The position numbers and the translations under genes are program-made. Of a stretch of DNA of 64,000 bases, positions 1-64,000 are shown in pieces. The notes under the pieces were generated by a model that saw only the letters and a program-made list of their open reading frames with translations, was not told the origin of the DNA and did not search any database. Position 1 is the first letter of the stretch, and every line of letters begins with the position of its first letter. The stretch lies in contig NZ_QAJP01000005.1 of assembly GCF_003852535.1 (NCBI RefSeq), positions 1 to 64,000 of the forward strand, given 5' to 3'. The stretch comes from Herminiimonas sp. KBW02. Its GTDB lineage: Bacteria; Pseudomonadota; Gammaproteobacteria; Burkholderiales; Burkholderiaceae_D.

Positions 1-108
1 ACAGTCATGCTGATCAACCCGATCGCGATGGAAGAAGGTCTGCGTTTCGCGATTCGCGAAGGTGGCCGTACCGTTGGCGCAGGTGTTGTCGCTAAAATTA
101 TTGAGTAA
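1..108 (+). CDS. tuf: Elongation factor Tu, 3' end (partial)
   Basis: The window opens inside a reading frame of 35 codons ending in TAA at 106-108. The residues (…[20 protein letters not shown]…) match the end of domain III of EF-Tu, the GTPase that delivers aminoacyl-tRNA to the ribosome. Its place just upstream of rpsJ is the usual str-operon to S10-operon junction (rpsL-rpsG-fusA-tuf-rpsJ). The start and the GTPase domain lie outside the window. Confidence 0.95.
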
Positions 109-117
109 TAAACCCGA

Positions 118-185
118 TTAAATGACGGGCAACCCCGTCATTTAAATATCGCCGCGAGTGCTAACCCGCTCGCGGCTCGCTCTTT
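118..185 (+). promoter_or_regulatory. Tandem hairpins between tuf and rpsJ
   Basis: Two perfect inverted repeats follow one another. The first, 118-129 with 134-145, is a 12-bp stem around a 4-nt loop and has no T-run after it. The second, 151-158 with 169-176, is an 8-bp GC-rich stem followed by TCGCTCTTTT, so it could act as a weak intrinsic terminator or attenuator. The rpsJ ribosome-binding site (AAGGA, 187-191) begins directly after. Whether they tune read-through from tuf or are processing sites cannot be told from sequence. Confidence 0.5.
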
Positions 186-197
186 TAAGGAATCAAA

Positions 198-530
198 ATG
201 TCAACAGCACCGAAATCAGCTCCAAACCAAAAGATCCGTATTCGTCTGAAAGCATTCGACTACCGTCTGATCGATCAATCGGCACTCGAAATCGTTGATA
301 CAGCAAAACGTACCGGCGCAGTTGTTAAGGGTCCAGTACCACTGCCAACACGCATTCAGCGTTTTGACGTTCTGCGTTCGCCGCACGTCAACAAGACTTC
401 GCGCGACCAATTCGAAATCCGTACGCACGTTCGTCTGATGGACATCGTTGACCCAACCGACAAAACAGTTGATGCATTGATGAAACTGGATTTGCCAGCT
501 GGCGTTGATGTAGAAATCAAGTTGCAATAA
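198..530 (+). CDS. rpsJ: 30S ribosomal protein S10
   Basis: The 110-residue product matches S10 over its whole length ([20 protein letters not shown]…), a 30S head protein that also works as NusE in transcription antitermination. It is about seven residues longer than the usual 103 because of an N-terminal [10 protein letters not shown] segment before the conserved QKIRIRLK. The ATG at 198 has AAGGA just upstream, so this longer start is supported. It is followed by an unusually long gap before rplC. Confidence 0.97.
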
Positions 531-617
531 TTTTGCATCTGACAGGGGGTGGTTCGGGTAATTGAGCCAAAACCTCTGTTTGTGCGGGCTGGGAACAACA
601 ATTCACACATTTATGTG

Positions 618-646
618 TTGTGGAAGCCTTGTTTACCGGTTACAAT
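618..646 (+). promoter_or_regulatory. Candidate sigma-70 promoter ahead of rplC
   Basis: TTGTGG (618-623) and TACAAT (641-646) are separated by exactly 17 nt, giving a good sigma-70 pattern with transcription expected near 653. The predicted leader of about 90 nt contains two possible hairpins: GGATTCC…GGAGTCC around 662-681, and CCCGCC…GGTGGG near 713-731, just before the rplC ribosome-binding site. The 212-nt gap 531-742 holds no believable gene. Function as a second start point for the S10 operon is inferred. Confidence 0.5.
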
Positions 647-742
647 CTCGGGCTTCGCTATGGATTCCTCTTTGGAGTCCTTGTGGTACTCGTAGTTTAA
701 ATACATCAGCCCCGCCCAATCGTAGGTGGGAATGGAGAAAAA

Positions 743-1417
743 ATGAACCAAAACCAAGATAAAGGCCAAGGCCTGCTTGGTCGCAAGGTTGGTATGATGC
801 GCATCTTCACGGATGACGGGGATTCGATTCCTGTCACCGTGCTCGACGTGTCAAACAATCGTGTGACGCAAATCAAAACATCTGAAGTCGATGGTTATTC
901 GGCTGTTCAGGTCGCCTTCGGCAGCCGTCGTGCTTCCCGTGTCAACAAAGCTGCAGCAGGTCACTATGCTAAAGCTGGCGTTGAAGCTGGCACACTGCTC
1001 AAAGAATTCCGCGTTGCCGCTACTGCTGCTTCCGAACTGAAAGTTGGCGATGTTATCGCTGCCAGCCTGTTCGAAGTCGGTCAAAAAGTAGACGTGCAAG
1101 GTGTCACTATCGGTAAGGGTTACGCAGGTACCATCAAGCGTTACAACTTCAGCTCCGGTCGTGCATCCCACGGTAACTCCCGTTCGCATAATGTTCCAGG
1201 CTCCATCGGTATGGCGCAAGATCCAGGTCGTGTTTTCCCTGGTAAGCGCATGACCGGTCACCTGGGTGACGTTACTCGCACCACACAAAACCTCGAGATC
1301 GCTCGTATCGACGCTGATCGCCAACTGTTGTTGGTTAAAGGTGCTGTTCCTGGCGCAAAAAACGGTCAGGTGATTGTGTCGCCGGCTGTTAAAGTCAAAG
1401 CAAAGAAGGGGGCTTAA
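743..1417 (+). CDS. rplC: 50S ribosomal protein L3
   Basis: The 224-residue product begins [20 protein letters not shown] and has the long conserved loop around residues 140-165 ([21 protein letters not shown]) that reaches the peptidyl-transferase centre. The Gln in GMAQDPG is the residue methylated by PrmB in E. coli. TGGAGA lies a few bases before the ATG. rplD starts 3 nt after its stop, so the two are translated as a pair. It is the first gene behind the candidate internal promoter. Confidence 0.97.
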
Positions 1418-1420
1418 TCC

Positions 1421-2041
1421 ATGGAACTCAAGCTCCTGAATGACCAAGGTCAAGCTGCTTCGAACGTTGCTGCTCCGGATACTATTTTCGGTCGCGACTA
1501 CAACGAAGCGCTGATTCACCAAGTCGTCGTTGCTTATCAAGCAAACGCACGTAGCGGTAATCGCAAGCAAAAAGATCGTGAAGAAGTGCATCACACGACC
1601 AAAAAGCCATGGCGTCAAAAAGGTACGGGCCGTGCTCGTGCTGGTATGTCGTCTTCGCCTTTGTGGCGCGGCGGTGGTCGTATTTTCCCGAACTCGCCTG
1701 ACGAAAACTTCTCGCACAAAGTTAACAAAAAGATGTATCGCGCAGGTGTTTGCTCGATTCTCTCCCAGTTGGCTCGCGAAGGTCGTCTCTCCGTCATCGA
1801 AAGCCTGTCAGTTGATGCGCCTAAGACCAAGCTCTTGTCGCAAAAATTGAAAGGTATGGGTCTGGATTCCGTGCTCGTCATCACTGACAGCCTGGATGAA
1901 AACCTGTTGTTGGCATCGCGCAATCTGCCTAACGTGCTGATTTGCGAGCCACGTCATGCTGATCCAGTTTCGCTGGTCTTCTACAAGAAGATCCTGATCA
2001 CGAAGCCGGCATTGGCCAAGATTGAGGAGATGCTGGCATGA
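1421..2041 (+). CDS. rplD: 50S ribosomal protein L4
   Basis: The 206-residue protein shows the L4 core, including the extended loop rich in basic and glycine residues ([15 protein letters not shown], about residues 61-75) that lines the peptide exit tunnel. In E. coli L4 is also the autogenous repressor of the S10 operon; whether it does so here is unknown, but the unusual rpsJ-rplC gap would be the place to look. Its stop overlaps the rplW start by ATGA at 2038-2041. Confidence 0.97.
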
Positions 2042-2355
2042 GCGCGGTTCAGAAATATAGCGAAGAACGCCTGATGAAAGTGTTGTTGGCGCCAGTCATT
2101 TCCGAGAAAGCTACTTTCGTTGCTGAAAAGAACGAACAAGTTGTTTTCCTGGTGATGCCAGATGCTACCAAGCCAGAAATCAAGGCTGCGGTTGAGCTGC
2201 TGTTCAAGGTTCAGGTTGAATCTGTTCAGGTTGCTAACCGTGAAGGTAAACAAAAACGTTCGGGCCGCTTCAATGGTCGTCGCAATCACACACGTCGTGC
2301 GTTTGTATGCCTGAAGCCAGGTCAAGAAATCAACTTCACCGAGGAGGCTAAATAA
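2038..2355 (+). CDS. rplW: 50S ribosomal protein L23
   Basis: The 105-residue product has the L23 pattern ([20 protein letters not shown] near the N-terminus and [19 protein letters not shown] in the rRNA-binding loop). L23 sits at the mouth of the exit tunnel and docks trigger factor and the signal recognition particle. The start overlaps the rplD stop by 4 nt and the stop shares one base with the rplB ATG (TAATG at 2353-2357), so coupling is tight on both sides. Confidence 0.97.
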
Positions 2356-3182
2356 TGGCACTCGTTAAAGTCAAGCCGACCTCGCCTGGTCGTCGTGGCA
2401 TGGTCAAGGTCGTTAATGCCGACCTGTACAAAGGCCGTCCATTCGCAGGCCTGCTCGAAAAGAAATCGAAAACTGCCGGCCGTAATAACAACGGTCACAT
2501 CACTACTCGCCACATCGGCGGTGGTCATAAGCAGCACTATCGCGTTATCGACTTCAAACGCACTAAAGATGGTATCCCGGCGAAAGTGGAACGTATCGAA
2601 TACGATCCAAACCGCACGGCTCACATCGCTTTGGTGTTGTATGCAGATGGCGAACGTCAATACATCATCGCAACCAAAGGTATGGCTGTCGGCGATCAAT
2701 TGATGAACGGTTCGGAAGCGCCGATCAAATCGGGTAACTGCCTCCCTATCCGCAACATTCCTGTCGGTACCGTAATGCACTGCGTCGAAATGTTGCCAGG
2801 CAAAGGCGCGCAAATGGCGCGTACAGCTGGTGCTGGCGTCGTGTTGATGGCACGTGAAGGTACATACGCTCAAGTTCGTTTGCGTTCCGGTGAAGTTCGC
2901 CGTGTGCATATCGAATGCCGTGCAACCGTTGGCGAAGTTGGCAATGCTGAGCATAGCCTGCGCAAAATCGGTAAAGCAGGTGCGATGCGCTGGCGTGGTG
3001 TTCGTCCTACCGTTCGCGGTGTGGTCATGAACCCGGTTGATCACCCACACGGTGGTGGTGAAGGTAAAACGGCTGCAGGTCGTCACCCAGTATCGCCATG
3101 GGGCCAGCAGACAAAAGGCAAGAAGACACGCAGCAACAAGCGTACTACTTCTATGATCGTCTCGCGTCGCGGCAAGAAATAA
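2355..3182 (+). CDS. rplB: 50S ribosomal protein L2
   Basis: The 275-residue protein is full length for L2. It carries the conserved C-terminal segment [16 protein letters not shown] (about residues 223-238) with the histidine important for peptidyl transfer, followed by the basic tail. L2 binds domain IV of 23S rRNA and supports subunit association. GAGG lies 9 bases before the ATG, inside the end of rplW. Confidence 0.97.
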
Positions 3183-3191
3183 GGATAAGAC

Positions 3192-3467
3192 ATGACACGT
3201 TCATTAAAAAAAGGGCCGTTCTGTGACGCCCACTTGGTGAAAAAAGTTGAAGCCGCGCAAGCGAACAAAGACAAAAAGCCAATCAAAACCTGGTCGCGCC
3301 GTTCGACCATCATGCCTGACTTCATCGGCTTGACGATCGCGGTGCATAACGGTAAGCAACACGTACCGGTTTACGTATCCGAGAACATGGTTGGTCACAA
3401 GCTCGGCGAATTCGCGCTGACCCGCACGTTCAAAGGTCATGCTGCTGATAAGAAGGCTAAGAAATAA
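3192..3467 (+). CDS. rpsS: 30S ribosomal protein S19
   Basis: This 91-residue product begins [20 protein letters not shown], the standard S19 N-terminus, and includes [16 protein letters not shown] near the C-terminus. S19 sits in the 30S head next to S13 and contacts the A-site finger of the large subunit. AAGGA lies 7-8 nt before the ATG. It is followed six bases later by rplV. Confidence 0.97.
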
Positions 3468-3473
3468 GGTCCG

Positions 3474-3806
3474 ATGATGGAAACTAAAGCTACCCTCCGT
3501 GGTGTGCGCCTGTCGGCTCAAAAGGGCCGCCTTGTGGCAGACCAGATCCGCGGCAAAAAAGTGGATCAAGCGCTCAATATCTTGCAATTCAGCCCTAAAA
3601 AAGGTGCTGCAATCATCAAACGTGTACTCGAGTCCGCAATTGCGAACGCCGAGCACAACGATGGTGCTGATATCGACGAATTGAAAGTTACAACAATTTA
3701 TGTTGAAAAAGGTTCGGTCTTGAAGCGCTTCACAGCGCGTGCAAAAGGCCGTGGTGATCGTATCTCTAAACAATCCTGTCACATTTACGTGACTGTCGGT
3801 AATTAA
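3474..3806 (+). CDS. rplV: 50S ribosomal protein L22
   Basis: The 110-residue product matches L22 ([22 protein letters not shown] at the N-terminus, then the beta-hairpin [18 protein letters not shown] that lines the exit tunnel and meets macrolides). Two ATG codons lie in tandem at 3474 and 3477, so the true start may be one codon later. AAGG sits a short distance upstream in the intergenic bases. Confidence 0.97.
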
Positions 3807-3815
3807 GGAGTCACG

Positions 3816-4661
3816 ATGGGACAGAAGATACATCCAACCGGTTTCCGCCTTGCGGTTTCGCGTAACTGGGCATCGCGTTGGTATGCTGGCAATAGCAATT
3901 TCGCCACCATGCTCAACGAAGATCTCAAAGTTCGTGCATACCTGAAAACCAAACTGAAAAACGCTTCAGTTGGCCGCGTCGTTATTGAGCGTCCAGCTAA
4001 AAATGCTCGCATCACAATTTACAGCTCGCGCCCAGGTGTCGTGATCGGTAAAAAAGGTGAAGACATTGAAGTGTTGAAATCCGCACTGACCAAAATGATG
4101 GGTGTGCCGGTTCATGTCAATATCGAAGAAATTCGTAAGCCAGAAACCGACGCACAACTGATCGCTGATTCGATTGCTCAGCAATTGGAAAAACGCATCA
4201 TGTTCCGTCGTGCAATGAAGCGTGCAATGCAAAATGCAATGCGCCTCGGTGCACAGGGTATCAAGATCATGTCGTCCGGTCGTTTGAACGGTATCGAAAT
4301 CGCACGTAAAGAATGGTATCGCGAAGGTCGCGTGCCACTCCACACACTGCGTGCAGATATCGACTACGGTTTCGGCGAAGCTGAAACAACCTACGGCATT
4401 ATTGGTATCAAAGTCTGGGTTTACAAAGGTGACCGCCTCGCCAATGGTGAAGCGCCGGTAATCGATGTTGCATCCGATGATGACAAAAAACGTCGTGGCC
4501 CACGCCGTGACGATGGTAAACCAAGCGGTCGTCCACGTGCTCCGCGTCCAGAAGGTCAACCAGGTGCAGCTGCACCAGGTGGCGCACCGGCCGCTAAGCG
4601 TGTTCGCGCTAAAAAGCCGGATGGCGACGCTGCTGTGTCGGCTGAGAAAGCAGGAGAATAA
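3816..4661 (+). CDS. rpsC: 30S ribosomal protein S3 with long C-terminal tail
   Basis: Residues 1 to about 212 are a normal S3: N-terminal [12 protein letters not shown], a KH domain with [14 protein letters not shown], and the C-terminal domain ending near [11 protein letters not shown]. The protein then continues to 281 residues, about 48 longer than the E. coli protein, with a low-complexity tail rich in Arg, Lys, Pro, Gly and Ala. S3 lines the mRNA entry tunnel with S4 and S5. AAGGAG precedes the ATG. Such tails occur in other Burkholderiales; their role is not known to me. Confidence 0.97.
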
Positions 4662-4663
4662 TC

Positions 4664-5083
4664 ATGCTGCAACCAGCACGCAGAAAGTATCGTAAAGAGC
4701 AAAAAGGCCGTAATACCGGTATTTCTCATTCGCGCGGCACAGCCGTGTCGTTTGGTGAATTCGGTCTGAAAGCAATCGGTCGTGGTCGTATTACTGCTCG
4801 CCAAATTGAAGCGGCTCGTCGTGCAATGACGCGTCACATCAAACGTGGTGGCCGTATCTGGATCCGTATTTTCCCGGACAAGCCGATTTCGAACAAACCT
4901 GCTGAAGTCCGTATGGGTAACGGTAAAGGTAATCCGGAATACTACGTGGCTGAAATTCAGCCGGGCAAAATGTTGTACGAGATGGATGGTGTGGACGAGG
5001 CACTGGCACGCGAAGCGTTCCGGTTGGCTGCAGCTAAGCTGCCGCTGTTGACCACGTTTGTCGTTCGTCAAGTCGGCCAATAA
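4664..5083 (+). CDS. rplP: 50S ribosomal protein L16
   Basis: The 139-residue protein starts [19 protein letters not shown] and contains the conserved [20 protein letters not shown] core. L16 binds helix 38-42 of 23S rRNA near the A-site tRNA elbow. The E. coli arginine hydroxylated by RoxA (Arg81) corresponds to the region around [14 protein letters not shown]. The ATG begins 2 nt after the rpsC stop, with AGGAG inside the end of rpsC. Confidence 0.97.
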
Positions 5084-5094
5084 TAGGGGCGAAC

Positions 5095-5286
5095 ATGAAA
5101 GCATCTGAACTCCAAGGCAAAGACCAAGCGGCTTTGACCAAAGAACTGAACGATCTGCTGAAAGCGCAGTTCGGTCTGCGTATGCAGATTGCAACACAAC
5201 AGTTGAACAACACTTCGCAACTGAAAAAAGTACGTCGCGATATAGCACGTGTAAAAACGGTCTTGAATCAGAAGGACGCCAAATAA
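5095..5286 (+). CDS. rpmC: 50S ribosomal protein L29
   Basis: A 63-residue two-helix protein ([20 protein letters not shown]…) with the conserved C-terminal helix [19 protein letters not shown]29 sits beside L23 near the tunnel exit. AGGGGCG precedes the ATG, and the last base of its TAA (5284-5286) is the first base of the rpsQ ATG. Confidence 0.96.
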
Positions 5287-5558
5287 TGAACGATCAAGTA
5301 AAACAAGCGCTCAAGCGTACGTTGATTGGCAAAGTCGTGTCTGACAAGATGGACAAGACCGTAACCGTGCTGATCGAGCGTCACGTCAAGCATCCGTTGT
5401 ACGGCAAAATCATCATGCGCTCGAGCAAGTACCATGCGCATAATGAAGGTAACCAGGCAAAAGCTGGTGATACGGTCGAAATTCAAGAAGGTCGCCCTAT
5501 CTCCAAAACTAAAGCTTGGACCGTTACACGTGTTGTACAAGCTGCACAAATAGTTTAA
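5286..5558 (+). CDS. rpsQ: 30S ribosomal protein S17
   Basis: The 90-residue OB-fold protein shows the S17 signature ([30 protein letters not shown], spread over residues 13-42). S17 is a primary 16S rRNA binder in the 30S body. It is the last gene of the S10 operon in E. coli, and here too it is followed by a hairpin and a gap before rplN. Confidence 0.97.
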
Positions 5559-5571
5559 TTAGTTGTTGCGG

Positions 5572-5608
5572 GCCCGCCATTTAGGTGTAATAATGGCGGG
5601 CTTCGTTA
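5572..5608 (+). terminator. Hairpin at the S10/spc operon boundary
   Basis: GCCCGCCATT (5572-5581) pairs perfectly with AATGGCGGGC (5592-5601), leaving a 10-nt loop. It is followed by TTCGTTATT, a poor U-tract, so it is more likely a partial terminator or attenuator than a full stop. It lies 14 nt after rpsQ. The rest of the gap to 5787 holds only weak promoter-like sequence, for example TG-T-GCTAAT at 5662-5670. Confidence 0.6.
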
Positions 5609-5787
5609 TTGCAATGTGATAGTTGCAAAGCAGTAAAAAGCTTTAGTACCAAGAAGTTTGTTGTGCTAATCGAAGTTTTGGAAATCGTCCACCTCATCAG
5701 TCTGCTTTCGGCGGGCTGCCGGGACCAAGACTGACCGCGAGTGTGCATTGTGCGCAGTGAGCGGGTTAAGTTGGGAAAGAAAATACT

Positions 5788-6156
5788 ATGATTCAAACTG
5801 AAAGCCGGCTCGAAGTAGCCGACAACACTGGTGCCCGCGAAGTAATGTGCATCAAGGTGCTGGGCGGTTCAAAACGCCGTTACGCTAGCATTGGCGATGT
5901 GATTAAAGTCACCGTCAAAGTCGCAGCACCACGTGGTCGTGTGAAAAAAGGCGAAATTTATAACGCAGTTGTTGTGCGTACTGCCAAAGGTGTTCGTCGT
6001 CAAGACGGTTCCCTGGTCAAGTTCGACGGCAATGCAGCAGTTTTGCTGAACGCAAAGCTGGAGCCAATTGGCACGCGTATTTTTGGACCGGTTACACGTG
6101 AATTGCGCACTGAGCGCTTCATGAAAATCGTTTCTCTTGCGCCTGAAGTTCTGTAA
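5788..6156 (+). CDS. rplN: 50S ribosomal protein L14
   Basis: The 122-residue protein matches L14 throughout ([20 protein letters not shown], then [19 protein letters not shown]). L14 contacts L19 and 16S helix 14 in an intersubunit bridge and is the docking site of the silencing factor RsfS. It opens the spc operon after a 229-nt gap. The ribosome-binding site is weak (GGGAAAG 9-15 nt upstream of the ATG). Confidence 0.97.
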
Positions 6157-6162
6157 GGAGTC

Positions 6163-6480
6163 GTGATGGATAAGATTCGTAAAAGCGACGAAGTCATTGT
6201 GCTGACTGGCAAAGACAAAGGCAAACGTGGCGTTGTGCAACGCCGTGTTGATGCTAACTACGTGGTTGTCGAGGGTGTCAACGTTGCTAAAAAAGCGACC
6301 AAGCCTAACCCAATGACAGGCGCAACTGGCGGCATCGTCGATAAGTTGATGCCAATTCATGTGTCGAATGTTGCATTGTTCAATGCTGCAACCGGCAAGG
6401 CAGATCGCGCTGGCTTTAAAGATGTGGACGGTAAAAAAGTCCGCGTTTACAAGTCAAGCGGCGAAGCAGTGAAGGTTTAA
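6163..6480 (+). CDS. rplX: 50S ribosomal protein L24
   Basis: This 105-residue protein has the KOW motif near its N-terminus ([20 protein letters not shown]). L24 is an assembly initiator for the 50S subunit and lies close to the tunnel exit. AAGGAG stands 5-6 nt before the ATG. It is 6 nt from rplN upstream and from rplE downstream. Confidence 0.97.
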
Positions 6481-6486
6481 GAGATC

Positions 6487-7026
6487 ATGGCCCGTCTCCA
6501 AGAATTCTATAAAGAAAAAGTCGTTGGCGATCTGACCGCAAAATTTGCGTACAAATCGGCAATGGAAGTTCCGCGCATCCTGAAGATCACCCTGAATATG
6601 GGTTTGTCGGAAGCGGTTGCGGACAAGAAAATCATCGAACACGCAGTTGGCGATTTGACCAAGATTGCTGGCCAAAAGCCAGTAGTTACCAAAGCGCGTA
6701 AAGCGATTGCGGGTTTCAAAATTCGCGAAGGTTATCCTATCGGTTGTATGGTGACTTTGCGTGGCGCTCAGATGTATGAGTTCCTTGATCGTTTCATCAC
6801 AGTTGCGTTGCCACGTGTGCGCGATTTCCGTGGTGTGTCCGGCAAGGCGTTCGATGGGCGCGGCAACTACAATATCGGTGTGAAAGAGCAGATCATTTTC
6901 CCCGAAATTGAGTACGACAAGATTGATGCATTGCGTGGTATGAATATCAGTATCACGACAACTGCAAAGACCGACGATGAAGCAAAAGCGCTTCTCGCCG
7001 CATTTAAATTTCCGTTCAGAAACTGA
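6487..7026 (+). CDS. rplE: 50S ribosomal protein L5
   Basis: The 179-residue product is full length for L5, with [12 protein letters not shown] at the start and the conserved P-site loop region ([22 protein letters not shown], in two stretches). L5 binds 5S rRNA and touches P-site tRNA. In E. coli this gene start is the S8 repressor target; the short rplX-rplE junction here was not tested for the S8-binding fold. Confidence 0.97.
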
Positions 7027-7033
7027 GGTTGCC

Positions 7034-7339
7034 ATGGCAAAACTGGCACTGATTAACCGTGAACAAAAGCGTGCAGACCTGGTAAAGAAATATGCCGGCA
7101 AACGCGCTGAGTTGAAGGCGATCATTGATGACCAATCGAAGTCGGAAGAAGAGCGCTACGAAGCGCGCCTGAAATTGCAGGCGTTGCCACGTAACTCGGC
7201 TCCTACTCGTCAACGTAACCGTTGCACTTTGACTGGTCGCCCCCGTGGCACTTTCCGTAAGTTCGGTTTGGGCCGTATTAAGCTCCGTGAAATCGCCATG
7301 CGTGGTGAAATCCCGGGTATGACTAAAGCCAGCTGGTAA
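7034..7339 (+). CDS. rpsN: 30S ribosomal protein S14 (zinc-free form)
   Basis: I start this at the ATG 7 nt after rplE ([20 protein letters not shown]), giving 101 residues, the length of the E. coli-type protein. GAGG precedes it by a few bases. An in-frame upstream extension would lie inside rplE and is not credible. The zinc ribbon with four cysteines found in short S14 proteins is absent; only one Cys ([11 protein letters not shown]) is seen, so this is the zinc-independent form. Confidence 0.96.
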
Positions 7340-7353
7340 TAGGAGAATAAGCA

Positions 7354-7749
7354 ATGAGTATGAGCGATCCTATCGCCGATATGCTGACCCGTATCCGCAA
7401 TGCGCAAGTAGTACAAAAAACTTCGGTAGCAATGCCGTCGTCGAAAGTCAAAATCGCAATTGCAAACGTCCTCAAGGACGAGGGTTACATTGAAGACTTC
7501 GCCGTAACAGAAGCTGCTGGTAAAGCAGAGCTGAAAATCGGTTTGAAATATTATGCAGGTCGTCCAGTCATCGAGCGCTTGGAGCGCGTATCCCGTCCAG
7601 GATTGCGCATTTACAAGGGCAAGGACGATATTCCAAACGTCATGAACGGTTTGGGTGTGGCTATTGTGTCGACACCAAAAGGCGTTATGACTGACCGCAA
7701 AGCGCGCGCAACCGGTGTCGGTGGCGAAGTTATTTGCTACGTCGCCTAA
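7354..7749 (+). CDS. rpsH: 30S ribosomal protein S8
   Basis: The 131-residue protein shows [14 protein letters not shown] at the N-terminus and the C-terminal [13 protein letters not shown] rRNA-binding motif. S8 is a central-domain 16S binder and, in E. coli, the translational repressor of the spc operon. AGGAG is 8-12 nt before the first ATG; a second ATG two codons later (7360) is an alternative. Confidence 0.97.
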
Positions 7750-7759
7750 GGAGTGCAAG

Positions 7760-8293
7760 ATGTCTCGTGTAGGTAAAATGCCGATTGCACTGCCAAGTGG
7801 CGCGGAAGCGACCATCAGCGCAGCGCAAATCACAGTTAAAGGCCCGTTGGGCAGCCTGTCCCAGTCCTTGAATGGCCTGGTGAACATTGAAAACAACAAC
7901 GGTACGCTGAATTTTAAAGCCGCTAACGACAGCCGCGAAGCAAATGCGATGTCGGGTACGTTGCGCGCATTGGTCAATAACATGGTCACTGGCGTAACTA
8001 AAGGCTTTGAAAAGAAATTGACGCTCGTTGGCGTTGGTTACCGTGCTGCGGCACAAGGTGACAAGCTGAATCTTTCGTTGGGTTTCTCGCATCCAGTCGT
8101 GCACCAGATGCCGCAAGGCGTCAAAGTCGAAACGCCGACCCAAACTGAGATCCTGATTAAAGGGATTGATCGACAAAAAGTTGGTCAGGTTGCTGCTGAA
8201 GTTCGTGCGTACCGCGAACCTGAGCCTTATAAAGGCAAGGGCGTTCGTTATTCGGACGAAGTGGTTGTGATTAAAGAAACCAAGAAGAAGTAA
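7760..8293 (+). CDS. rplF: 50S ribosomal protein L6
   Basis: Starting at the ATG that follows AAGGAG, the product has 177 residues ([19 protein letters not shown]), the usual L6 length. The C-terminal half has the signature [16 protein letters not shown]6 lies near the sarcin-ricin loop and the factor-binding site. A longer in-frame form reaching into rpsH is not supported. Confidence 0.97.
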
Positions 8294-8302
8294 GGGTTGA
8301 CG

Positions 8303-8665
8303 ATGGATAAGAAACAATCACGTCTGCGCCGCGGACGCCAAACTCGAGCCAAGATTGCTGAGTTAAAGGTGAATCGCCTGGCAGTGCATCGCACCAACTT
8401 GCACATCTACGCCAGCATCATCGGACCAGATGCCACAGTATTGGCATCTGCCTCGACACTCGAAGCTGAAGTTCGCCAAGAGTTGGCTGGTCAGTCCGGC
8501 AAAGGCGGTAACGTTGCCGCTGCTGCACTGGTAGGCAAGCGCGTTGCAGAAAAAGCACTGAAAGCAGGAATCGCCGAAGTTGCGTTCGATCGCTCCGGTT
8601 TCCGTTATCACGGCCGCGTCAAAGCAGTTGCTGAAGCTGCGCGTGAAGCTGGTCTGAAGTTCTAA
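8303..8665 (+). CDS. rplR: 50S ribosomal protein L18
   Basis: The ATG at 8303 gives a 120-residue L18 ([18 protein letters not shown]), with the conserved C-terminus [21 protein letters not shown]18 binds 5S rRNA with L5 and L25. A TTG two codons earlier is possible but less likely, since the ATG product aligns with the family start. Confidence 0.97.
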
Positions 8666-8677
8666 GGAAGAATCGTC

Positions 8678-9196
8678 ATGGCAAAAATGCAATCCAAAAT
8701 GCAAAGCGATAAGCCGGATGATGGCATGCGCGAAAAAATGATCGCGGTCAACCGTGTGACCAAAGTGGTCAAGGGTGGTCGTATCATGGGTTTCGCAGCA
8801 TTGGCTGTAGTCGGTGATGGCGATGGCCGCATCGGCATGGGCAAAGGCAAATCGAAAGAAGTGCCGGTCGCAGTGCAAAAAGCAATGGAAGAAGCGCGCC
8901 GCAAAATGATCAAGGTAACGTTGAAAAACGGTACTCTGCAACACACAGTAACCGGCAAGCACGGTGCGTCGTCAGTCTTGATGCTGCCAGCTAAAGACGG
9001 TACTGGTGTGATCGCTGGTGGTCCTATGCGCGCAATTTTTGAAGTAATGGGCGTAACGAACGTTGTGGCGAAATCCACCGGTTCGACCAACCCTTACAAC
9101 ATGGTTCGTGCAACTCTGGACGGCCTGGCAAAAATGAACACCGCTTCGGAAATTGCAGCTAAGCGCGGCAAATCTGTTGAAGAAATCCTGGGCTAA
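8678..9196 (+). CDS. rpsE: 30S ribosomal protein S5
   Basis: This 172-residue protein has the double-stranded-RNA-binding-like S5 domain ([20 protein letters not shown], residues 20-40) and the C-terminal fold with [21 protein letters not shown]5 takes part in decoding accuracy and in the mRNA helicase ring with S3 and S4. AAGGAAG lies upstream of the ATG. Confidence 0.97.
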
Positions 9197-9206
9197 GGTG
9201 AGCGCA

Positions 9207-9386
9207 ATGGCAAACACAGTTAAAGTTAAATTGGTCAAAGGTTTGATCGGTACCCGCGAAACACATCGCGCTACCGTTCGCGGCCTGGGCTTGCGCGGTA
9301 TCAACTCGGTATCCGAGTTGGAAGACACACCGGCAGTTCGCGGCATGATTAACAAAGTATCGTATCTCGTGAAAGTAGTGTCGTAA
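9207..9386 (+). CDS. rpmD: 50S ribosomal protein L30
   Basis: Beginning at the ATG 10 nt after rpsE, the product is 59 residues ([20 protein letters not shown]…), the normal size of bacterial L30. The family core [19 protein letters not shown] is complete. An in-frame upstream ATG inside rpsE would add 18 unrelated residues and is rejected. AAGGTGAG acts as the ribosome-binding site. Confidence 0.96.
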
Positions 9387-9412
9387 GCTTCGGCTTGCAC
9401 ACGGAGAAAATC

Positions 9413-9844
9413 ATGGAATTGAATAGCATTCAACCAGCTGACGGCGCCAAGCATTACAAACGCCGCGTCGGCCGTGGTATCGGTTCCGGTCTGGGTAAGA
9501 CATCGGGCCGTGGTCACAAAGGTCAAAAATCCCGTTCAGGCGGTTTCCATAAAGTCGGTTTCGAAGGCGGTCAAATGCCTTTGCAACGTCGTTTGCCTAA
9601 GCGTGGTTTCAAATCGCTGGCAACGCCATACAAAGCGGAAGTTCGCTTGTCCGACCTGGAAGCATTGCCAGTAACGGAAATCGATATTCTGGCATTGAAA
9701 CAAGCTGGTGTAATCGGTGAGCTCGCACGTGTAGTTCGCGTTATCCTGTCCGGTTCGATCACTAAAAAAGTGACCGTAAAGGGCCTGATCGCAACTAAAG
9801 GTGCTAAAGCAGCTATCGAAGCAGCTGGCGGTTCGGTTGCGTAA
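9413..9844 (+). CDS. rplO: 50S ribosomal protein L15
   Basis: The ATG at 9413, preceded by CGGAG, gives a 143-residue L15 ([20 protein letters not shown]). The glycine-rich, basic N-terminal extension ([20 protein letters not shown], residues 21-40) reaches deep into 23S rRNA. It sits just ahead of secY, as in the E. coli spc operon. Confidence 0.97.
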
Positions 9845-9871
9845 GTTTGTAGTCTGATAACGGAGTAAACA

Positions 9872-11203
9872 TTGGCGACTACTCCTCAGCTTGCTAAGGG
9901 TGCGACAAGTGGATTTCCATGGGGTCGCCTCTGGTTCTTGCTCGGTGCATTGGTAGTATTTCGTATTGGTGCGCACATTCCTGTACCAGGAATTGATCCG
10001 GAACAGTTAGCGCAGTTGTTTAAGCAGAATCAAGGCGGCATTCTGGGCATGTTCAACATGTTCTCTGGTGGCGCTTTGTCCCGCTTTACGATTTTCGCTC
10101 TCGGTATCATGCCGTACATCTCTGCATCGATCATCATGCAGTTAATGTCGGTAGTGTCTCCGCAGTTGGAAGCGTTAAAGAAAGAAGGCGAATCCGGCCG
10201 TCGTAAGATCACCCAATATACGCGCTACGGCACGTTGTTGTTGGCGACCTTCCAGGGCTTGGGCATCGCAGTGGCGCTGGAATCGCAGATTGGTCTGGTC
10301 ATTGATCCAGGCATGGCTTTCCGCCTCACGACAGTCATTACGCTGGTAACCGGCACCATGTTTTTGATGTGGTTGGGTGAGCAGATTACCGAACGTGGTT
10401 TGGGTAACGGCATCTCTATCATCATCTTTGCAGGTATCGCAGCAGGTTTGCCTAGTGCAGTGGCAGGTTTGTTTGAGCTGGTTCGTACCGGTTCGATGAA
10501 TGCGCTGTCGGCGATTCTGATCTGTGTAGTGGTTGCTGCAGTAACGTATCTGGTTGTGTTCATTGAACGTGGCCAACGCAAGATCTTGGTGAACTATGCC
10601 AAGCGTCAAGTGGGTAACAAGATTTACGGTGGTCAAAGCAGTCATTTGCCGCTGAAGCTGAATATGGCTGGTGTGATTCCTCCAATTTTCGCCTCGTCGA
10701 TCATTTTGTTCCCGGCGACGATTACGAGCTGGTTCACATCAGGGGAAACGACAAGCAAGTTCGTCGGTTTCCTGAAAGATCTGGCGGCCTCGATGGCGCC
10801 AGGCGAACCGATACACGCTTTGCTGTATGCTGCTGCGATTGTTTTCTTCTGCTTCTTTTATACCGCTTTGGTATTCAACAGCAAAGAGACAGCCGATAAT
10901 TTGAAGAAGAGTGGTGCGTTCGTTCCAGGCATACGTCCTGGTGACCAAACCGCTCGGTATATTGATAAGATTCTGACTCGGTTGACATTAGCTGGCGCGG
11001 TCTACATTACGCTGGTGTGTTTGCTGCCTGAGTTCTTGATCGCACGCTGGAAGGTGCCGTTCTATTTCGGTGGAACATCACTTCTGATTATTGTGGTTGT
11101 AACGATGGACTTCATGGCACAGGTGCAAAACTACGTGATGTCGCAGCAATATGAATCGTTGCTCCGCAAAGCGAATTTCAAGGGCGGGGTTCCAACGCGC
11201 TAA
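9872..11203 (+). CDS. secY: Protein translocase subunit SecY
   Basis: The 443-residue membrane protein is the central channel of the Sec translocon and shows about ten transmembrane segments. It has the plug-region motif [22 protein letters not shown] and the cytoplasmic loop [11 protein letters not shown]. The start is TTG: CGGAG at 9861-9865 lies 6 nt before it, and no ATG or GTG gives a better N-terminus. The weak start codon may keep SecY below the level of the ribosomal proteins it is transcribed with; this is inference. Confidence 0.97.
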
Positions 11204-11227
11204 GCGCGAAGGAAAACGGGCGAACGA

Positions 11228-11446
11228 ATGGCAAAAGACGACGTAATCCAAATGCAGGGGGAGATTCTAGAAAATCTCCCGAACGCAACATTTCGAGTTA
11301 AGTTGGAAAATGGGCACGTAGTGCTTGGTCATATTTCAGGAAAAATGCGTATGAACTATATTCGCATTCTCCCTGGCGACAAGGTGACGGTAGAGTTGAC
11401 ACCTTATGATTTAAGTAGGGCACGTATTGTGTTCCGTACTAAGTAA
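11228..11446 (+). CDS. infA: Translation initiation factor IF-1
   Basis: A 72-residue OB-fold protein ([20 protein letters not shown]…[20 protein letters not shown]). IF-1 binds the 30S A-site during initiation. In E. coli infA is elsewhere; here it lies between secY and rpmJ, the arrangement common in many other bacteria. Confidence 0.97.
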
Positions 11447-11486
11447 CTTTAAAAACGAATCAAGAACTGTAAGAAAGAGGGCAAAA

Positions 11487-11600
11487 ATGAAAGTGCTCGC
11501 ATCAGTTAAGCGGATCTGCCGCAACTGTAAGATCATCAAGCGCAAGGGCGTCGTTCGAGTAATTTGCATCGAACCGCGTCATAAGCAGCGCCAAGGTTAA
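11487..11600 (+). CDS. rpmJ: 50S ribosomal protein L36 (zinc form)
   Basis: A short frame of 37 codons translates as [20 protein letters not shown] followed by [17 protein letters not shown]. The Cys11-x2-Cys14, Cys27 and His32 ligands identify the zinc-binding (C+) form of L36. AGAGGGC lies upstream of the ATG. It is the shortest protein gene of the window and is easily missed by length cut-offs. Confidence 0.96.
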
Positions 11601-11628
11601 TTTAACGTTATTGATTGAGGAATAACGA

Positions 11629-11994
11629 ATGGCACGTATCGCAGGGGTAAACGTACCCAACCACCAACATACCGTAATCGGCTTGACAGCTATTTATGGT
11701 ATTGGCCGCCCACGTTCGCAAAAAATTTGCGAAACCGCTGGTGTTCCGACCACTAAAAAGGTCAAAGATCTGGACGACAACGAGCTCGAGAAGCTGCGCG
11801 ATGAGATTGCAAAATTCATCGTTGAAGGCGATCTGCGCCGTGAACTCTCGATGAACATCAAGCGCCTGATGGACTTGGGTTGCTATCGTGGTATGCGTCA
11901 TCGCAAAGGTCTGCCTTGCCGTGGTCAACGTACCCGTACGAATGCACGTACTCGCAAGGGTCCGCGTAAAGCAGCACAATCGCTGAAGAAATAA
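11629..11994 (+). CDS. rpsM: 30S ribosomal protein S13
   Basis: The 121-residue protein has [20 protein letters not shown] at the start and the C-terminal signature [21 protein letters not shown]13 is in the 30S head and bridges to L5. It is the first gene of the alpha operon in E. coli. TGAGGA lies upstream of the ATG. Confidence 0.97.
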
Positions 11995-12039
11995 TTCAAG
12001 TAAGCAGTTCGATTAGACGTCGGATTCAAGGAAAGAATA

Positions 12040-12444
12040 ATGGCAAAAGCACCTAATAACGCCGCAGCAGCACGTGTGCGTAAGAAAGTTAAAAAGAACG
12101 TTGCTGAAGGCATCGCGCACGTACACGCGTCGTTCAACAACACCATCATCACGATTACCGATCGTCAAGGCAATGCGCTGTCATGGGCAACGTCTGGCGG
12201 TGCTGGCTTCAAGGGTTCGCGTAAATCGACTCCGTTTGCAGCGCAGGTTGCAGCTGAAGCAGCAGGTAAAGTCGCGATCGAATGCGGCATCAAGAATCTG
12301 GAAGTTCGCATCAAGGGCCCAGGCCCAGGCCGTGAATCGGCTGTGCGTGCGTTGAACAATCTGGGCATCAAAATTACCCAGATCCAAGACGTTACACCAG
12401 TGCCACATAACGGTTGCCGCCCACCTAAGCGTCGTCGTATCTAA
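12040..12444 (+). CDS. rpsK: 30S ribosomal protein S11
   Basis: The 134-residue protein contains the S11 core ([20 protein letters not shown] and [19 protein letters not shown]) and ends in [12 protein letters not shown]11 is part of the platform and of the mRNA exit site. It is followed by a strong intrinsic terminator rather than running directly into rpsD. Confidence 0.97.
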
Positions 12445-12485
12445 GCATTTGTTGTATCAACGGTAGTTTGTTGTACCGTAAATTG

Positions 12486-12516
12486 CCCGCCAACGACCTT
12501 GGCGGGTTTTGTTCTT
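12486..12516 (+). terminator. Intrinsic terminator after rpsK
   Basis: CCCGCCAA (12486-12493) pairs with TTGGCGGG (12499-12506) around a 5-nt loop and is followed by TTTTGTTCTT. A second small hairpin (ACGGTA 12460-12465 with TACCGT 12474-12479) stands just before it. It divides the alpha operon between rpsK and rpsD. Confidence 0.85.
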
Positions 12517-12567
12517 AAGCCCACCGTCTGTTGCACGCCGCACAGACTAGCGCTCAATGAATTTGTG

Positions 12568-12594
12568 ATGAATTTTAATAAACAAAAAATTCAT
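12568..12594 (+). promoter_or_regulatory. AT-rich hairpin in the rpsD leader
   Basis: ATGAATTTT (12568-12576) and AAAATTCAT (12586-12594) form a 9-bp stem with a 9-nt loop, about 30 nt before the rpsD start. Because a terminator lies just upstream, rpsD probably has its own promoter in this 120-nt stretch, but no convincing -35/-10 pair is seen. A role in S4 autoregulation is only a guess. Confidence 0.35.
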
Positions 12595-12625
12595 TCGGAG
12601 CGTCATATATTTAAAGGAAATTCTC

Positions 12626-13249
12626 GTGGCACGTTATATTGGACCTAAAGCTAAGCTCTCCCGTCGTGAAGGTACCGACCTTTTCCTGAAAAGCGCACGT
12701 CGTTCGCTGGACTCGAAATGCAAACTTGATTCGAAACCTGGTCAGCATGGTCGCACTTCCGGTGCTCGTACCTCCGACTACGGCAATCAATTGCGTGAGA
12801 AGCAAAAAGTTAAACGCATGTACGGTATCCTGGAACGTCAATTCCGCCGTTACTTTGCAGAAGCAGATCGTCGTAAAGGCAACACCGGTGAAACACTGTT
12901 GAAGTTGCTGGAGGCGCGTCTGGACAACGTGACATACCGTATGGGTTTCGGTTCGACCCGTGCTGAAGCGCGTCAATTGGTTTCGCACAAAGCGTTCACC
13001 GTCAACGGTATCGTTGTCAACATCGCTTCGTACCAGGTTAAACCAGGCGACGTCATCGCTGTTCGTGAAAAATCGAAAAAACAAGTGCGTATCGTTGAAG
13101 CCCTGTCGCTGGCTGAACAATCGGGTATGCCTTCGTGGGTTTCGGTTGATGCGAAGAAAATGGAAGGCACCTACAAGGCTGCTCCAGATCGCAGCGAAAT
13201 CGCTAACGACGTCAACGAATCGCTGATCGTCGAATTGTATTCCCGTTAA
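12626..13249 (+). CDS. rpsD: 30S ribosomal protein S4
   Basis: A 207-residue S4 with an N-terminal globular part and the S4 RNA-binding domain ([20 protein letters not shown], about residues 95-114). The start is GTG; AAGGAAA 7-13 nt upstream supports it and the product begins [17 protein letters not shown]4 nucleates 16S assembly and is the translational repressor of the alpha operon in E. coli. Confidence 0.97.
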
Positions 13250-13261
13250 TAAAGAATCCCG

Positions 13262-13285
13262 GCCCACCTTCTGGTGGGCTTTTCT
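13262..13285 (+). terminator. Intrinsic terminator after rpsD
   Basis: GCCCACC (13262-13268) pairs with GGTGGGC (13273-13279) across a TTCT loop and is followed by TTTTCT. It lies 12 nt after the rpsD stop and before rpoA. Confidence 0.8.
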
Positions 13286-13342
13286 CGTAATGCCATCAGC
13301 CTTATCGGTGTAATGAGCCGAGGGTATTGAAAAGGACATTTC

Positions 13343-14320
13343 ATGCAAAACAGTTTGTTGAAGCCACGTATTATTGAAGTTGAAGTGCTCGGTGCCGGTC
13401 ACGCTAAAGTCGTGATGGAACCGTTTGAACGCGGCTACGGCCACACACTGGGTAACGCGCTGCGTCGCGTCCTGTTGTCGTCGATGGTTGGCTACGCGCC
13501 GACTGAAGTAACGATCGCTGGTGTTGTGCACGAATATTCATCGCTCGACGGCGTGCAAGAAGACGTCGTTGATCTGCTGTTGAACCTGAAGGGCGTTGTG
13601 TTCAAGTTGCACAACCGTGACGACGTCACCCTGACCCTGAAAAAAGACGGCGAAGGCGCTGTGTTGGCATCCGATATCGAATTGCCACACGACGTAGAGC
13701 TGATCAATCCGGATCACGTGATTGCTCACCTGACCGCCGGCGGCAAACTCGACATGCAGATTAAGGTCGAAAAAGGCCGTGGCTATGTACCAGGTAACGT
13801 TCGTCGCCTGTCCGAAGATACCAACAAGACAATTGGCCGTATCATTCTGGACGCATCGTTCTCGCCTGTACGTCGCGTTTCCTACGCTGTGGAGTCGGCT
13901 CGCGTTGAACAACGTACCGATCTGGACAAACTGGTTATCAACATCGAAACCAACGGTGTGATCACACCTGAAGAAGCGATCCGTCAATCGGCACGCGTTC
14001 TGGTTGATCAACTGAATGTATTCGCTGCTCTGGAAGGTACAGAAGCACCGGCAGATGCACCATCGCGCGCACCTGCAGTTGATCCTATCCTGTTGCGCCC
14101 AGTGGATGATCTGGAACTGACAGTACGTTCGGCTAACTGCCTCAAAGCAGAAAACATTTACTACATTGGTGATCTGATCCAACGTAGCGAAAATGAACTG
14201 TTGAAAACGCCTAACCTCGGCCGTAAGTCCCTGAATGAAATCAAGGAAGTACTGGCATCCCGTGGTTTGACTTTGGGCATGAAACTCGAAAACTGGCCAC
14301 CAGCCGGTTTGGAGAAGTAA
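13343..14320 (+). CDS. rpoA: RNA polymerase subunit alpha
   Basis: The 325-residue product has the N-terminal assembly domain ([20 protein letters not shown], about residues 24-43) and the C-terminal domain that binds UP elements and activators (residues ~245-325, with [19 protein letters not shown] and [14 protein letters not shown]). The two are joined by an Ala/Pro-rich linker near residues 233-243. AAGGA lies before the ATG. Confidence 0.97.
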
Positions 14321-14330
14321 TTAGTAATGG

Positions 14331-14358
14331 GGGATAGGGGCAACCCTATCCCTTTTGT
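14331..14358 (+). terminator. Hairpin/terminator after rpoA
   Basis: GGGATAGGG (14331-14339) pairs with CCCTATCCC (14344-14352) closing a GCAA (GNRA-type) tetraloop, followed by TTTTG. It stands 10 nt after rpoA and about 100 nt before rplQ, so it likely reduces read-through into rplQ. Confidence 0.75.
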
Positions 14359-14461
14359 AGTAGAATCCACCGTCGTAAAAATATAGATACCGGTCCGCGT
14401 CCCTGCTTGAAGTGGTGGCGATAGAAGAACTGGATTTAAACTCAACTAGAAAGGTATTACC

Positions 14462-14857
14462 ATGCGTCACCGTCACGGCCTCCGTAAATTAAATCGTACC
14501 TCTTCGCACCGTCTCGCGATGTTGCGCAACATGACTGTTTCCCTGCTGCGTCACGAAGCAATCAAAACCACGTTGCCAAAAGCAAAAGAACTGCGTCGCG
14601 TTATCGAACCGATCCTGACCCTGGGCAAAACTGACAGCCTGGCAAACAAACGCCTCGCGTTCAACCGTCTGCGCGATCGCGAAATGGTTGTTAAACTGTT
14701 CGCAGAACTGGGCCCACGCTACGCAAACCGCAACGGCGGCTACCTGCGTATCCTGAAAATGGGTTTCCGCGTTGGCGACAATGCACCTATGGCTTTCGTT
14801 GAACTGGTAGATCGTCCAGACACCACCGAAGCAGTAGAAGACAACAGCGGCGAATAA
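14462..14857 (+). CDS. rplQ: 50S ribosomal protein L17
   Basis: A 131-residue L17 beginning [20 protein letters not shown], complete through [18 protein letters not shown]. It lies near the tunnel exit on the 50S subunit. AGAAAGG is just upstream. This is the last gene of the ribosomal cluster and is closed by a strong terminator. Confidence 0.97.
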
Positions 14858-14890
14858 GCCGGCCGTCGCATAGCGATAGCAAATGTCAAA

Positions 14891-14919
14891 AAAGCCAGGC
14901 TTAGCCTGGCTTTTTGCTT
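14891..14919 (+). terminator. Intrinsic terminator closing the ribosomal cluster
   Basis: A 10-bp stem (14891-14900 with 14904-14913, core GCCAGGC/GCCTGGC) with a TTA loop runs into TTTTTGCTTTT. It marks the end of the rplQ transcript. Confidence 0.9.
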
Positions 14920-14987
14920 TTCCGCTCTGTCATCTTGTATGCCGGCTTATGGCAAGATGGGCATAGTTAATCAAGTGCTCTGTGCCT

Positions 14988-15920
14988 ATGAACGATCCAG
15001 CCATCCTTGCCGTTACTGACCTGCATAAATCCTTTGGCCGCAACGGTAGCGGTAGCAAAGTAATCGACGGGCTGTCTTTCTCCTTGCGTCGCGGCGAGTG
15101 CTACGGTTTGCTGGGGCCGAACGGTGCGGGCAAGACGACCACGCTGCGTTTATGCCTGGGTCTGACTGCGCCGGACAGCGGGAGCATTACCTTGGTCGGG
15201 CATGCTATCCCCGCGCATGCGCGTGAAGCACGCACCAGGGTTGGAGTTGTGCCGCAAGGCGATAATCTCGATCCGGACTTTACGGTAGAAGAAAACCTGC
15301 TGGTATTTGGTCGCTACTTCGGGCTACCCGATAAGACTATCCAGGCGCGGATTCCGTCCTTGCTGGAATTCGCGAACCTGACGAGTAAAAAAGACGCGCA
15401 GATCGGTGAGTTGTCCGGCGGCATGCGGCGTCGCCTGACGCTGGCGCGCGCGCTGGTAAATGATCCCGATCTGATTTTTATGGACGAGCCAACTACCGGG
15501 CTCGATCCGCAAGCGCGCCATATGATCTGGGAGCGCCTCAAAGCTTTGCTGGCGCGCGGCAAAACGATATTTCTCACCACCCACTTCATGGATGAAGCGG
15601 AGCGCTTGTGCGATCGTCTGGCCGTCATGGACTACGGCAAGCTGATTGCGGAAGGATCGCCACGCGAACTGATCGCGCAGCACATAGAAAGCCAGGTACT
15701 GGAAGTCTATGGCGATGGCGCCGCCGCCTGGGGGGCAGAGCAGGGGCGGGCGCAGGCAGCGCGCTATGAGGTGAGCGGGGAAACCATCTTCTGCTACACC
15801 GATGAAGCGCAGCCTTTGCTGCACGGCCTGGCGCAAACATCGAATGTACGCTATGTACACAGACCGGCAAATCTGGAGGATGTGTTCCTGAAGTTAACTG
15901 GTCGGGAGATGCGCGATTGA
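14988..15920 (+). CDS. ABC transporter ATP-binding protein (NodI/DrrA-like)
   Basis: The 310-residue protein is an ABC ATPase with Walker [10 protein letters not shown] (about residues 43-51), signature LSGGMRRRL, Walker [13 protein letters not shown] and the switch histidine in [10 protein letters not shown]. The long C-terminal part ending [17 protein letters not shown] is typical of the NodI/DrrA exporter class. The ATG at 14988 is chosen over a GTG two codons upstream. It overlaps the next gene, an ABC-2 permease, by 4 nt, so the pair forms an exporter; the substrate is unknown, and nod function is not implied. Confidence 0.9.
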
Positions 15921-16702
15921 AATCGACTATCTACACATTCCCGGTATTTTCCACGCGCGCCTTTCCGATCTGGCAGCGTAACTTCCTCGTATGGAAAAAG
16001 CTGGCTGGTGCCAGCGTATTGGGTAATATCGCCGATCCCTTGATTACCTTGCTGGCTTTCGGTTATGGTTTGGGCAGTTTGCTGACCCATGTCGATGGTA
16101 TTCCGTATATCCAGTATCTCGCTTCCGGTTCGATTTGCATGTCCATCATGATGGCGGCTTCGTTTGAGGCGTTGTATTCGGCCTTCTCGCGCATGCATGT
16201 ACAGAAGACCTGGGAGGCGCTGCTGAATGCGCCGCTGGCACTGGATGATGTGGTGCTGGCCGAGATGTTGTGGGCAGCGACCAAGGCACTGATTTCCGGT
16301 GTAGCGATCTTGCTGGTGATCTTTGCCCTCGGCATAGGCTTGCATCTGCATACACTGCTGGTGCTGCCCTTGTTGTTCCTGATCGGGATGATGTTTGCGT
16401 CGCTGGGGCTGGTCGTGAATGCGCTGGCCAAAGGTTATGACTTTTTCACCTACTATTTCACGCTGATACTGACGCCGATGGTTTTTCTGTCAGGCGTGTA
16501 CTATCCGGTGGCGCAGTTGCCAGGATGGTTGCAAGAAATTGCCAGTGTCTTGCCGCTGGGCGCCGCAGTGAATCTGGTGCGACCCTTGCTGCTTGGACAA
16601 TTGCCTGCCGCGCCATTGCGGGACATAGTCATATTGCTCGCGTACTGCGTTGTTGCCTTTTATGCAGCGATTGTATTGACGCGTAAGCGTCTGTTGAATT
16701 GA
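15917..16702 (+). CDS. ABC-2 type transporter permease (NodJ-like)
   Basis: A 261-residue integral membrane protein with about six hydrophobic segments and the ABC-2 signature region ([20 protein letters not shown], residues 190-210) followed by [12 protein letters not shown]. It begins with TTG inside the stop of the ATPase gene (TTGA overlap), which couples the two. It should form a homodimeric channel with the upstream ATPase. Substrate not deducible. Confidence 0.9.
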
Positions 16703-16719
16703 ACGAAGGGGCAGTGGCG

Positions 16720-17061
16720 ATGTCGATACCAGCGCAAGTATTGCTTGTGTGCAGCAACGTGCCGGATCTGGAGTGTGCGAAAAAACTGGCGCGGCATCTG
16801 CTCGAGCGCCAATTGGTCGCGTGCGTCAATATCCTGCCTGCAGTGCAGTCCATGTATCGTTGGCAAGGTGTGCTGGAAGAAGGCAGCGAAGTGATGCTGC
16901 AGATGAAGACGACGCAAGCACGTTATGCCGAGGTGGAAGCTGCCATCAAGATCATGCATCCGTATGAGGTGCCCGAAATTATTGCCTTTCCTGTCACTGA
17001 AGGCGCGCCAGCTTATCTGGACTGGGTCAGACAGGAAACCGACAAGGATAGAAATGTTTAA
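16720..17061 (+). CDS. cutA: Divalent-cation tolerance protein CutA
   Basis: The ATG at 16720, preceded by GAAGGGGCAG, gives 113 residues (MSIPAQVLLVCSNVPDLECA), the usual size of the trimeric CutA1 fold. Conserved parts include CVNILPAVQSMYRWQG and YAEVEAAIKIMHPYEVPEI. An in-frame TTG seven codons upstream is less likely. CutA was linked to copper tolerance in E. coli, where cutA also precedes dsbD; the biochemical role is still unclear. Its end overlaps dsbD by 8 nt. Confidence 0.93.
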   Translation: MSIPAQVLLVCSNVPDLECAKKLARHLLERQLVACVNILPAVQSMYRWQGVLEEGSEVMLQMKTTQARYAEVEAAIKIMHPYEVPEIIAFPVTEGAPAYLDWVRQETDKDRNV

Positions 17062-18862
17062 GATTCAGATGGCAGCCCTGCCGGGCATACATCGTATGAC
17101 ATCGTTGCTGCACAAATTCATGCTGGGCGTGAGTTGCTTAGTCATGCTTGCTCTGCTGACGCCGTTGGCACATGCAGATGAAGAATTCCTGGCGCCGGAA
17201 GTAGCGTTTAAGTTCTCGGCGCGTATGGATGATGCGCAAACCATAGCCGTTACCTACGCGATTGCAGATGGCTATTACATGTATCGCGAGCGCTTTGCAT
17301 TCAGGGCAAACGGCGCAACGCTGGGTGAGCCGCAGATTCCAGACGGCAAAATCAAATTCGATGAAACCTTCCAGAAAGACGTAGAGACCTTCCGCAATAG
17401 CGTAACGATACGGATACCGGTAGAGGCGAGCGCACCATTCACGTTGATCTCGACTAGCCAGGGCTGTTCCGATAAAGGTTTGTGTTACTCGCCTATGGAT
17501 ACCGAGGCGCGTTTCTCGGTAGGCGATGGCAAGGTAACGCTACTCTCTTCATCGGTAGCAGGCGTCACGGCGCAAGCTGGCAGCGCATTGCCGCAAACGG
17601 AAATGGGGCGGATCGAAAGTTCGCTGAAAAGCGGCAATCTGTTGACGATACTGCCGCTGTTTTTCCTGCTCGGCCTGGGGCTGGCATTTACGCCTTGCGT
17701 CCTGCCTATGGTGCCTATTCTTTCCAGCATTATTGTCGGTGAGGGGACACAGGTAAAACGCAGTCGTGGCTTTGTTCTGGCGCTGGTGTATTCGCTCGGC
17801 ATGGCGATTGTGTATACCCTGCTCGGTACCGCTGCTGGCCTGGTAGGCGAGGGACTGGCCGCTGCCTTGCAGAATCCATGGGTGCTGGGCACTTTTGCGG
17901 TGTTGATGGCGGTGCTGGCGCTGGCGATGTTCGATGTTTATCAATTGCAGATGCCGGCCGCGATACAAACGCGTCTGACGCAAGCGTCGGAAAAGCAATC
18001 TGCCGGCAAGCTGATCGGTGTATTCGTGATGGGCGCATTGTCGGCGTTGATCGTCGGTCCTTGTGTGGCAGCACCTTTGGCAGGCGCCCTGGTGTACATC
18101 AGTCAGACGCGTGACGTGATGATAGGTGGCAGTGCGTTGTTTGCGATGGCAATCGGCATGAGTGTGCCTTTGCTGCTGGTTGGTTTGTCCGCTGGCGCAT
18201 TGTTACCGCGTGCCGGCATGTGGATGGATGCGGTCAAGCGCTTCTTCGGCGTGCTGATGCTGGCGGTTGCTTTGTGGATGGTGTCGCCGGTGATTCCGGC
18301 CGTCGCACAAATGTTGGGCTGGACCGCCTTGTTTGTCGGTTACGGCGCTTACTTGCTGTGGGACGCAAAAGGTGGCTGGTTCTCCAAGGCAGTTGGCCTG
18401 GTGTGCGTGGTACTGGGTATGTTGCAACTGGTAGGTGTAGCGACCGGTGGACGTGATGCACTGGCACCGCTTGAACATTTGCAGGGTGAGCGTCAGCAGA
18501 AGGTGACGTTTAAACGGGTGAAAACAGTGGCGGACCTGGATGCGGCATTGGCACAGTCCCAGGGCAAACATGTCATGCTGGATTTCTATGCGGACTGGTG
18601 TGTCTCTTGCATCGAGATGGAAAAACTGACTTTCACTGATCAACGTGTGCGTGCCCACTTCGCTGATATGGTTCTGCTGCAGGTGGATGTGACGGCGAAC
18701 GATGCGGAAGACAAAGCCATGTTGCGGCGCTTCAATTTGTTTGGGCCGCCGGGCATTATTTTCTTTGATAAAGCGGGACAGGAAATTCAGGGCGGGCGCG
18801 TCATCGGTTTTCAGAATGCCGATAAGTTCACGCAATCACTGGACTTGATCAAGCAATTCTAA
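17054..18862 (+). CDS. dsbD: Thiol:disulfide interchange protein DsbD
   Basis: From the ATG that overlaps the cutA stop, the protein has 602 residues. It has a signal peptide (to about residue 41, …TPLAHA), the periplasmic alpha domain with Cys138 and Cys144 (CSDKGLCYSPM), eight membrane segments with the redox cysteines in FTPCVLPM and VGPCVAAPLAG, and a C-terminal thioredoxin domain with WCVSC (Cys516, Cys519). DsbD carries electrons from cytoplasmic thioredoxin to DsbC, DsbG and apocytochromes, which fits the cytochrome c maturation genes further on. ATGs 5 and 14 codons later could also serve as start. Confidence 0.95.
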   Translation: MFKIQMAALPGIHRMTSLLHKFMLGVSCLVMLALLTPLAHADEEFLAPEVAFKFSARMDDAQTIAVTYAIADGYYMYRERFAFRANGATLGEPQIPDGKIKFDETFQKDVETFRNSVTIRIPVEASAPFTLISTSQGCSDKGLCYSPMDTEARFSVGDGKVTLLSSSVAGVTAQAGSALPQTEMGRIESSLKSGNLLTILPLFFLLGLGLAFTPCVLPMVPILSSIIVGEGTQVKRSRGFVLALVYSLGMAIVYTLLGTAAGLVGEGLAAALQNPWVLGTFAVLMAVLALAMFDVYQLQMPAAIQTRLTQASEKQSAGKLIGVFVMGALSALIVGPCVAAPLAGALVYISQTRDVMIGGSALFAMAIGMSVPLLLVGLSAGALLPRAGMWMDAVKRFFGVLMLAVALWMVSPVIPAVAQMLGWTALFVGYGAYLLWDAKGGWFSKAVGLVCVVLGMLQLVGVATGGRDALAPLEHLQGERQQKVTFKRVKTVADLDAALAQSQGKHVMLDFYADWCVSCIEMEKLTFTDQRVRAHFADMVLLQVDVTANDAEDKAMLRRFNLFGPPGIIFFDKAGQEIQGGRVIGFQNADKFTQSLDLIKQF

Positions 18863-18923
18863 GTGCGGCCCGGCTTGCGCTATGATCATAGCTTCCCGTT
18901 ATTTGTATAGTTGTTATTTGTCG

Positions 18924-18952
18924 TTGGGAAAGTGGTCTGGCGAGGCTATAGT
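18924..18952 (+). promoter_or_regulatory. Candidate sigma-70 promoter of the peroxiredoxin gene
   Basis: TTGGGA (18924-18929) and TATAGT (18947-18952) are 17 nt apart, matching four and five of six consensus bases. The leader to the ATG at 18988 would be about 30 nt and contains TAAGGAGAAAG as ribosome-binding site. Confidence 0.55.
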
Positions 18953-18987
18953 CAGACATTGATGATTACGAAGCTAAGGAGAAAGCA

Positions 18988-19626
18988 ATGACTTTACGTT
19001 TAGGCGATACTGCCCCCGATTTCGAACAGGATTCGTCGATCGGCAAAATCAAATTCCACGAATGGGCAGGCGATTCCTGGGTTGTTTTATTTTCGCACCC
19101 GGCTGACTTTACGCCGGTCTGCACCACCGAGCTGGGCCTGACTGCCAAGCTGAAACCAGAATTCGACAAGCGCAATGTGAAAGCGATTGCGCTGTCAGTG
19201 GATCCGGCCGACAAACACGTCGAGTGGATCAAGGATATTGAAGCTACACAAAAAACCGTTGTTGGTTTCCCTATCGTTGCAGATGCCGACAAATCGGTTT
19301 CTACCTTGTACGACATGATCCATCCGAATCAATCGGCAACTGCTACCGTGCGTTCATTGTTTGTGATTGATCCGCAAAAGAAAATCCGTCTGACGATTAC
19401 CTACCCTATGAGCACCGGCCGCAACTTCGATGAAGTCTTGCGCGTGATCGATGCACTGCAACTGACGGATGGTTACACTGTTGCGACACCAGGTAACTGG
19501 CGTGATGGTGACGACGTCATTATTCCGTTGACCGTACAGGATGAGGCCATCATCAAGCAAAAGTATCCTAAGGGTTTCAAAGCAGAACGTCCTTATCTGC
19601 GTCTGACACCACAGCCAAATAAGTAA
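18988..19626 (+). CDS. 1-Cys peroxiredoxin (Prx6/AhpC-TSA family)
   Basis: The 212-residue protein has the peroxidatic motif PADFTPVCTTE with Cys45 and the long C-terminal domain (WRDGDDVIIPLTVQDE) of the Prx6 class. No resolving cysteine is seen, so it should be a 1-Cys enzyme that reduces peroxides with an external thiol donor. AAGGAG is just upstream of the ATG. It is monocistronic: its own promoter and a terminator flank it. Confidence 0.93.
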   Translation: MTLRLGDTAPDFEQDSSIGKIKFHEWAGDSWVVLFSHPADFTPVCTTELGLTAKLKPEFDKRNVKAIALSVDPADKHVEWIKDIEATQKTVVGFPIVADADKSVSTLYDMIHPNQSATATVRSLFVIDPQKKIRLTITYPMSTGRNFDEVLRVIDALQLTDGYTVATPGNWRDGDDVIIPLTVQDEAIIKQKYPKGFKAERPYLRLTPQPNK

Positions 19627-19642
19627 TCAAGTCACGTTAAAT

Positions 19643-19671
19643 AAAAAAGCATCCATCCGGATGCTTTTTTT
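19643..19671 (+). terminator. Bidirectional terminator between the peroxiredoxin gene and hemB
   Basis: AAAAAAGCATCC (19643-19654) pairs with GGATGCTTTTTT (19659-19670), loop ATCC. A-rich on the left and T-rich on the right, it can stop both the + strand transcript and the opposing hemB transcript. Confidence 0.88.
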
Positions 19672-19696
19672 ATGCGGCGGTTTCTTGCGGTGAGGC

Positions 19697-20737
<1,041 letters not shown>

Positions 20738-20772
20738 CTAAATTACTTAAAAACGAAACGGAAAAAATAAAT

Positions 20773-20800
20773 GAAACTTTTTTGCCGCATGCTCATCCTA
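20773..20800 (+). promoter_or_regulatory. Candidate alternative-sigma (ECF-like) promoter of the sRNA
   Basis: GAAACTT (20773-20779) and TCCTA (20796-20800) are 16 nt apart. This resembles the GAACTT / TCTRA layout of RpoE-type sigma factors more than a sigma-70 promoter. It would start transcription near 20806, exactly where the first hairpin begins. The match is short and the assignment is tentative. Confidence 0.35.
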
Positions 20801-20805
20801 GTAGC

Positions 20806-20913
20806 AGATGCTTTGCATCTCCCGCTTCTCCTCCCTGAGCGGGGCCAAGTCGCACAAGCGCGATATGGCATTATTGCCCTGGAGATACTCCCCTTTCTCC
20901 AGGGCTTTTTTTT
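20806..20913 (+). ncRNA. Candidate small RNA with an anti-Shine-Dalgarno loop
   Basis: About 108 nt between hemB and engB fold into four consecutive hairpins. H1: AGATGC/GCATCT (20806-20811, 20815-20820). H2: CCCGCT/AGCGGG (20821-20826, 20838-20843) with an 11-nt loop TCTCCTCCCTG holding CTCCTCC, the complement of the Shine-Dalgarno sequence. H3: GCCA..TCGC / GCGA..TGGC (20844-20869). H4: a 10-bp stem (20876-20885, 20896-20905) followed by eight Ts, a textbook intrinsic terminator. The hairpins leave little room for a protein. The layout resembles the anti-SD 'cuckoo' sRNAs known from Alphaproteobacteria and Neisseria; I do not recognise a named family. It is not 4.5S RNA (GGAAGC tetraloop region absent). 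Confidence 0.65.
20876..20913 (+). terminator. Intrinsic terminator of the sRNA candidate
   Basis: GCCCTGGAGA (20876-20885) pairs with TCTCCAGGGC (20896-20905), followed by TTTTTTTT (20906-20913). The orientation is + strand, where no protein gene is present upstream, which is the main reason to infer an RNA gene here. Confidence 0.9.
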
Positions 20914-20930
20914 GTCTACAGCTGTTATCG

Positions 20931-21638
20931 TCAGACATCACCTGCGGTCGGGTCGTTCGATTCGTCCGCTACTTCCTCATTTAATCCCAGCAAATCGATA
21001 ATTCTGTCGGTGGCTTCATCCAGGCCGCTGCGTTTGAGCGACGAGAACAATTGCGCCGTGAACGGGAACGGCTGTCCGTTTTCGTCGACATAGCTGCCCA
21101 ATATAGTACGCGCGGTACGTAATGCATTGGCGGAGTCGTTGCGGTTGAGTTTGTCTGATTTTGTTAACAGGCAGTGGATGGGTTTGCCGGTAGGGGCAAA
21201 CCATTCCAGCATCTGGATATCGAGTTCGGTGAACGGGCGGCGCGAATCGACGATGAGGATCAGCGCGGCCAACTGCTCACGACGCTGTACATAATCACCG
21301 AGCAGTTCCTGCCAGTGCAATTTGGCCGAGCCGGATACTTCGGCGTAGCCGTAGCCGGGCAGGTCGACCAGCAGGGCGCGGATCTCATCGACCCTGGTTT
21401 CATCCTTGCGGTGCTGCCCGACGTGGGCGCCGCCGATGGAAAAATAATTGATATGCTGTGTGCGGCCGGGAGTCTTGGACGCAAATGCCAGTTTTTTCTG
21501 GTTGCAAAGTACATTGATCGCGGTTGATTTACCCGCGTTGGAGCGGCCGGCAAATGCAATCTCGGGGACTTGCGTTTTTGGCAAGTCACGGAGATGATTG
21601 ACCGTGGTGAAGAAGCGGGCTTGCCAAAGTAGGGACAT
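20931..21638 (-). CDS. engB: GTP-binding protein EngB (YihA/YsxC), ribosome assembly
   Basis: A 235-residue GTPase with G1 GRSNAGKST (residues 31-39), the G2 region [11 protein letters not shown]3 [13 protein letters not shown] (from 92), G4 TKSDKLN, and G5 around [12 protein letters not shown]. Family members help late assembly of the 50S subunit. There is a His/Lys/Glu insert ([17 protein letters not shown]) between G2 and G3. It ends in an acidic tail. It is transcribed divergently from the cytochrome c4 gene. Confidence 0.95.
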
Positions 21639-21799
21639 AGGATGGGAGAAAATGCTTAATGGGTGGCAAAAATGCCGGAAAGCTATTGTACAATGAGTGG
21701 TTGCGCATTGTTGCGGCGCAGAAGCGAACTAGCATCTTAAGTGGCAGTATAAAGTCGCCAATCGGGCAGAATTTATTAATAAGTCTCCAGGGTGTTTGA

Positions 21800-22459
21800 A
21801 TGAATCGTATTTGTATACCAATCGTAAAATCCTTGTTCGTTGCGCTACTGGCAATCGCCTCTACCGCTAATGCTTCTGAAGATAAGAAAGTTGTCAAAGC
21901 CGATCCAGCCAAAGGGGAGGCTCTCTATAACACCGGCGACGCAACCCGTAATGTCACTGCCTGTATCGCCTGCCACGGCGCTGCCGGCAATTCCAGCATT
22001 GCCGAAAACCCGAAACTGACGGGTCAGCACGGCGCCTATATCCACAAACAATTAGTCGATTTCAAAGGCACGGCGCGTAATAACGCGATCATGGCGCCTA
22101 TCGCTAAAGGCATGACGGAAGAAGACATCCAGAATGTCATCGCCTATCTGGCCAAGCAAAAGCCAACCCCGGGTGCGGCGAAAAATAAAGATACGGTTGA
22201 ACTGGGCAAGAAAATCTACCGTGGCGGCATCGCCGAGAAGAATGTTCCGGCATGTGCAGCCTGCCATAGCGCCAACGGCGCCGGTTTGCCGGCACAGTAC
22301 CCGCGCCTGGCTGGTCAGCATCAGACTTATACCGAAGCACAGCTGATCGCTTTCCGTAAAGGTACGCGTAAAAATAGCGAACTGATGACGACCGTTGCCA
22401 AGCGGATGTCGGACGAAGAAATTCAGGCTGTATCGGACTATGTGGCTGGCCTGAAATAA
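21800..22459 (+). CDS. Cytochrome c4 (dihaem, periplasmic)
   Basis: The 219-residue protein has a signal peptide (residues 1-25, …ASTANA) and two class I cytochrome c domains with haem motifs CIACH (Cys55-His59) and CAACH (Cys152-His156), the layout of cytochrome c4. Such proteins carry electrons from the bc1 complex to terminal oxidases. It lies directly ahead of resB and ccsA, which attach its haems. A likely promoter -10 (TATAAA, 21748-21753) lies 47 nt upstream, with a poor -35. Confidence 0.93.
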   Translation: MNRICIPIVKSLFVALLAIASTANASEDKKVVKADPAKGEALYNTGDATRNVTACIACHGAAGNSSIAENPKLTGQHGAYIHKQLVDFKGTARNNAIMAPIAKGMTEEDIQNVIAYLAKQKPTPGAAKNKDTVELGKKIYRGGIAEKNVPACAACHSANGAGLPAQYPRLAGQHQTYTEAQLIAFRKGTRKNSELMTTVAKRMSDEEIQAVSDYVAGLK

Positions 22460-22484
22460 TAAAATAACTACCAAGAAAAATAAT

Positions 22485-22514
22485 AAAAAGGGGTGGCTCA
22501 GGCTACCCCTTTTT
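22485..22514 (+). terminator. Terminator after cytochrome c4
   Basis: AAAAAGGGGTGGC (22485-22497) pairs with GCTACCCCTTTTT (22502-22514) with one G-T wobble and a TCAG loop. It separates the abundant cytochrome transcript from resB. Confidence 0.8.
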
Positions 22515-22606
22515 GCTTTATACGGAGACGTCGTGCCAAACAGCCAACTACTCGCGGCTGCGTTTGTGGCCGGCGGCAGTCCTGGTAGCAGATTGAGGAA
22601 GAAGGA

Positions 22607-24730
22607 ATGACGAGCGAAACAGAAACAAGTACGGGGGGCTGGGAGTTACAGACCAGCCGCCGTTGGTTGGCAGATGGTGTTGAACTGTTGTCTTCTATGC
22701 GTTTTGCAATCAGTTTGCTGACCCTGATTTCGATTGCGTCGATTATCGGTACCGTCCTCAAGCAAAACGAACCGATGACCAACTACGTCAATCAGTTCGG
22801 TCCTTTCTGGTTTGAAGTCTTCAGCAAGCTCAATCTGTACGCCGTGTATTCCACCTGGTGGTTCCTGGTGATCATGGGTTTTCTCGTCGTATCGACTTCC
22901 TTGTGCCTGCTGCGCAATGCACCCAAGATGCTGAAGGATATGCGCAGCTGGCGCGAAAATGTGCGTGAACAGTCACTGCGCAACTTCCATCACAAAGCGG
23001 AATGGCGGGTTGATATTTCACGCGCAGCTCTCACTGCACAAACGCTGGCGCGGGTCACGGCGAATGGCTATAAAACCAAAGTCGTGGAAAAAGAAAATGC
23101 CACGCTGATTGCGGCCAAGCAGGGCGCAGGCAATAAATGGGGCTATATTTTCGCGCATGCATCCATCGTGATTATCTGTCTTGGTGGCTTGCTTGATTCC
23201 GATCTGCCGATACGCATACAAAAGCTGTTATTCGATAAAACGCCATTCGTCGGCAACGGCATCATTGCGCAAATTCCTGAGCAACATCGTTTGGGGCTGG
23301 GCAATCCGACTTTCCGCGGCAATACCTTGATCCCTGAAGGAAGCAGCAGCAGTACCGCGATTATTTCGCAGCAGGATGGTGTGCTGATCCAGGATTTGCC
23401 GTTCACTATCCAGCTCAAGCGTTTCATCATTGATTATTACTCGACCGGCATGCCTAAATTGTTTGCCAGTGAAGTGGTCGTGACGGACCATGAAAACGGC
23501 AAAGTTTTCCCGGCAACGATCAAGGTGAATGAACCTTTGATTTATCGTGGTGTGGCGGTGTATCAGTCTTCGTTTGAAGATGGTGGCAGTAAATTGAAAG
23601 TCACCGGCTATCCGATGCAGGGTGTGGCACATGCGGCCTTCTCGTTGCAGGGCGAAGTAGGTGGCAGCACGCCGCTGGCAGCGTCCGGCAAGAATGCCGA
23701 TTACACAGTTGAGTGGTCAGGCTTCCGCGCTTTCAACGTCGAGAATATGGCGAAGAACGGTCAGGATGTGCGGGCCGTGAATCCGAACCAGGGTTTGTCA
23801 TCCAGCTTTGACAAGCATCTCGGTTCTGCGGCCAAGAGTGCCAATAATAAAGACCTGAAAAACGTCGGTCCAAGCGTGCAATATAAATTGCGTGACCGCA
23901 ATGGTCAGGCACGTGAGTATCACAACTATATGCAGCCAGTGCTGGTCGATGGTGCGTATGTCTTCCTGGCAGGCATGCGTGAATCGCCGGCAGATCCGTT
24001 CCGCTTTCTGCGCATACCTGCCGATGAAAACGATACGGTAGATGAATGGATGCGTTTGCGCGCCGCCATCCTCAATCCGCAACTACGTGAACTTGCCGCA
24101 CAGCGCTATGCACAACGCGCATTGCCGGATGCACGCGACGGCGTCAGCGCCTTGCGCGCGCAATTGCAGGCTTCAGCGTTGAAGGGTTTGACCATCTTTG
24201 CGGGTGACGGACAGGATGCGGGTTATATTGCCGTGTCGAAGTTTCTGGAGCGTATCCCGGCACAGGATCAGGAAAAGGCCGCCGATATTTTCATGAAGAT
24301 TATGAACGGCAGCATGTGGGACTTGTGGCAGATTGCGCGCGAGAAAGAAGGCTTGAAACCGGTAGCGCTGGATGAAAAGCATGGGCGCTTCCTGCAACTG
24401 GCGACGAATGCGATTTCCGATTCTTTCTTTTATGGCGCCCCGGTTTATCTGCAACTGCAAGGTTTTGACGAGGTCAAGGCTTCGGTCCTGCAAGTGACAC
24501 GTTCACCGGGGAAAAACATCGTCTATTTCGGTTGCCTGTTGCTGGTGCTGGGCGTGTTCTCGATGTTTTATATACGTGAACGCCGGGTATGGATCTGGAT
24601 CAAATCGGAAGATGACGGCGGTGCGCATGCAATCATGGCGATGAGTTCACAGCGCAAGACACTGGATTTCGAAAAAGAATTTGAAGGTTTTAAACAGCAA
24701 CTATTGCAAGCAGCACCGGCACAGAAATAA
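22607..24730 (+). CDS. resB: Cytochrome c biogenesis protein ResB (Ccs1)
   Basis: A 707-residue membrane protein of System II cytochrome c maturation. Three hydrophobic segments lie in the first 200 residues (about 26-45, 70-95, 170-195). A large periplasmic domain follows, and a last segment (about 636-658, YFGCLLLVLGVFSMFYIRER) precedes a cytoplasmic tail. With CcsA it moves haem across the membrane and joins it to CxxCH sites. GAGGAAGAAGGA precedes the ATG. Confidence 0.94.
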   Translation: MTSETETSTGGWELQTSRRWLADGVELLSSMRFAISLLTLISIASIIGTVLKQNEPMTNYVNQFGPFWFEVFSKLNLYAVYSTWWFLVIMGFLVVSTSLCLLRNAPKMLKDMRSWRENVREQSLRNFHHKAEWRVDISRAALTAQTLARVTANGYKTKVVEKENATLIAAKQGAGNKWGYIFAHASIVIICLGGLLDSDLPIRIQKLLFDKTPFVGNGIIAQIPEQHRLGLGNPTFRGNTLIPEGSSSSTAIISQQDGVLIQDLPFTIQLKRFIIDYYSTGMPKLFASEVVVTDHENGKVFPATIKVNEPLIYRGVAVYQSSFEDGGSKLKVTGYPMQGVAHAAFSLQGEVGGSTPLAASGKNADYTVEWSGFRAFNVENMAKNGQDVRAVNPNQGLSSSFDKHLGSAAKSANNKDLKNVGPSVQYKLRDRNGQAREYHNYMQPVLVDGAYVFLAGMRESPADPFRFLRIPADENDTVDEWMRLRAAILNPQLRELAAQRYAQRALPDARDGVSALRAQLQASALKGLTIFAGDGQDAGYIAVSKFLERIPAQDQEKAADIFMKIMNGSMWDLWQIAREKEGLKPVALDEKHGRFLQLATNAISDSFFYGAPVYLQLQGFDEVKASVLQVTRSPGKNIVYFGCLLLVLGVFSMFYIRERRVWIWIKSEDDGGAHAIMAMSSQRKTLDFEKEFEGFKQQLLQAAPAQK

Positions 24731-24808
24731 GCCGCTCAACTATACTAAGTTGTGTTGGTCGTTCCGCTTTTATAAAAGATGCACATAAAGAATTTACACC
24801 GCGCTGAT

Positions 24809-24841
24809 CCGATCTGCCTCTGACGAGGCTCGGGTGATCGG
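24809..24841 (+). promoter_or_regulatory. Hairpin in the ccsA leader
   Basis: CCGATC (24809-24814) pairs with GATCGG (24836-24841) and inside it GCCTC (24816-24820) pairs with GAGGC (24825-24829). The structure ends about 12 nt before the ccsA ribosome-binding site (ACGGAG), so it may affect translation or stabilise the message. No T-run follows. Confidence 0.35.
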
Positions 24842-24864
24842 TAGTAATCATTACGGAGATAGCA

Positions 24865-26016
24865 ATGGATGCAGTACAAGAGCAGATTTATACGCAGCCG
24901 CCCGGATTTTTCAAGCGGCTGACAGTGCTGGACTGGCTGTATGGTGCAGCCTTGCTGGCAGGGTCCTTGTTTGCGCTGAATCGCTTCGGCCATCATATGG
25001 ATATCTATGAGGAAGTCATCCTTGTATTGGCGGCACCGACGTTTGCATGGTTGGGCTGGCACTGGAAATCGGTGCGCTGGCTGATGGCCCTGCTGGCGGT
25101 TTTGTCGCTGTCTGCGATTTCCATGTACGGCGGCACACTGGCAGCGGCTGATCAACGCTTTTTCCTGAAGTATTTATTGTCCAGCCAGTCCGCAATCTTG
25201 TGGATGAGCACGCTGTTCCTGTTGTCCACCGTGTTTTACTGGGGCGGGCTGATTGCGCGCTCGGCGACGGGGGCTTCGCTTGGCAGCAAATTGTGCTGGG
25301 CCGCGGTAGTGATGGGTTTTACTGGCATGCTGGCGCGCTGGTATGAGTCTTATCTGATCGGTGCGGATGTCGGGCATATCCCGGTTTCCAATCTGTATGA
25401 AGTATTCATCCTGTTTTGCATGATTACCGCCTTGTTCTATTTGTACTACGAGCAGGTCTATGCAACACGTCAGCTCGGGCCGTTTGTCTTGCTGGTGATT
25501 TCGGCTGCAGTCGGCTTCCTGCTCTGGTACACGGTGTCACGCGATGCGGCAGAGATCCAGCCGCTGGTGCCGGCTTTGCAAAGCTGGTGGATGAAGATAC
25601 ACGTACCGGCCAATTTCATCGGCTACGGTACTTTTGCGCTGGCCGCGATGGTGGCGATTGCTTATCTGTTGAAATCGCATGGCATGCTGGTTGATCGCCT
25701 GCCTGCGCTGGAGGTGCTGGACGACGTGATGTACAAGGCGATTGCGGTTGGCTTCGCCTTCTTTACCATCGCTACCATACTCGGTGCCTTGTGGGCCGCG
25801 GAAGCCTGGGGTGGTTACTGGTCCTGGGATCCGAAAGAAACCTGGGCGCTGATAGTCTGGCTAAATTACGCTTCGTGGCTGCACATGCGCCTGATGAAGG
25901 GTTTGCGCGGCAGGGTGGCGGCATGGTGGGCAGTGATCGGCTTGCTGGTCACTACCTTCGCATTCCTGGGCGTGAATATGTTCCTGTCGGGTTTGCATTC
26001 ATACGGTGAACTGTAA
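24865..26016 (+). CDS. ccsA: Cytochrome c biogenesis protein CcsA (ResC/CcsB type)
   Basis: A 383-residue membrane protein with about eight to nine transmembrane segments and the tryptophan-rich WWD haem-binding motif WGGYWSWDPKETWALIVW (about residues 313-330). It works with ResB as the System II haem exporter and cytochrome c synthetase. The first ~60 residues are less conserved. ACGGAG lies before the ATG. The gap to resB is 134 nt, so the two may not be strictly cotranslated. Confidence 0.94.
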   Translation: MDAVQEQIYTQPPGFFKRLTVLDWLYGAALLAGSLFALNRFGHHMDIYEEVILVLAAPTFAWLGWHWKSVRWLMALLAVLSLSAISMYGGTLAAADQRFFLKYLLSSQSAILWMSTLFLLSTVFYWGGLIARSATGASLGSKLCWAAVVMGFTGMLARWYESYLIGADVGHIPVSNLYEVFILFCMITALFYLYYEQVYATRQLGPFVLLVISAAVGFLLWYTVSRDAAEIQPLVPALQSWWMKIHVPANFIGYGTFALAAMVAIAYLLKSHGMLVDRLPALEVLDDVMYKAIAVGFAFFTIATILGALWAAEAWGGYWSWDPKETWALIVWLNYASWLHMRLMKGLRGRVAAWWAVIGLLVTTFAFLGVNMFLSGLHSYGEL

Positions 26017-26056
26017 TATCCGGTATTAAAAAAAGACACACTTTTACAGTGGGATT

Positions 26057-26096
26057 GAAAGGGGAAGCTGAATTTACAGTTTCCCCTTTCTGTTTT
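26057..26096 (+). terminator. Terminator after ccsA
   Basis: A 14-bp stem with one G-T wobble (GAAAGGGGAAGCTG, 26057-26070, with 26077-26090) closes a 6-nt loop and is followed by TGTTTTG. Confidence 0.8.
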
Positions 26097-26160
26097 GAAA
26101 CTCCTTGCAGGCTGACGAGTCTGAATATGCTCAGGAGTCCTATCCTTATACGGAGCCGCC

Positions 26161-27138
26161 ATGTTAATCAAACGCAATTCAAATGGGATCGAGCTTCCAT
26201 TTGCATCAGAAATTACGCCGCGCCATGTTTTTGAGTCGCGGCGTGACTTTATCCGCAAGCTGGCGGCAGGCTCGATTGCCGGTGGTGCTTTGCTGGAGAT
26301 GGCCGCGCGCGAAGCTTTTGCCGCAACATCCGCACAAAAACTGGCGGCACAGCCAAATCCGGCTTATGTGGTGCTCGATAAGCAAACCTCTTATAAAGAC
26401 GCCACGACCTACAATAATTTCTACGAGTTCGGCACCGCCAAAGAAAGCCCGGCGCGCTATGCATCCGCTATGAAGACGCGCCCTTGGACGGTGTCCATAG
26501 AGGGCGAAATCAAGAAGCCGATGACGCTGGATATCGACAGCCTGCTGAAACTGGCGCCACTGGAAGAGCGTGTTTATCGCTTGCGTTGCGTAGAAGGCTG
26601 GTCGATGGTGATTCCGTGGATAGGCTATTCCTTGTCTGAATTGATTAAGAAAGTGGAGCCCAATTCCAACGCCAAGTACGTCGAGTTCGTGACTCTCGCT
26701 GATAAGGAAGCGATGCATGGTTTGAATCGTGCGGTGCTGGACTGGCCGTATGTGGAAGGCTTGCGCATAGATGAGGCGAATCATCCGCTGACGCTGCTGA
26801 CGCTGGGTATGTATGGCGAAGTACTGCCGAATCAGAATGGTGCGCCGGTGCGCATCGTGACGCCGTGGAAGTATGGCTTTAAGTCGGCCAAGTCCATCGT
26901 GAAGATACGTTTCGTCAAAGATCAGCCACGCACCGCATGGAATCTGGCTGCGCCCCGAGAGTACGGTTTCTATTCGAATGTAAATCCGCAAGTCGATCAT
27001 CCGCGCTGGTCGCAAGCCAGTGAGCGCAGGATAGGCGAGGATGGCTTGTTTACGAAGAAACGCCCGACCCTGATGTTCAATGGTTATAGCCAGGTGGCGT
27101 CTTTGTACACCGGTATGGATTTGAAGAAATTTTTCTGA
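26161..27138 (+). CDS. msrP: Protein-methionine-sulfoxide reductase catalytic subunit MsrP (YedY)
   Basis: The 325-residue protein carries a twin-arginine signal ([17 protein letters not shown], Arg27-Arg28) for export of the folded molybdopterin enzyme. The molybdenum ligand is Cys143 in [14 protein letters not shown]. MsrP repairs oxidised methionines in periplasmic proteins with electrons from MsrQ, which follows 43 nt later. The signal sequence lies about 25 residues in, a normal position for this family. Confidence 0.95.
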
Positions 27139-27181
27139 GTTACTTCTGTAACCTTTGGGCGCGGCTGACGAATTAAGTATC

Positions 27182-27823
27182 ATGAATATAAATCCTTCTC
27201 CGCGCCAACTCACGCTATTGAAATGCGTGGTATTCCTGCTGGCTTTGCTGCCTTTCATTCGTCTCGCGGTGTTCACGGCAACGGATCAGCTGGGTGCCAA
27301 TCCTATCGAATTCATTACGCGCAACACCGGTGACTGGACCCTATACTTCCTGTGCCTGACGCTGGCGGTGACACCGTTGCGTCGCTTCAGCAAATGGAAC
27401 TGGTTGCTCAAGCTACGTCGTATGCTGGGTTTGTTTGCATTCTTTTATGCCAGCCTGCATTTCATGACCTTCTTCTGGTTCGATCATTTCTTTGATGTCA
27501 GCGAGATGTGGGCCGACGTGCTCAAGCGCCCGTTTATTACCGTGGGCTTCACCGCTTTTGTCTTGCTGATTCCGCTGGCAGTGACGAGTACGAATGGCAT
27601 GGTCAAACGGCTGGGCGGCAAGCGCTGGCAATGGCTGCATCGCCTGATCTATGCGATTGCATTGCTGGGGATATTGCATTACTGGTGGATGAAGGCGGGC
27701 AAGCACGATTTTGAACAACCGATTATCTTCGGTTCTATCGTCGCTGTGCTGTTGTTGCTGCGGGTCGTTTGGTGGTGGCAAAAACGGGCGCAGGCGCCGG
27801 TCGTGGCGGGGCGCGCGACTTAA
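27182..27823 (+). CDS. msrQ: Haem-binding membrane subunit MsrQ (YedZ)
   Basis: Starting at the ATG, the product is a 213-residue membrane protein (MNINPSPRQLTLLKCVVFLL) with six hydrophobic segments and haem-ligand histidines such as in ASLHFMTFF, WLHRLIYAIALLGILHYWW. It passes electrons from the quinone pool or flavin reductase to MsrP. An in-frame TTG nine codons upstream is less likely as a start. Confidence 0.94.
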   Translation: MNINPSPRQLTLLKCVVFLLALLPFIRLAVFTATDQLGANPIEFITRNTGDWTLYFLCLTLAVTPLRRFSKWNWLLKLRRMLGLFAFFYASLHFMTFFWFDHFFDVSEMWADVLKRPFITVGFTAFVLLIPLAVTSTNGMVKRLGGKRWQWLHRLIYAIALLGILHYWWMKAGKHDFEQPIIFGSIVAVLLLLRVVWWWQKRAQAPVVAGRAT

Positions 27824-27855
27824 AAAAACGGGATGCTTTGCATCCCGTTTGTCTT
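27823..27855. terminator. Terminator between msrQ and lysA
   Basis: ACGGGATGC (27829-27837) pairs with GCATCCCGT (27841-27849), loop TTT. Seven A's precede it and TTTGTCTT follows, so it serves msrQ on the + strand and, with a better U-tract, lysA on the - strand. Confidence 0.85.
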
Positions 27856-27862
27856 CAAGCTA

Positions 27863-29146
27863 TCAAGGCAGCAGTGATTCCAGTGCAAACAAATCACTGG
27901 CAACTTCGCGCTTGCGTATCAGGTGTACCTTGTCGCCATCCACCATGACTTCTGCTGCTCTGCCGCGGGTGTTGTAGTTGGATGACATGGTCATGCCATA
28001 CGCACCTGCCGACATGATCGCCAGCAAATCTCCTTCTTCTATCGCCAGCTCACGCGAGCGCGCCAGCCAGTCGCCGGACTCGCATACCGGACCGACCACA
28101 TCGTAGGTCGCGGCCGCGCTAGCGCGTTGTTGCACCGGCAGTACGCCGTGCCAGGCTTCATACATGGCAGGACGCATCAAGTCATTCATCGCGGCATCAA
28201 CGATGGCGAAATTTTTGGTTTCGCCGTGTTTGATGTACTGGACTTCGGTCAGCAGGATGCCCGCATTGCCGACGATGGAGCGACCTGGTTCAAACAAAAC
28301 CTTGATCGGCGCGCCGCCGTGTTTTTGTTTGCGCCATGCATCTATCTTTGCAAACAGGCGCGCCAGATAATCGCCGACTGCGACTGGCTGATCGTTGTCG
28401 TAGTTGATGCCGATGCCACCGCCAATATCCAGATGATGCAGATGGATGCCTTCAGCGTCCAGGGTGTCTATCAGTTCGATCAGTTTGTCTACCGCTTCCA
28501 GCAGAGGAGCGTCGTCCAGTAATTGCGAGCCGATATGGCAATCGATACCGACGACATCTATGTTGGGCAGAGCGGCTGCGACGCGATAGGTCGTCAGCGT
28601 GTCTTCGTAGGCGATACCGAATTTATTGTCTTTCAATCCGGTCGAGATGTAAGGGTGGGTCTTGGCATCGACGTTCGGATTAACGCGCAGTGAGACTGCA
28701 GCCTTTTTGCCCATTTCTGCAGCAACCGCATTCAATCTGTGCAATTCCGGAATCGACTCGACGTTGAAGCACAGGATGTCGTGCGACAGGGCAAGTTGCA
28801 TTTCTTCGCGCGATTTGCCGACACCGGAAAAAATAACTTTGCGTGGTGAGCCGCCAGCTGCCAATACGCGTAATAATTCGCCACCGGAAACGATGTCGAA
28901 ACCGGAGCCCAGTTTGCCGAGCAGGTTCAGTACCGCCAGATTGGAGTTCGATTTGACGGAATAGCAAACCAGCGAGGTTTCATCATTGCGGCCATGCTGT
29001 TTGCAGGCGTCAGCATACGCAGAGAAGTTCTCAACCAGCGCAGCTTTGGAATAGATGTAAGTTGGCGAACCGAATTGTTGGGCGATTTGCGCCAGCGGTG
29101 TATCCTCCGCGCAGAGTACACCGTCTTGGTAAGAAAAATGCGACAT
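27863..29146 (-). CDS. lysA: Diaminopimelate decarboxylase
   Basis: I start at the ATG giving MSHFSYQDGVLCAEDTPLAQ, 427 residues, because an in-frame extension upstream overlaps lptM and has no family match. This PLP enzyme makes L-lysine from meso-diaminopimelate. The PLP lysine is Lys65 in CYSVKSNSNL; the HIGSQ and GGGIGINY phosphate-binding loops and the active-site CESGDWLAR are present. It directly follows lptM. Confidence 0.95.
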   Translation of the reverse strand: MSHFSYQDGVLCAEDTPLAQIAQQFGSPTYIYSKAALVENFSAYADACKQHGRNDETSLVCYSVKSNSNLAVLNLLGKLGSGFDIVSGGELLRVLAAGGSPRKVIFSGVGKSREEMQLALSHDILCFNVESIPELHRLNAVAAEMGKKAAVSLRVNPNVDAKTHPYISTGLKDNKFGIAYEDTLTTYRVAAALPNIDVVGIDCHIGSQLLDDAPLLEAVDKLIELIDTLDAEGIHLHHLDIGGGIGINYDNDQPVAVGDYLARLFAKIDAWRKQKHGGAPIKVLFEPGRSIVGNAGILLTEVQYIKHGETKNFAIVDAAMNDLMRPAMYEAWHGVLPVQQRASAAATYDVVGPVCESGDWLARSRELAIEEGDLLAIMSAGAYGMTMSSNYNTRGRAAEVMVDGDKVHLIRKREVASDLFALESLLP

Positions 29147-29157
29147 GATTGGTTGTT

Positions 29158-29367
29158 TTACTTGGTCTCGGATGACGGAGCTGCAGGAGCAGGAGTTTGT
29201 GCCGGTATGGTCGGCACGGCTTTCTTGTTTTGCCCGGATGGCGGCTTGGTGCCCGGCATGTAGAGCGGGCCTTTTTGGCCGCAACCGGCGAGCAGGCTGA
29301 TGCAGGCAATGCCGGCAAGAGTAGGAAGCAACGCGACGAAGCGCGATAAACCAGATTGGGACTTCAC
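29158..29367 (-). CDS. lptM: Small lipoprotein LptM (YifL-like)
   Basis: A short protein of 69 residues (from a GTG giving MKSQSGLSRFVALLPTLAGI) with lipobox LLAGC and the family signature GCGQKGPLY, then a Pro/Ala-rich tail. LptM stabilises and matures the LptD-LptE translocon in E. coli. A GTG four codons further upstream (29379) is possible but gives a poorer signal peptide; neither has a clear ribosome-binding site. The lptM-lysA and divergent cyaY layout is conserved in many Proteobacteria. Confidence 0.85.
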   Translation of the reverse strand: MKSQSGLSRFVALLPTLAGIACISLLAGCGQKGPLYMPGTKPPSGQNKKAVPTIPAQTPAPAAPSSETK

Positions 29368-29407
29368 GATTAGAATCACTGTTTAACGAAACGTGTTGGA
29401 GTGTAGC

Positions 29408-29746
29408 ATGACCGAATCAGAATTCCTGAAGCAAGCAGAAGCAACTTTGAGCCAAATTGAAGCCAGCCTGGAAGATCTGGCTGATAGCAGTGAGCTGGAC
29501 GTCGAATGCACGCGTAGCGGCAATGTGCTGGAGATCGAGTTTATCGATAACGGCTCAAAAATCATCGTCAATAGCCAGGCACCCATGCAGGAGCTGTGGG
29601 TGGCGGCCAAATCCGGCGGTTTTCATTTCAAGGCCTCGGGCACGCAATGGGTGAATACACGCGACGGTGCCGAGTTATTCGCTGCCTTGTCGGAAATGGT
29701 CAGCCAGCAGGGTAGGATAGCGGTGGTGTTGCAAGACGCACATTAA
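29408..29746 (+). CDS. cyaY: Frataxin-like iron-sulfur assembly protein CyaY
   Basis: The ATG at 29408 gives 112 residues (MTESEFLKQAEATLSQIEAS) with the acidic first helix (EASLEDLADSSELDVEC) and the sheet motif GGFHFKASGTQWVNTRDG typical of frataxins. CyaY binds iron and modulates IscS. An upstream TTG would add five residues and is not needed. It is divergent from lptM. Confidence 0.94.
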   Translation: MTESEFLKQAEATLSQIEASLEDLADSSELDVECTRSGNVLEIEFIDNGSKIIVNSQAPMQELWVAAKSGGFHFKASGTQWVNTRDGAELFAALSEMVSQQGRIAVVLQDAH

Positions 29747-29756
29747 TTGCGGATGT

Positions 29757-29796
29757 AAAAAAAGCGGGAAGCCCTCATCAGGCTTCCCGCTTTTTT
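29757..29796. terminator. Bidirectional terminator between cyaY and mrcA
   Basis: GCGGGAAGCC (29764-29773) pairs with GGCTTCCCGC (29781-29790). Seven A's on the left and six T's on the right make it a terminator for both converging genes. Confidence 0.92.
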
Positions 29797-29806
29797 ATTG
29801 TCAAAA

Positions 29807-32161
29807 TCAGAACAACTCGTTTTTCACTTCATCTTTGGTCGGTGCATTCGACGGGCTGCTTGCCTCGCCCGCATCCAGGTTGCGTACACCCAATCCCGGC
29901 GGGCTTTCTGCGTAGTAGAACTCGCCGTTGACCGTCACGATGCCTTCCGGCACGGTACGCTCAACCATAGGCACATCCTTCAGGGCTTTTTGCATGTAGC
30001 TGATCCAGATCGGCAATGCCAGGCCGCCACCGGTTTCGCGATTGCCCAGGTTTTTCGGCTGATCGAAACCTATCCATGCGACACCGACGATATCCGGCTG
30101 GTAGCCTGCGAACCAGGCGTCAAAGGAGTCGTTGGTGGTGCCGGTTTTGCCCGCCAGATCGGTGCGTTTTAGTGCCATGGCTTTGACTGCGGTACCGGAA
30201 GTGACGACACCCTTGAGCATGCTATCCATCAGGAAGGCATTGCGCGGGTCGATGACGCGATTGTTTTCATCGCCGGCGCGCTCGGGTTTGACTTCAGACA
30301 GTGTCTTGCCATTCGCATCGGAGATCCTGGAGATCATGTAAGGGCTGACTTTATAGCCGCCATTGGCGAATACGGCATACGCTGCGGCCATTTGCAGTGG
30401 TGTGACATTGCCCGCACCCAGTGCCAGTGTCAGATAAGGCGGGTTCTTGTCGGCATCAAAGCCGAAGCGGGTGATGTATTCCTGGCCGTACTTCGCGCCG
30501 ATCTTGTGCAGGATGCGGATCGAAATCATATTTTTCGACTTGGCCAGACCTTTGCGCATGGTCATCGGGCCGTCGTATTTACCGTCATAGTTCTTCGGTT
30601 CCCACGGCTGGCCGCCAGTCTGACCGGCATCGAAGCTGATCGGCGCGTCATTGATGATGGTGGCCGGCGACAAGCCTTTTTCCAGCGAGGCGGAATAAAT
30701 AAAAGGCTTGAACGAGGAGCCGGGTTGACGCCACGCCTGGGTCACATGGTTGAATTTGTTGCGATTGAAGTCAAAGCCGCCGACCAGTGCACGGATGGCG
30801 CCGTCATCCGTGTTGGCTGCGACGAAGGCAGACTGAACTTCCGGCATCTGGATGATGCTCCAGCTCTTGCCTTCCTGCATGACGCGGATCACGGCGCCGC
30901 GTTTGACACGTTTGTTTGGCGCCGCTTTTTCGCTCAGCAGATTGGCGGCAAAGGTCAGGCCCGCGCCTTCAATCTGGATTTCTTCACCGGATACCAGTAC
31001 TGCGCGTACCAGCTTGGGTGTGGCTTCCAGTACGACGGCGGCGACCAGGTCGTCACTATCCGGGTGATTGGCCAGTTCGACTTCAATTGCTGCTTCGGCC
31101 TCTTCCTTGTTGTCAGGGATTTCGATAAAGCTTTCCGGGCCGCGATAACCATGGCGTTTTTCGTAATCCATGACGCCACGACGTACCGCGAGGTAGGCGG
31201 CGTCCTGATCGGCTTTGGTGATGGTGGTAAACACGTTCAGGCCGCGGGTATAGGTTTCTTCCTTGAATTGTTCGTATACCAATTGACGGGTCATTTCGGC
31301 CACGTATTCGGCATGTACGCCAAACTCGCTGCTATTTGTCTTGATCTTGAGCTCTTCATCCTTGGCTTGCATGTACTGCGGCTCGCTGATGTAGCCGAGC
31401 TGGTACATGCGCTGCAAAATGTATTGCTGGCGTGCTTTTGCGCGTTTTGGATTGACGACCGGATTGTAGGCTGACGGCGCTTTTGGCAGGCCGGCCAGCA
31501 TCGCTGCTTCGGCGATGGTGATTTGCTGCAGCTTCTTGCCATAGTAAATCTGTGCAGCGGAGGAGAAGCCGTAAGCACGTTGTCCCAGATAGATTTGGTT
31601 CATATAGACCTCGAGAATCTGATCCTTGGTCAGGTTCTTCTCGATTTTCCACGCCAGCAATACTTCGTAAATCTTGCGTTTCAGCGTCTGTTCGCTGGAC
31701 AGGAAGAAGTTGCGCGCCACCTGTTGTGTAATGGTAGACGCGCCCTGGCGTGCGCCGCCGCTCAGGTTGTGTACGGCCGCGCGCACGATACCGACATAGT
31801 CAACGCCGCCGTGCTCAAAGAAACGGTCATCTTCGATCGCCAATACGGCTTTCTTCATGATGTCCGGAATTTCCCTGATGTGGACTAAATTCCTTCTTTC
31901 TTCGCCAAATTCGCCAATTAACACGTTATCTGCAGAGAAGATGCGCAGCGGTATCTTCGGCCGGTAATCGGTCAGCGAGTCCAGTGCCGGCAAGTTCGGA
32001 TAGGCCATGGCCAGGGCAAACACCAGTATCAATGCACCTATTACACCGAGGCCGGTAATCAGGCCGATTACGCCGAGGGTGAGTCGTAGCGCCAGATTCG
32101 GTGCGCGTTTTTTTGGTGATTTTGATTCAGTGCTATCGGACGATGATTGTTTGGAAGCCAT
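29807..32161 (-). CDS. mrcA: Penicillin-binding protein 1A
   Basis: The 784-residue bifunctional peptidoglycan synthase has a cytoplasmic basic N-terminus, one membrane anchor (about residues 27-52), a GT51 transglycosylase domain with catalytic Glu110 in EDDRFFEHGG and GASTITQQVARN, an OB-like insert, and a transpeptidase domain with SSFK (near residue 481), SKN and KTGT (near 670). It faces the pilMNOPQ operon, as in Pseudomonas. The start codon is not preceded by a purine-rich site: the message reads CUUUUCCUCCCUGC before the AUG. Confidence 0.95.
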   Translation of the reverse strand: MASKQSSSDSTESKSPKKRAPNLALRLTLGVIGLITGLGVIGALILVFALAMAYPNLPALDSLTDYRPKIPLRIFSADNVLIGEFGEERRNLVHIREIPDIMKKAVLAIEDDRFFEHGGVDYVGIVRAAVHNLSGGARQGASTITQQVARNFFLSSEQTLKRKIYEVLLAWKIEKNLTKDQILEVYMNQIYLGQRAYGFSSAAQIYYGKKLQQITIAEAAMLAGLPKAPSAYNPVVNPKRAKARQQYILQRMYQLGYISEPQYMQAKDEELKIKTNSSEFGVHAEYVAEMTRQLVYEQFKEETYTRGLNVFTTITKADQDAAYLAVRRGVMDYEKRHGYRGPESFIEIPDNKEEAEAAIEVELANHPDSDDLVAAVVLEATPKLVRAVLVSGEEIQIEGAGLTFAANLLSEKAAPNKRVKRGAVIRVMQEGKSWSIIQMPEVQSAFVAANTDDGAIRALVGGFDFNRNKFNHVTQAWRQPGSSFKPFIYSASLEKGLSPATIINDAPISFDAGQTGGQPWEPKNYDGKYDGPMTMRKGLAKSKNMISIRILHKIGAKYGQEYITRFGFDADKNPPYLTLALGAGNVTPLQMAAAYAVFANGGYKVSPYMISRISDANGKTLSEVKPERAGDENNRVIDPRNAFLMDSMLKGVVTSGTAVKAMALKRTDLAGKTGTTNDSFDAWFAGYQPDIVGVAWIGFDQPKNLGNRETGGGLALPIWISYMQKALKDVPMVERTVPEGIVTVNGEFYYAESPPGLGVRNLDAGEASSPSNAPTKDEVKNELF

Positions 32162-32196
32162 GCAGGGAGGAAAAGTGAGGGGTCGATATTCGAGCC

Positions 32197-32202
32197 ATTA
32201 TA
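32197..32202 (-). promoter_or_regulatory. Candidate -10 element for mrcA
   Basis: On the minus strand the sequence TATAAT (plus-strand ATTATA at 32197-32202) stands about 36 nt before the mrcA start. It is a perfect -10, but no good -35 is found 16-18 nt upstream. The leader would be about 28 nt. Confidence 0.4.
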
Positions 32203-32552
32203 GCTGTCTGCCGCGTGGGGGCGTGATTGTTACAAGAACTCGTTTAATAAAAATATGCGCCAGTGATCACGTGATTATTTGCGAAATAAGTTCTAAAACC
32301 GCGCTAATTGCAACATCGGTTTTTCCGCGTGGATTTTTGGCAACGGATTTGCAAATTACTTTGTGGAAAGTGCTTTACACTTTTGAAGGCTTGTTGCTAC
32401 GATTTAATGTAACGTTTTACCAATGTGCTCTAAATATAAGTTTTTAAACGATTTTTATTAAAAAAATCATACTTTTCATTCCGCTCGGGTTTTTGACAAG
32501 CTAAACGGCATGGCGTTCACATACTAAACAACGTTTCTGGGGAGAACTGCCC
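32203..32552. other. Divergent intergenic region mrcA / pilM
   Basis: This AT-rich stretch holds no believable gene. For the + strand the best promoter candidate is TTTACA (32374-32379) with TACGAT (32398-32403), spacer 18 nt, giving a long leader to pilM. A perfect TTGACA at 32493-32498 lacks a -10 at the right distance. CTGGGGAG (32536-32543) is the pilM ribosome-binding site. Confidence 0.4.
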
Positions 32553-33635
32553 TTGGCTTTAGATTTTGGCTCATTATTCGGCAAGAAAAATCCGCCATTG
32601 ATAGGTTTGGATATTAGTAGTTCCGGGGTGAAACTCGTTGAATTGTCCGAGGTTGGGAAAAACGAGCTGCGTTTGGAGTGTTTCGCCTCAGAACCATTGC
32701 CGCGTGGTGCGGTGGTGGACGGTAATATCGAAAATATCGATCAGGTGTCGGATGCCGTGCTGCGCGTGTGGAAAAAAAGTGGCACGCGCGCCAAGGTAGC
32801 AGCCATGGGTATGCCGCCCGCTTCCGTTATTACCAAAAAAATCATACTTCCCAGCAATTTGTCGGAAGAGGGACTGGAATTGCAGGTCGAAACCGAGGCC
32901 AGCCAGTACATTCCGTTTGCGCTGGATGAAGTGCGCCTCGACTTTGATGTGATCGGTCTGGTTGATAATTCGCCGGATGACGTCGAAGTCATGCTCGCCG
33001 CAACCCGCAAGGAAAAAGTCGAAGACCGGGTTGCTGTTGCCGAAGCTGCAGGCCTCAAGCCGACCATCATGGACATAGAGTCTTATGCTGCGCGTGCAGC
33101 GATCTCCCGCCTGACCGAGCAAATGCCGAATCGTGCCAAAGGACAAATCCTGGCGTTGTTCCAGATCGGCTCGCAAGTCATGCATGTATCCATGTTGCTG
33201 GACGACCAATTGATTTACGAGCGTGAACAACCGTTTGGCGGTCATCAATTGACGCAAGAGATAGTGCGGACCTACGGCTTGTCGTATGAAGAAGCTGAAG
33301 TCAAAAAACGTAACAATGATTTGCCGGACGGTTATCAGACCGAAATCCTCGAGCCTTTCCTGGAAACGGCGGCGCAGGAAGTAACACGCGCGATTCAGTT
33401 CTTCTTTACCTCCACTCCCTATACCCGTGTCGACCAGTTATTCCTGGCTGGCGGCTGCGCGATTATTCCGGGCATGGTGGATACCGTTGCGAATCGCACC
33501 AAATTATCGGCTTCGGTAGTCAGTCCGTTTAAGGGCATGCAGTTGAGTTCAAATGTGCGTGAGAAGCAGTTGCGTATCGAAGCGCCCGCATACCTGGTGG
33601 CGTGTGGTCTGGCGATGCGGAGGTTTGACCGATGA
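32553..33635 (+). CDS. pilM: Type IV pilus inner-membrane assembly protein PilM
   Basis: A 360-residue actin-like (FtsA-type) cytoplasmic protein. It begins with TTG (MALDFGSLFGKKNPPLIGLD) after GGGGAG. Nucleotide-binding segments are seen in IGLDISSSGVKLVEL (residues 17-31) and in FLAGGCAIIPGM near the C-terminus. PilM binds the PilN N-terminal tail and links the PilNO ring to the motor. pilM-pilN-pilO-pilP-pilQ are tightly packed here. Confidence 0.96.
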   Translation: MALDFGSLFGKKNPPLIGLDISSSGVKLVELSEVGKNELRLECFASEPLPRGAVVDGNIENIDQVSDAVLRVWKKSGTRAKVAAMGMPPASVITKKIILPSNLSEEGLELQVETEASQYIPFALDEVRLDFDVIGLVDNSPDDVEVMLAATRKEKVEDRVAVAEAAGLKPTIMDIESYAARAAISRLTEQMPNRAKGQILALFQIGSQVMHVSMLLDDQLIYEREQPFGGHQLTQEIVRTYGLSYEEAEVKKRNNDLPDGYQTEILEPFLETAAQEVTRAIQFFFTSTPYTRVDQLFLAGGCAIIPGMVDTVANRTKLSASVVSPFKGMQLSSNVREKQLRIEAPAYLVACGLAMRRFDR

Positions 33636-34243
33636 TCCGTATCAATTTATTACCGCATCGTGAAGAGCGGCGCAAACAGCGACAAAAGGATTTTGTTGCA
33701 TTGATGCTGTTGAGCGGGATTTTCGGCGCCTTGATCGTGATCGCGGTCGGTACTTACTTTTCCGCGCAACTGTCAGAACAACAGGCGCGCAATATGTTCA
33801 TCAAGGCAGAGAACACACGACTTGATGGTGAAATCAAGGAAGTGGCGAATCTGAAGCAGGAGATCGAAGCACTGAAGGCGCGTCAGCAAGCGGTAGAAGA
33901 TTTGCAAAGCGATCGCAACCAGCCGGTGTACCTGATGGATGAGTTGGCACAGCAAGTGCCGGAAGGCGTCTATCTGAAATCCTTTAAACAGGATGGGCAA
34001 CGTGTACTCCTGAATGGCTACGCCCAGTCGAATGAGCGCGTATCTGAATTGTTGCGCAATCTGGGCAATCACTCGCCGTGGCTGGAGCGTCCGGACTTGA
34101 TCGAAATTCGTTCCACCGGCATCGGCGCGGGCAAGGATGCGAAGAAAGTCTTTGAATTCACCATCAATGCCGGCATCAAGCGTCCACGTGACCAGGATCC
34201 CGCCGTTGCCGCTGCGCCAGTCGCTGCGCCACGGAAACCTTGA
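33632..34243 (+). CDS. pilN: Type IV pilus assembly protein PilN
   Basis: The 203-residue protein starts MIRINLLPHREERRKQR, the conserved motif that docks into PilM, then has one membrane helix (about 25-45) and a coiled-coil plus periplasmic ferredoxin-like domain. It forms heterodimers with PilO. ATGA overlap with pilM. A Pro/Ala-rich end (PAVAAAPVAAPRKP) extends past the domain. Confidence 0.95.
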   Translation: MIRINLLPHREERRKQRQKDFVALMLLSGIFGALIVIAVGTYFSAQLSEQQARNMFIKAENTRLDGEIKEVANLKQEIEALKARQQAVEDLQSDRNQPVYLMDELAQQVPEGVYLKSFKQDGQRVLLNGYAQSNERVSELLRNLGNHSPWLERPDLIEIRSTGIGAGKDAKKVFEFTINAGIKRPRDQDPAVAAAPVAAPRKP

Positions 34244-34258
34244 TATGAGACAGGCACC

Positions 34259-34915
34259 ATGGCAGATCTGAAAAATATTGGGGAATCGATCAGCTCACAG
34301 TTCCGTGACCTGAACGGCTTGCATCCTGGCCAGTGGCCGATAGTGCCGCGCATGTTGTGTGCCGCAGGTGTGATGGTGGCGGTGCTCGGGGTAGGCTGGT
34401 ATCTGTACTGGAGTGATCAGCTCGACGAACTGGATCGCGCAGTGGCTGAAGAGGTAACGCTGAAGGATGCGTATAAGTCCAAGGTGCAGCAGGCTATCAA
34501 CCTGGTCGGTTTGCGCAAGCAAAAAGAACAGGTGAACGAATACGTTTCCACCCTGGAAAAACAATTGCCGAGCAAGGCTGAGATGGATGCCTTGTTATCA
34601 GACATTAACCAGGCTGGTCTGGGGCGCGGACTTGCTTTTGAATTGTTCAAGCCAGGACAAGTCGTGGTGCGTGATTACTACGCCGAGTTGCCGATTGTGA
34701 TCAAGGTGACCGGCAGTTATCACGACGTCGGCGCATTCTCCAGCGATATCGCGAATTTGCCGCGGATTGTGACCCTGAACAATATGAATCTGGTGGTGGC
34801 GAAGGGTAATACCCTGACCCTGGATGCGGTAGCCAAGACCTTCCGTTATCTGGATGAAGAGGAAGTCGCGGCGCAACGTAAAGCGGCTGCAGGCAACAAA
34901 AAAGGTGGCAAATGA
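34259..34915 (+). CDS. pilO: Type IV pilus assembly protein PilO
   Basis: A 218-residue bitopic protein with a membrane helix at about residues 29-47, a coiled coil, and a periplasmic domain (PSKAEMDALLSDINQAGLGR). It pairs with PilN and contacts the PilP lipoprotein. The C-terminal end is basic (RKAAAGNKKGGK). It overlaps pilP by 4 nt. Confidence 0.95.
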   Translation: MADLKNIGESISSQFRDLNGLHPGQWPIVPRMLCAAGVMVAVLGVGWYLYWSDQLDELDRAVAEEVTLKDAYKSKVQQAINLVGLRKQKEQVNEYVSTLEKQLPSKAEMDALLSDINQAGLGRGLAFELFKPGQVVVRDYYAELPIVIKVTGSYHDVGAFSSDIANLPRIVTLNNMNLVVAKGNTLTLDAVAKTFRYLDEEEVAAQRKAAAGNKKGGK

Positions 34916-35466
34916 TGATGCCTATCTCTACCCGTATCCCCGTCACTAAGTCCGCCACCATGCTTGTACTGGCGCTGAGCCTTTCCGCTTGCGGCGATAG
35001 CGGCACTGCTGATGTCAGCCAGTGGATGAAGGAGGTGCGTCAGCAGACGCGTGTATCCATCAAGCCCTTATCCGAACCGAAAAAATTTACGCCGTTCAGC
35101 TACGACGCCAAGAATCGCGAAGATCCGTATAGCCCGAATAAACTGGCGATGGCTTTAGCCAAGGCGCGCAAGGATGGCGGCACCATACGTCCGGATCTGG
35201 ATAGACGTCGTGAGGCACTGGAAAGTTTTCCGCTGGATACCGTGGTCATGGTCGGCACACTGACCAAGCCCGGTTTGACCTATGCCTTGCTGCAAGTCGA
35301 TAAGTCGATTTACCAGGTCAAGGTGGGCAACTACGTCGGGCAAAACCTCGGCATGGTGACAAAAATTACTGATGGTGATGTGTCGTTGAAGGAAGTAGTT
35401 CAGGATGCGGCCGGTGACTGGGTCGAGCGTGAAGCCAAGCTGGAGTTGCAGGAGTCGCAAAAATGA
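34912..35466 (+). CDS. pilP: Type IV pilus lipoprotein PilP
   Basis: The 184-residue product has a lipoprotein signal with lipobox LSAC (Cys27 from the first ATG) and the PilP beta-domain (FPLDTVVMVGTL…YQVKVGNYVGQNLGMVTKI). It bridges PilNO in the inner membrane to the PilQ secretin. Three ATG codons lie in a row (34912, 34915, 34918), so the exact start is open. Confidence 0.94.
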   Translation: MMMPISTRIPVTKSATMLVLALSLSACGDSGTADVSQWMKEVRQQTRVSIKPLSEPKKFTPFSYDAKNREDPYSPNKLAMALAKARKDGGTIRPDLDRRREALESFPLDTVVMVGTLTKPGLTYALLQVDKSIYQVKVGNYVGQNLGMVTKITDGDVSLKEVVQDAAGDWVEREAKLELQESQK

Positions 35467-37562
35467 TCACGCTACAAAAACAATTCAAAAGTTCTCAAGG
35501 GATGGTGCAAAAAATGTGGCGACTTTCTGCGTTTGTCGGTCTCTTATTCATCGGCGGTGTAGCCACCGCACAGGAAAACGCGATTCAATCCATCACGGCG
35601 AATCAGCAAGGTTCCAATATCGTCGTGAAAGTCGCATTGAAGAACCCGCTGGCCAAACCGCCGGTCGGATTTACGATTAATAGCCCGGCCCGCATCGCAC
35701 TGGATTTCGCCAATACCGCGAATGGAACCGGCAAAGGTCTGCAGGATATTGGTCTGGGCGACGTACGCAACGCCAATATTGTCCAGGTCGGCGATCGTTC
35801 ACGCCTGGTTTTTAATCTGACGCGTCCTCTCAACTACGCAACGACTGTCGATGCCAATACGGTCATCGTCACGATAGATGGCACAGGCGCGATTCCGACG
35901 CCGCTGAATGCCATTGGCTTGCCGGTTCCGACACCACAGACAAATGCAGGGCGACAAGCCTTGCGTGATATCGATTTTCGTCGTGGCAATAACGGTGAAG
36001 GTCGTATCGTCGTCGATTTACCTAACAACCAGGTTGCTGTAGACGTTCGTCAACAAGGTAAAAAAATCGAAGTCGATTTCATGAAAGCGACTTTGCCGGA
36101 AGTATTGCGCCGTCGTCTGGATGTGGCTGATTTCGGTACCCCGGTGAATATAGTCACGACCACACAACAAGGCGATAACGTGCACATGACCATTGAGCCC
36201 AAGGGTTCGTGGGAGCACAGCGCCTATCAGAGCGATACCCAACTGGTCATCGAAGTGAAGCCATTGAAGGAAGAGCCGAACAAGCTCGGCCAGGGCGTAC
36301 GTGATTATCGTGGCGATAAACTGTCGCTGAATTTCCAGAACGTGGAAGTGCGCGCTGTACTGCAAGTCATTGCCGACTTTACCGGCCTGAACATCATTAC
36401 CAGCGACACCGTCAGCGGCAACCTGACTTTGCGTCTGAAGGATGTGCCCTGGGATCAGGCACTGGATATCGTGATGCAGGCCAAGGGTCTGGATATGCGC
36501 AAGAACGGCTCCGTGCTGTGGATCGCGCCACGTGATGAGTTGCTGACCAAAGAAAAACTGGAGCTGGAACAGCGCGCACAAATTGCAGAACTGGAACCAA
36601 TCAAGACAGAAACCTTCCAGCTCAATTATCAAAAAGCGGAATCGTTCAAACAGATTTTCGGTATTGATGGCGGTAGCCGCAGCATCCTGACCAAGCGTGG
36701 TAGTGCAGTGGTTGATCCACGTACCAATCAGCTGTTCATTACAGATATTGCATCCAAACTCGAAGAAATTCGTGCATTGGTACTGAAGACTGATATTGCG
36801 ACCCGCCAGGTGATGATCGAGGCGCGTATCGTCGAAGCGGATGACAAGTTCAGCAGCAGCCTTGGTGCGAAGTTGTCCTTCGGCGTCTCTAACCAGGGCA
36901 ATTTTGAGCTGGGTGGCCGCCAAACCAGCACGACTACTGCCGTGGGGCAGCCGACGATAGGGGGCAGTGCGGTCAATTTGCCAGCGAGCGCGATTAACAG
37001 CAACACTCCAGGTTCGGTCGCTCTGACCCTGTTCAATGCGGCGGCGACCCGCTTTATTGGCCTGGAATTGTCGGCACTGGAAGCGGACGGTAAAGGTAAA
37101 GTCATCTCCAGCCCGCGTGTCATTACTGCTGATCAATTGAAAGCCCTGATCGAGCAAGGTACGGAGTTGCCGTATCAACAAGCGACCAGTAGCGGCGCGA
37201 CCAGCGTGTCTTTCCGCAAAGCGAACCTGAAGCTGGAAGTGACACCGCAGATTACACCTGACGGTAATGTGATCCTGGACGTAGACGTGAATAAGGATAC
37301 GGTCGGTGTTGAAACCCGTTCCGGCTTTGCGATTGATACCAAACACGTGAAAACCCAGGTCCTGATCGATAACGGCGGTACCGTGGTGATCGGCGGTATT
37401 TTCCAGCAAACGGAGCGTGATTCAGTGTCAAAAGTGCCATTCTTCGGTGATATCCCGGTCTTTGGTAATTTGTTCAAAACCACGGGTCGCACCAACGACA
37501 AGACTGAATTGCTGATCTTCCTGACACCTAAAATTCTGACTGACAAGGTCTCAATCAGGTAG
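35463..37562 (+). CDS. pilQ: Type IV pilus secretin PilQ
   Basis: The 699-residue outer-membrane secretin has a signal sequence (the first ~38 residues, ending near VATAQ), two N-terminal AMIN peptidoglycan-binding domains (about 40-140 and 160-250), an STN/N0 domain (about 285-350), an N1 domain and the C-terminal secretin barrel with [20 protein letters not shown] and the ending [13 protein letters not shown] second ATG at 35502 gives a shorter signal peptide and may be the real start. It overlaps pilP by 4 nt. Confidence 0.95.
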
Positions 37563-37563
37563 G

Positions 37564-39300
37564 ATGCCGCTTATAGGCAGCGCCATGTCGGCTGCTGCAC
37601 CTGGTAAAGAGAGTTTGTGTAACGTGGGTGGAAACATTTTTCTGGTCGGTCTGATGGGTGCCGGCAAAACGACAGTCGGTCGTGCGCTGGCAAAAAGGCT
37701 GAACAAACGATTCATCGATTCCGACCACGAAATCGAAGAGCGCACGGGCGCGACTATCCCGCTGATTTTTGAAATCGAAGGCGAAGCGGCCTTTCGACAG
37801 CGGGAAGCGGAAGTCATCCGCGACCTGACCGCGCAGCAAGATATTGTTTTGGCAACAGGCGGCGGCGCTGTGCTGAATGCAGAGAGCCGTGCCTATCTCA
37901 AATCCCGCGGCACCGTGATTTACCTGCGTGCCAGCGTCAACAGCATCGTCCAGCGTACCAGTCACGACAAGAATCGCCCGCTATTGCAGACCGGCGACCC
38001 GCGTAAAACCATAGAGGAATTATCGCGCATACGCGAGCCGCTCTATAATGAGGTTGCGCACATCGTCATCGACACCGGGCGTCCTAACGTACAATTCCTG
38101 ATGCAGTCCATTTTGTCCCAGCTTGGCCCTGAACATTTACAGGCGGAAGCACCGACAGCTGCACTACAGGATCATCATTCTTTATCGAAACATTCCATGA
38201 CGTCTCCGCTTTCTTCTACTTCGAACACCTTGCAGGTTGATCTGGGTGCGCGTAGCTACCCGATCACCATCGGGCAAAACCTGCTCGGCGATTCCGCTTT
38301 GCTGGCTGCGCACGTGGCGGGCTCACGCGTTGCCATTGTGACCAATACTGTGGTGGCGCCTTTGTATCTGGAGCAGGTCAGCAAGTCGCTGCGCGCGGCT
38401 GGCAAGCAGGTAACAGAGATCGTGTTGCCGGATGGCGAAGAAGAAAAGAATTGGGAAAACCTGATGAAAATCTTCGACGCCTTGCTCGCGGAAAAATGCG
38501 ATCGCAAGACGACCCTGATTGCATTGGGCGGTGGCGTGATTGGCGATATGACTGGTTTTGCTGCGGCAGCTTATATGCGCGGCGTGCCGTTCATACAGGT
38601 ACCGACTACTTTGTTGTCGCAAGTTGATTCGTCGGTGGGCGGCAAAACCGGCATCAATCATCCGCTGGGCAAGAACATGATAGGAGCGTTCTATCAGCCA
38701 CAAGCGGTCATTGCTGATACGGCGACCCTGAATACCCTGATTGATCGTGAGTTATCGTCCGGTCTGTCGGAAGTGATCAAGCACGGCGCGATTATAGATG
38801 CACCGTTTTTTGACTGGATAGAAGCCAATATCGGCAAGCTGGTAGCGAAAGATCCGGCAGCACTGGCCTATGCCATCAAACGTTCGTGTGAGATCAAGGC
38901 AGACGTGGTGCGCCAGGACGAACGCGAAGGCGGCTTGCGCGCGATCCTGAATTTCGGCCATACCTTCGGACATGCGATCGAAGCAGGCATGGGTTACGGC
39001 GTCTGGTTGCATGGCGAAGCGGTGGGCTGCGGTATGGTGATGGCGGCGGATTTGTCGCATCGCCTTGGTTTCATCGATGCGCAAACAAAAGACAGAATCG
39101 CCGCCGTGGTCAAAGCCGCTGGTTTGCCAACGGTCGCGCCCGATCTCGGCACCGAACGCTGGCTGGAATTGATGGAAGTCGACAAAAAGAATGAAGGCGG
39201 CCAAATAAAATTCATCCTGCTCAAGCCCTTGGGTACTTCGGTCATCATGCCGGTGCCGCAAGAAGCGTTGTTGCAAACTTTAAGCGCATGCGTCTCCTGA
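37564..39300 (+). CDS. aroKB: Bifunctional shikimate kinase / 3-dehydroquinate synthase (AroK-AroB fusion)
   Basis: One uninterrupted 578-codon frame holds both enzymes. Residues ~22-190 are shikimate kinase: Walker [10 protein letters not shown] (29-37), shikimate-binding [11 protein letters not shown], and LATGGGAV. A Ser/Thr/Ala-rich linker of about 30 residues follows. Residues ~222-578 are dehydroquinate synthase with the NAD-binding [31 protein letters not shown] and zinc ligands in [17 protein letters not shown] and LHGEAVG. They catalyse steps 5 and 2 of the shikimate pathway. The usual arrangement is two adjacent genes. A GTG at 37624 could be the start, since the first 20 residues are not family-like. 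Confidence 0.94.
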
Positions 39301-39339
39301 TCACTCATCAGATGACTATGTGTCTGGCACTGTCCTGAC

Positions 39340-40488
39340 ATGAATATCGAGGCTCATCTCGCGCCTTACGCGGCCCGTTCCGATACATCGGCGGGTCGCC
39401 ACCATACTGAACCGTCCACTTCTTCGCGTACCGAATTTCAACGCGACCGCGATCGCATCATTCACTCTGCGGCCTTTCGCCGACTGGAATACAAAACCCA
39501 GGTATTTGTTAATCACGAAGGTGACTTATTCCGTACGCGTCTGACGCACAGCATAGAAGTGGCGCAGATCGCACGCTCAATTGCGCGTAATTTGCAATTG
39601 AATGAGGATCTGGTTGAAGCTATTTCGCTGGCGCACGATCTGGGGCATACGCCTTTCGGCCACGCCGGACAGGATGCGCTGAACGCCTGCATGAGCGATT
39701 ACGGTGGCTTCGAACACAATCTGCAAAGCCTGCGTGTAGTCGATACGCTGGAGCAGCGCTATGGCGCGTTCGACGGTTTGAACCTGATGTTTGAAACGCG
39801 TGAAGGCATACTGAAGCATTGTTCGCTGGCGAACGCTAAGAAGCTGGATGCGATAGGGCAGCGTTTCATACTCAGAAAGCAGCCGAGCCTGGAAGCGCAA
39901 CTGGCGAATCTCGCCGATGAGATCGCCTACAACAACCACGATATCGACGATGGTTTGCGTTCGGGTTTGCTGAAGACGGCGCAGCTGGATGAAATTGATT
40001 TTTATGCGCGTCATCGCTATCAGGTCGAGCTGGCGTTTCCCGGCATCACCGGACGACGTGCGATCAATGAAACGATACGTCGCATGATCAACGCACTCAT
40101 CGTCGATGTCATAGAAACTTCGCAACAGCGCATACAGGCAGCGCAATTGAAGTCGATAGACGATGTGCGCAATGCGCCAGCGTTGATTGCCTTTTCCGAT
40201 GAGATGCGTGTTGAAGCGGCCTTGCTGAAACGTTTTCTGCGTGACAAGCTGTATCAGCACTATCAGGTCAATCGCATGACCAGCAAGGCGCGTCGCATCG
40301 TCGCCGAATTGTTTGATACCTTTATGCGCGAGCCGAATCTGCTGCCGCCGGATTATCAGCAGGCCAGGAGCGATGATCCCCAGGCTGTTTCAGCTCAGGC
40401 GCGCAAGGTGTCGGATTACATCGCGGGGATGACGGATCGCTACGCGATACGCGAACATAAACGACTGTTCATGATCGATGAGATGTAA
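39340..40488 (+). CDS. dgt: dGTPase-like HD-domain triphosphohydrolase
   Basis: The 382-residue protein has the HD metal site: His70 in [10 protein letters not shown], His99-Asp100 in [14 protein letters not shown] with His103 and His108. This fits the dGTPase type 2 family, which removes triphosphate from deoxynucleotides. Length fits the 'dGTPase-like' class rather than the 505-residue E. coli Dgt, so substrate preference is open. It follows aroKB by 39 nt, as in Pseudomonas and Burkholderia. Confidence 0.92.
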
Positions 40489-40497
40489 GGCGTCAAC

Positions 40498-40513
40498 GCT
40501 GACTTAAGTCAGC
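40498..40513. other. 16-bp perfect palindrome between convergent genes
   Basis: GCTGACTTAAGTCAGC is fully self-complementary and contains the stop codon of the minus-strand gene. With no loop and no T-run it is not an ordinary terminator, yet it is the only structured element in the 15-nt gap between dgt and the convergent gene. Confidence 0.3.
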
Positions 40514-41598
40514 TTGCGTAACGGGTGTGCATAGGCCGGCCAGGCTGAGGTAAAAAATGGCGCGACCATTTCCGGCGTCACTTCTTCCAGCGTCGCAGGT
40601 CGCCATTGCGGCGCAAGGTCTTTATCGATAACCAGTGCACGTATGCCTTCGACGGTCTCGCCGTGTTCAAAGCAACGACGCACCATGGTGCGCTCCAGAC
40701 GCAGGCAATCTGCCAATTCTATTTGTGCCGAACGGCGTATTTGTTCCAGCGACACATGAATCATCAGCGGTGAGCGCTTACGCATAATCTCCAGCGTCTT
40801 TTGCGCGAACGGATCGCTGTCTGCTGTCAACGATGCGACGATGCTTGCAACGTGGTCGTGCGCGAAATGGCGATCGATCAGGGCGTGCTGTCTGGCCAGC
40901 AAGCTGCCGGCCGGATCGATTTGTGATGTAAACGGTGCCGCGAAATCCTCTATCGCCTGGCGGTATTGATCACCATTGATTGATGCCAGCAAAGCCATCA
41001 AGGCAGGGAGTTCAGCCCGTGGCACAAATACATCCGCCAGATTGGCGTACAGGGCATCTGCCGCACCGACGATTTCCCCGGTCAGGCCGAGATAGGTGCC
41101 GAGTTCGCCTTGCAGGCGCGACAGGAAGTAGCCGCCGCCCACATCCGGAAACAAGCCGATATTCACTTCCGGCATTGCCATCCGTGTACGTTCGGTGACG
41201 ATACGGATGCTGGCCGATGCGCTGCTTTGCGCGATGCCCATGCCGCCACCCATGACGATGCCGTCCAGTACCGAGATATACGGTTTTGGATAGTGGTGGA
41301 TCAAATGATTCAACGCATATTCTTCGGTGAAAAAATCCTCCAGCAAGGCGCTGCCACCGGTTAAGCCGCCTTGCGCCACTTCATGGAAGAAACGGATGTC
41401 ACCACCGGCACAAAATGCCTTGGGCAGGCTGCTGTCGATGACGACGGCGCGCACCGCTGCGTCATCTTGCCAGGCGGCCAGATGCTCGGCCAGCGTACGC
41501 ACCATAGGCAAGGACAGGGAGTTCATGGCGTCGGGGCGGTCCAGGGTGAGGCGCGCGAGGCCATTTTCAACAGTAGAGCGTATGTGTTGTTCAGACAT
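40504..41598 (-). CDS. Enoyl-CoA hydratase/isomerase family, 3-hydroxyisobutyryl-CoA hydrolase-like
   Basis: From the ATG giving MSEQHIRSTVENGLARLTLD, the protein has 364 residues, the size of HIBCH rather than the ~260 of simple enoyl-CoA hydratases. The crotonase oxyanion loops are seen (AFCAGGDIRFF, DGIVMGGGMGIAQ), and PEVNIGLFPDVGGGYFLSRL is the HIBCH-type active-site stretch. It probably acts in valine breakdown or on a similar CoA thioester. No other valine-pathway gene is near, so the exact substrate is uncertain. Confidence 0.88.
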   Translation of the reverse strand: MSEQHIRSTVENGLARLTLDRPDAMNSLSLPMVRTLAEHLAAWQDDAAVRAVVIDSSLPKAFCAGGDIRFFHEVAQGGLTGGSALLEDFFTEEYALNHLIHHYPKPYISVLDGIVMGGGMGIAQSSASASIRIVTERTRMAMPEVNIGLFPDVGGGYFLSRLQGELGTYLGLTGEIVGAADALYANLADVFVPRAELPALMALLASINGDQYRQAIEDFAAPFTSQIDPAGSLLARQHALIDRHFAHDHVASIVASLTADSDPFAQKTLEIMRKRSPLMIHVSLEQIRRSAQIELADCLRLERTMVRRCFEHGETVEGIRALVIDKDLAPQWRPATLEEVTPEMVAPFFTSAWPAYAHPLRKLT

Positions 41599-41764
41599 GA
41601 TGCGGTGATCGAGTAAGTAAAGTTCGCCCATTTTATCGGCTTATGTTGTTGCAGGGAGGGCAATTCAGCGCAACCACTAAGGAGCCGGATTGCACCGTTT
41701 GTCGGATCGTTCTGGCGCTGGAAAGCAGTTGGTTTAAATTAATGTTAACTATAAGAAAGCTCCT

Positions 41765-42223
41765 ATGAAACATATAACTTGCCCCAAATCGCCTGCCTGC
41801 CTAGGGTTCACCCTGATAGAACTGATGGTGACGGTAGCCGTCATCGGCATCCTCGCTTCTTTTGCGGTGCCGGCTTATACCGATTACGTAACGCGAGGGA
41901 AAATCCCGGAGGCGACTTCTACGCTGGCCACTAAACGTGTACAGATGGAGCAGTTTTTCCAGGATAACCATACCTATGTCAACGCCCCGCCTTGTGTTTC
42001 CAGCTCCAGCAAATATTTCACCTTTGATTGCGGCGGGACCTACGGTGTGGCCGGAACAACAACGGCCTATACGATAGAGGCGGTGGGCACCGGTTCGATG
42101 AACGGCTTTGTTTATACGATAGATCAAAACAATACCAAGGCGACCACGATGACTTCCGGTGCGCCTTCAGGCTGGACCGGCAATGCCAATTGCTGGGTTA
42201 CGAGAAAAGGTGGCGTGTGCTGA
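41765..42223 (+). CDS. PilE-like type IV (minor) pilin
   Basis: The 152-residue prepilin has a leader ending in Gly before FTLIELMVTVAVIGILASFA, the N-methylated helix with Glu5. The C-terminal part has four cysteines (PPCVSS, FDCGG, ANCWV, GGVC) for a D-region disulfide. It heads the minor-pilin operon. The leader (MKHITCPKSPACLG) is longer than usual and contains two cysteines. Confidence 0.92.
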   Translation: MKHITCPKSPACLGFTLIELMVTVAVIGILASFAVPAYTDYVTRGKIPEATSTLATKRVQMEQFFQDNHTYVNAPPCVSSSSKYFTFDCGGTYGVAGTTTAYTIEAVGTGSMNGFVYTIDQNNTKATTMTSGAPSGWTGNANCWVTRKGGVC

Positions 42224-42807
42224 AGCAGCGTTATCTGCAGAGCGGTGTGAGCCTGATCGAATTGATGGTCGGGCTGGCGGTTTTTGCCATTTTGCTGGGG
42301 ATTGCGGTACCTAATTTCAGCACTTTTATGCAGAACAGCAAAATCCGTACTTCTGCCGAGGCGATCCAGAATGGCCTCAGCCTGGCGCGGGTGGAAGCAG
42401 TGCGTCGCAATACCAATGTGCAGTTTGCTCTGGGTGCGGGCACCTCCTGGGTGGTCGGTTGCCAGACGGCGACCAATGATTGCCCCGCCAGTATCCAGAC
42501 TCGGGCCGGTACGAACGGATCGTCCAATATTCGGGTGGTTACTTCAGAAGTCGTTGCGACGACCGGCCTGGCAGCGGGTACACCGGTTTTTGATTCCATC
42601 CTGAGTTTCAATAGTCTGGGGCGTGTAACGACGGCCACTTTGCCAGCCGGACATAACGCCGCTTTCGATGTCACCAATCCGGATGGCGGTACCTGCGCTG
42701 CAGTAAGCGGGTCCATGCGTTGTTTGCGCGTAGTGGTGACGCCGGGTGGTCAGGTCCGTATGTGCGATCCGGCGCTCACTCGGTCTGGGGATGCCCAAGC
42801 ATGTTGA
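42217..42807 (+). CDS. FimT/FimU-like (GspH-type) minor pilin
   Basis: Starting at a GTG that overlaps the end of the pilE-like gene by 7 nt, the product has 196 residues. The prepilin cleavage site is QSG^VSLIELMVGLAVFAILLG, with GAGAAAAGG as ribosome-binding site upstream. The GspH-like body (NGLSLARVEAVRRNTNV…SFNSLGRVT) is typical of FimT/FimU, a minor pilin of the priming complex. A far longer in-frame extension would overlap the upstream gene fully and is rejected. Confidence 0.9.
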   Translation: MLKQRYLQSGVSLIELMVGLAVFAILLGIAVPNFSTFMQNSKIRTSAEAIQNGLSLARVEAVRRNTNVQFALGAGTSWVVGCQTATNDCPASIQTRAGTNGSSNIRVVTSEVVATTGLAAGTPVFDSILSFNSLGRVTTATLPAGHNAAFDVTNPDGGTCAAVSGSMRCLRVVVTPGGQVRMCDPALTRSGDAQAC

Positions 42808-43268
42808 GAAAAAAATTCATACAGCGACCTGCTTTGGATAAGCAGGCAGGGATCATGTTGCTGGAGGGTTTGATCGCCATTCTGGTTTTTTCCCTCGGCA
42901 TATTGGCGCTGGTCGGGATGCAAGGCGTGGCGGTTAAACAAGTAACGGACGCCAAATATCGCTCGGATGCCAGCATGCTGGCGAATCAGCTGATGGGCAC
43001 GATGTGGGTCAGCAATCGAACCCCGGCTGCTTTAAAAGCCAACTTTGATACCACCAGTGGCACATCGACAGAGTTGACCAACTGGAAAGCTGCCGTGGTG
43101 GCAACATTGCCTGGAGTTACTGCGGATGAAAATCAGCCGACAGTGAACGTGACTTCATTGGGTGGTGTGAATGATGGCACCGTAACGATGACCATATTCT
43201 GGCGTGCTCCAGGTGATGACGCGTCATCACCGGTACATAAATATGTCACCGTCGCGCAGATAAGGTGA
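42801..43268 (+). CDS. pilV: Type IV pilus minor pilin PilV
   Basis: From the ATG inside the end of the previous gene the protein has 155 residues. Its cleavage region is KQAG^IMLLEGLIAILVFSLGILALVG, where the usual Phe/Glu pattern is kept (Glu5) but the first residue is Ile. The hydrophobic start and the body (SDASMLANQLMGTMW) match PilV/GspI-type minor pilins. Confidence 0.9.
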   Translation: MLRKKFIQRPALDKQAGIMLLEGLIAILVFSLGILALVGMQGVAVKQVTDAKYRSDASMLANQLMGTMWVSNRTPAALKANFDTTSGTSTELTNWKAAVVATLPGVTADENQPTVNVTSLGGVNDGTVTMTIFWRAPGDDASSPVHKYVTVAQIR

Positions 43269-43278
43269 GGAGCGTAAA

Positions 43279-44391
43279 TTGTCTAGCAAGTTGAAATCTT
43301 CTCCTCGCGCCTCTGGTTTCAGTCTGGTCGAGATCATGGTGGGTCTTGCCATCGGGATGCTGGCTGTCATCGTTATTTTGCAGGTGTTTGCGTTATCAGA
43401 AGGGCGCAAGCGCACGACCACCAGCGGTGGCGATGCACAGAGTAATGGCGCGCTCATGATGTATCAACTACAGCATGAAATTGGCCAGGCTGGCTATGGC
43501 ATTGCAGCTGTTAATCTGATGAATTGCAGTTTGCGTTGGCCCATCGCTTCTAACGTGAATATCGCTACCGCAGTGCCGCTTGCGCCAGTAACGATTAATC
43601 CTGATGCCGCGATTATCCCGATCGGAGATTTGAATACGGATCGCTTGTTGGTCATTTATGGAAATCCGAATGGACAGCCGCAGGGCAACGTCATTACAGC
43701 GCAGGCAGCACCGGTATATACGGTGCAAATGCCGAGCTCCTTTACACCAGGTGCCAATGGCGTCGGCGATAAAGTCATTGCCTCTCCTGCCGTATGTGGT
43801 GCATTGATCATAGATCGTGTCACTGCGGTATCGACTAACACCGTTACTGTGGAAACGGGTTCGGCAGGTGCCGCCTTGTACAACCTGGGGCCGAATCCTA
43901 CGGTGCTGGCGTATGCCGTGCGCGGCGGGAATCTGACGGTATGTGACTACATGCTCAACGATTGCGGACTGGACGCCAACAAGGACAACGTATCGATTTG
44001 GGTGCCGATCGCAAGCAATATCGCCAGCATGAAGGCGCAATATGCACGTGATACAAGTGGCACCATGGATGCCATTCCGGACGTCTTTGATCAGACCCAG
44101 CCGTCGACGGCTTGTGGCTGGGCGCGCATTTCTGCCATCCGCCTGGCTATCGTAGCGCGTAACAGTCAGTATGAAAAAGATGTGGTGACTACCACCACCG
44201 TCAATGCCGGCAGTCCGGTAAATGCGCCTAGCTGGGCCGGGAATGACACGGATCCCATCGTCGCCAACACCGGATACCTGGGGCCCGATGCCGTAGCGGA
44301 CGAGCCGTGGAAGCATTACCGATACAAAGTATTTCAGACAGTCGTGCCGATACGTAATGTGGCGTGGATGGGAGTACCAATAGGATGTTAA
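43279..44391 (+). CDS. pilW: Type IV pilus minor pilin PilW
   Basis: A 370-residue GspJ/PilW-type minor pilin with prepilin site ASG^FSLVEIMVGLAIGMLAVIV. The start is TTG, with GAGGAG 6-9 nt upstream. The large C-terminal body is as expected for PilW. In P. aeruginosa PilVWX with FimU form a priming complex that carries PilY1 at the pilus tip. It overlaps pilX by 7 nt. Confidence 0.92.
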   Translation: MSSKLKSSPRASGFSLVEIMVGLAIGMLAVIVILQVFALSEGRKRTTTSGGDAQSNGALMMYQLQHEIGQAGYGIAAVNLMNCSLRWPIASNVNIATAVPLAPVTINPDAAIIPIGDLNTDRLLVIYGNPNGQPQGNVITAQAAPVYTVQMPSSFTPGANGVGDKVIASPAVCGALIIDRVTAVSTNTVTVETGSAGAALYNLGPNPTVLAYAVRGGNLTVCDYMLNDCGLDANKDNVSIWVPIASNIASMKAQYARDTSGTMDAIPDVFDQTQPSTACGWARISAIRLAIVARNSQYEKDVVTTTTVNAGSPVNAPSWAGNDTDPIVANTGYLGPDAVADEPWKHYRYKVFQTVVPIRNVAWMGVPIGC

Positions 44392-44996
44392 GACCAGCCA
44401 CATTTTCCCTTGTACGACGTGACAGGCAACGCGGCCTGGTGCTGATCATTGCGCTGATTGTATTGGTCGCGATGACTTTGGCTGGGCTGGCGCTGATGCG
44501 CTCGGTGGATACCACCAATCTTATTGCCGGCAATCTGGCCTTCCAGCAGGCGGCAACCCGTTCCGCGGATGCCGGGGTTGAGGCCGGGATTACTTTTCTG
44601 CAGGGTGCATCCAGTGTGACGCTGGAAACGGACAGTGCAGGAAATGGCTACGCCGCGAACGGTAGCTCAGCAGGATTGAATCCGGCTGCGGGACAGTCCT
44701 GGGACGCGTATTGGGTAGCGAATCTCGAGAACCGGAAAATGACCCTGAGGAATGGCTCGGCTGACGAGGCTGGCAACGTCGTTTCGTATGTGATCGATCG
44801 CATGTGCAATAACGCAGGTGGTAAAACGACAGGCGCCTCTTGTTCTGCATCGCCCGTCGTCACCACGGCAACCGGGAATAACGAAGGGGTTGAAATTCAA
44901 TTGAATGCGCCATCGGTGGTGTATTACCGGATCACGGTTCGTGTGACAGGTCCAAAAAATACGGTCAGTTATGTGCAGGCCATGGTGTCGATGTAG
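44385..44996 (+). CDS. pilX: Type IV pilus minor pilin PilX
   Basis: The 203-residue protein begins MLRPATFSLVRRDRQRGLVL. The cleavage region RQRG^LVLIIALIVLVAMTLAGLALM lacks Glu5 as in other PilX/GspK-like pilins, and the conserved AGNLAFQQAATRSADAGVEAG follows. TAGG in the pilW end serves as ribosome-binding site. It needs the minor-pilin complex to enter the pilus. Confidence 0.9.
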   Translation: MLRPATFSLVRRDRQRGLVLIIALIVLVAMTLAGLALMRSVDTTNLIAGNLAFQQAATRSADAGVEAGITFLQGASSVTLETDSAGNGYAANGSSAGLNPAAGQSWDAYWVANLENRKMTLRNGSADEAGNVVSYVIDRMCNNAGGKTTGASCSASPVVTTATGNNEGVEIQLNAPSVVYYRITVRVTGPKNTVSYVQAMVSM

Positions 44997-45074
44997 GGGC
45001 CTGGTCTCACGCAGATAGCACAAATTATTCTTCTTGTAGACGTGCAAGATGTGTTGCAAATTCAGGGGATTTCC

Positions 45075-48000
45075 ATGAAGACTCATTCAGTGTCCAAAGA
45101 TGTCAGTGCATTGCTGATTGCTCTGGCTCTTTTCGTTCCCGCGCATGCGGCAGTAACGGATATTTCGACTACCCCGTTGAACACTTACTCGGCTCCTAGT
45201 TCAACTGACGTAAAGCCGAATGTCTTCTTTATCCTCGATGATTCAGGAAGTATGGATTGGGACTTCATGCCGGATTGGGCCTGCGCCGCCAGTTCTTCGC
45301 GGAATTCTTCATGCGGCAGTGTAGGGCAAAGCACTTCGTCGGCGCGACCAGAGTATTGGTTCAGGAACGCTGCGTATAACGGCATGTACTACAACCCAGC
45401 GGTCAAATATGTTCCTCCGGTTGCTGTTGATAGTGCCGGTGTACTGAATACGACGACCTATCCAAGTCAGACCGGGACTTCGGCCGCGACGGGTGGTACT
45501 AACTGGGGCGCTGTCAAGAACGATGCTTATGGCGTGCAAATCACCGGTACATCTAATTTGCGGACGAATACGACAACACCGCCTTACTTTTACACCATGG
45601 TACCCGGACAGTACTGTACGAGTCCTAATCTGGCGATCTGTATTGATGCGACGGCACCGACGGCAACGTATCCATTCCCGGCGACAGTCCGCTGGTGTAC
45701 AGATGGCACACTGACTGCGTGTCGTGCGACTTTCGGTAATAACTACACCTGGGTTAGAGCTCCATCGCCAGCAATAGCGACAATCGCGATTACAGGCTCT
45801 TCATCGACGAGTGTGAGTAGTGTCCGCGTGAACGGTTTCGAAATATTGTCTAACAGCACGGGTACGGTTTCCACTAACCCAGCGACTATCGCGCAGAATA
45901 TTGTTTCGCGAATAAATCCTTGCAGTGTTACCACCACAGGGACTTGTGCTATTAGCGGCTACAGTGCTTCATATCAATTATTGCGCCGAGATTCAGGTGA
46001 TTTTGGCAGTACATATGGGGCTTGGTATTTGGCAGCGACATGTACGAGTGTCAGCACGGGGCGGAATCGCGTTCAGTGCCAGGATGCTGTTGTAGTCACT
46101 CTTGCGCCGGGAGCGGTGAGTACCAGCGCCCCCGTGGTGACGCAAAGTGCTTCCATGACGATAACGACGACATCCTTTGCTGTTCCGGATACGTCGATTC
46201 AAGGACAAAACATACGGACAACGATCGTTCCGACCGTAAACAGCTATCCGTATCCTGGTACCAGTGTGAAGGCTGCAGCTCGTACAGACTGCGCGGGTAC
46301 CACGTGTACCTACAATGAAGAAATGACCAATTACGCGAACTGGTGGACGTATTACAGGACGCGTATGCAAATGATGAAAACGGCGGCCAGCAATGCCTTT
46401 GCGACAATTGATTCAGCCGCTGACATTGCAAACAATGTTTCTCGCTTTCGCTTAGGCTACATGAGCATCAATAACAATACTGATAGCGACTATTTGAATT
46501 TGGGTGAATTTTCCGGCGCGCATAAGTACAGCTGGTACAACAAACTTATTAGCGCAGATCCTGAAAACGGGACGGGTTTGCGTGAGACGCTCTCAACTGC
46601 GGGTCGCTTGTATGGGGGAACACTCAATGGCAATAGTTACCGCGGCAGTACAGTATCAGATCCGATGCAATACTCTTGTCAGCAAAACTATACGATCTTA
46701 TCGACGGATGGTTTCTGGAACGGAAGTGCCGGCTCAAAACTGGACGGTTCTACATCGGTGGGGAATCAGGACGTAGGATTGGGCGCGCCATACAGTGATG
46801 GCGGTACGCCGCAACTCCAGGCGCAAACAAGTACCTTGCAACAACGCACAGGTGCTTTGCAACTTAAATCGGGCAAAGGGAACTGGACCAATGCCACCAC
46901 CTGCCAGGCCAACAACAATACGCAATGTCGTTACAACTGGTCGACCTGGACCAATGTATCGAGCTGCGCGATTAGTTACAGTAGCGGGAGCGGCAGTTGG
47001 AGCATCAGTAACGGAAGTGATTGTCAGTATGTCGATAGTACATGGGCATCCGCGACCACGTGTACTCCGATTGCCAAATCAGTCGCGCCGACATATACGG
47101 TAGGGGCGGCAAAGGCTTGTCGTACGATATCCAGTAGTGGCGGAACTTCGGACACCCTGGCTGACGTAGCTGCGTATTACTACAACACGGATTTGCGCAA
47201 TTCCGATGCCACGGGTGCTGATGCAACAGGCACTTGTACCGGCCCGATCATTGCTCCAAGTACGACGGCAAATAATCTGTGCGATAACAATGTTCCTGCG
47301 AATGGTCTGGACGTGGCGACTACGCAGCATATGACTACGTTTACGCTGGGTTTGGGAGCGCAAGGCCAAATGATCTATGCGCCGACTGACGGCAAGGATT
47401 ACTGGAACGATACCAGCGGCGATTTTTACGACATTAAAAAGGGCACTACTGCAAATCCTGCCAGCGGCATATGTTCATGGCAAAGCAGTGGCGCATGTAC
47501 CTGGCCTATTCCTGCATCGAATTCGAATGCGAATATTGATGATTTGTGGCATGCCGCGATCAATGGACATGGTGCTTACTTCAGTGCTTCCGATCCGGCT
47601 TCCTTGTCGAGCAGTCTGATCAGTGCCTTGACTACGATCGTCAATACGCCGCGCCCTGGCACTGCAGCGGCCGCAGCCAGCAGCAATCCTAACGTTAGTG
47701 CAAGTGATAACTATGTCTTCAGTTCTTCGTACAAATCAGTGGAATGGTACGGCGAACTGATACGCCAGCAAATTACGCCTGAAGGTACATTGACGGCGCA
47801 GAACTGGTCGGCCATGCGCTTGCTCGACTGCGCCACCACAGCGTGGACGGCATCTACCAGCTATGTCGTGGGTAGCGCTTTCCGCCAGGGTAATCGCTGT
47901 TATACGGTGAATACTGCCTATGTCTCTGGTGCTACTTTCAATGCATCAGGAATAGATGATGCCCATACCTCGGTAGTCAATGCGGATGAAACTGCGGCAT

Positions 48001-49841
48001 CCAGACAGCCTGTCGTGCCGCTCACTACCCGAACCATTTATACCAAAGGTTCGACCGGATTGATTTCGTTTGAATGGGCTAATTTGTCCAACGCGCAGAG
48101 AGCATTCTTCACCGCGCCCGCGATTACTTATGCGTCGGCAACCGCGGGCTTGTCGCAATTCTGTTCGCCGGCGGGTGGCGCCTGTTTGAGCACTACCTTG
48201 CAAAGCAACAATACAATCGCTACCGGCGGCGCGGCGGGTGAAGCCCTGGTTAACTTCTTGCGCGGTGACCGCAGCAATGACGGGAATTATTATCGTCAAC
48301 GCACGCATGTATTGGGCGACATCGTTTCTTCCGAAGCGCGCTATGTCCAGACACCTTTGTATAACTATCTGGATAGCAACTACACAGCGTTTAAAACAGA
48401 CAAGGCCAGCCGTGCCGGCGCGGTCTACGTAGGTGCGAATGATGGGATGTTGCATGCGTTCGATGCAACGTCAGGCCAGGAGTTGTGGGCGTACATTCCG
48501 AGCATGGTTTTGCCGAATTTGTACAAGCTGGCGGATAAAAATTATCCGAGCGATTCAACCAAGCACCAGTTCTACGTCGATAACTCGCCAGAAACCGGTG
48601 ACATCTGTCCGACGGCGCCAACCACCGCTTGTACATCAGGGCAGTGGAAAACCATTCTGGTGGGCGGTTTGAATCGTGGTGGCAAAGGTTACTTCGCGCT
48701 TGATATCACTAATCCGGCATCCCCTGCATTGTTGTGGGAGTTTACGGATCAGAACCTGGGTTACACCTATGGCAATCCAAGCATCACTAAACTGAAGGAT
48801 GGCACCTGGGTCGTCTTGCTTCCTTCCGGATATAACAATATCGACGGTACGGTCAGTGCGGATGTGGGTAAAGGTCGTTTGTATGTGTTGAATGCAGGTA
48901 CAGGTGAGCTCATCAGAAGTATTGCGACGAGTGCCGGTAGTGCAACGACACCGAGCGGTTTGTCACGTGTCACCGCGCATGTACTGCAATCATCGACAGA
49001 CAGTACCGCTATCGCTGCATATGGTGGGGATGTGCTCGGTAATGTATGGCGTTTCGATATTAATAATGACATAGGTGCGGCAGGATATGACGCACAGTTG
49101 CTGGTCAGTCTGACGGATGCTGGCGGCAGGGCCCAGCCAATGACGGCGAAGCCAGTGATTGCGACGCTCAGTGGCAAGCCAGTGGTCTATGTCGGTACCG
49201 GACGTTATTTGGGTACGACCGATGTCACCGATAGCAACATACAATCCTTTTACGCAATCAAAGATAATCTGGATACGGTAACGCTCGGTAATCCACGCAC
49301 AGGCAGCAGTAATTTTGTGGTGCAAACGATGACGAGTGGCGTCTGTCCTGAGGGTACCTCGTCGTCGGTTTGTATTGCACAGCAGGAGGTGCGTACCAGT
49401 ACCAGCAATGCGGTGGATTGGACGACTAAAAATGGCTGGTACATTGATTTCATGAGTGGCGGTGAGCGCTCAAGTACTGACCCTTCACTTGCTTTGGGAA
49501 CATTGCTATTCACCACGATTACACCGCAAGCCTCGACCGTCAGTGCTTGCGGACCTACCACCGGGACTGCCGCCAGTTTTCTCTATGCGCTGAATTATTT
49601 GACCGGGGCTCCTGTCAGTACGGCGAATGGTGTAAGTGGAATCAGTCTGGGATCAGGGCTGGTCACACGTCCAGTCATGATATTGCAGGCAGATGGTACG
49701 GTGCGGGCCCTGATCCGTACATCGAGTGGTGCTTCCAGCGGTACCGATCTTGGCGGAACCATAGTAAAACCGCCGCCGCTTGAGCCTCCTCCGGGAAGTG
49801 GTACTCGCCGCGTATCCTGGCGTGTCCTGAACGCACCCTGA
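45075..49841 (+). CDS. pilY1: Type IV pilus tip adhesin PilY1
   Basis: This 1,588-residue exported protein has a signal peptide (to about residue 26, …VPAHA), a vWA-like metal site D55-D-S57-G-S59 in FFILDDSGSMDWD, and a C-terminal beta-propeller (about 1,080-1,560) with VYVGANDGMLHAFDATSG and GGDVLGNVWRFDINNDIG. PilY1 sits at the pilus tip and affects adhesion, retraction and surface sensing. CAGGGGA precedes the ATG. It is longer than the 1,161-residue P. aeruginosa protein because of three apparent inserts: a beta-rich module (about 235-375), a Cys/Trp repeat (about 605-690) and a CBM5/12-like segment (about 920-955). It ends in a Pro-rich tail. Confidence 0.93.
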   Translation: MKTHSVSKDVSALLIALALFVPAHAAVTDISTTPLNTYSAPSSTDVKPNVFFILDDSGSMDWDFMPDWACAASSSRNSSCGSVGQSTSSARPEYWFRNAAYNGMYYNPAVKYVPPVAVDSAGVLNTTTYPSQTGTSAATGGTNWGAVKNDAYGVQITGTSNLRTNTTTPPYFYTMVPGQYCTSPNLAICIDATAPTATYPFPATVRWCTDGTLTACRATFGNNYTWVRAPSPAIATIAITGSSSTSVSSVRVNGFEILSNSTGTVSTNPATIAQNIVSRINPCSVTTTGTCAISGYSASYQLLRRDSGDFGSTYGAWYLAATCTSVSTGRNRVQCQDAVVVTLAPGAVSTSAPVVTQSASMTITTTSFAVPDTSIQGQNIRTTIVPTVNSYPYPGTSVKAAARTDCAGTTCTYNEEMTNYANWWTYYRTRMQMMKTAASNAFATIDSAADIANNVSRFRLGYMSINNNTDSDYLNLGEFSGAHKYSWYNKLISADPENGTGLRETLSTAGRLYGGTLNGNSYRGSTVSDPMQYSCQQNYTILSTDGFWNGSAGSKLDGSTSVGNQDVGLGAPYSDGGTPQLQAQTSTLQQRTGALQLKSGKGNWTNATTCQANNNTQCRYNWSTWTNVSSCAISYSSGSGSWSISNGSDCQYVDSTWASATTCTPIAKSVAPTYTVGAAKACRTISSSGGTSDTLADVAAYYYNTDLRNSDATGADATGTCTGPIIAPSTTANNLCDNNVPANGLDVATTQHMTTFTLGLGAQGQMIYAPTDGKDYWNDTSGDFYDIKKGTTANPASGICSWQSSGACTWPIPASNSNANIDDLWHAAINGHGAYFSASDPASLSSSLISALTTIVNTPRPGTAAAAASSNPNVSASDNYVFSSSYKSVEWYGELIRQQITPEGTLTAQNWSAMRLLDCATTAWTASTSYVVGSAFRQGNRCYTVNTAYVSGATFNASGIDDAHTSVVNADETAASRQPVVPLTTRTIYTKGSTGLISFEWANLSNAQRAFFTAPAITYASATAGLSQFCSPAGGACLSTTLQSNNTIATGGAAGEALVNFLRGDRSNDGNYYRQRTHVLGDIVSSEARYVQTPLYNYLDSNYTAFKTDKASRAGAVYVGANDGMLHAFDATSGQELWAYIPSMVLPNLYKLADKNYPSDSTKHQFYVDNSPETGDICPTAPTTACTSGQWKTILVGGLNRGGKGYFALDITNPASPALLWEFTDQNLGYTYGNPSITKLKDGTWVVLLPSGYNNIDGTVSADVGKGRLYVLNAGTGELIRSIATSAGSATTPSGLSRVTAHVLQSSTDSTAIAAYGGDVLGNVWRFDINNDIGAAGYDAQLLVSLTDAGGRAQPMTAKPVIATLSGKPVVYVGTGRYLGTTDVTDSNIQSFYAIKDNLDTVTLGNPRTGSSNFVVQTMTSGVCPEGTSSSVCIAQQEVRTSTSNAVDWTTKNGWYIDFMSGGERSSTDPSLALGTLLFTTITPQASTVSACGPTTGTAASFLYALNYLTGAPVSTANGVSGISLGSGLVTRPVMILQADGTVRALIRTSSGASSGTDLGGTIVKPPPLEPPPGSGTRRVSWRVLNAP

Positions 49842-49846
49842 GATGT

Positions 49847-49878
49847 GACGGGATGATGGCGCAAGACATCATCCCGTC
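49847..49878 (+). terminator. Hairpin after pilY1
   Basis: GACGGGATGATG (49847-49858) pairs perfectly with CATCATCCCGTC (49867-49878), an uninterrupted 12-bp stem with an 8-nt loop. It is followed by TGGATTTCT, so the U-tract is missing. It lies between pilY1 and the next gene, whose ATG is only 11 nt after it, and may be an mRNA-stability element or attenuator. Confidence 0.45.
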
Positions 49879-49889
49879 TGGATTTCTGC

Positions 49890-50594
49890 ATGAAGATGTT
49901 TGCCCTTATCCGACAAAAAACTGCTACTGAGCGACTGGCAATGGCGTTGTCATTGCTCGCCCATGGCGGTTTGGCGGTGGGCTTCGTGTATGCCGTACAT
50001 GGCAGTGTCGGCGGCGCGACCTATGCATCGGAATCGTCGGCGATGATAGTGGACTTGCTGAACGTGCAGCAGGAAGCCGCGCCATCTCGTGAGGCCATGC
50101 TGACACATGCCGTGACGGGGAAAGAAGGCATGGGTGCTTACCGTAGCACGACTGCCGATGTGATGGAAAAATCTGCTGCGGCAACGGATCAGACTGACCG
50201 TATGCCACAAGCGCGTGACGCAGCGGATGCTGATGCTGCCGCCTCTTTTAATCTGATCGCATTACCCAAACCTTATTACTTCCAGCCCGGCGAACTGACC
50301 GAACAGCCCGCTGTGCTGGTCGATATCTCTCCCGATCTGAGTGCAGTCTTTGCGAGCGGAGTGTCGCAGCTTGCGGTGCTGGATTTGCTCATCAATGAAA
50401 GTGGCGATATTGACGATGTCATCCTGGAAAACTCTTCCTTGCCCGAGCCCGCGCAGCAATTGATCAAGGATGCTTTCTCAAAAACGAAATTCCAGCCTGG
50501 AAAAGTGGCAGGGATGCCGGTGAAGAGTCAGCTCAAAATTGAAGTCGTGCTGGAAGGTGGCGCAGTCGAAAACATCGCGAAGAAGCTTGAATAA
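49890..50594 (+). CDS. TonB C-terminal-domain-like membrane protein
   Basis: The 234-residue protein has one N-terminal hydrophobic segment (about 16-38, AMALSLLAHGGLAVGFVYAV) and a C-terminal domain (about 165-228) with the TonB pattern: VLDLLINESGDIDDVILENS…AFSKTKFQPGKVAGMPVKSQ. The Pro/Lys-rich spacer of true TonB is absent; the middle is Ala/Asp-rich. It takes the place after pilY1 where P. aeruginosa has pilY2/pilE, but it resembles neither. A role in pilus assembly is possible from context only. Confidence 0.7.
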   Translation: MKMFALIRQKTATERLAMALSLLAHGGLAVGFVYAVHGSVGGATYASESSAMIVDLLNVQQEAAPSREAMLTHAVTGKEGMGAYRSTTADVMEKSAAATDQTDRMPQARDAADADAAASFNLIALPKPYYFQPGELTEQPAVLVDISPDLSAVFASGVSQLAVLDLLINESGDIDDVILENSSLPEPAQQLIKDAFSKTKFQPGKVAGMPVKSQLKIEVVLEGGAVENIAKKLE

Positions 50595-50623
50595 GCGTGT
50601 GAATCTGGCAAGCACTACAAAAC

Positions 50624-50650
50624 AAAAAAGGGCGCAATTTGCGCCCTTCA
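50624..50650. terminator. Terminator between the TonB-like gene and hpf
   Basis: AGGGCGCA (50629-50636) pairs with TGCGCCCT (50640-50647), loop ATT. On the minus strand it is followed by six T's, a good terminator for hpf; on the + strand only TCATTT follows. Confidence 0.82.
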
Positions 50651-50685
50651 TTTCATCTGGCCGATTTGTTCGGCCTGCCTTTTAT

Positions 50686-51039
50686 TTAAGGCGTTACAGC
50701 ATCTGACGCATCCGGCAATCGTTTGATCGCATCGTGTTGATGGTCTTGCTGTTTGGTTTTGTATTTGATGACTTGTCGATCGAGTTTGTCGATCAGTGCA
50801 TCTATGGCAGCGTATAAATTATCTGCAATGCTTTCTGCATGCAGGTCCTTGCCTCTCACACGCAAGTTAATTTCTGCCCTTTGGCGTTTTTCCTTCTCGG
50901 GGAGATTGTCTACAGTCAGGATGACTGCAATATCGATAACGTGATCAAAATGTCGTTTGATGCGCTCCAATTTACCTTGTACATATTCGCGGATGGCGGG
51001 GGTCAATTCGAGGTGATGTCCACTGATTGTGAGATTCAT
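50686..51039 (-). CDS. hpf: Ribosome hibernation promoting factor (sigma-54 modulation protein family)
   Basis: A 117-residue HPF/YhbH protein ([20 protein letters not shown]…[20 protein letters not shown]). It lacks the extra C-terminal dimerisation domain, so it is the short form that needs RMF or a similar factor for 100S ribosomes. The C-terminal ~20 residues are hydrophilic and variable. It follows rpoN by 104 nt, the standard arrangement. Confidence 0.94.
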
Positions 51040-51143
51040 ACAGTGCTCCTATGAAAGTCACTGGAGGTTATGCGCGTCTTGTTAAGTGACTACGCCGAAC
51101 ACAGCAACGTATTACTACAACAAAAAACTACAAAGGACGATAT

Positions 51144-52613
51144 CTACAACGACTTGCGCAGATTGACCGGTGGGATTTTCAGGGCTTCGCGATATTTTGC
51201 GACTGTCCGTCTCGCTACCACCATGCCTTGTTCTGCCAGCATGTCGGCAATCTTGCTATCAGAGAATGGAATTTTCGGGTCTTCAGCTCCTATCAATTGT
51301 TTGATCAGTGCCCGTATCGCTGTCGATGATGCTTCACCACCGGCTTCTGTTGCGACATGGCTGCCGAAAAAGTATTTCAATTCGAACATCCCGTGGGGAG
51401 TCAGCATGTACTTCTGGGTGGTTACACGTGAAATAGTACTCTCGTGTAGTCCCAGTGTATCAGCAATTTCACGTAAAACAAGCGGTCTCATTGCGACCGC
51501 GCCGTGCGAAAAGAAGTTCCTTTGACGTTCGACAATTGCCTCTGCGACACGCAATATGGTGTCGAAGCGCTGACGCATATTCTTGATCAGCCATTTCGCT
51601 TCTTGCAACTGAGAACCAAGCGATGCCTCGCCTTTGCTTTGCTTCAAAATGTTGGCATACATGCTATTCACGCGCAGACGCGGCATCACATCGTGGTTGA
51701 GCATGACTTGCCAGCCGCTACGCGTACGCTTGACGATGACGTCAGGGACTACGTAATCGGAAGCATCAGTTGCAAAAATGGAACCTGGGTGCGGATTGCA
51801 TTGCTTGATGATGGCTTGTGCTTCGCGCAAGTCTTCGTCATCGCAATCCAGTGCCTTGCGTAATTTATTGAAGTCGCGTTGGGCAAACAACGACAGGTGA
51901 TTTTCTACAATTGCCAGTGCCATGCGACGCGTTACCATCGCGACCTTGGGCATGCGCCTGATTTGCAGAGCCAGGCATTCGGCGGCATCACGTGCACCTA
52001 CACCCGGCGGGTCGAAGCTCTGCAGCATTTTGAGGGAAATCTGCAGCTCTTCCAGTTCGATTTCCAGCTCTTCCGGCAGGCGCGCATGGATTTCTTCCAG
52101 CGTTTCTTCCAGATAGCCGTTGTCATTCAGTGCGTCGATGATGAGTTCGAGCAGGGCACGGTCGCGGTGCTCGCGGACGGTAACGCGCATTTGCTCAAGC
52201 AGATGTTCGCGCAAGGTCGTTTCATGCGCTTCCAGTTGCGGCCGGCCATCATCGTCTTCCGGTGCCTTGGAGGTGCGCGCGACATCGTCGAAACTCCAGT
52301 CGCTGTCGCCGCTCGCGGCTTCCGGCAGATCGGGTGCTTCAGAGCCGCCTTCGCTATCCGGTGCTGGTGTATTGGCCTCGACGCTGGCACCTTCCGGTGC
52401 GGTACCGCTGGCGCCCATGGCGCCGTCGGCCAGCAGGCGCACTGCGTGATCCAGCGGATCATCGGTACGTTCCAGCATCGGGTTGTCAGTGAGTATCTGT
52501 TCCAGTTCCTGATGCAATTCAAGAGTCGATAACTGCAGCAAGCGGATGGACTGCTGCAGTTGTGGCGTCAGCGCCAGATGTTGGGAGACTCGTAGTTGCA
52601 GGGATTGCTTCAT
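51144..52613 (-). CDS. rpoN: RNA polymerase sigma-54 factor
   Basis: The 489-residue protein shows all regions of sigma-54: the Gln/Leu-rich region I ([20 protein letters not shown]), an acidic region II (about residues 55-120), the core-binding domain, the helix-turn-helix [18 protein letters not shown], and the RpoN box [10 protein letters not shown] (467-476) that reads the -24 element. Sigma-54 needs enhancer-binding activators; type IV pilin genes are frequent targets in this group. It begins 18 nt after lptB. Confidence 0.96.
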
Positions 52614-52631
52614 AGATGTTTTCTCTTCCGC

Positions 52632-53372
52632 TTACATGCGGAAGTGTTCACCCAGGTAGACACGGCGGACCGACTCGTTGGCGATAATATCGTCCGGTCG
52701 TCCGCTGGCCAGGACCGCGCCCTGGTTGATGATGTACGCGCGATCACAGATGCCGAGGGTTTCGCGCACATTGTGATCGGTGATCAGGACGCCGATGCCG
52801 CGCTCTTTCAGGAAGCGCACGATGCGTTGAATTTCAATCACGGCGATAGGGTCGACACCTGCAAACGGCTCATCCAGCAGCACGAAGCGCGGATTGGTTG
52901 CCAGTGCGCGGGCGATCTCTACGCGACGACGTTCGCCGCCAGACAGGGACATGGCCTGATTTTCACGCAGCTTTTCGATTTGCAGGTCAGCCAGCAGGGT
53001 ATCCAGGCGCTGTTCGAGTTGCTCGCCGTTGAGGGCCTTGCCATCGACGCGCTGCAATTCCAGTACTGCGCGAATATTGTCTTCTACGCTCAGTTTGCGG
53101 AAGACCGATGCTTCCTGCGGCAGGTAAGACAAGCCCAGTTGTGCGCGCTTGTGGATAGGCTGGCGTGAGATATCAACGCCATCCAGTTCTATGCGGCCGG
53201 CGTCGGATGGCACCAGGCCCACAATCATATAAAAGGAGGTGGTTTTGCCTGCGCCGTTCGGGCCGAGCAAACCAATCACTTCGCCGCTTTCGACTTGCAG
53301 CGCGACATCGCGCACTACCTGGCGTGCGCCGTAGCTCTTTTGTAATCCATTAACAATCAGCTTGCTGGACAT
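52632..53372 (-). CDS. lptB: LPS export ABC transporter ATP-binding protein LptB
   Basis: From the ATG giving [20 protein letters not shown], the ATPase has 246 residues with Walker [10 protein letters not shown] (37-45), Q-loop VGLVPSDAG, the LptB-typical [21 protein letters not shown], signature [10 protein letters not shown] and Walker [14 protein letters not shown]. It powers LPS extraction with LptFG. It starts 1 nt after the lptA stop. Confidence 0.96.
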
Positions 53373-53373
53373 C

Positions 53374-53928
53374 TTATTTTGCCTTTGTATCTGCGGCACG
53401 CGGTTGGATCACGGCCTTGATGCGGCCGCCGCCTTGTTTGCTGTCGCCGCTTGCAGTGTTATGTACGGTAAAAAATTCAGCGCGGGTATCGTAGGAGATG
53501 AATTCGCCTTCGACTTCATCGGTAGGCTTGCCGTTTTCCAGGCGACGCATGCGTGCCTTGGAGTACAGCTTCATGATTTCAGCCTTGTCGTCGTATTCAA
53601 TACGTTCGGCCTGGCCTTCTATCCATTGGTCCGGGCCGCCATCGCGTTTTTGTTTGAAGTTTGCCAGTGCATCGGATGAGCCATACAGCGTGATGAATTG
53701 ATAGCCGGCTGGGTCTTGTTTGACCACCATTTTGTTGGCTTTCATCAGGATGGTGCCGCGTGTCAGTACGACATTGCCGGTGAAGGTGTTGATTTGCTTG
53801 ATGTCGTCGTATTCCATTTTATTGGCTTCGACATTGGTGGGCTTGGTCGCGTCCGCTTTTTCAGCGTAAGAGACCAGGGTAGTGCCCAGGCCGCAGAGAA
53901 CCAGAGCTACGGAGAGGAAACGTTTCAT
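53374..53928 (-). CDS. lptA: LPS transport periplasmic protein LptA
   Basis: The 184-residue protein has a cleavable signal peptide ([20 protein letters not shown], cleavage near YAEKA) and an OstA beta-jellyroll with [20 protein letters not shown] and [20 protein letters not shown]. LptA oligomers bridge LptC in the inner membrane to LptD. The gap to lptC is 45 nt. Confidence 0.95.
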
Positions 53929-53973
53929 GAAAGTTCTCTAAATGATTGTTTCGGATAAAAGTCGTCTATGCGC

Positions 53974-54570
53974 TTAGCGCGGGTGTGCTGCCTGGTACAG
54001 CGCATTGACGTTGCTGGATAAATTGAATTCGCCGGTTGCATTGTTGGCGAACATGCCGCTGCCATTCAGTGTCGATGTGCCGACCTTGATGTCGACGTGC
54101 TTCGGCGTCTTCATGATCTCATCATCCGGCAAGATCAGCAGGTATGAAGTCTTGAGCTGGAAGTGCTGCGAGCCTGGTGCTGGTGGCCGGTCTATGATGA
54201 CGTTGTCGTACATGTGCACTTCGGTGTTGTTATTCTCAACCATTGCACGTTCGGAACGACTCACCATCGGCTGGCGACCCTTGCTGAAGCTATACATCAC
54301 CGGCTTCTGGATTTGATACGAGTTATCCAGCGGGTAGTGTTTCATCTCGGTGCCGGTCAGGTTGTAGCGTGCCACGCCATCCTTGCCCATACGTACGAAA
54401 TTGAATTTCTCCGCATAGAAATCCGGGTCGCTGCGTTGCTGGACCGGCAGTGTGTCGTCGGTCTGGCGACGCATGACTTCGACCAGCCAGAAACTGCCGA
54501 GCGCCAGCGCCGCGCTGAGTGCTATCAGCACGATCAGGCGGACGGTATTGGCTGGACGCGGGGCTTTCAT
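53974..54570 (-). CDS. lptC: LPS export protein LptC
   Basis: A 198-residue bitopic protein with one N-terminal membrane helix (about 8-28) and an LptC jellyroll domain (DFYAEKFNFVRMGKDGVARYNLTG…, written in parts). It passes LPS from LptBFG to LptA. The start overlaps the kdsC stop by 4 nt, which ties LPS transport to Kdo synthesis. Confidence 0.94.
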   Translation of the reverse strand: MKAPRPANTVRLIVLIALSAALALGSFWLVEVMRRQTDDTLPVQQRSDPDFYAEKFNFVRMGKDGVARYNLTGTEMKHYPLDNSYQIQKPVMYSFSKGRQPMVSRSERAMVENNNTEVHMYDNVIIDRPPAPGSQHFQLKTSYLLILPDDEIMKTPKHVDIKVGTSTLNGSGMFANNATGEFNLSSNVNALYQAAHPR

Positions 54571-55106
54571 GCGAGATACGGCGCCAGCGCCGCCTCATAG
54601 TTGCCTTGCGCACGCAAGATGAAGTCGCATAACTCACGTGCCGCGCCGCGGCCGCCGCTGGCTTGCGTCACGTAATGCACGCGCGTACGTACTTCCGCAT
54701 GCGCATTCGGTACGCTGGCGGCAAAACCGACGCGCAGCAAAATCGGCAAATCGATGACGTCATCGCCGACAAAGCCGCAGGCATCGGCGCTGGTGTTGGT
54801 TTGCGCCAGTAATTGTTCAAACGCGCTGCGCTTGTCGTGTATGCCCTGGAATACATGGTGTATGCCCAGGTCGGTAGCACGACGCAGCACGATGGGCGAC
54901 TGACGGGCACTGATGATGGCAGTCGAGACGCCGGATTGCTGCAATAGTTTGATGCCGTGGCCGTCGAGCACATTGAAGGTCTTGCTGACTTCGCCGTCCG
55001 GGCCGAAGTGCAGGCTGCCGTCAGTCAGGATGCCATCGACGTCAAAAATCATTAGTCGCACATTGGATGCGCGCTGGATGGCGACGGTATCGTTGGGCGC
55101 GCTCAT
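54567..55106 (-). CDS. kdsC: 3-deoxy-D-manno-octulosonate 8-phosphate phosphatase KdsC
   Basis: A 179-residue HAD phosphatase without a cap domain: motif I MIFDVDGILTDGSL (Asp22, Asp24), motif II SARQSP, and motif III/IV GFVGDDVIDLPILLRVG. It removes phosphate from Kdo-8-P to give Kdo for lipid A-core synthesis. The ATG shares bases with the kdsD stop (ATGA-type overlap). Confidence 0.95.
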   Translation of the reverse strand: MSAPNDTVAIQRASNVRLMIFDVDGILTDGSLHFGPDGEVSKTFNVLDGHGIKLLQQSGVSTAIISARQSPIVLRRATDLGIHHVFQGIHDKRSAFEQLLAQTNTSADACGFVGDDVIDLPILLRVGFAASVPNAHAEVRTRVHYVTQASGGRGAARELCDFILRAQGNYEAALAPYLA

Positions 55107-56134
55107 CAGATTACTTTCGCGCGTGTCAGGTCATGGATGTGCAAGGCGCCGACCAGCTTGCCGTTGCTGTCGGTGACCAGCAATTGGTTGATGCGGAAGG
55201 TTTCCATCATGTCGACCGCATCGACCGCCAATTGATCCGGATGCACGCTGCGTGGATTGGCATGCATGACTTCGGCGATCGACAGTTTGGAGAAGTCTTG
55301 CTGGGTTTCGATCAGGCGGCGCAAGTCGCCATCGGTAAAGACGCCGATGGCATGACCATTTGCGTCGACGACTGCTGTCATTGCCATGCCTTTTTTACTG
55401 CTTTCCAGCAGGGCTGCATACAGTGTCGCGTCTTTCGCTACAGTCGGGATGGCGTCACCGGTACGCATGACGTCGCGTACATGTGTCAACAAGCGACGAC
55501 CCAGTGCGCCGCCCGGGTGCGAGCGGGCAAAGTCTTCTTCGCCAAAACCACGTGCGTCCAGCAGCGCAACCGCGAGTGCGTCGCCGAGGGCGAGGGTGGC
55601 GGTGGTGCTGGCGGTCGGGGCCAGGTTGAGCGGGCAGGCTTCCTTGTCGATATGGACGTTCAAATGAACGTCGGCCTGTACCGCCAGGTTGGAAGCATTG
55701 TTGCCGGTAATGGTGATCAGGTGTGCGCCCATGCGCTTGATGGTCGGGATAATGCCCAGTAACTCACCTGCTTCGCCCGAATAGGAAATCCCGATCAGGA
55801 CGTCATCGGCGGTGATCATGCCGAGGTCGCCGTGCGAAGCTTCCGCTGCGTGCACAAAAAAGGCTGGTGTACCGGTGGAGGCCAGCGTCGACGCAATCTT
55901 GCGCGCGATATGGCCGGATTTGCCGATGCCGGAAACTACCACCCGGCCTTTACAGTTCAACAGCAGTGTGACGGCCTGGATGAATTGTCCGCTGGTCTCA
56001 TGGGTAATGCGTTCTTTTAGCGCGAGGATGGCGTCGGCTTCGATTTGCAGGGTGTCGCAAGCAAATTGCAAGGCGCGCGCAGTGCTTTGGGCATCAAAAG
56101 TTGCCGGTGGGTTTGGGGCATGGGATACACTCAT
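55106..56134 (-). CDS. kdsD: Arabinose-5-phosphate isomerase KdsD
   Basis: From the ATG giving MSVSHAPNPPATFDAQSTAR, the protein has 342 residues with an N-terminal SIS sugar-isomerase domain (SGIGKSGHIARKIASTLAST, ISYSGEAGELLGI) and two C-terminal CBS domains (VRDVMRTGDAIP… and IAEVMHANPRSVHPDQLAV). It makes arabinose-5-phosphate from ribulose-5-phosphate, the first step to Kdo. It heads the kdsD-kdsC-lptCAB-rpoN-hpf operon. Confidence 0.95.
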   Translation of the reverse strand: MSVSHAPNPPATFDAQSTARALQFACDTLQIEADAILALKERITHETSGQFIQAVTLLLNCKGRVVVSGIGKSGHIARKIASTLASTGTPAFFVHAAEASHGDLGMITADDVLIGISYSGEAGELLGIIPTIKRMGAHLITITGNNASNLAVQADVHLNVHIDKEACPLNLAPTASTTATLALGDALAVALLDARGFGEEDFARSHPGGALGRRLLTHVRDVMRTGDAIPTVAKDATLYAALLESSKKGMAMTAVVDANGHAIGVFTDGDLRRLIETQQDFSKLSIAEVMHANPRSVHPDQLAVDAVDMMETFRINQLLVTDSNGKLVGALHIHDLTRAKVI

Positions 56135-56255
56135 GCTCGAAAGTATAAACGAATTCCTAAAGCAAAAAACCTGCCAGACGTAACAAAAATGTGGTTTGAT
56201 AGTTCTGTTCGTATAAGTTACCAAACCAGCACCTTACTTCAGTCGCGGCCTCACT

Positions 56256-58244
56256 ATGCTTTCCCCATTAGAACTCACGCTCCTCCTGCTTGCGGCTGCG
56301 GTATTGGGTGTGGTCGCCTTCCGCATGATGCACTTGCCGCCGATGCTGGGCTACCTGGTGGTGGGGATATTAATAGGGCCGCATACGCTGGGCTGGGCTG
56401 AAGATAACGCCACGACCCATGCCCTGGGCGAGTTTGGCGTAGTGTTCCTGATGTTTTCGATAGGACTGGAGTTTTCCCTCTCCAGATTACTCGCCATGCG
56501 GCGTACCGTATTCGGCCTCGGCATGGCGCAGGTGCTGCTGACTATCGGCGCGACCATGGTGTTTGGCTGGCTGGTGGCACACCTGTCAACACGGCTGAGT
56601 GCAATTAGCTGGCAAGCTGCACTGGCCATAGGCGGCGCGCTGGCGATGTCGTCCACCGCGATTGTTTCCAAGCTGTTGACAGAGCGTGTCGAGCTGGAAA
56701 GCCAGCATGGACGTCGTATTATCGGTATTTTGCTGTTTCAGGATCTGGCAGTCGTCCCCTTGCTGATCCTGATCCCGGCGCTGGCCAATCCGCGTGGCGA
56801 TCTGGGCACCACGCTGCTGTGGGCGATGTTGAAAGCAGTCATCGTCCTTTTCCTCTTGTTGTTTATCGGTCATAAATTAATCCGTAGCTGGTTCCGCATC
56901 GTGGTTAAGCGTCGTTCGCAGGAATTGTTCATGCTGAACCTCTTGCTGATCACGCTGGGCGCAGCCTGGATTACCGAAATGGCGGGTTTGTCGCTGGCTT
57001 TGGGTGCCTTTGTCGCCGGCATGCTGATTTCCGAGACTGAATACAAGCACCAGGTGGAGGAGGACATTAAGTCCTTCCGCGATGTGCTGCTGGGCTTGTT
57101 CTTTATTACTATCGGCATGCTGCTGAACGTGCGCCTGGTGATCGAGCACTGGTGGCTGGTTTTGCTGCTGTTGAGTGGCGTGGTGTTGCTGAAATTTGGT
57201 TTGATTGCGCTTCTGGCAAGGCTTTTCGGCGCGCCGGTTGGCGTGGCCTTGCGTACCGGCTTGGCGCTGGCACAGGCTGGCGAGTTTGGTTTTGTGTTGC
57301 TGAACCAGGTCGGTGGCCTGAACCTGGTGGAGCCCCTGATCCTGCAACTGATACTGGCATCCATGGTGCTGTCGATGCTGGCCGCTCCCCTGATCATTGC
57401 GAATGCCGACGCCATTGTGCTGAAACTGTCCGCTAACGAATGGATGGTGCAATCGCTGGCTTTGACGCAAATTGCAACGCGTACGATGGCTACCCAGCAA
57501 CACGTCATCATTGCAGGCTTCGGCCGCAGCGGCCAAAGTCTGGCCAAATTGCTGGAAGCGGAAGGTATTACCTATCAGGCGCTGGATTTGGATCCGGATC
57601 GCGTCAATGAAGCGCAGGCGGCCGGAGCTTTTGTTTCCTACGGTGATGCGGGGCGGCGCGAAAGTCTGGTCGCGGCTGGTATTAACCGCGCGGCGGCGCT
57701 GGTGATTACCTATGCGAGTACGCCGTCGGCCTTGAAGGTTTTGCATCATATGCATGATCTGGCGCCTAATTTGCCGGTCATTGTACGTAGCCATGACGAC
57801 AGCGACCTCGATAAGTTGCGTGCGGCGGGTGCAACGGAAGTGGTGCCGGAAGCGATGGAAGGCAGCCTGATGCTAGCCTCGCATGCGATGCTGACGCTGG
57901 GCGTGCCTTTGCGCCGGGTCGTGCATAGAGTGCAGGCCGCGCGCAGTGAGCGCTATGCGACTCTGCGCGGCTTTTTCCACGGCAGCAGCGATGTATCGGA
58001 TGGCGCGGATAGTGTGCAAGTTCGTTTGCATTCCGTTCCTTTGGGTGAAAGCTGCAAAGCGGTGGGTAAAACCCTGGCGGAGGCGGATCTTAAGGATTTG
58101 GGTGTGGAAGTCACGGCAGTACGGCGCGGCAAGGAGCGCCTGACGGTAACGCCGGAGATGACGTTGATGGCGGGCGATACTATCGTCCTGCGCGGTGGTC
58201 CTGAGGAGCTGGCACGGGCTGAAACCCGTCTTCTGAAGTCCTGA
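56256..58244 (+). CDS. CPA2 monovalent cation:proton antiporter (KefB/YbaL-like)
   Basis: A 662-residue protein with about 12 membrane segments (residues 1-395), including FGVVFLMFSIGLEFSLSRL and the transport core ALAIGGALAMSSTAIVSKLL, then a TrkA-N (RCK) domain (HVIIAGFGRSGQSLAKLLEA, about 412-431) and a TrkA-C domain (about 585-660). Such proteins exchange K+ or Na+ for H+ under nucleotide or glutathione control. The Kef glutathione-specific contacts cannot be judged by eye. It is divergent from kdsD. Confidence 0.9.
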   Translation: MLSPLELTLLLLAAAVLGVVAFRMMHLPPMLGYLVVGILIGPHTLGWAEDNATTHALGEFGVVFLMFSIGLEFSLSRLLAMRRTVFGLGMAQVLLTIGATMVFGWLVAHLSTRLSAISWQAALAIGGALAMSSTAIVSKLLTERVELESQHGRRIIGILLFQDLAVVPLLILIPALANPRGDLGTTLLWAMLKAVIVLFLLLFIGHKLIRSWFRIVVKRRSQELFMLNLLLITLGAAWITEMAGLSLALGAFVAGMLISETEYKHQVEEDIKSFRDVLLGLFFITIGMLLNVRLVIEHWWLVLLLLSGVVLLKFGLIALLARLFGAPVGVALRTGLALAQAGEFGFVLLNQVGGLNLVEPLILQLILASMVLSMLAAPLIIANADAIVLKLSANEWMVQSLALTQIATRTMATQQHVIIAGFGRSGQSLAKLLEAEGITYQALDLDPDRVNEAQAAGAFVSYGDAGRRESLVAAGINRAAALVITYASTPSALKVLHHMHDLAPNLPVIVRSHDDSDLDKLRAAGATEVVPEAMEGSLMLASHAMLTLGVPLRRVVHRVQAARSERYATLRGFFHGSSDVSDGADSVQVRLHSVPLGESCKAVGKTLAEADLKDLGVEVTAVRRGKERLTVTPEMTLMAGDTIVLRGGPEELARAETRLLKS

Positions 58245-58340
58245 TGCGTGGCGTTTGTGGTTGACGGTATCCATGCGAAGACGGAAAATTGCCAACCCGC
58301 AATGAGCAACGCCTGTAGGGCTGGTGCGGGCAGGGTCGCG

Positions 58341-58370
58341 CTGCCGAAGCCAGGCTGCGGCGGTTTTTCT
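58341..58370 (+). terminator. Candidate terminator after the antiporter
   Basis: CTGCCG (58341-58346) pairs with CGGCGG (58358-58363, one G-T pair) around an 11-nt loop that can itself pair weakly, followed by TTTTT. It lies 97 nt after the antiporter stop. The remaining gap to 58434 shows nothing else clear. Confidence 0.5.
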
Positions 58371-58434
58371 GAATCGGGACGCAGTGACCGATTTTCTTCA
58401 AAATTGAGTACTTTTCTTGTCTCCAGGTGGTGAT

Positions 58435-59940
58435 TTGAGCATTTCCCCCAGCAGTTTTCCTGATGCGTCCAATGAATTGCCCGCAAGTGCGCGCGATTCT
58501 GCCGCTGCTGCTGCGATGCTGCCTTTGTATGTCGACCTCGACGGAACACTGACTTACACCGATCTTTTATTTGAGTCGGTGCTGCTGCTGATCAAGCGCA
58601 ATCCTTTATATATCTTCCTGTGCATCGCGTGGCTGTTGCAGGGGCGTGGCTACCTGAAAGCGCAAATCGCCCGACGCATACGGCTGGACGTTGCACTGTT
58701 GCCCTATAACGAAGAGCTCCTGGCTTATCTGCGGCAGCAACATGCGGCTGGTCGTCGCCTGGTGCTGGCGAGCGCCTCTGACCGTCATCTGGTACAGATG
58801 GTCGCCGATCATCTGGGCATTTTTTCCGCTGTCATGGGCAGTGATGTCGCCACCAATCTGAAGTCGGCTGCGAAACTGGAAGCCATAGAAAAAGACGCTG
58901 GTGCAGCTGGCTTTGCTTATGCCGGCAACAGTTCTGCCGACATCGCCGTATGGTCACGTGCGACAGAAGTGATCGTCGTCAATGCGGCACCCTCCATCGT
59001 GAAGCAGGCGCAACAACTGAAAACACCGACGCTCATCATTCCGCCGCGTCCGTTCAAATTGCGTCTGGTACTGAAAGCCTTGCGCCTGCACCAATGGGCC
59101 AAGAATGCTTTGTTGTTCGTGCCTTTGCTGGCGGCGCATGAGTTAACCGCTGCACCCTGGTTCTCAACCTTGCTGGCTTTCATTGCCTTCGGCATGTGTG
59201 CTTCTGCAACGTATGTTGTGAACGACTTGTTTGACCTCGCATCGGATCGCGCACATCCGCGCAAACGGGCACGTCCTTTTGCGGCAGCGACACTGACGAT
59301 TCCTTTTGGCATTGTATTGATCGCGGTATTGCTGCCGCTATCGCTTTGGCTGGCCGCCGTGATTTCGCCGGTCTACCTCGGCCTGATGTTGCTGTATATC
59401 GTCGTGACGTTGTTGTACTCCGCACGTCTGAAGCAAATCGCGATCGTCGATGTGCTGGTGCTGGCTTCCTTATACACACACCGGATTTTGGCGGGTGGCG
59501 TGGTCAGTGATGTATTGATTTCCAACTGGTTACTGGCAGTCTCACTCTTTATGTTCCTCAGTCTGGCGCTGGTCAAGCGTTGTGCCGAACTCGAGTTCAT
59601 GAGTGGTGATGGTCAGGTTGCGCTGGCCGGGCGCGGTTATCGCACCAGTGATTTGTCGTATTTGATTTCGATGGGCATCGCCAGCGGCTTTGTCTCGGTG
59701 ATGTTGCTGGCGCTGTACATCGACAGCCAGGTTGGCGGCGAGATGTATCCGCATGCTGAATGGCTGTGGCTGATATTGCCGGTTGTACTATTCTGGATCA
59801 TGCGTTTGTGGCTGAAAATTTCCCGCATGGAAATTCATGACGACCCGCTGCTGTTTGCGATCACTGATCGGGCGAGCTGGGTGGTGGCATTTATTATCGG
59901 CTGCATTGCGCTGGCCGCTTCCTGGCCGGGGGGCGTATGA
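58435..59940 (+). CDS. HAD phosphatase - UbiA prenyltransferase fusion (polyprenyl-phosphate phosphoribosyltransferase-like)
   Basis: The start is taken as TTG at 58435 behind CAGGTGG, giving 501 residues; an in-frame TTG six codons earlier is possible. Residues ~30-215 form a HAD domain (YVDLDGTLTYTD with Asp34/Asp36, SASDRHLVQM, AGNSSADIAVW). Residues ~220-501 form a UbiA-type membrane domain with NDLFDLASDRAHPRKRARP (Asn263, Asp264, Asp267, Asp271) and YSARLKQIAIVDVLVLAS (Asp339). This pattern fits the decaprenyl-phosphate 5-phosphoribosyltransferase branch of UbiA rather than quinone or haem O synthesis; the HAD part may remove the 5-phosphate. That reaction is inference. It overlaps the next gene by 4 nt. 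Confidence 0.82.
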   Translation: MSISPSSFPDASNELPASARDSAAAAAMLPLYVDLDGTLTYTDLLFESVLLLIKRNPLYIFLCIAWLLQGRGYLKAQIARRIRLDVALLPYNEELLAYLRQQHAAGRRLVLASASDRHLVQMVADHLGIFSAVMGSDVATNLKSAAKLEAIEKDAGAAGFAYAGNSSADIAVWSRATEVIVVNAAPSIVKQAQQLKTPTLIIPPRPFKLRLVLKALRLHQWAKNALLFVPLLAAHELTAAPWFSTLLAFIAFGMCASATYVVNDLFDLASDRAHPRKRARPFAAATLTIPFGIVLIAVLLPLSLWLAAVISPVYLGLMLLYIVVTLLYSARLKQIAIVDVLVLASLYTHRILAGGVVSDVLISNWLLAVSLFMFLSLALVKRCAELEFMSGDGQVALAGRGYRTSDLSYLISMGIASGFVSVMLLALYIDSQVGGEMYPHAEWLWLILPVVLFWIMRLWLKISRMEIHDDPLLFAITDRASWVVAFIIGCIALAASWPGGV

Positions 59941-60314
59941 GTCAGATCGCGGCTTTGGGCCTGGCTTTTTTTTGCGTCTGCCTGACGGCACTGGCGCAGG
60001 TCCTGTTGAAGATGGGCATGTCGGCCCCGGCGATCCAGCAAGCGATGGCTGCTGATATGCGTTCCGTCTTTTGGCTGGCATTGAGCAGTCCCCTGATCTG
60101 GGGCGGCATGTTTTGTTTCGGTGCGAGTGCTGGCCTGTGGTTGCTGGTACTGGGCAAACTGGAAGTCAGCATGGCTTATCCACTCATCTCGCTGGGTGTG
60201 GTGCTGACCACTATGGCCGGAATTTTTATATTGGGTGAGTCCGTCAGTATTTATAAGGTGCTGGGTGTGGCCTTGATCATTACAGGTGTCGTTATCCTGT
60301 CGGTAAAGAGTTAA
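59937..60314 (+). CDS. Small multidrug-resistance/EamA-type membrane protein (ArnE/ArnF-like flippase subunit)
   Basis: The 125-residue protein has four hydrophobic segments, with ALAQVLLKMGM in the first helix and LGKLEVSMAYPLISLGVVLT in the third, the SMR/EamA pattern also found in ArnE and ArnF. It overlaps the UbiA-HAD gene by ATGA and precedes a GT39-type transferase by 16 nt. From this context I infer flipping of a lipid-linked sugar across the inner membrane. Confidence 0.8.
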   Translation: MSQIAALGLAFFCVCLTALAQVLLKMGMSAPAIQQAMAADMRSVFWLALSSPLIWGGMFCFGASAGLWLLVLGKLEVSMAYPLISLGVVLTTMAGIFILGESVSIYKVLGVALIITGVVILSVKS

Positions 60315-60330
60315 GAATTAAGGAAGAGTA

Positions 60331-61860
60331 ATGAATTTGAATTCGACGCGTTCGCTGTACGCTGGCGCAGATCCGGTACGCGCGCGACAGGTGTTCAAGT
60401 GGACGTTTGGTATTACGCTGCTGATCAAGTTGTGGCTGGCGGCGTATTTCCCGATGACCGGCGATGAAGCCTTCTTTTACCAATGGGGTGTGTTCCCGGA
60501 TTGGGGCTATTCCGATCATCCGCCTATGGTGGGTTGGTTGCTGTTTGTCCTGAACAGTTTCTCCAGTCATCCTTTATCGCTGCGTTTCTTTACCGTACTG
60601 TTGTGGAGTCTGATTGCGCTTGGTCTGGTTGATCTGCTGCGTCGCATTTCGCCATTCCAGGAAGGTGTTGCCTACTGGCTGGGGACCTTGTTCCTGGTGT
60701 TGCCATTCTCGCTGTTGCTGAATCTGGTGACGACCGATACACCGCTGATTTTCTTTATCTTCCTGTCTGGTTACTGCTTTATACGCGGCACCATGTCCGA
60801 GAAGATCCTGTGGTACGTCGGCGCCGGTATCTTCCTCGGCTGTGCACTGCTGTCGAAGTACTTTGCCGGTTTGCTGGCGATCGCTTATTTCGTTTACCTG
60901 TGCCGTACACGTCGCGGCTGGCTGAACCTGATCGTTATCGCGTTGTGCTCTGCGCCGTTGTTTGCCATTACCATCGCCTTCAATGCGCATCACTGCTGGT
61001 CGAATGTGATGTTCAATATGATTAACCGCAATGAAAACGCATCGTGGTCGCTGTACACGGTGGGTGAATACGTGTTGATGATGTTTTACCTGATCACGCC
61101 CTGGGTCTTCGTCAAGTTGCTGCGCTCCGCCAATATGATGGCGCAGCGTGGCGCTATCGTTGTTTTGTTCCTGGTGCCGTTTGCCTTGTTCCTCTTGCTG
61201 TCGATGGAAAAGACCATCGGCTTGCACTGGGTGCTGGGTTTTATGCCTTTCCTGTTCCTGTTTGTCGGTACCTGCAGCAGTGCGGAAGATTTGCGCAAAT
61301 ATGCGAAATGGACGGCCTGGTTCTCGCTGCCGCATTTCCTGTTCCTGGCTGCTCTCATCTTGCTGCCGACCACGATGTGGAAGGATTACGCGCTGCATGA
61401 CGACATCATCTTCCACAAGGAAGCAAAGAACATCGTCGCCAACCTGCGCAAGGATTTGCCGCAGGGCGCCGCCATCATGGCACGTGCTTATACACCTGCT
61501 GCTTTGTTGTCCTACCATGCGGATGAGTACTTGCCGACATTTGGCCAGGGTAAATTCCATGCGCGCCAGGATGACTTGCTGGTCGATTTCAAAACCTATG
61601 CAGGCAAGACCATACGCATCTTTGATCGTCGCGCGATTAATCCGGCTGAGCTGGAGCCTTACTTTGCGACCGTTACCGTGCATACGATGCAGCTGGATGG
61701 CATGACATTCTGGTATGCCGACGGCACGGATTTCAAATACGATGTGTATCGTGAGCGCATCCTGAAGACAGTCGCCAATATGTATTACCGGATTCCATCA
61801 TTCCTGCCGGTGTATGGCTGTGGCTTCCTGGAGCGTTACGATATACCGAGACCGCAGTAA
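60331..61860 (+). CDS. ArnT/GT39-like membrane glycosyltransferase
   Basis: A 509-residue GT-C-fold protein with about 11-12 membrane segments. The first periplasmic loop has TGDEAFFYQWG (Asp45-Glu46) and GYSDHPPMVGW, the acidic and HPP motifs of ArnT and other dolichyl/polyprenyl-phosphate sugar transferases. The C-terminal ~120 residues are a soluble periplasmic domain. It should transfer a sugar from a polyprenyl phosphate to an envelope acceptor, in line with the two preceding genes. Donor and acceptor are unknown. Confidence 0.85.
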   Translation: MNLNSTRSLYAGADPVRARQVFKWTFGITLLIKLWLAAYFPMTGDEAFFYQWGVFPDWGYSDHPPMVGWLLFVLNSFSSHPLSLRFFTVLLWSLIALGLVDLLRRISPFQEGVAYWLGTLFLVLPFSLLLNLVTTDTPLIFFIFLSGYCFIRGTMSEKILWYVGAGIFLGCALLSKYFAGLLAIAYFVYLCRTRRGWLNLIVIALCSAPLFAITIAFNAHHCWSNVMFNMINRNENASWSLYTVGEYVLMMFYLITPWVFVKLLRSANMMAQRGAIVVLFLVPFALFLLLSMEKTIGLHWVLGFMPFLFLFVGTCSSAEDLRKYAKWTAWFSLPHFLFLAALILLPTTMWKDYALHDDIIFHKEAKNIVANLRKDLPQGAAIMARAYTPAALLSYHADEYLPTFGQGKFHARQDDLLVDFKTYAGKTIRIFDRRAINPAELEPYFATVTVHTMQLDGMTFWYADGTDFKYDVYRERILKTVANMYYRIPSFLPVYGCGFLERYDIPRPQ

Positions 61861-61924
61861 ATGAAGTGAGCGGCGCGTAGTTGCTGAAGCAGTTTTCATT
61901 GGACACAAGGAAAGGCTGGCGACT

Positions 61925-62815
61925 ATGAAAAAAAAGACCCTCGCCCTGATCACCGCCACCGCATTGCTGGGTGGTCTGATCGGATGTGCGCCGCTGACGG
62001 TGATCAATGCGCTGACCAGTTCGCGCAGCTATGACAAGACGGCCGATATTGCGTTTGGTGCGGATGTGCGGCAACGGCTCGATGTCTATGTGCCGCACGA
62101 CTTGAAAGGGCCTGCGGCAGTTGTCGTGTTCTTCTACGGTGGCAGTTGGAATAGCGGCAATCGTGCCGATTATGCGTTTGTCGGTGAGGCACTTGCCTCG
62201 CGCGGTATTATCGCGGTGGTAGCGGATTACCGTGTGTATCCGCAAGTACGTTATCCGGATTTTGTTGATGACGCCGCGCTGGCAGTGGCCTGGGCGGCGA
62301 AGGATATCCAGCGCTTCGGCGGCGACCCCAGGCGTTTGTTCGTCATGGGGCATAGCGCAGGCGCATACAATGCGGCGATGGTGGCACTGGACCCGCGCTG
62401 GCTGGCGAAGCAGGGTTTGACGCCAGCCGTATTGCGCGGCTGGATAGGGTTGGCCGGACCGTACGACTTTATCCCGATCGAGAATCCGGATGTGAAGCCG
62501 GTCTTCTTCTTTCCGAACACCCCGCCGGACTCACAACCGATCAGCCATGTCTCGCGTGCTGCACCGCCAGCCTTGCTGATCGCTTCGCATGATGACAAAG
62601 TCGTGAATCCGCTGCGCAATACCGCTGGCCTGGCACAACAGCTACGCGGCGCGGGGGTGGCGGTAACCGAGCTGTATTTTGACCGTACCAGCCACGCTAC
62701 CCTGGTTGCCGCAATTTCGTGGCCGCTGCGTGGTTTGGCGCCGGTGCTGGATAATGTGGAGCACTTCGTGAAGTCTGACGCTGCACGTGAAAATTATGCA
62801 AGTCAGGAAAAATAG
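61925..62815 (+). CDS. Lipoprotein alpha/beta hydrolase (carboxylesterase-like)
   Basis: The 296-residue protein has a lipoprotein-type signal (MKKKTLALITATALLGGLIG before Cys21). An alpha/beta-hydrolase domain follows, with FYGGSWNSG (oxyanion HGG-like, residues 70-78), nucleophile GHSAG (Ser144), Asp in SHDDKVVNP and His in FDRTSHATL. It resembles hormone-sensitive-lipase/BD-FAE esterases. It lies 64 nt after the GT39-like gene on the same strand, so a role in trimming acyl groups from the same envelope product is possible but unproven. Confidence 0.85.
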   Translation: MKKKTLALITATALLGGLIGCAPLTVINALTSSRSYDKTADIAFGADVRQRLDVYVPHDLKGPAAVVVFFYGGSWNSGNRADYAFVGEALASRGIIAVVADYRVYPQVRYPDFVDDAALAVAWAAKDIQRFGGDPRRLFVMGHSAGAYNAAMVALDPRWLAKQGLTPAVLRGWIGLAGPYDFIPIENPDVKPVFFFPNTPPDSQPISHVSRAAPPALLIASHDDKVVNPLRNTAGLAQQLRGAGVAVTELYFDRTSHATLVAAISWPLRGLAPVLDNVEHFVKSDAARENYASQEK

Positions 62816-62841
62816 AATTTGCAGTAAGCTAGGCATTAGCT

Positions 62842-62875
62842 TGCCGGAATGGACGTCAACCATTCCGGCATTTTT
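62842..62875 (+). terminator. Terminator after the esterase gene
   Basis: TGCCGGAATGG (62842-62852) pairs with CCATTCCGGCA (62860-62870), loop of 7 nt, followed by TTTTT. It closes the 58435-62815 gene group. Confidence 0.9.
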
Positions 62876-62901
62876 CATGTCGCTGAAGACGGTTGGTAAA
62901 A

Positions 62902-63822
62902 ATGGAAATATTTGAACGCATACTCGGCATTATCCTGCCGGTCTTTATCATCATCGCGCTCGGCTATGGCTACGCCCGGCTACGCGGTGAATCCGTGCGT
63001 TCAGATATGACGGCCGTGAACCGGGTCAGCATGGATGTGCTGTGTCCGTTGCTGGTGTTTACCGCGTTGGCAGCCAAGGATTTTGACCTCGCACACAATG
63101 GCACGCTGATCCTGGCAGGTGCACTGATTTCGCTGGGTTCGGGTTTGCTGGCGTGGCCGGTTGCGCGCATGTTTGGTTACGATGTGCGCAGCTTCGTCCC
63201 GCCTATGATGTACAACAACTGTGGCAATATGGGTTTGCCGCTGGCGATGCTGGCCTTCGGTGCATCGGCTCTCGGTTCCGCGGTTGCCTTATTCATGGCT
63301 TGCAACCTGGTCTATTTCTCGGTCGGTATCAAGATTATAGAAAGTGGCCGCAAAGGGCGTGACGGTGTGCACGTCTCGCCATGGAAATTCCTCGCCAATC
63401 CGATGATGATTTCAATGATCATCGGTATGGCGTTCGCGATCGTGCATGTGCCTTTGCCCGCGCCGCTGTTCATGGCGATGAAAATGTTGGGCGATGCCTG
63501 TATTCCATTGATGTTGTTTGCGCTGGGTGTGCGCATGATGGATGTCAGCCTCAAGAGCTGGCACATCGGTCTGGTTGGTGCTGCGGTGTGCCCGATTGCA
63601 GGTCTGATCATCGCGTGGTTGCTGGATCATGTGTTCAGCCTTAATCCGGAGCAACGTGGCCAGATGTTCCTGTTTGCTTCGTTGCCACCAGCAGTGTTTT
63701 GCTTCATGGTGGCTGAGCAGTACAAACAGGAGCCGGACAAGGTGGCATCCATCGTCCTGCTCGGCAATGTGGCGGCACTGGTATTCGTACCTATAGGCTT
63801 GTGGATGGGCTTGCCCAATTAA
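62902..63822 (+). CDS. Auxin efflux carrier (AEC) family transporter
   Basis: From the ATG (MEIFERILGIILPVFIIIAL) the protein has 306 residues and about ten membrane segments in two repeats. PPMMYNNCGNMGLPLAMLAF in the first half is the conserved AEC crossover motif. The second half has MKMLGDACIPLMLFALGVRM. In bacteria members move malonate, malate or similar acids; the substrate here is not deducible. An in-frame TTG three codons earlier is unlikely as start. Confidence 0.9.
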   Translation: MEIFERILGIILPVFIIIALGYGYARLRGESVRSDMTAVNRVSMDVLCPLLVFTALAAKDFDLAHNGTLILAGALISLGSGLLAWPVARMFGYDVRSFVPPMMYNNCGNMGLPLAMLAFGASALGSAVALFMACNLVYFSVGIKIIESGRKGRDGVHVSPWKFLANPMMISMIIGMAFAIVHVPLPAPLFMAMKMLGDACIPLMLFALGVRMMDVSLKSWHIGLVGAAVCPIAGLIIAWLLDHVFSLNPEQRGQMFLFASLPPAVFCFMVAEQYKQEPDKVASIVLLGNVAALVFVPIGLWMGLPN

Positions 63823-63835
63823 ACTGTTAAGACAT

Positions 63836-63867
63836 AAAAAAGGGCGAACCACGGTTCGCCCTTTTTG
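63836..63867. terminator. Bidirectional terminator between the AEC gene and uvrA
   Basis: AGGGCGAAC (63841-63849) pairs with GTTCGCCCT (63854-63862), loop CACG, flanked by six A's on the left and TTTTTGTTT on the right. It serves both converging transcripts. Confidence 0.9.
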
Positions 63868-63882
63868 TTTGCGCCTGATTAC

Positions 63883-64000
63883 TTAGGCTGCCGATTTCTT
63901 TTGCTTGAGCAACGGTGCCAGATACTTGCCGGTAAAGCTGGCCGGATTCTTGGCCAGGTCTTCCGGTGTGCCTGCGCCTATCACCTGGCCGCCGCCTGCG
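63883..64000 (-). CDS. uvrA: Excinuclease ABC subunit A, 3' end (partial)
   Basis: On the minus strand the last 38 codons read …AGGGQVIGAGTPEDLAKNPA then SFTGKYLAPLL with a Lys-rich end and TAA at 63883-63885. This is the C-terminus of UvrA, the damage-sensing ABC ATPase of nucleotide excision repair. The rest lies beyond the window. Confidence 0.92.
   Translation of the reverse strand, partial: AGGGQVIGAGTPEDLAKNPASFTGKYLAPLLKQKKSAA

Follow-up and report, generated by a model that had tools for sequence, protein, structure and literature searches.

A conserved sigmaE-type promoter and a place beside engB characterize the anti-hemB (RF02837) small RNA family within and outside Burkholderiales

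A 2012 survey of Burkholderia counted anti-hemB among trans-acting RNAs, and the family is catalogued in Rfam as RF02837, also known as Burkholderia RNA 7. Its B. cenocepacia orthologue, ncS04, is an RNA of 105 nt whose start was determined by dRNA-seq and whose 3' end was determined by RACE, and which was also detected by Northern blot; it is encoded in a left-right-left gene layout and its co-purification with Hfq was reported. In Table 2 of the ncS04 study, no significant change of its level is given for biofilm, stationary phase, starvation, glucose medium, osmotic stress, low pH or low iron. Exposure to SDS and to H2O2 was part of the study too and, according to the accessible text, induction was largely absent. 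According to a review, Bc7 of B. cenocepacia had been predicted to target hemB, and anti-hemB or RF02837 is also named in PMC6515984. The accessible parts of the literature searched on anti-hemB, RF02837 and ncS04 give neither a promoter type nor a function for this RNA, and describe neither a sigmaE-type promoter nor an occurrence between polA and engB.

Small RNAs with C-rich loops or with a gene close to polA or engB are described in other bacteria. The available parts of the reports concerned place sX13 (RF02232) of Xanthomonadaceae 175 bp downstream of polA, at a locus that its authors compared with those of Spot 42 and alpha-r7, and attribute its repressing activity to C-rich loops acting on G-rich motifs without Hfq. 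The ErsA RNA of Pseudomonas aeruginosa is dependent on sigma22/AlgU and pairs with the ribosome-binding site of algC with Hfq. For the P. aeruginosa small RNA SPA0122, the location given is PA5492/engB and the accompanying remark is "Spot42".

The locus studied here belongs to a stretch of 64,000 nt of Herminiimonas sp. KBW02 (contig NZ_QAJP01000005.1), hereafter the window. The only above-threshold Rfam 15 match in the whole 64-kb window is RF02837, with 60.9 bits against a gathering threshold of 49.5, over positions 20818-20913. The small RNA itself, delimited with Rfam and with the covariance model R1 presented below, occupies positions 20806-20913 of the forward strand (about 108 nt, start predicted) and is a member of this known, catalogued family. 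It had been called unannotated in the first-pass annotation, which also proposed the Rfam search. That search found a family already catalogued, and together with ncS04 its result rules out an undescribed RNA. The features reported from the sequence, i.e. four consecutive hairpins closed by a T8 terminator on the strand opposite to both neighbouring genes and the motif CTCCTCC in the 11-nt loop of the second hairpin, were all recovered. Hairpin 1 (20806-20820), the conserved 5' hairpin, is almost entirely outside the Rfam match, which starts at 20818, just before hairpin 2; the Rfam model therefore omits it. Hairpin 2 (20821-20843) has a 6-bp stem and an 11-nt loop, UCUCCUCCCUG, at 20827-20837, in which CUCCUCC is read at 20828-20834. 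Hairpin 3 follows at 20844-20869. The intrinsic terminator (20876-20913) consists of a hairpin at 20876-20905 and a T8 tract at 20906-20913, and the 10-nt loop of this hairpin, UACUCCCCUU, is a second C-rich loop. No terminator was listed at the RNA locus by a simple terminator scan, which accepts loops of 3-8 nt. The folding energy of a 148-nt segment is -54.7 kcal/mol, versus a shuffle mean of -36 (sd 3.43; z -5.45; 0/200 shuffles as good).

The RNA is flanked by two genes of the reverse strand, in agreement with the RF02837 layout in which the RNA is located between hemB and engB and opposite to both. The divergent neighbour is hemB (19697-20710; PF00490, 466 bits), whose start codon is 95 nt away from the predicted RNA start. 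The convergent neighbour (20931-21638; PF01926) is a GTPase gene that we take to be engB (yihA). In a second genome of the genus the locus (L028) is nearly identical to that of the window (L001), with 95.7% identity for EngB and 98.8% for HemB. A 76-aa open reading frame (20771-21001) spans the RNA. A small protein was rejected because, when 11 own-genus loci are translated from the ATG/GTG of hairpin 1, the C-terminal parts vary both in sequence and in length.

RF02837 is found over its cut-off in 45 of 60 relatives and in 245 of 399 genomes of the order. The loci retrieved (L003-L058 and L063-L091) are the best-scoring matches of each search. Among 57 Burkholderiales loci, hemB(-) is upstream in 54, and hemB(-) upstream and engB(-) downstream are both present in 52; only hemB accompanies the RNA in L035 and L052, and neither gene does in L027. 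A polA query gave no match in these 57 loci. The covariance model R1, hairpin 1 included, was built from the 40 Burkholderiales rows retained from 57 once near-duplicates were removed. It gave 81 matches in 73 of the 79 loci searched and no match in the remaining six (L092, L093, L098, L099, L100 and L103). The window locus, itself among the training rows of R1, scored 88.2 bits (L001:1488-1594). The 79-locus search left aside 17 Burkholderiales loci (L018, L020, L022, L023, L025, L028, L030, L031, L037, L039, L040, L043, L045-L047, L049 and L052) as well as L002, L059-L062 (RF02278 loci), L095 and L097 (copies of L083 and L090).

In the resulting alignment A3 (81 rows), 94.5% of the pair cells are standard pairs, versus 34-47% with slid partners. 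Two-sided changes occur in 28 of 29 pairs and in all four stems (6/6 pairs of hairpin 1, 5/6 of hairpin 2, 8/8 modelled pairs of hairpin 3 and 9/9 of the terminator); A3 is fitted to the model structure, so these counts lean towards that structure. The unfitted alignment A1 contains such changes in 14 of 22 predicted pairs. Hairpin 2 is nearly invariant within Burkholderiales and its support therefore comes mostly from other loci. The covariation anticipated by the first-pass annotation is thus observed in the four stems, whereas the invariant CUCCUCC loop that was to accompany it is not: in column slices of A3 the full motif is present in 27/41 Burkholderiales rows and 6/40 others, while CCUCC is present in 41/41 and 33/40, respectively. 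The conserved core of the hairpin-2 loop is CCUCC(C), not CUCCUCC. The second C-rich loop, that of the terminator, is conserved in 36/41 Burkholderiales rows and 30/40 others, and CCC is found in the hairpin-3 loop of 9/41 and 28/40 rows, respectively. Overall, the observation made in the first-pass annotation is confirmed and its interpretation is partly supported.

Upstream of the RNA, comparison within the genus and with distant relatives delineates a -35 element, GAAACTT (20773-20779, forward strand), followed after 16 nt by a -10 element, TCCTA (20796-20800). The consensus recognized by sigmaE/AlgU is GGAACTT-N16/17-TCTNA. It was selected after the upstream sequences had been viewed, and the 20 further loci mentioned below therefore constitute the only later sample. 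Scoring against this consensus (maximum 11.5) was done in the 100 nt preceding the hairpin-2 motif. The window copy scores 9.5, departing from the consensus in both boxes; the window RNA is preceded by a sigmaE-type promoter, as expected of sigmaE-dependent small RNAs. A match was obtained in 13 genomes of the genus. Each of the 11 own-genus loci that were read has GAAACTT, followed at 16 nt by TCCTA in ten of them and by TCTCA in L020. Distant relatives carry a GGAACTT-like -35 element, and many relatives carry TCTNA or TCATA as the -10 element. A score of at least 9.5 was obtained for 54 of 58 Burkholderiales loci, versus 1.2 expected from shuffles, and for 19 of 28 other gammaproteobacterial loci, versus 0.42 expected, which leaves four and nine loci, respectively, below this value. 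The best -35 element starts 56-68 nt ahead of the hairpin-2 motif in 54/58 Burkholderiales loci and 24/28 others, versus 16-17% of shuffles. Among the 20 further loci, hand-picked from the lower, still over-cut-off listed matches (L213 repeating L063), 13 score at least 9.5 at 56-68 nt and one more, L195, does so at 77 nt. The six others comprise L194 (8.5, at 79 nt), L212 (8.0, at 62 nt) and four loci devoid of the motif (L196, L204, L205 and L213). The alternative-sigma promoter that had been proposed from the window copy is therefore present, its position and spacing are conserved across families, and it fits sigmaE. This conserved promoter upstream of RF02837 RNAs is a new observation.

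The genome itself encodes RpoE (TIGR02939, 324.5 bits) in the order rpoE-rseA-rseB, homologues of RseA and MucB/RseB following the sigma factor gene. No such sigmaE-type site was found directly upstream of rpoE. Genome-wide, the pattern GRAACTT-N16/17-TCNNA has only eight sites, fewer than the 28 of its reversed control. Apart from the site of the RNA, only two of the eight (L110 and L111) are within 110 nt before an open reading frame. By eye, the frame located 29 nt after the L110 site resembles a small membrane protein and that located 107 nt after the L111 site a small lipoprotein. The L106 site is 200 nt before a lipoprotein-like frame, yet inside another one.

We consider that the RNA is probably a trans-acting regulator of family RF02837, controlled by sigmaE and covering purine-rich ribosome-binding sites with its C-rich loops, and not a cis-antisense RNA of hemB. 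An unlikely alternative, which the ncS04 data bring forward, is that of a constitutive small RNA with C-rich loops, transcribed from a housekeeping promoter, the GGAACTT-like boxes being incidental or read by another sigma factor. The stress control suggested by the first-pass annotation finds no support in ncS04, the one relative tested in the literature consulted, whose level did not change significantly in any condition of Table 2. The motif is also missing in L032, L057, L063, L196, L204 and L205, and some relatives have a TATATCATA- or TATATGATA-like box. Against a housekeeping promoter, both boxes are maintained in many families, in sequence as well as in position and spacing, far more often than shuffles would give, and no sigma70-type promoter was found in 20700-20950. 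A loss of the promoter specific to Burkholderia was considered as an explanation for the unchanged ncS04. The large-genome members of family f31 are mixed in this respect, with L032, L057 and L194 (8.5) falling short, and this explanation is weakened because L033 and L195 still score 9.5.

The family extends beyond Burkholderiales. Among 274 genomes sampled from the class, RF02837 has matches at E<=0.001 in 124 and over the cut-off in 14. Twelve of these 14 are outside the order; the remaining two are the own genome and another genome of that order. Of 14 control genomes, three gave weak matches, all under the cut-off. The 28 non-Burkholderiales loci have engB(-) downstream in 16 cases, polA(+) upstream in the fetched flank in 15 and at least one of the two in 22; neither was found for L067, L070, L075, L077, L081 and L086. 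R1, trained on Burkholderiales alone, matched 28/28 of these loci on the strand of the Rfam match (E 2e-7 to 1.5e-15). The presence of an RF02837 RNA beside polA and/or engB outside Burkholderiales is likewise new. A c-di-GMP-I riboswitch (77.9 bits) was found in the flank of one gammaproteobacterial locus (L074:2037-2121, reverse strand).

A collection of named genomes was also scanned with the pattern GAACTT-N15-18-TCATA-N26-44-CCTCCCTGAGCGG. Because the pattern itself requires promoter and loop, the 73 stretches recovered are uninformative on the rate of promoter retention. They belong among others to Methylophilus, Azonexus, Dechloromonas, Glaciimonas and Pararobbsia, and to Thioalkalivibrio denitrificans, Thioalkalivibrio sulfidiphilus, Wenzhouxiangella and Candidatus Tenderia. 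Their neighbours are hemB and engB in 46 cases, engB only in six, polA and engB in five, hemB only in four and polA on the other side in two. No such neighbour was found for the last ten, nine from Methylophilus and the Wenzhouxiangella one. R1 matched all 27 of the pattern-scan loci on which it was tried. In the nine Methylophilus loci (L120, L125, L137, L146, L154, L173, L177, L178 and L187), the RNA and its promoter are kept and no hemB, engB or polA is found within 900 nt, L173 beginning right at the match with almost nothing upstream. The RNA gene seems to have moved there, or its neighbours to have been lost.

Several gammaproteobacterial loci contain more than one copy of the RNA. Two same-strand copies are found in each of L067, L070, L080, L101, L102, L155 and L165, and two opposite-strand copies in each of L130 and L171. 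Among the loci gained via the sX13 model, R1 recognized a single copy in L096, a pair in both L101 and L102, and four copies in L094. Such tandem repetition in some gammaproteobacteria, L094 with its four copies included, and the several C-rich loops of each RNA speak for an RNA that titrates an RNA-binding protein, or for a decoy mimicking the 30S subunit, in which the loops would sequester a CU-binding protein and not pair with messenger RNAs; the lack of obvious extended target complementarity also agrees with it. We know of no CU-binding protein of that sort in these bacteria, which counts against such a titrator. In the accessible description, moreover, sX13, which the RNA resembles, acts by base pairing with G-rich motifs, and we regard titration as improbable.

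The cis-acting antisense RNA or divergent leader regulating hemB that the family name implies, for which the short distance between the two starts, the 54 Burkholderiales loci with hemB upstream and the Bc7 prediction of the review speak, is more doubtful still, because the RNA, which does not overlap the hemB reading frame, persists without hemB nearby, both outside Burkholderiales, where it stands beside polA and/or engB and no hemB was found in the 28 fetched flanks, and in L007 and L054, which retain it with engB upstream on the forward strand and hemB not found. That no hemB was found in these 28 flanks makes of "anti-hemB" a misdescription, and RF02837 has been carrying this misleading name since 2012 with no function in the accessible literature.

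For the preferred reading, i.e. a trans-acting regulator under sigmaE control, direct support is available for family membership, for the conserved structure and loops, for the conserved sigmaE-type promoter and for the conserved place beside engB. The RNA is stable, has four hairpins and C-rich anti-Shine-Dalgarno loops, and follows a sigmaE-type promoter; from this combination we infer translational repression in trans under envelope stress, by a mechanism modelled on those of sX13 and ErsA. RNA polymerase with sigmaE (RpoE) would start near 20806 and produce the four-hairpin RNA of ~108 nt. Its C-rich loops, UCUCCUCCCU in hairpin 2 and CUCCCC in the terminator, would then pair in trans with G-rich Shine-Dalgarno regions, probably with the assistance of Hfq, and ribosome loading on the paired messages would be blocked during envelope stress. 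The comparison across many bacteria suggests an old envelope-stress regulator that silences messages by masking their ribosome-binding sites.

The search for exact complements of the loop over 10 nt retrieved four sites in the genome, one of them being the RNA's own locus, and gave no clear target set; exact loop complements being rare, pairing must rely on shorter seeds or concern few targets. GGGAGGAGA placed 3-9 nt ahead of an ATG was found only on the antisense strand of the RNA itself. One exact complement, AGGGAGGAGA, is on the reverse strand of L191, around locus position 1500 and ~25 nt before an open reading frame whose product resembles by eye an MCE/MlaD-type protein of envelope lipid transport and may be a target. 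In E. coli, envelope-stress small RNAs are represented by MicA and RybB. The conserved sigmaE-type promoter makes RF02837 a testable candidate for an envelope-stress small RNA of Burkholderiales with a role like theirs.

The window RNA is closest to ncS04, with a length of about 108 nt versus 105 and, as far as the latter is described in the accessible text, the same neighbour layout. More remote resemblances concern the loops. The ar14/cuckoo-type RNAs of Alphaproteobacteria also present C-rich anti-Shine-Dalgarno motifs in their loops, and the window RNA had been proposed as a cuckoo-type counterpart. The conserved C-rich, anti-Shine-Dalgarno-like loop agrees with this proposal, whereas the ar14 model reaches only 29.1 bits on the window against a cut-off of 58.8, below family membership. 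The Betaproteobacteria toxic small RNAs, or double-hairpin RNAs (RF02278), have, in the part of their description consulted, a CU-rich unpaired stretch opposite a ribosome-binding site; they differ by having two hairpins and by being located elsewhere in the genome, and RF02278 was not listed for the window site. In the own genome this model is over its cut-off at two tandem loci (C10:385837-385901, L059, and C10:386055-386117, L060) and at C11:448492-448555 (L061), with a weak match at C13:69656-69720 (L062). RF02837 cross-matches L059 with 26.7 bits.

The comparison with sX13 involves the C-rich loops, the terminator and the polA locus, as given in its accessible description. The sX13 model scores 22.6 bits on the window, against a cut-off of 50, and the window gene next to the RNA is hemB, not polA. 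Matches of this model coincide with those of RF02837 in L083 (37.9 bits), L090 (35.8 bits) and L094 (48.3 bits), all under the cut-off of 50. The two over-cut-off sX13 loci, L092 and L093, differ in having no GGAACTT box in the 75 nt upstream and are unmatched by R1 at E<=0.01. ErsA resembles what is proposed here by its control by sigma22/AlgU, a homologue of sigmaE, and by its pairing with a ribosome-binding site, according to the same kind of partial source, and differs in that its stem-loops are separated by domain II, which is U-rich and unstructured. Its model (RF01719) is not listed at E<=1 for 20600-21100; in L094, a single one of the four tandem copies is weakly matched by it, with 37.1 bits against a cut-off of 50. 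The engB flanks of G590 and G699, Pseudomonas stand-ins with, respectively, an over-cut-off and a weak PrrF match, which may not be ErsA-bearing species, have neither a GAACTT-type promoter nor a significant match of R1, the best reaching 7 bits (E 0.39). Weak ar14 matches are also found at loci with cross-matches of the sX13 and ErsA models, and part of the cross-matching may therefore reflect shared C-rich hairpins, not descent. The gammaproteobacterial loci described here share the E. coli layout polA(+) spf(+) yihA/engB(-). R1 does not match the E. coli spf (Spot 42) locus at E<=0.01, and the likeness of Spot 42 to anti-hemB-type loci is only positional.

An ancient sigmaE-driven small RNA gene with C-rich loops may have stood beside engB before the split between Burkholderiales and other gammaproteobacteria. 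Anti-hemB would be its betaproteobacterial branch, and sX13, ErsA and perhaps Spot 42 would have descended from it at this locus, some lineages having duplicated the gene in tandem and others having lost or replaced its promoter. This scenario is tentative, and we hold it to be slightly less probable than its contrary. With the polA-engB occurrences, the common origin of anti-hemB, sX13 and ErsA becomes a directly testable question.
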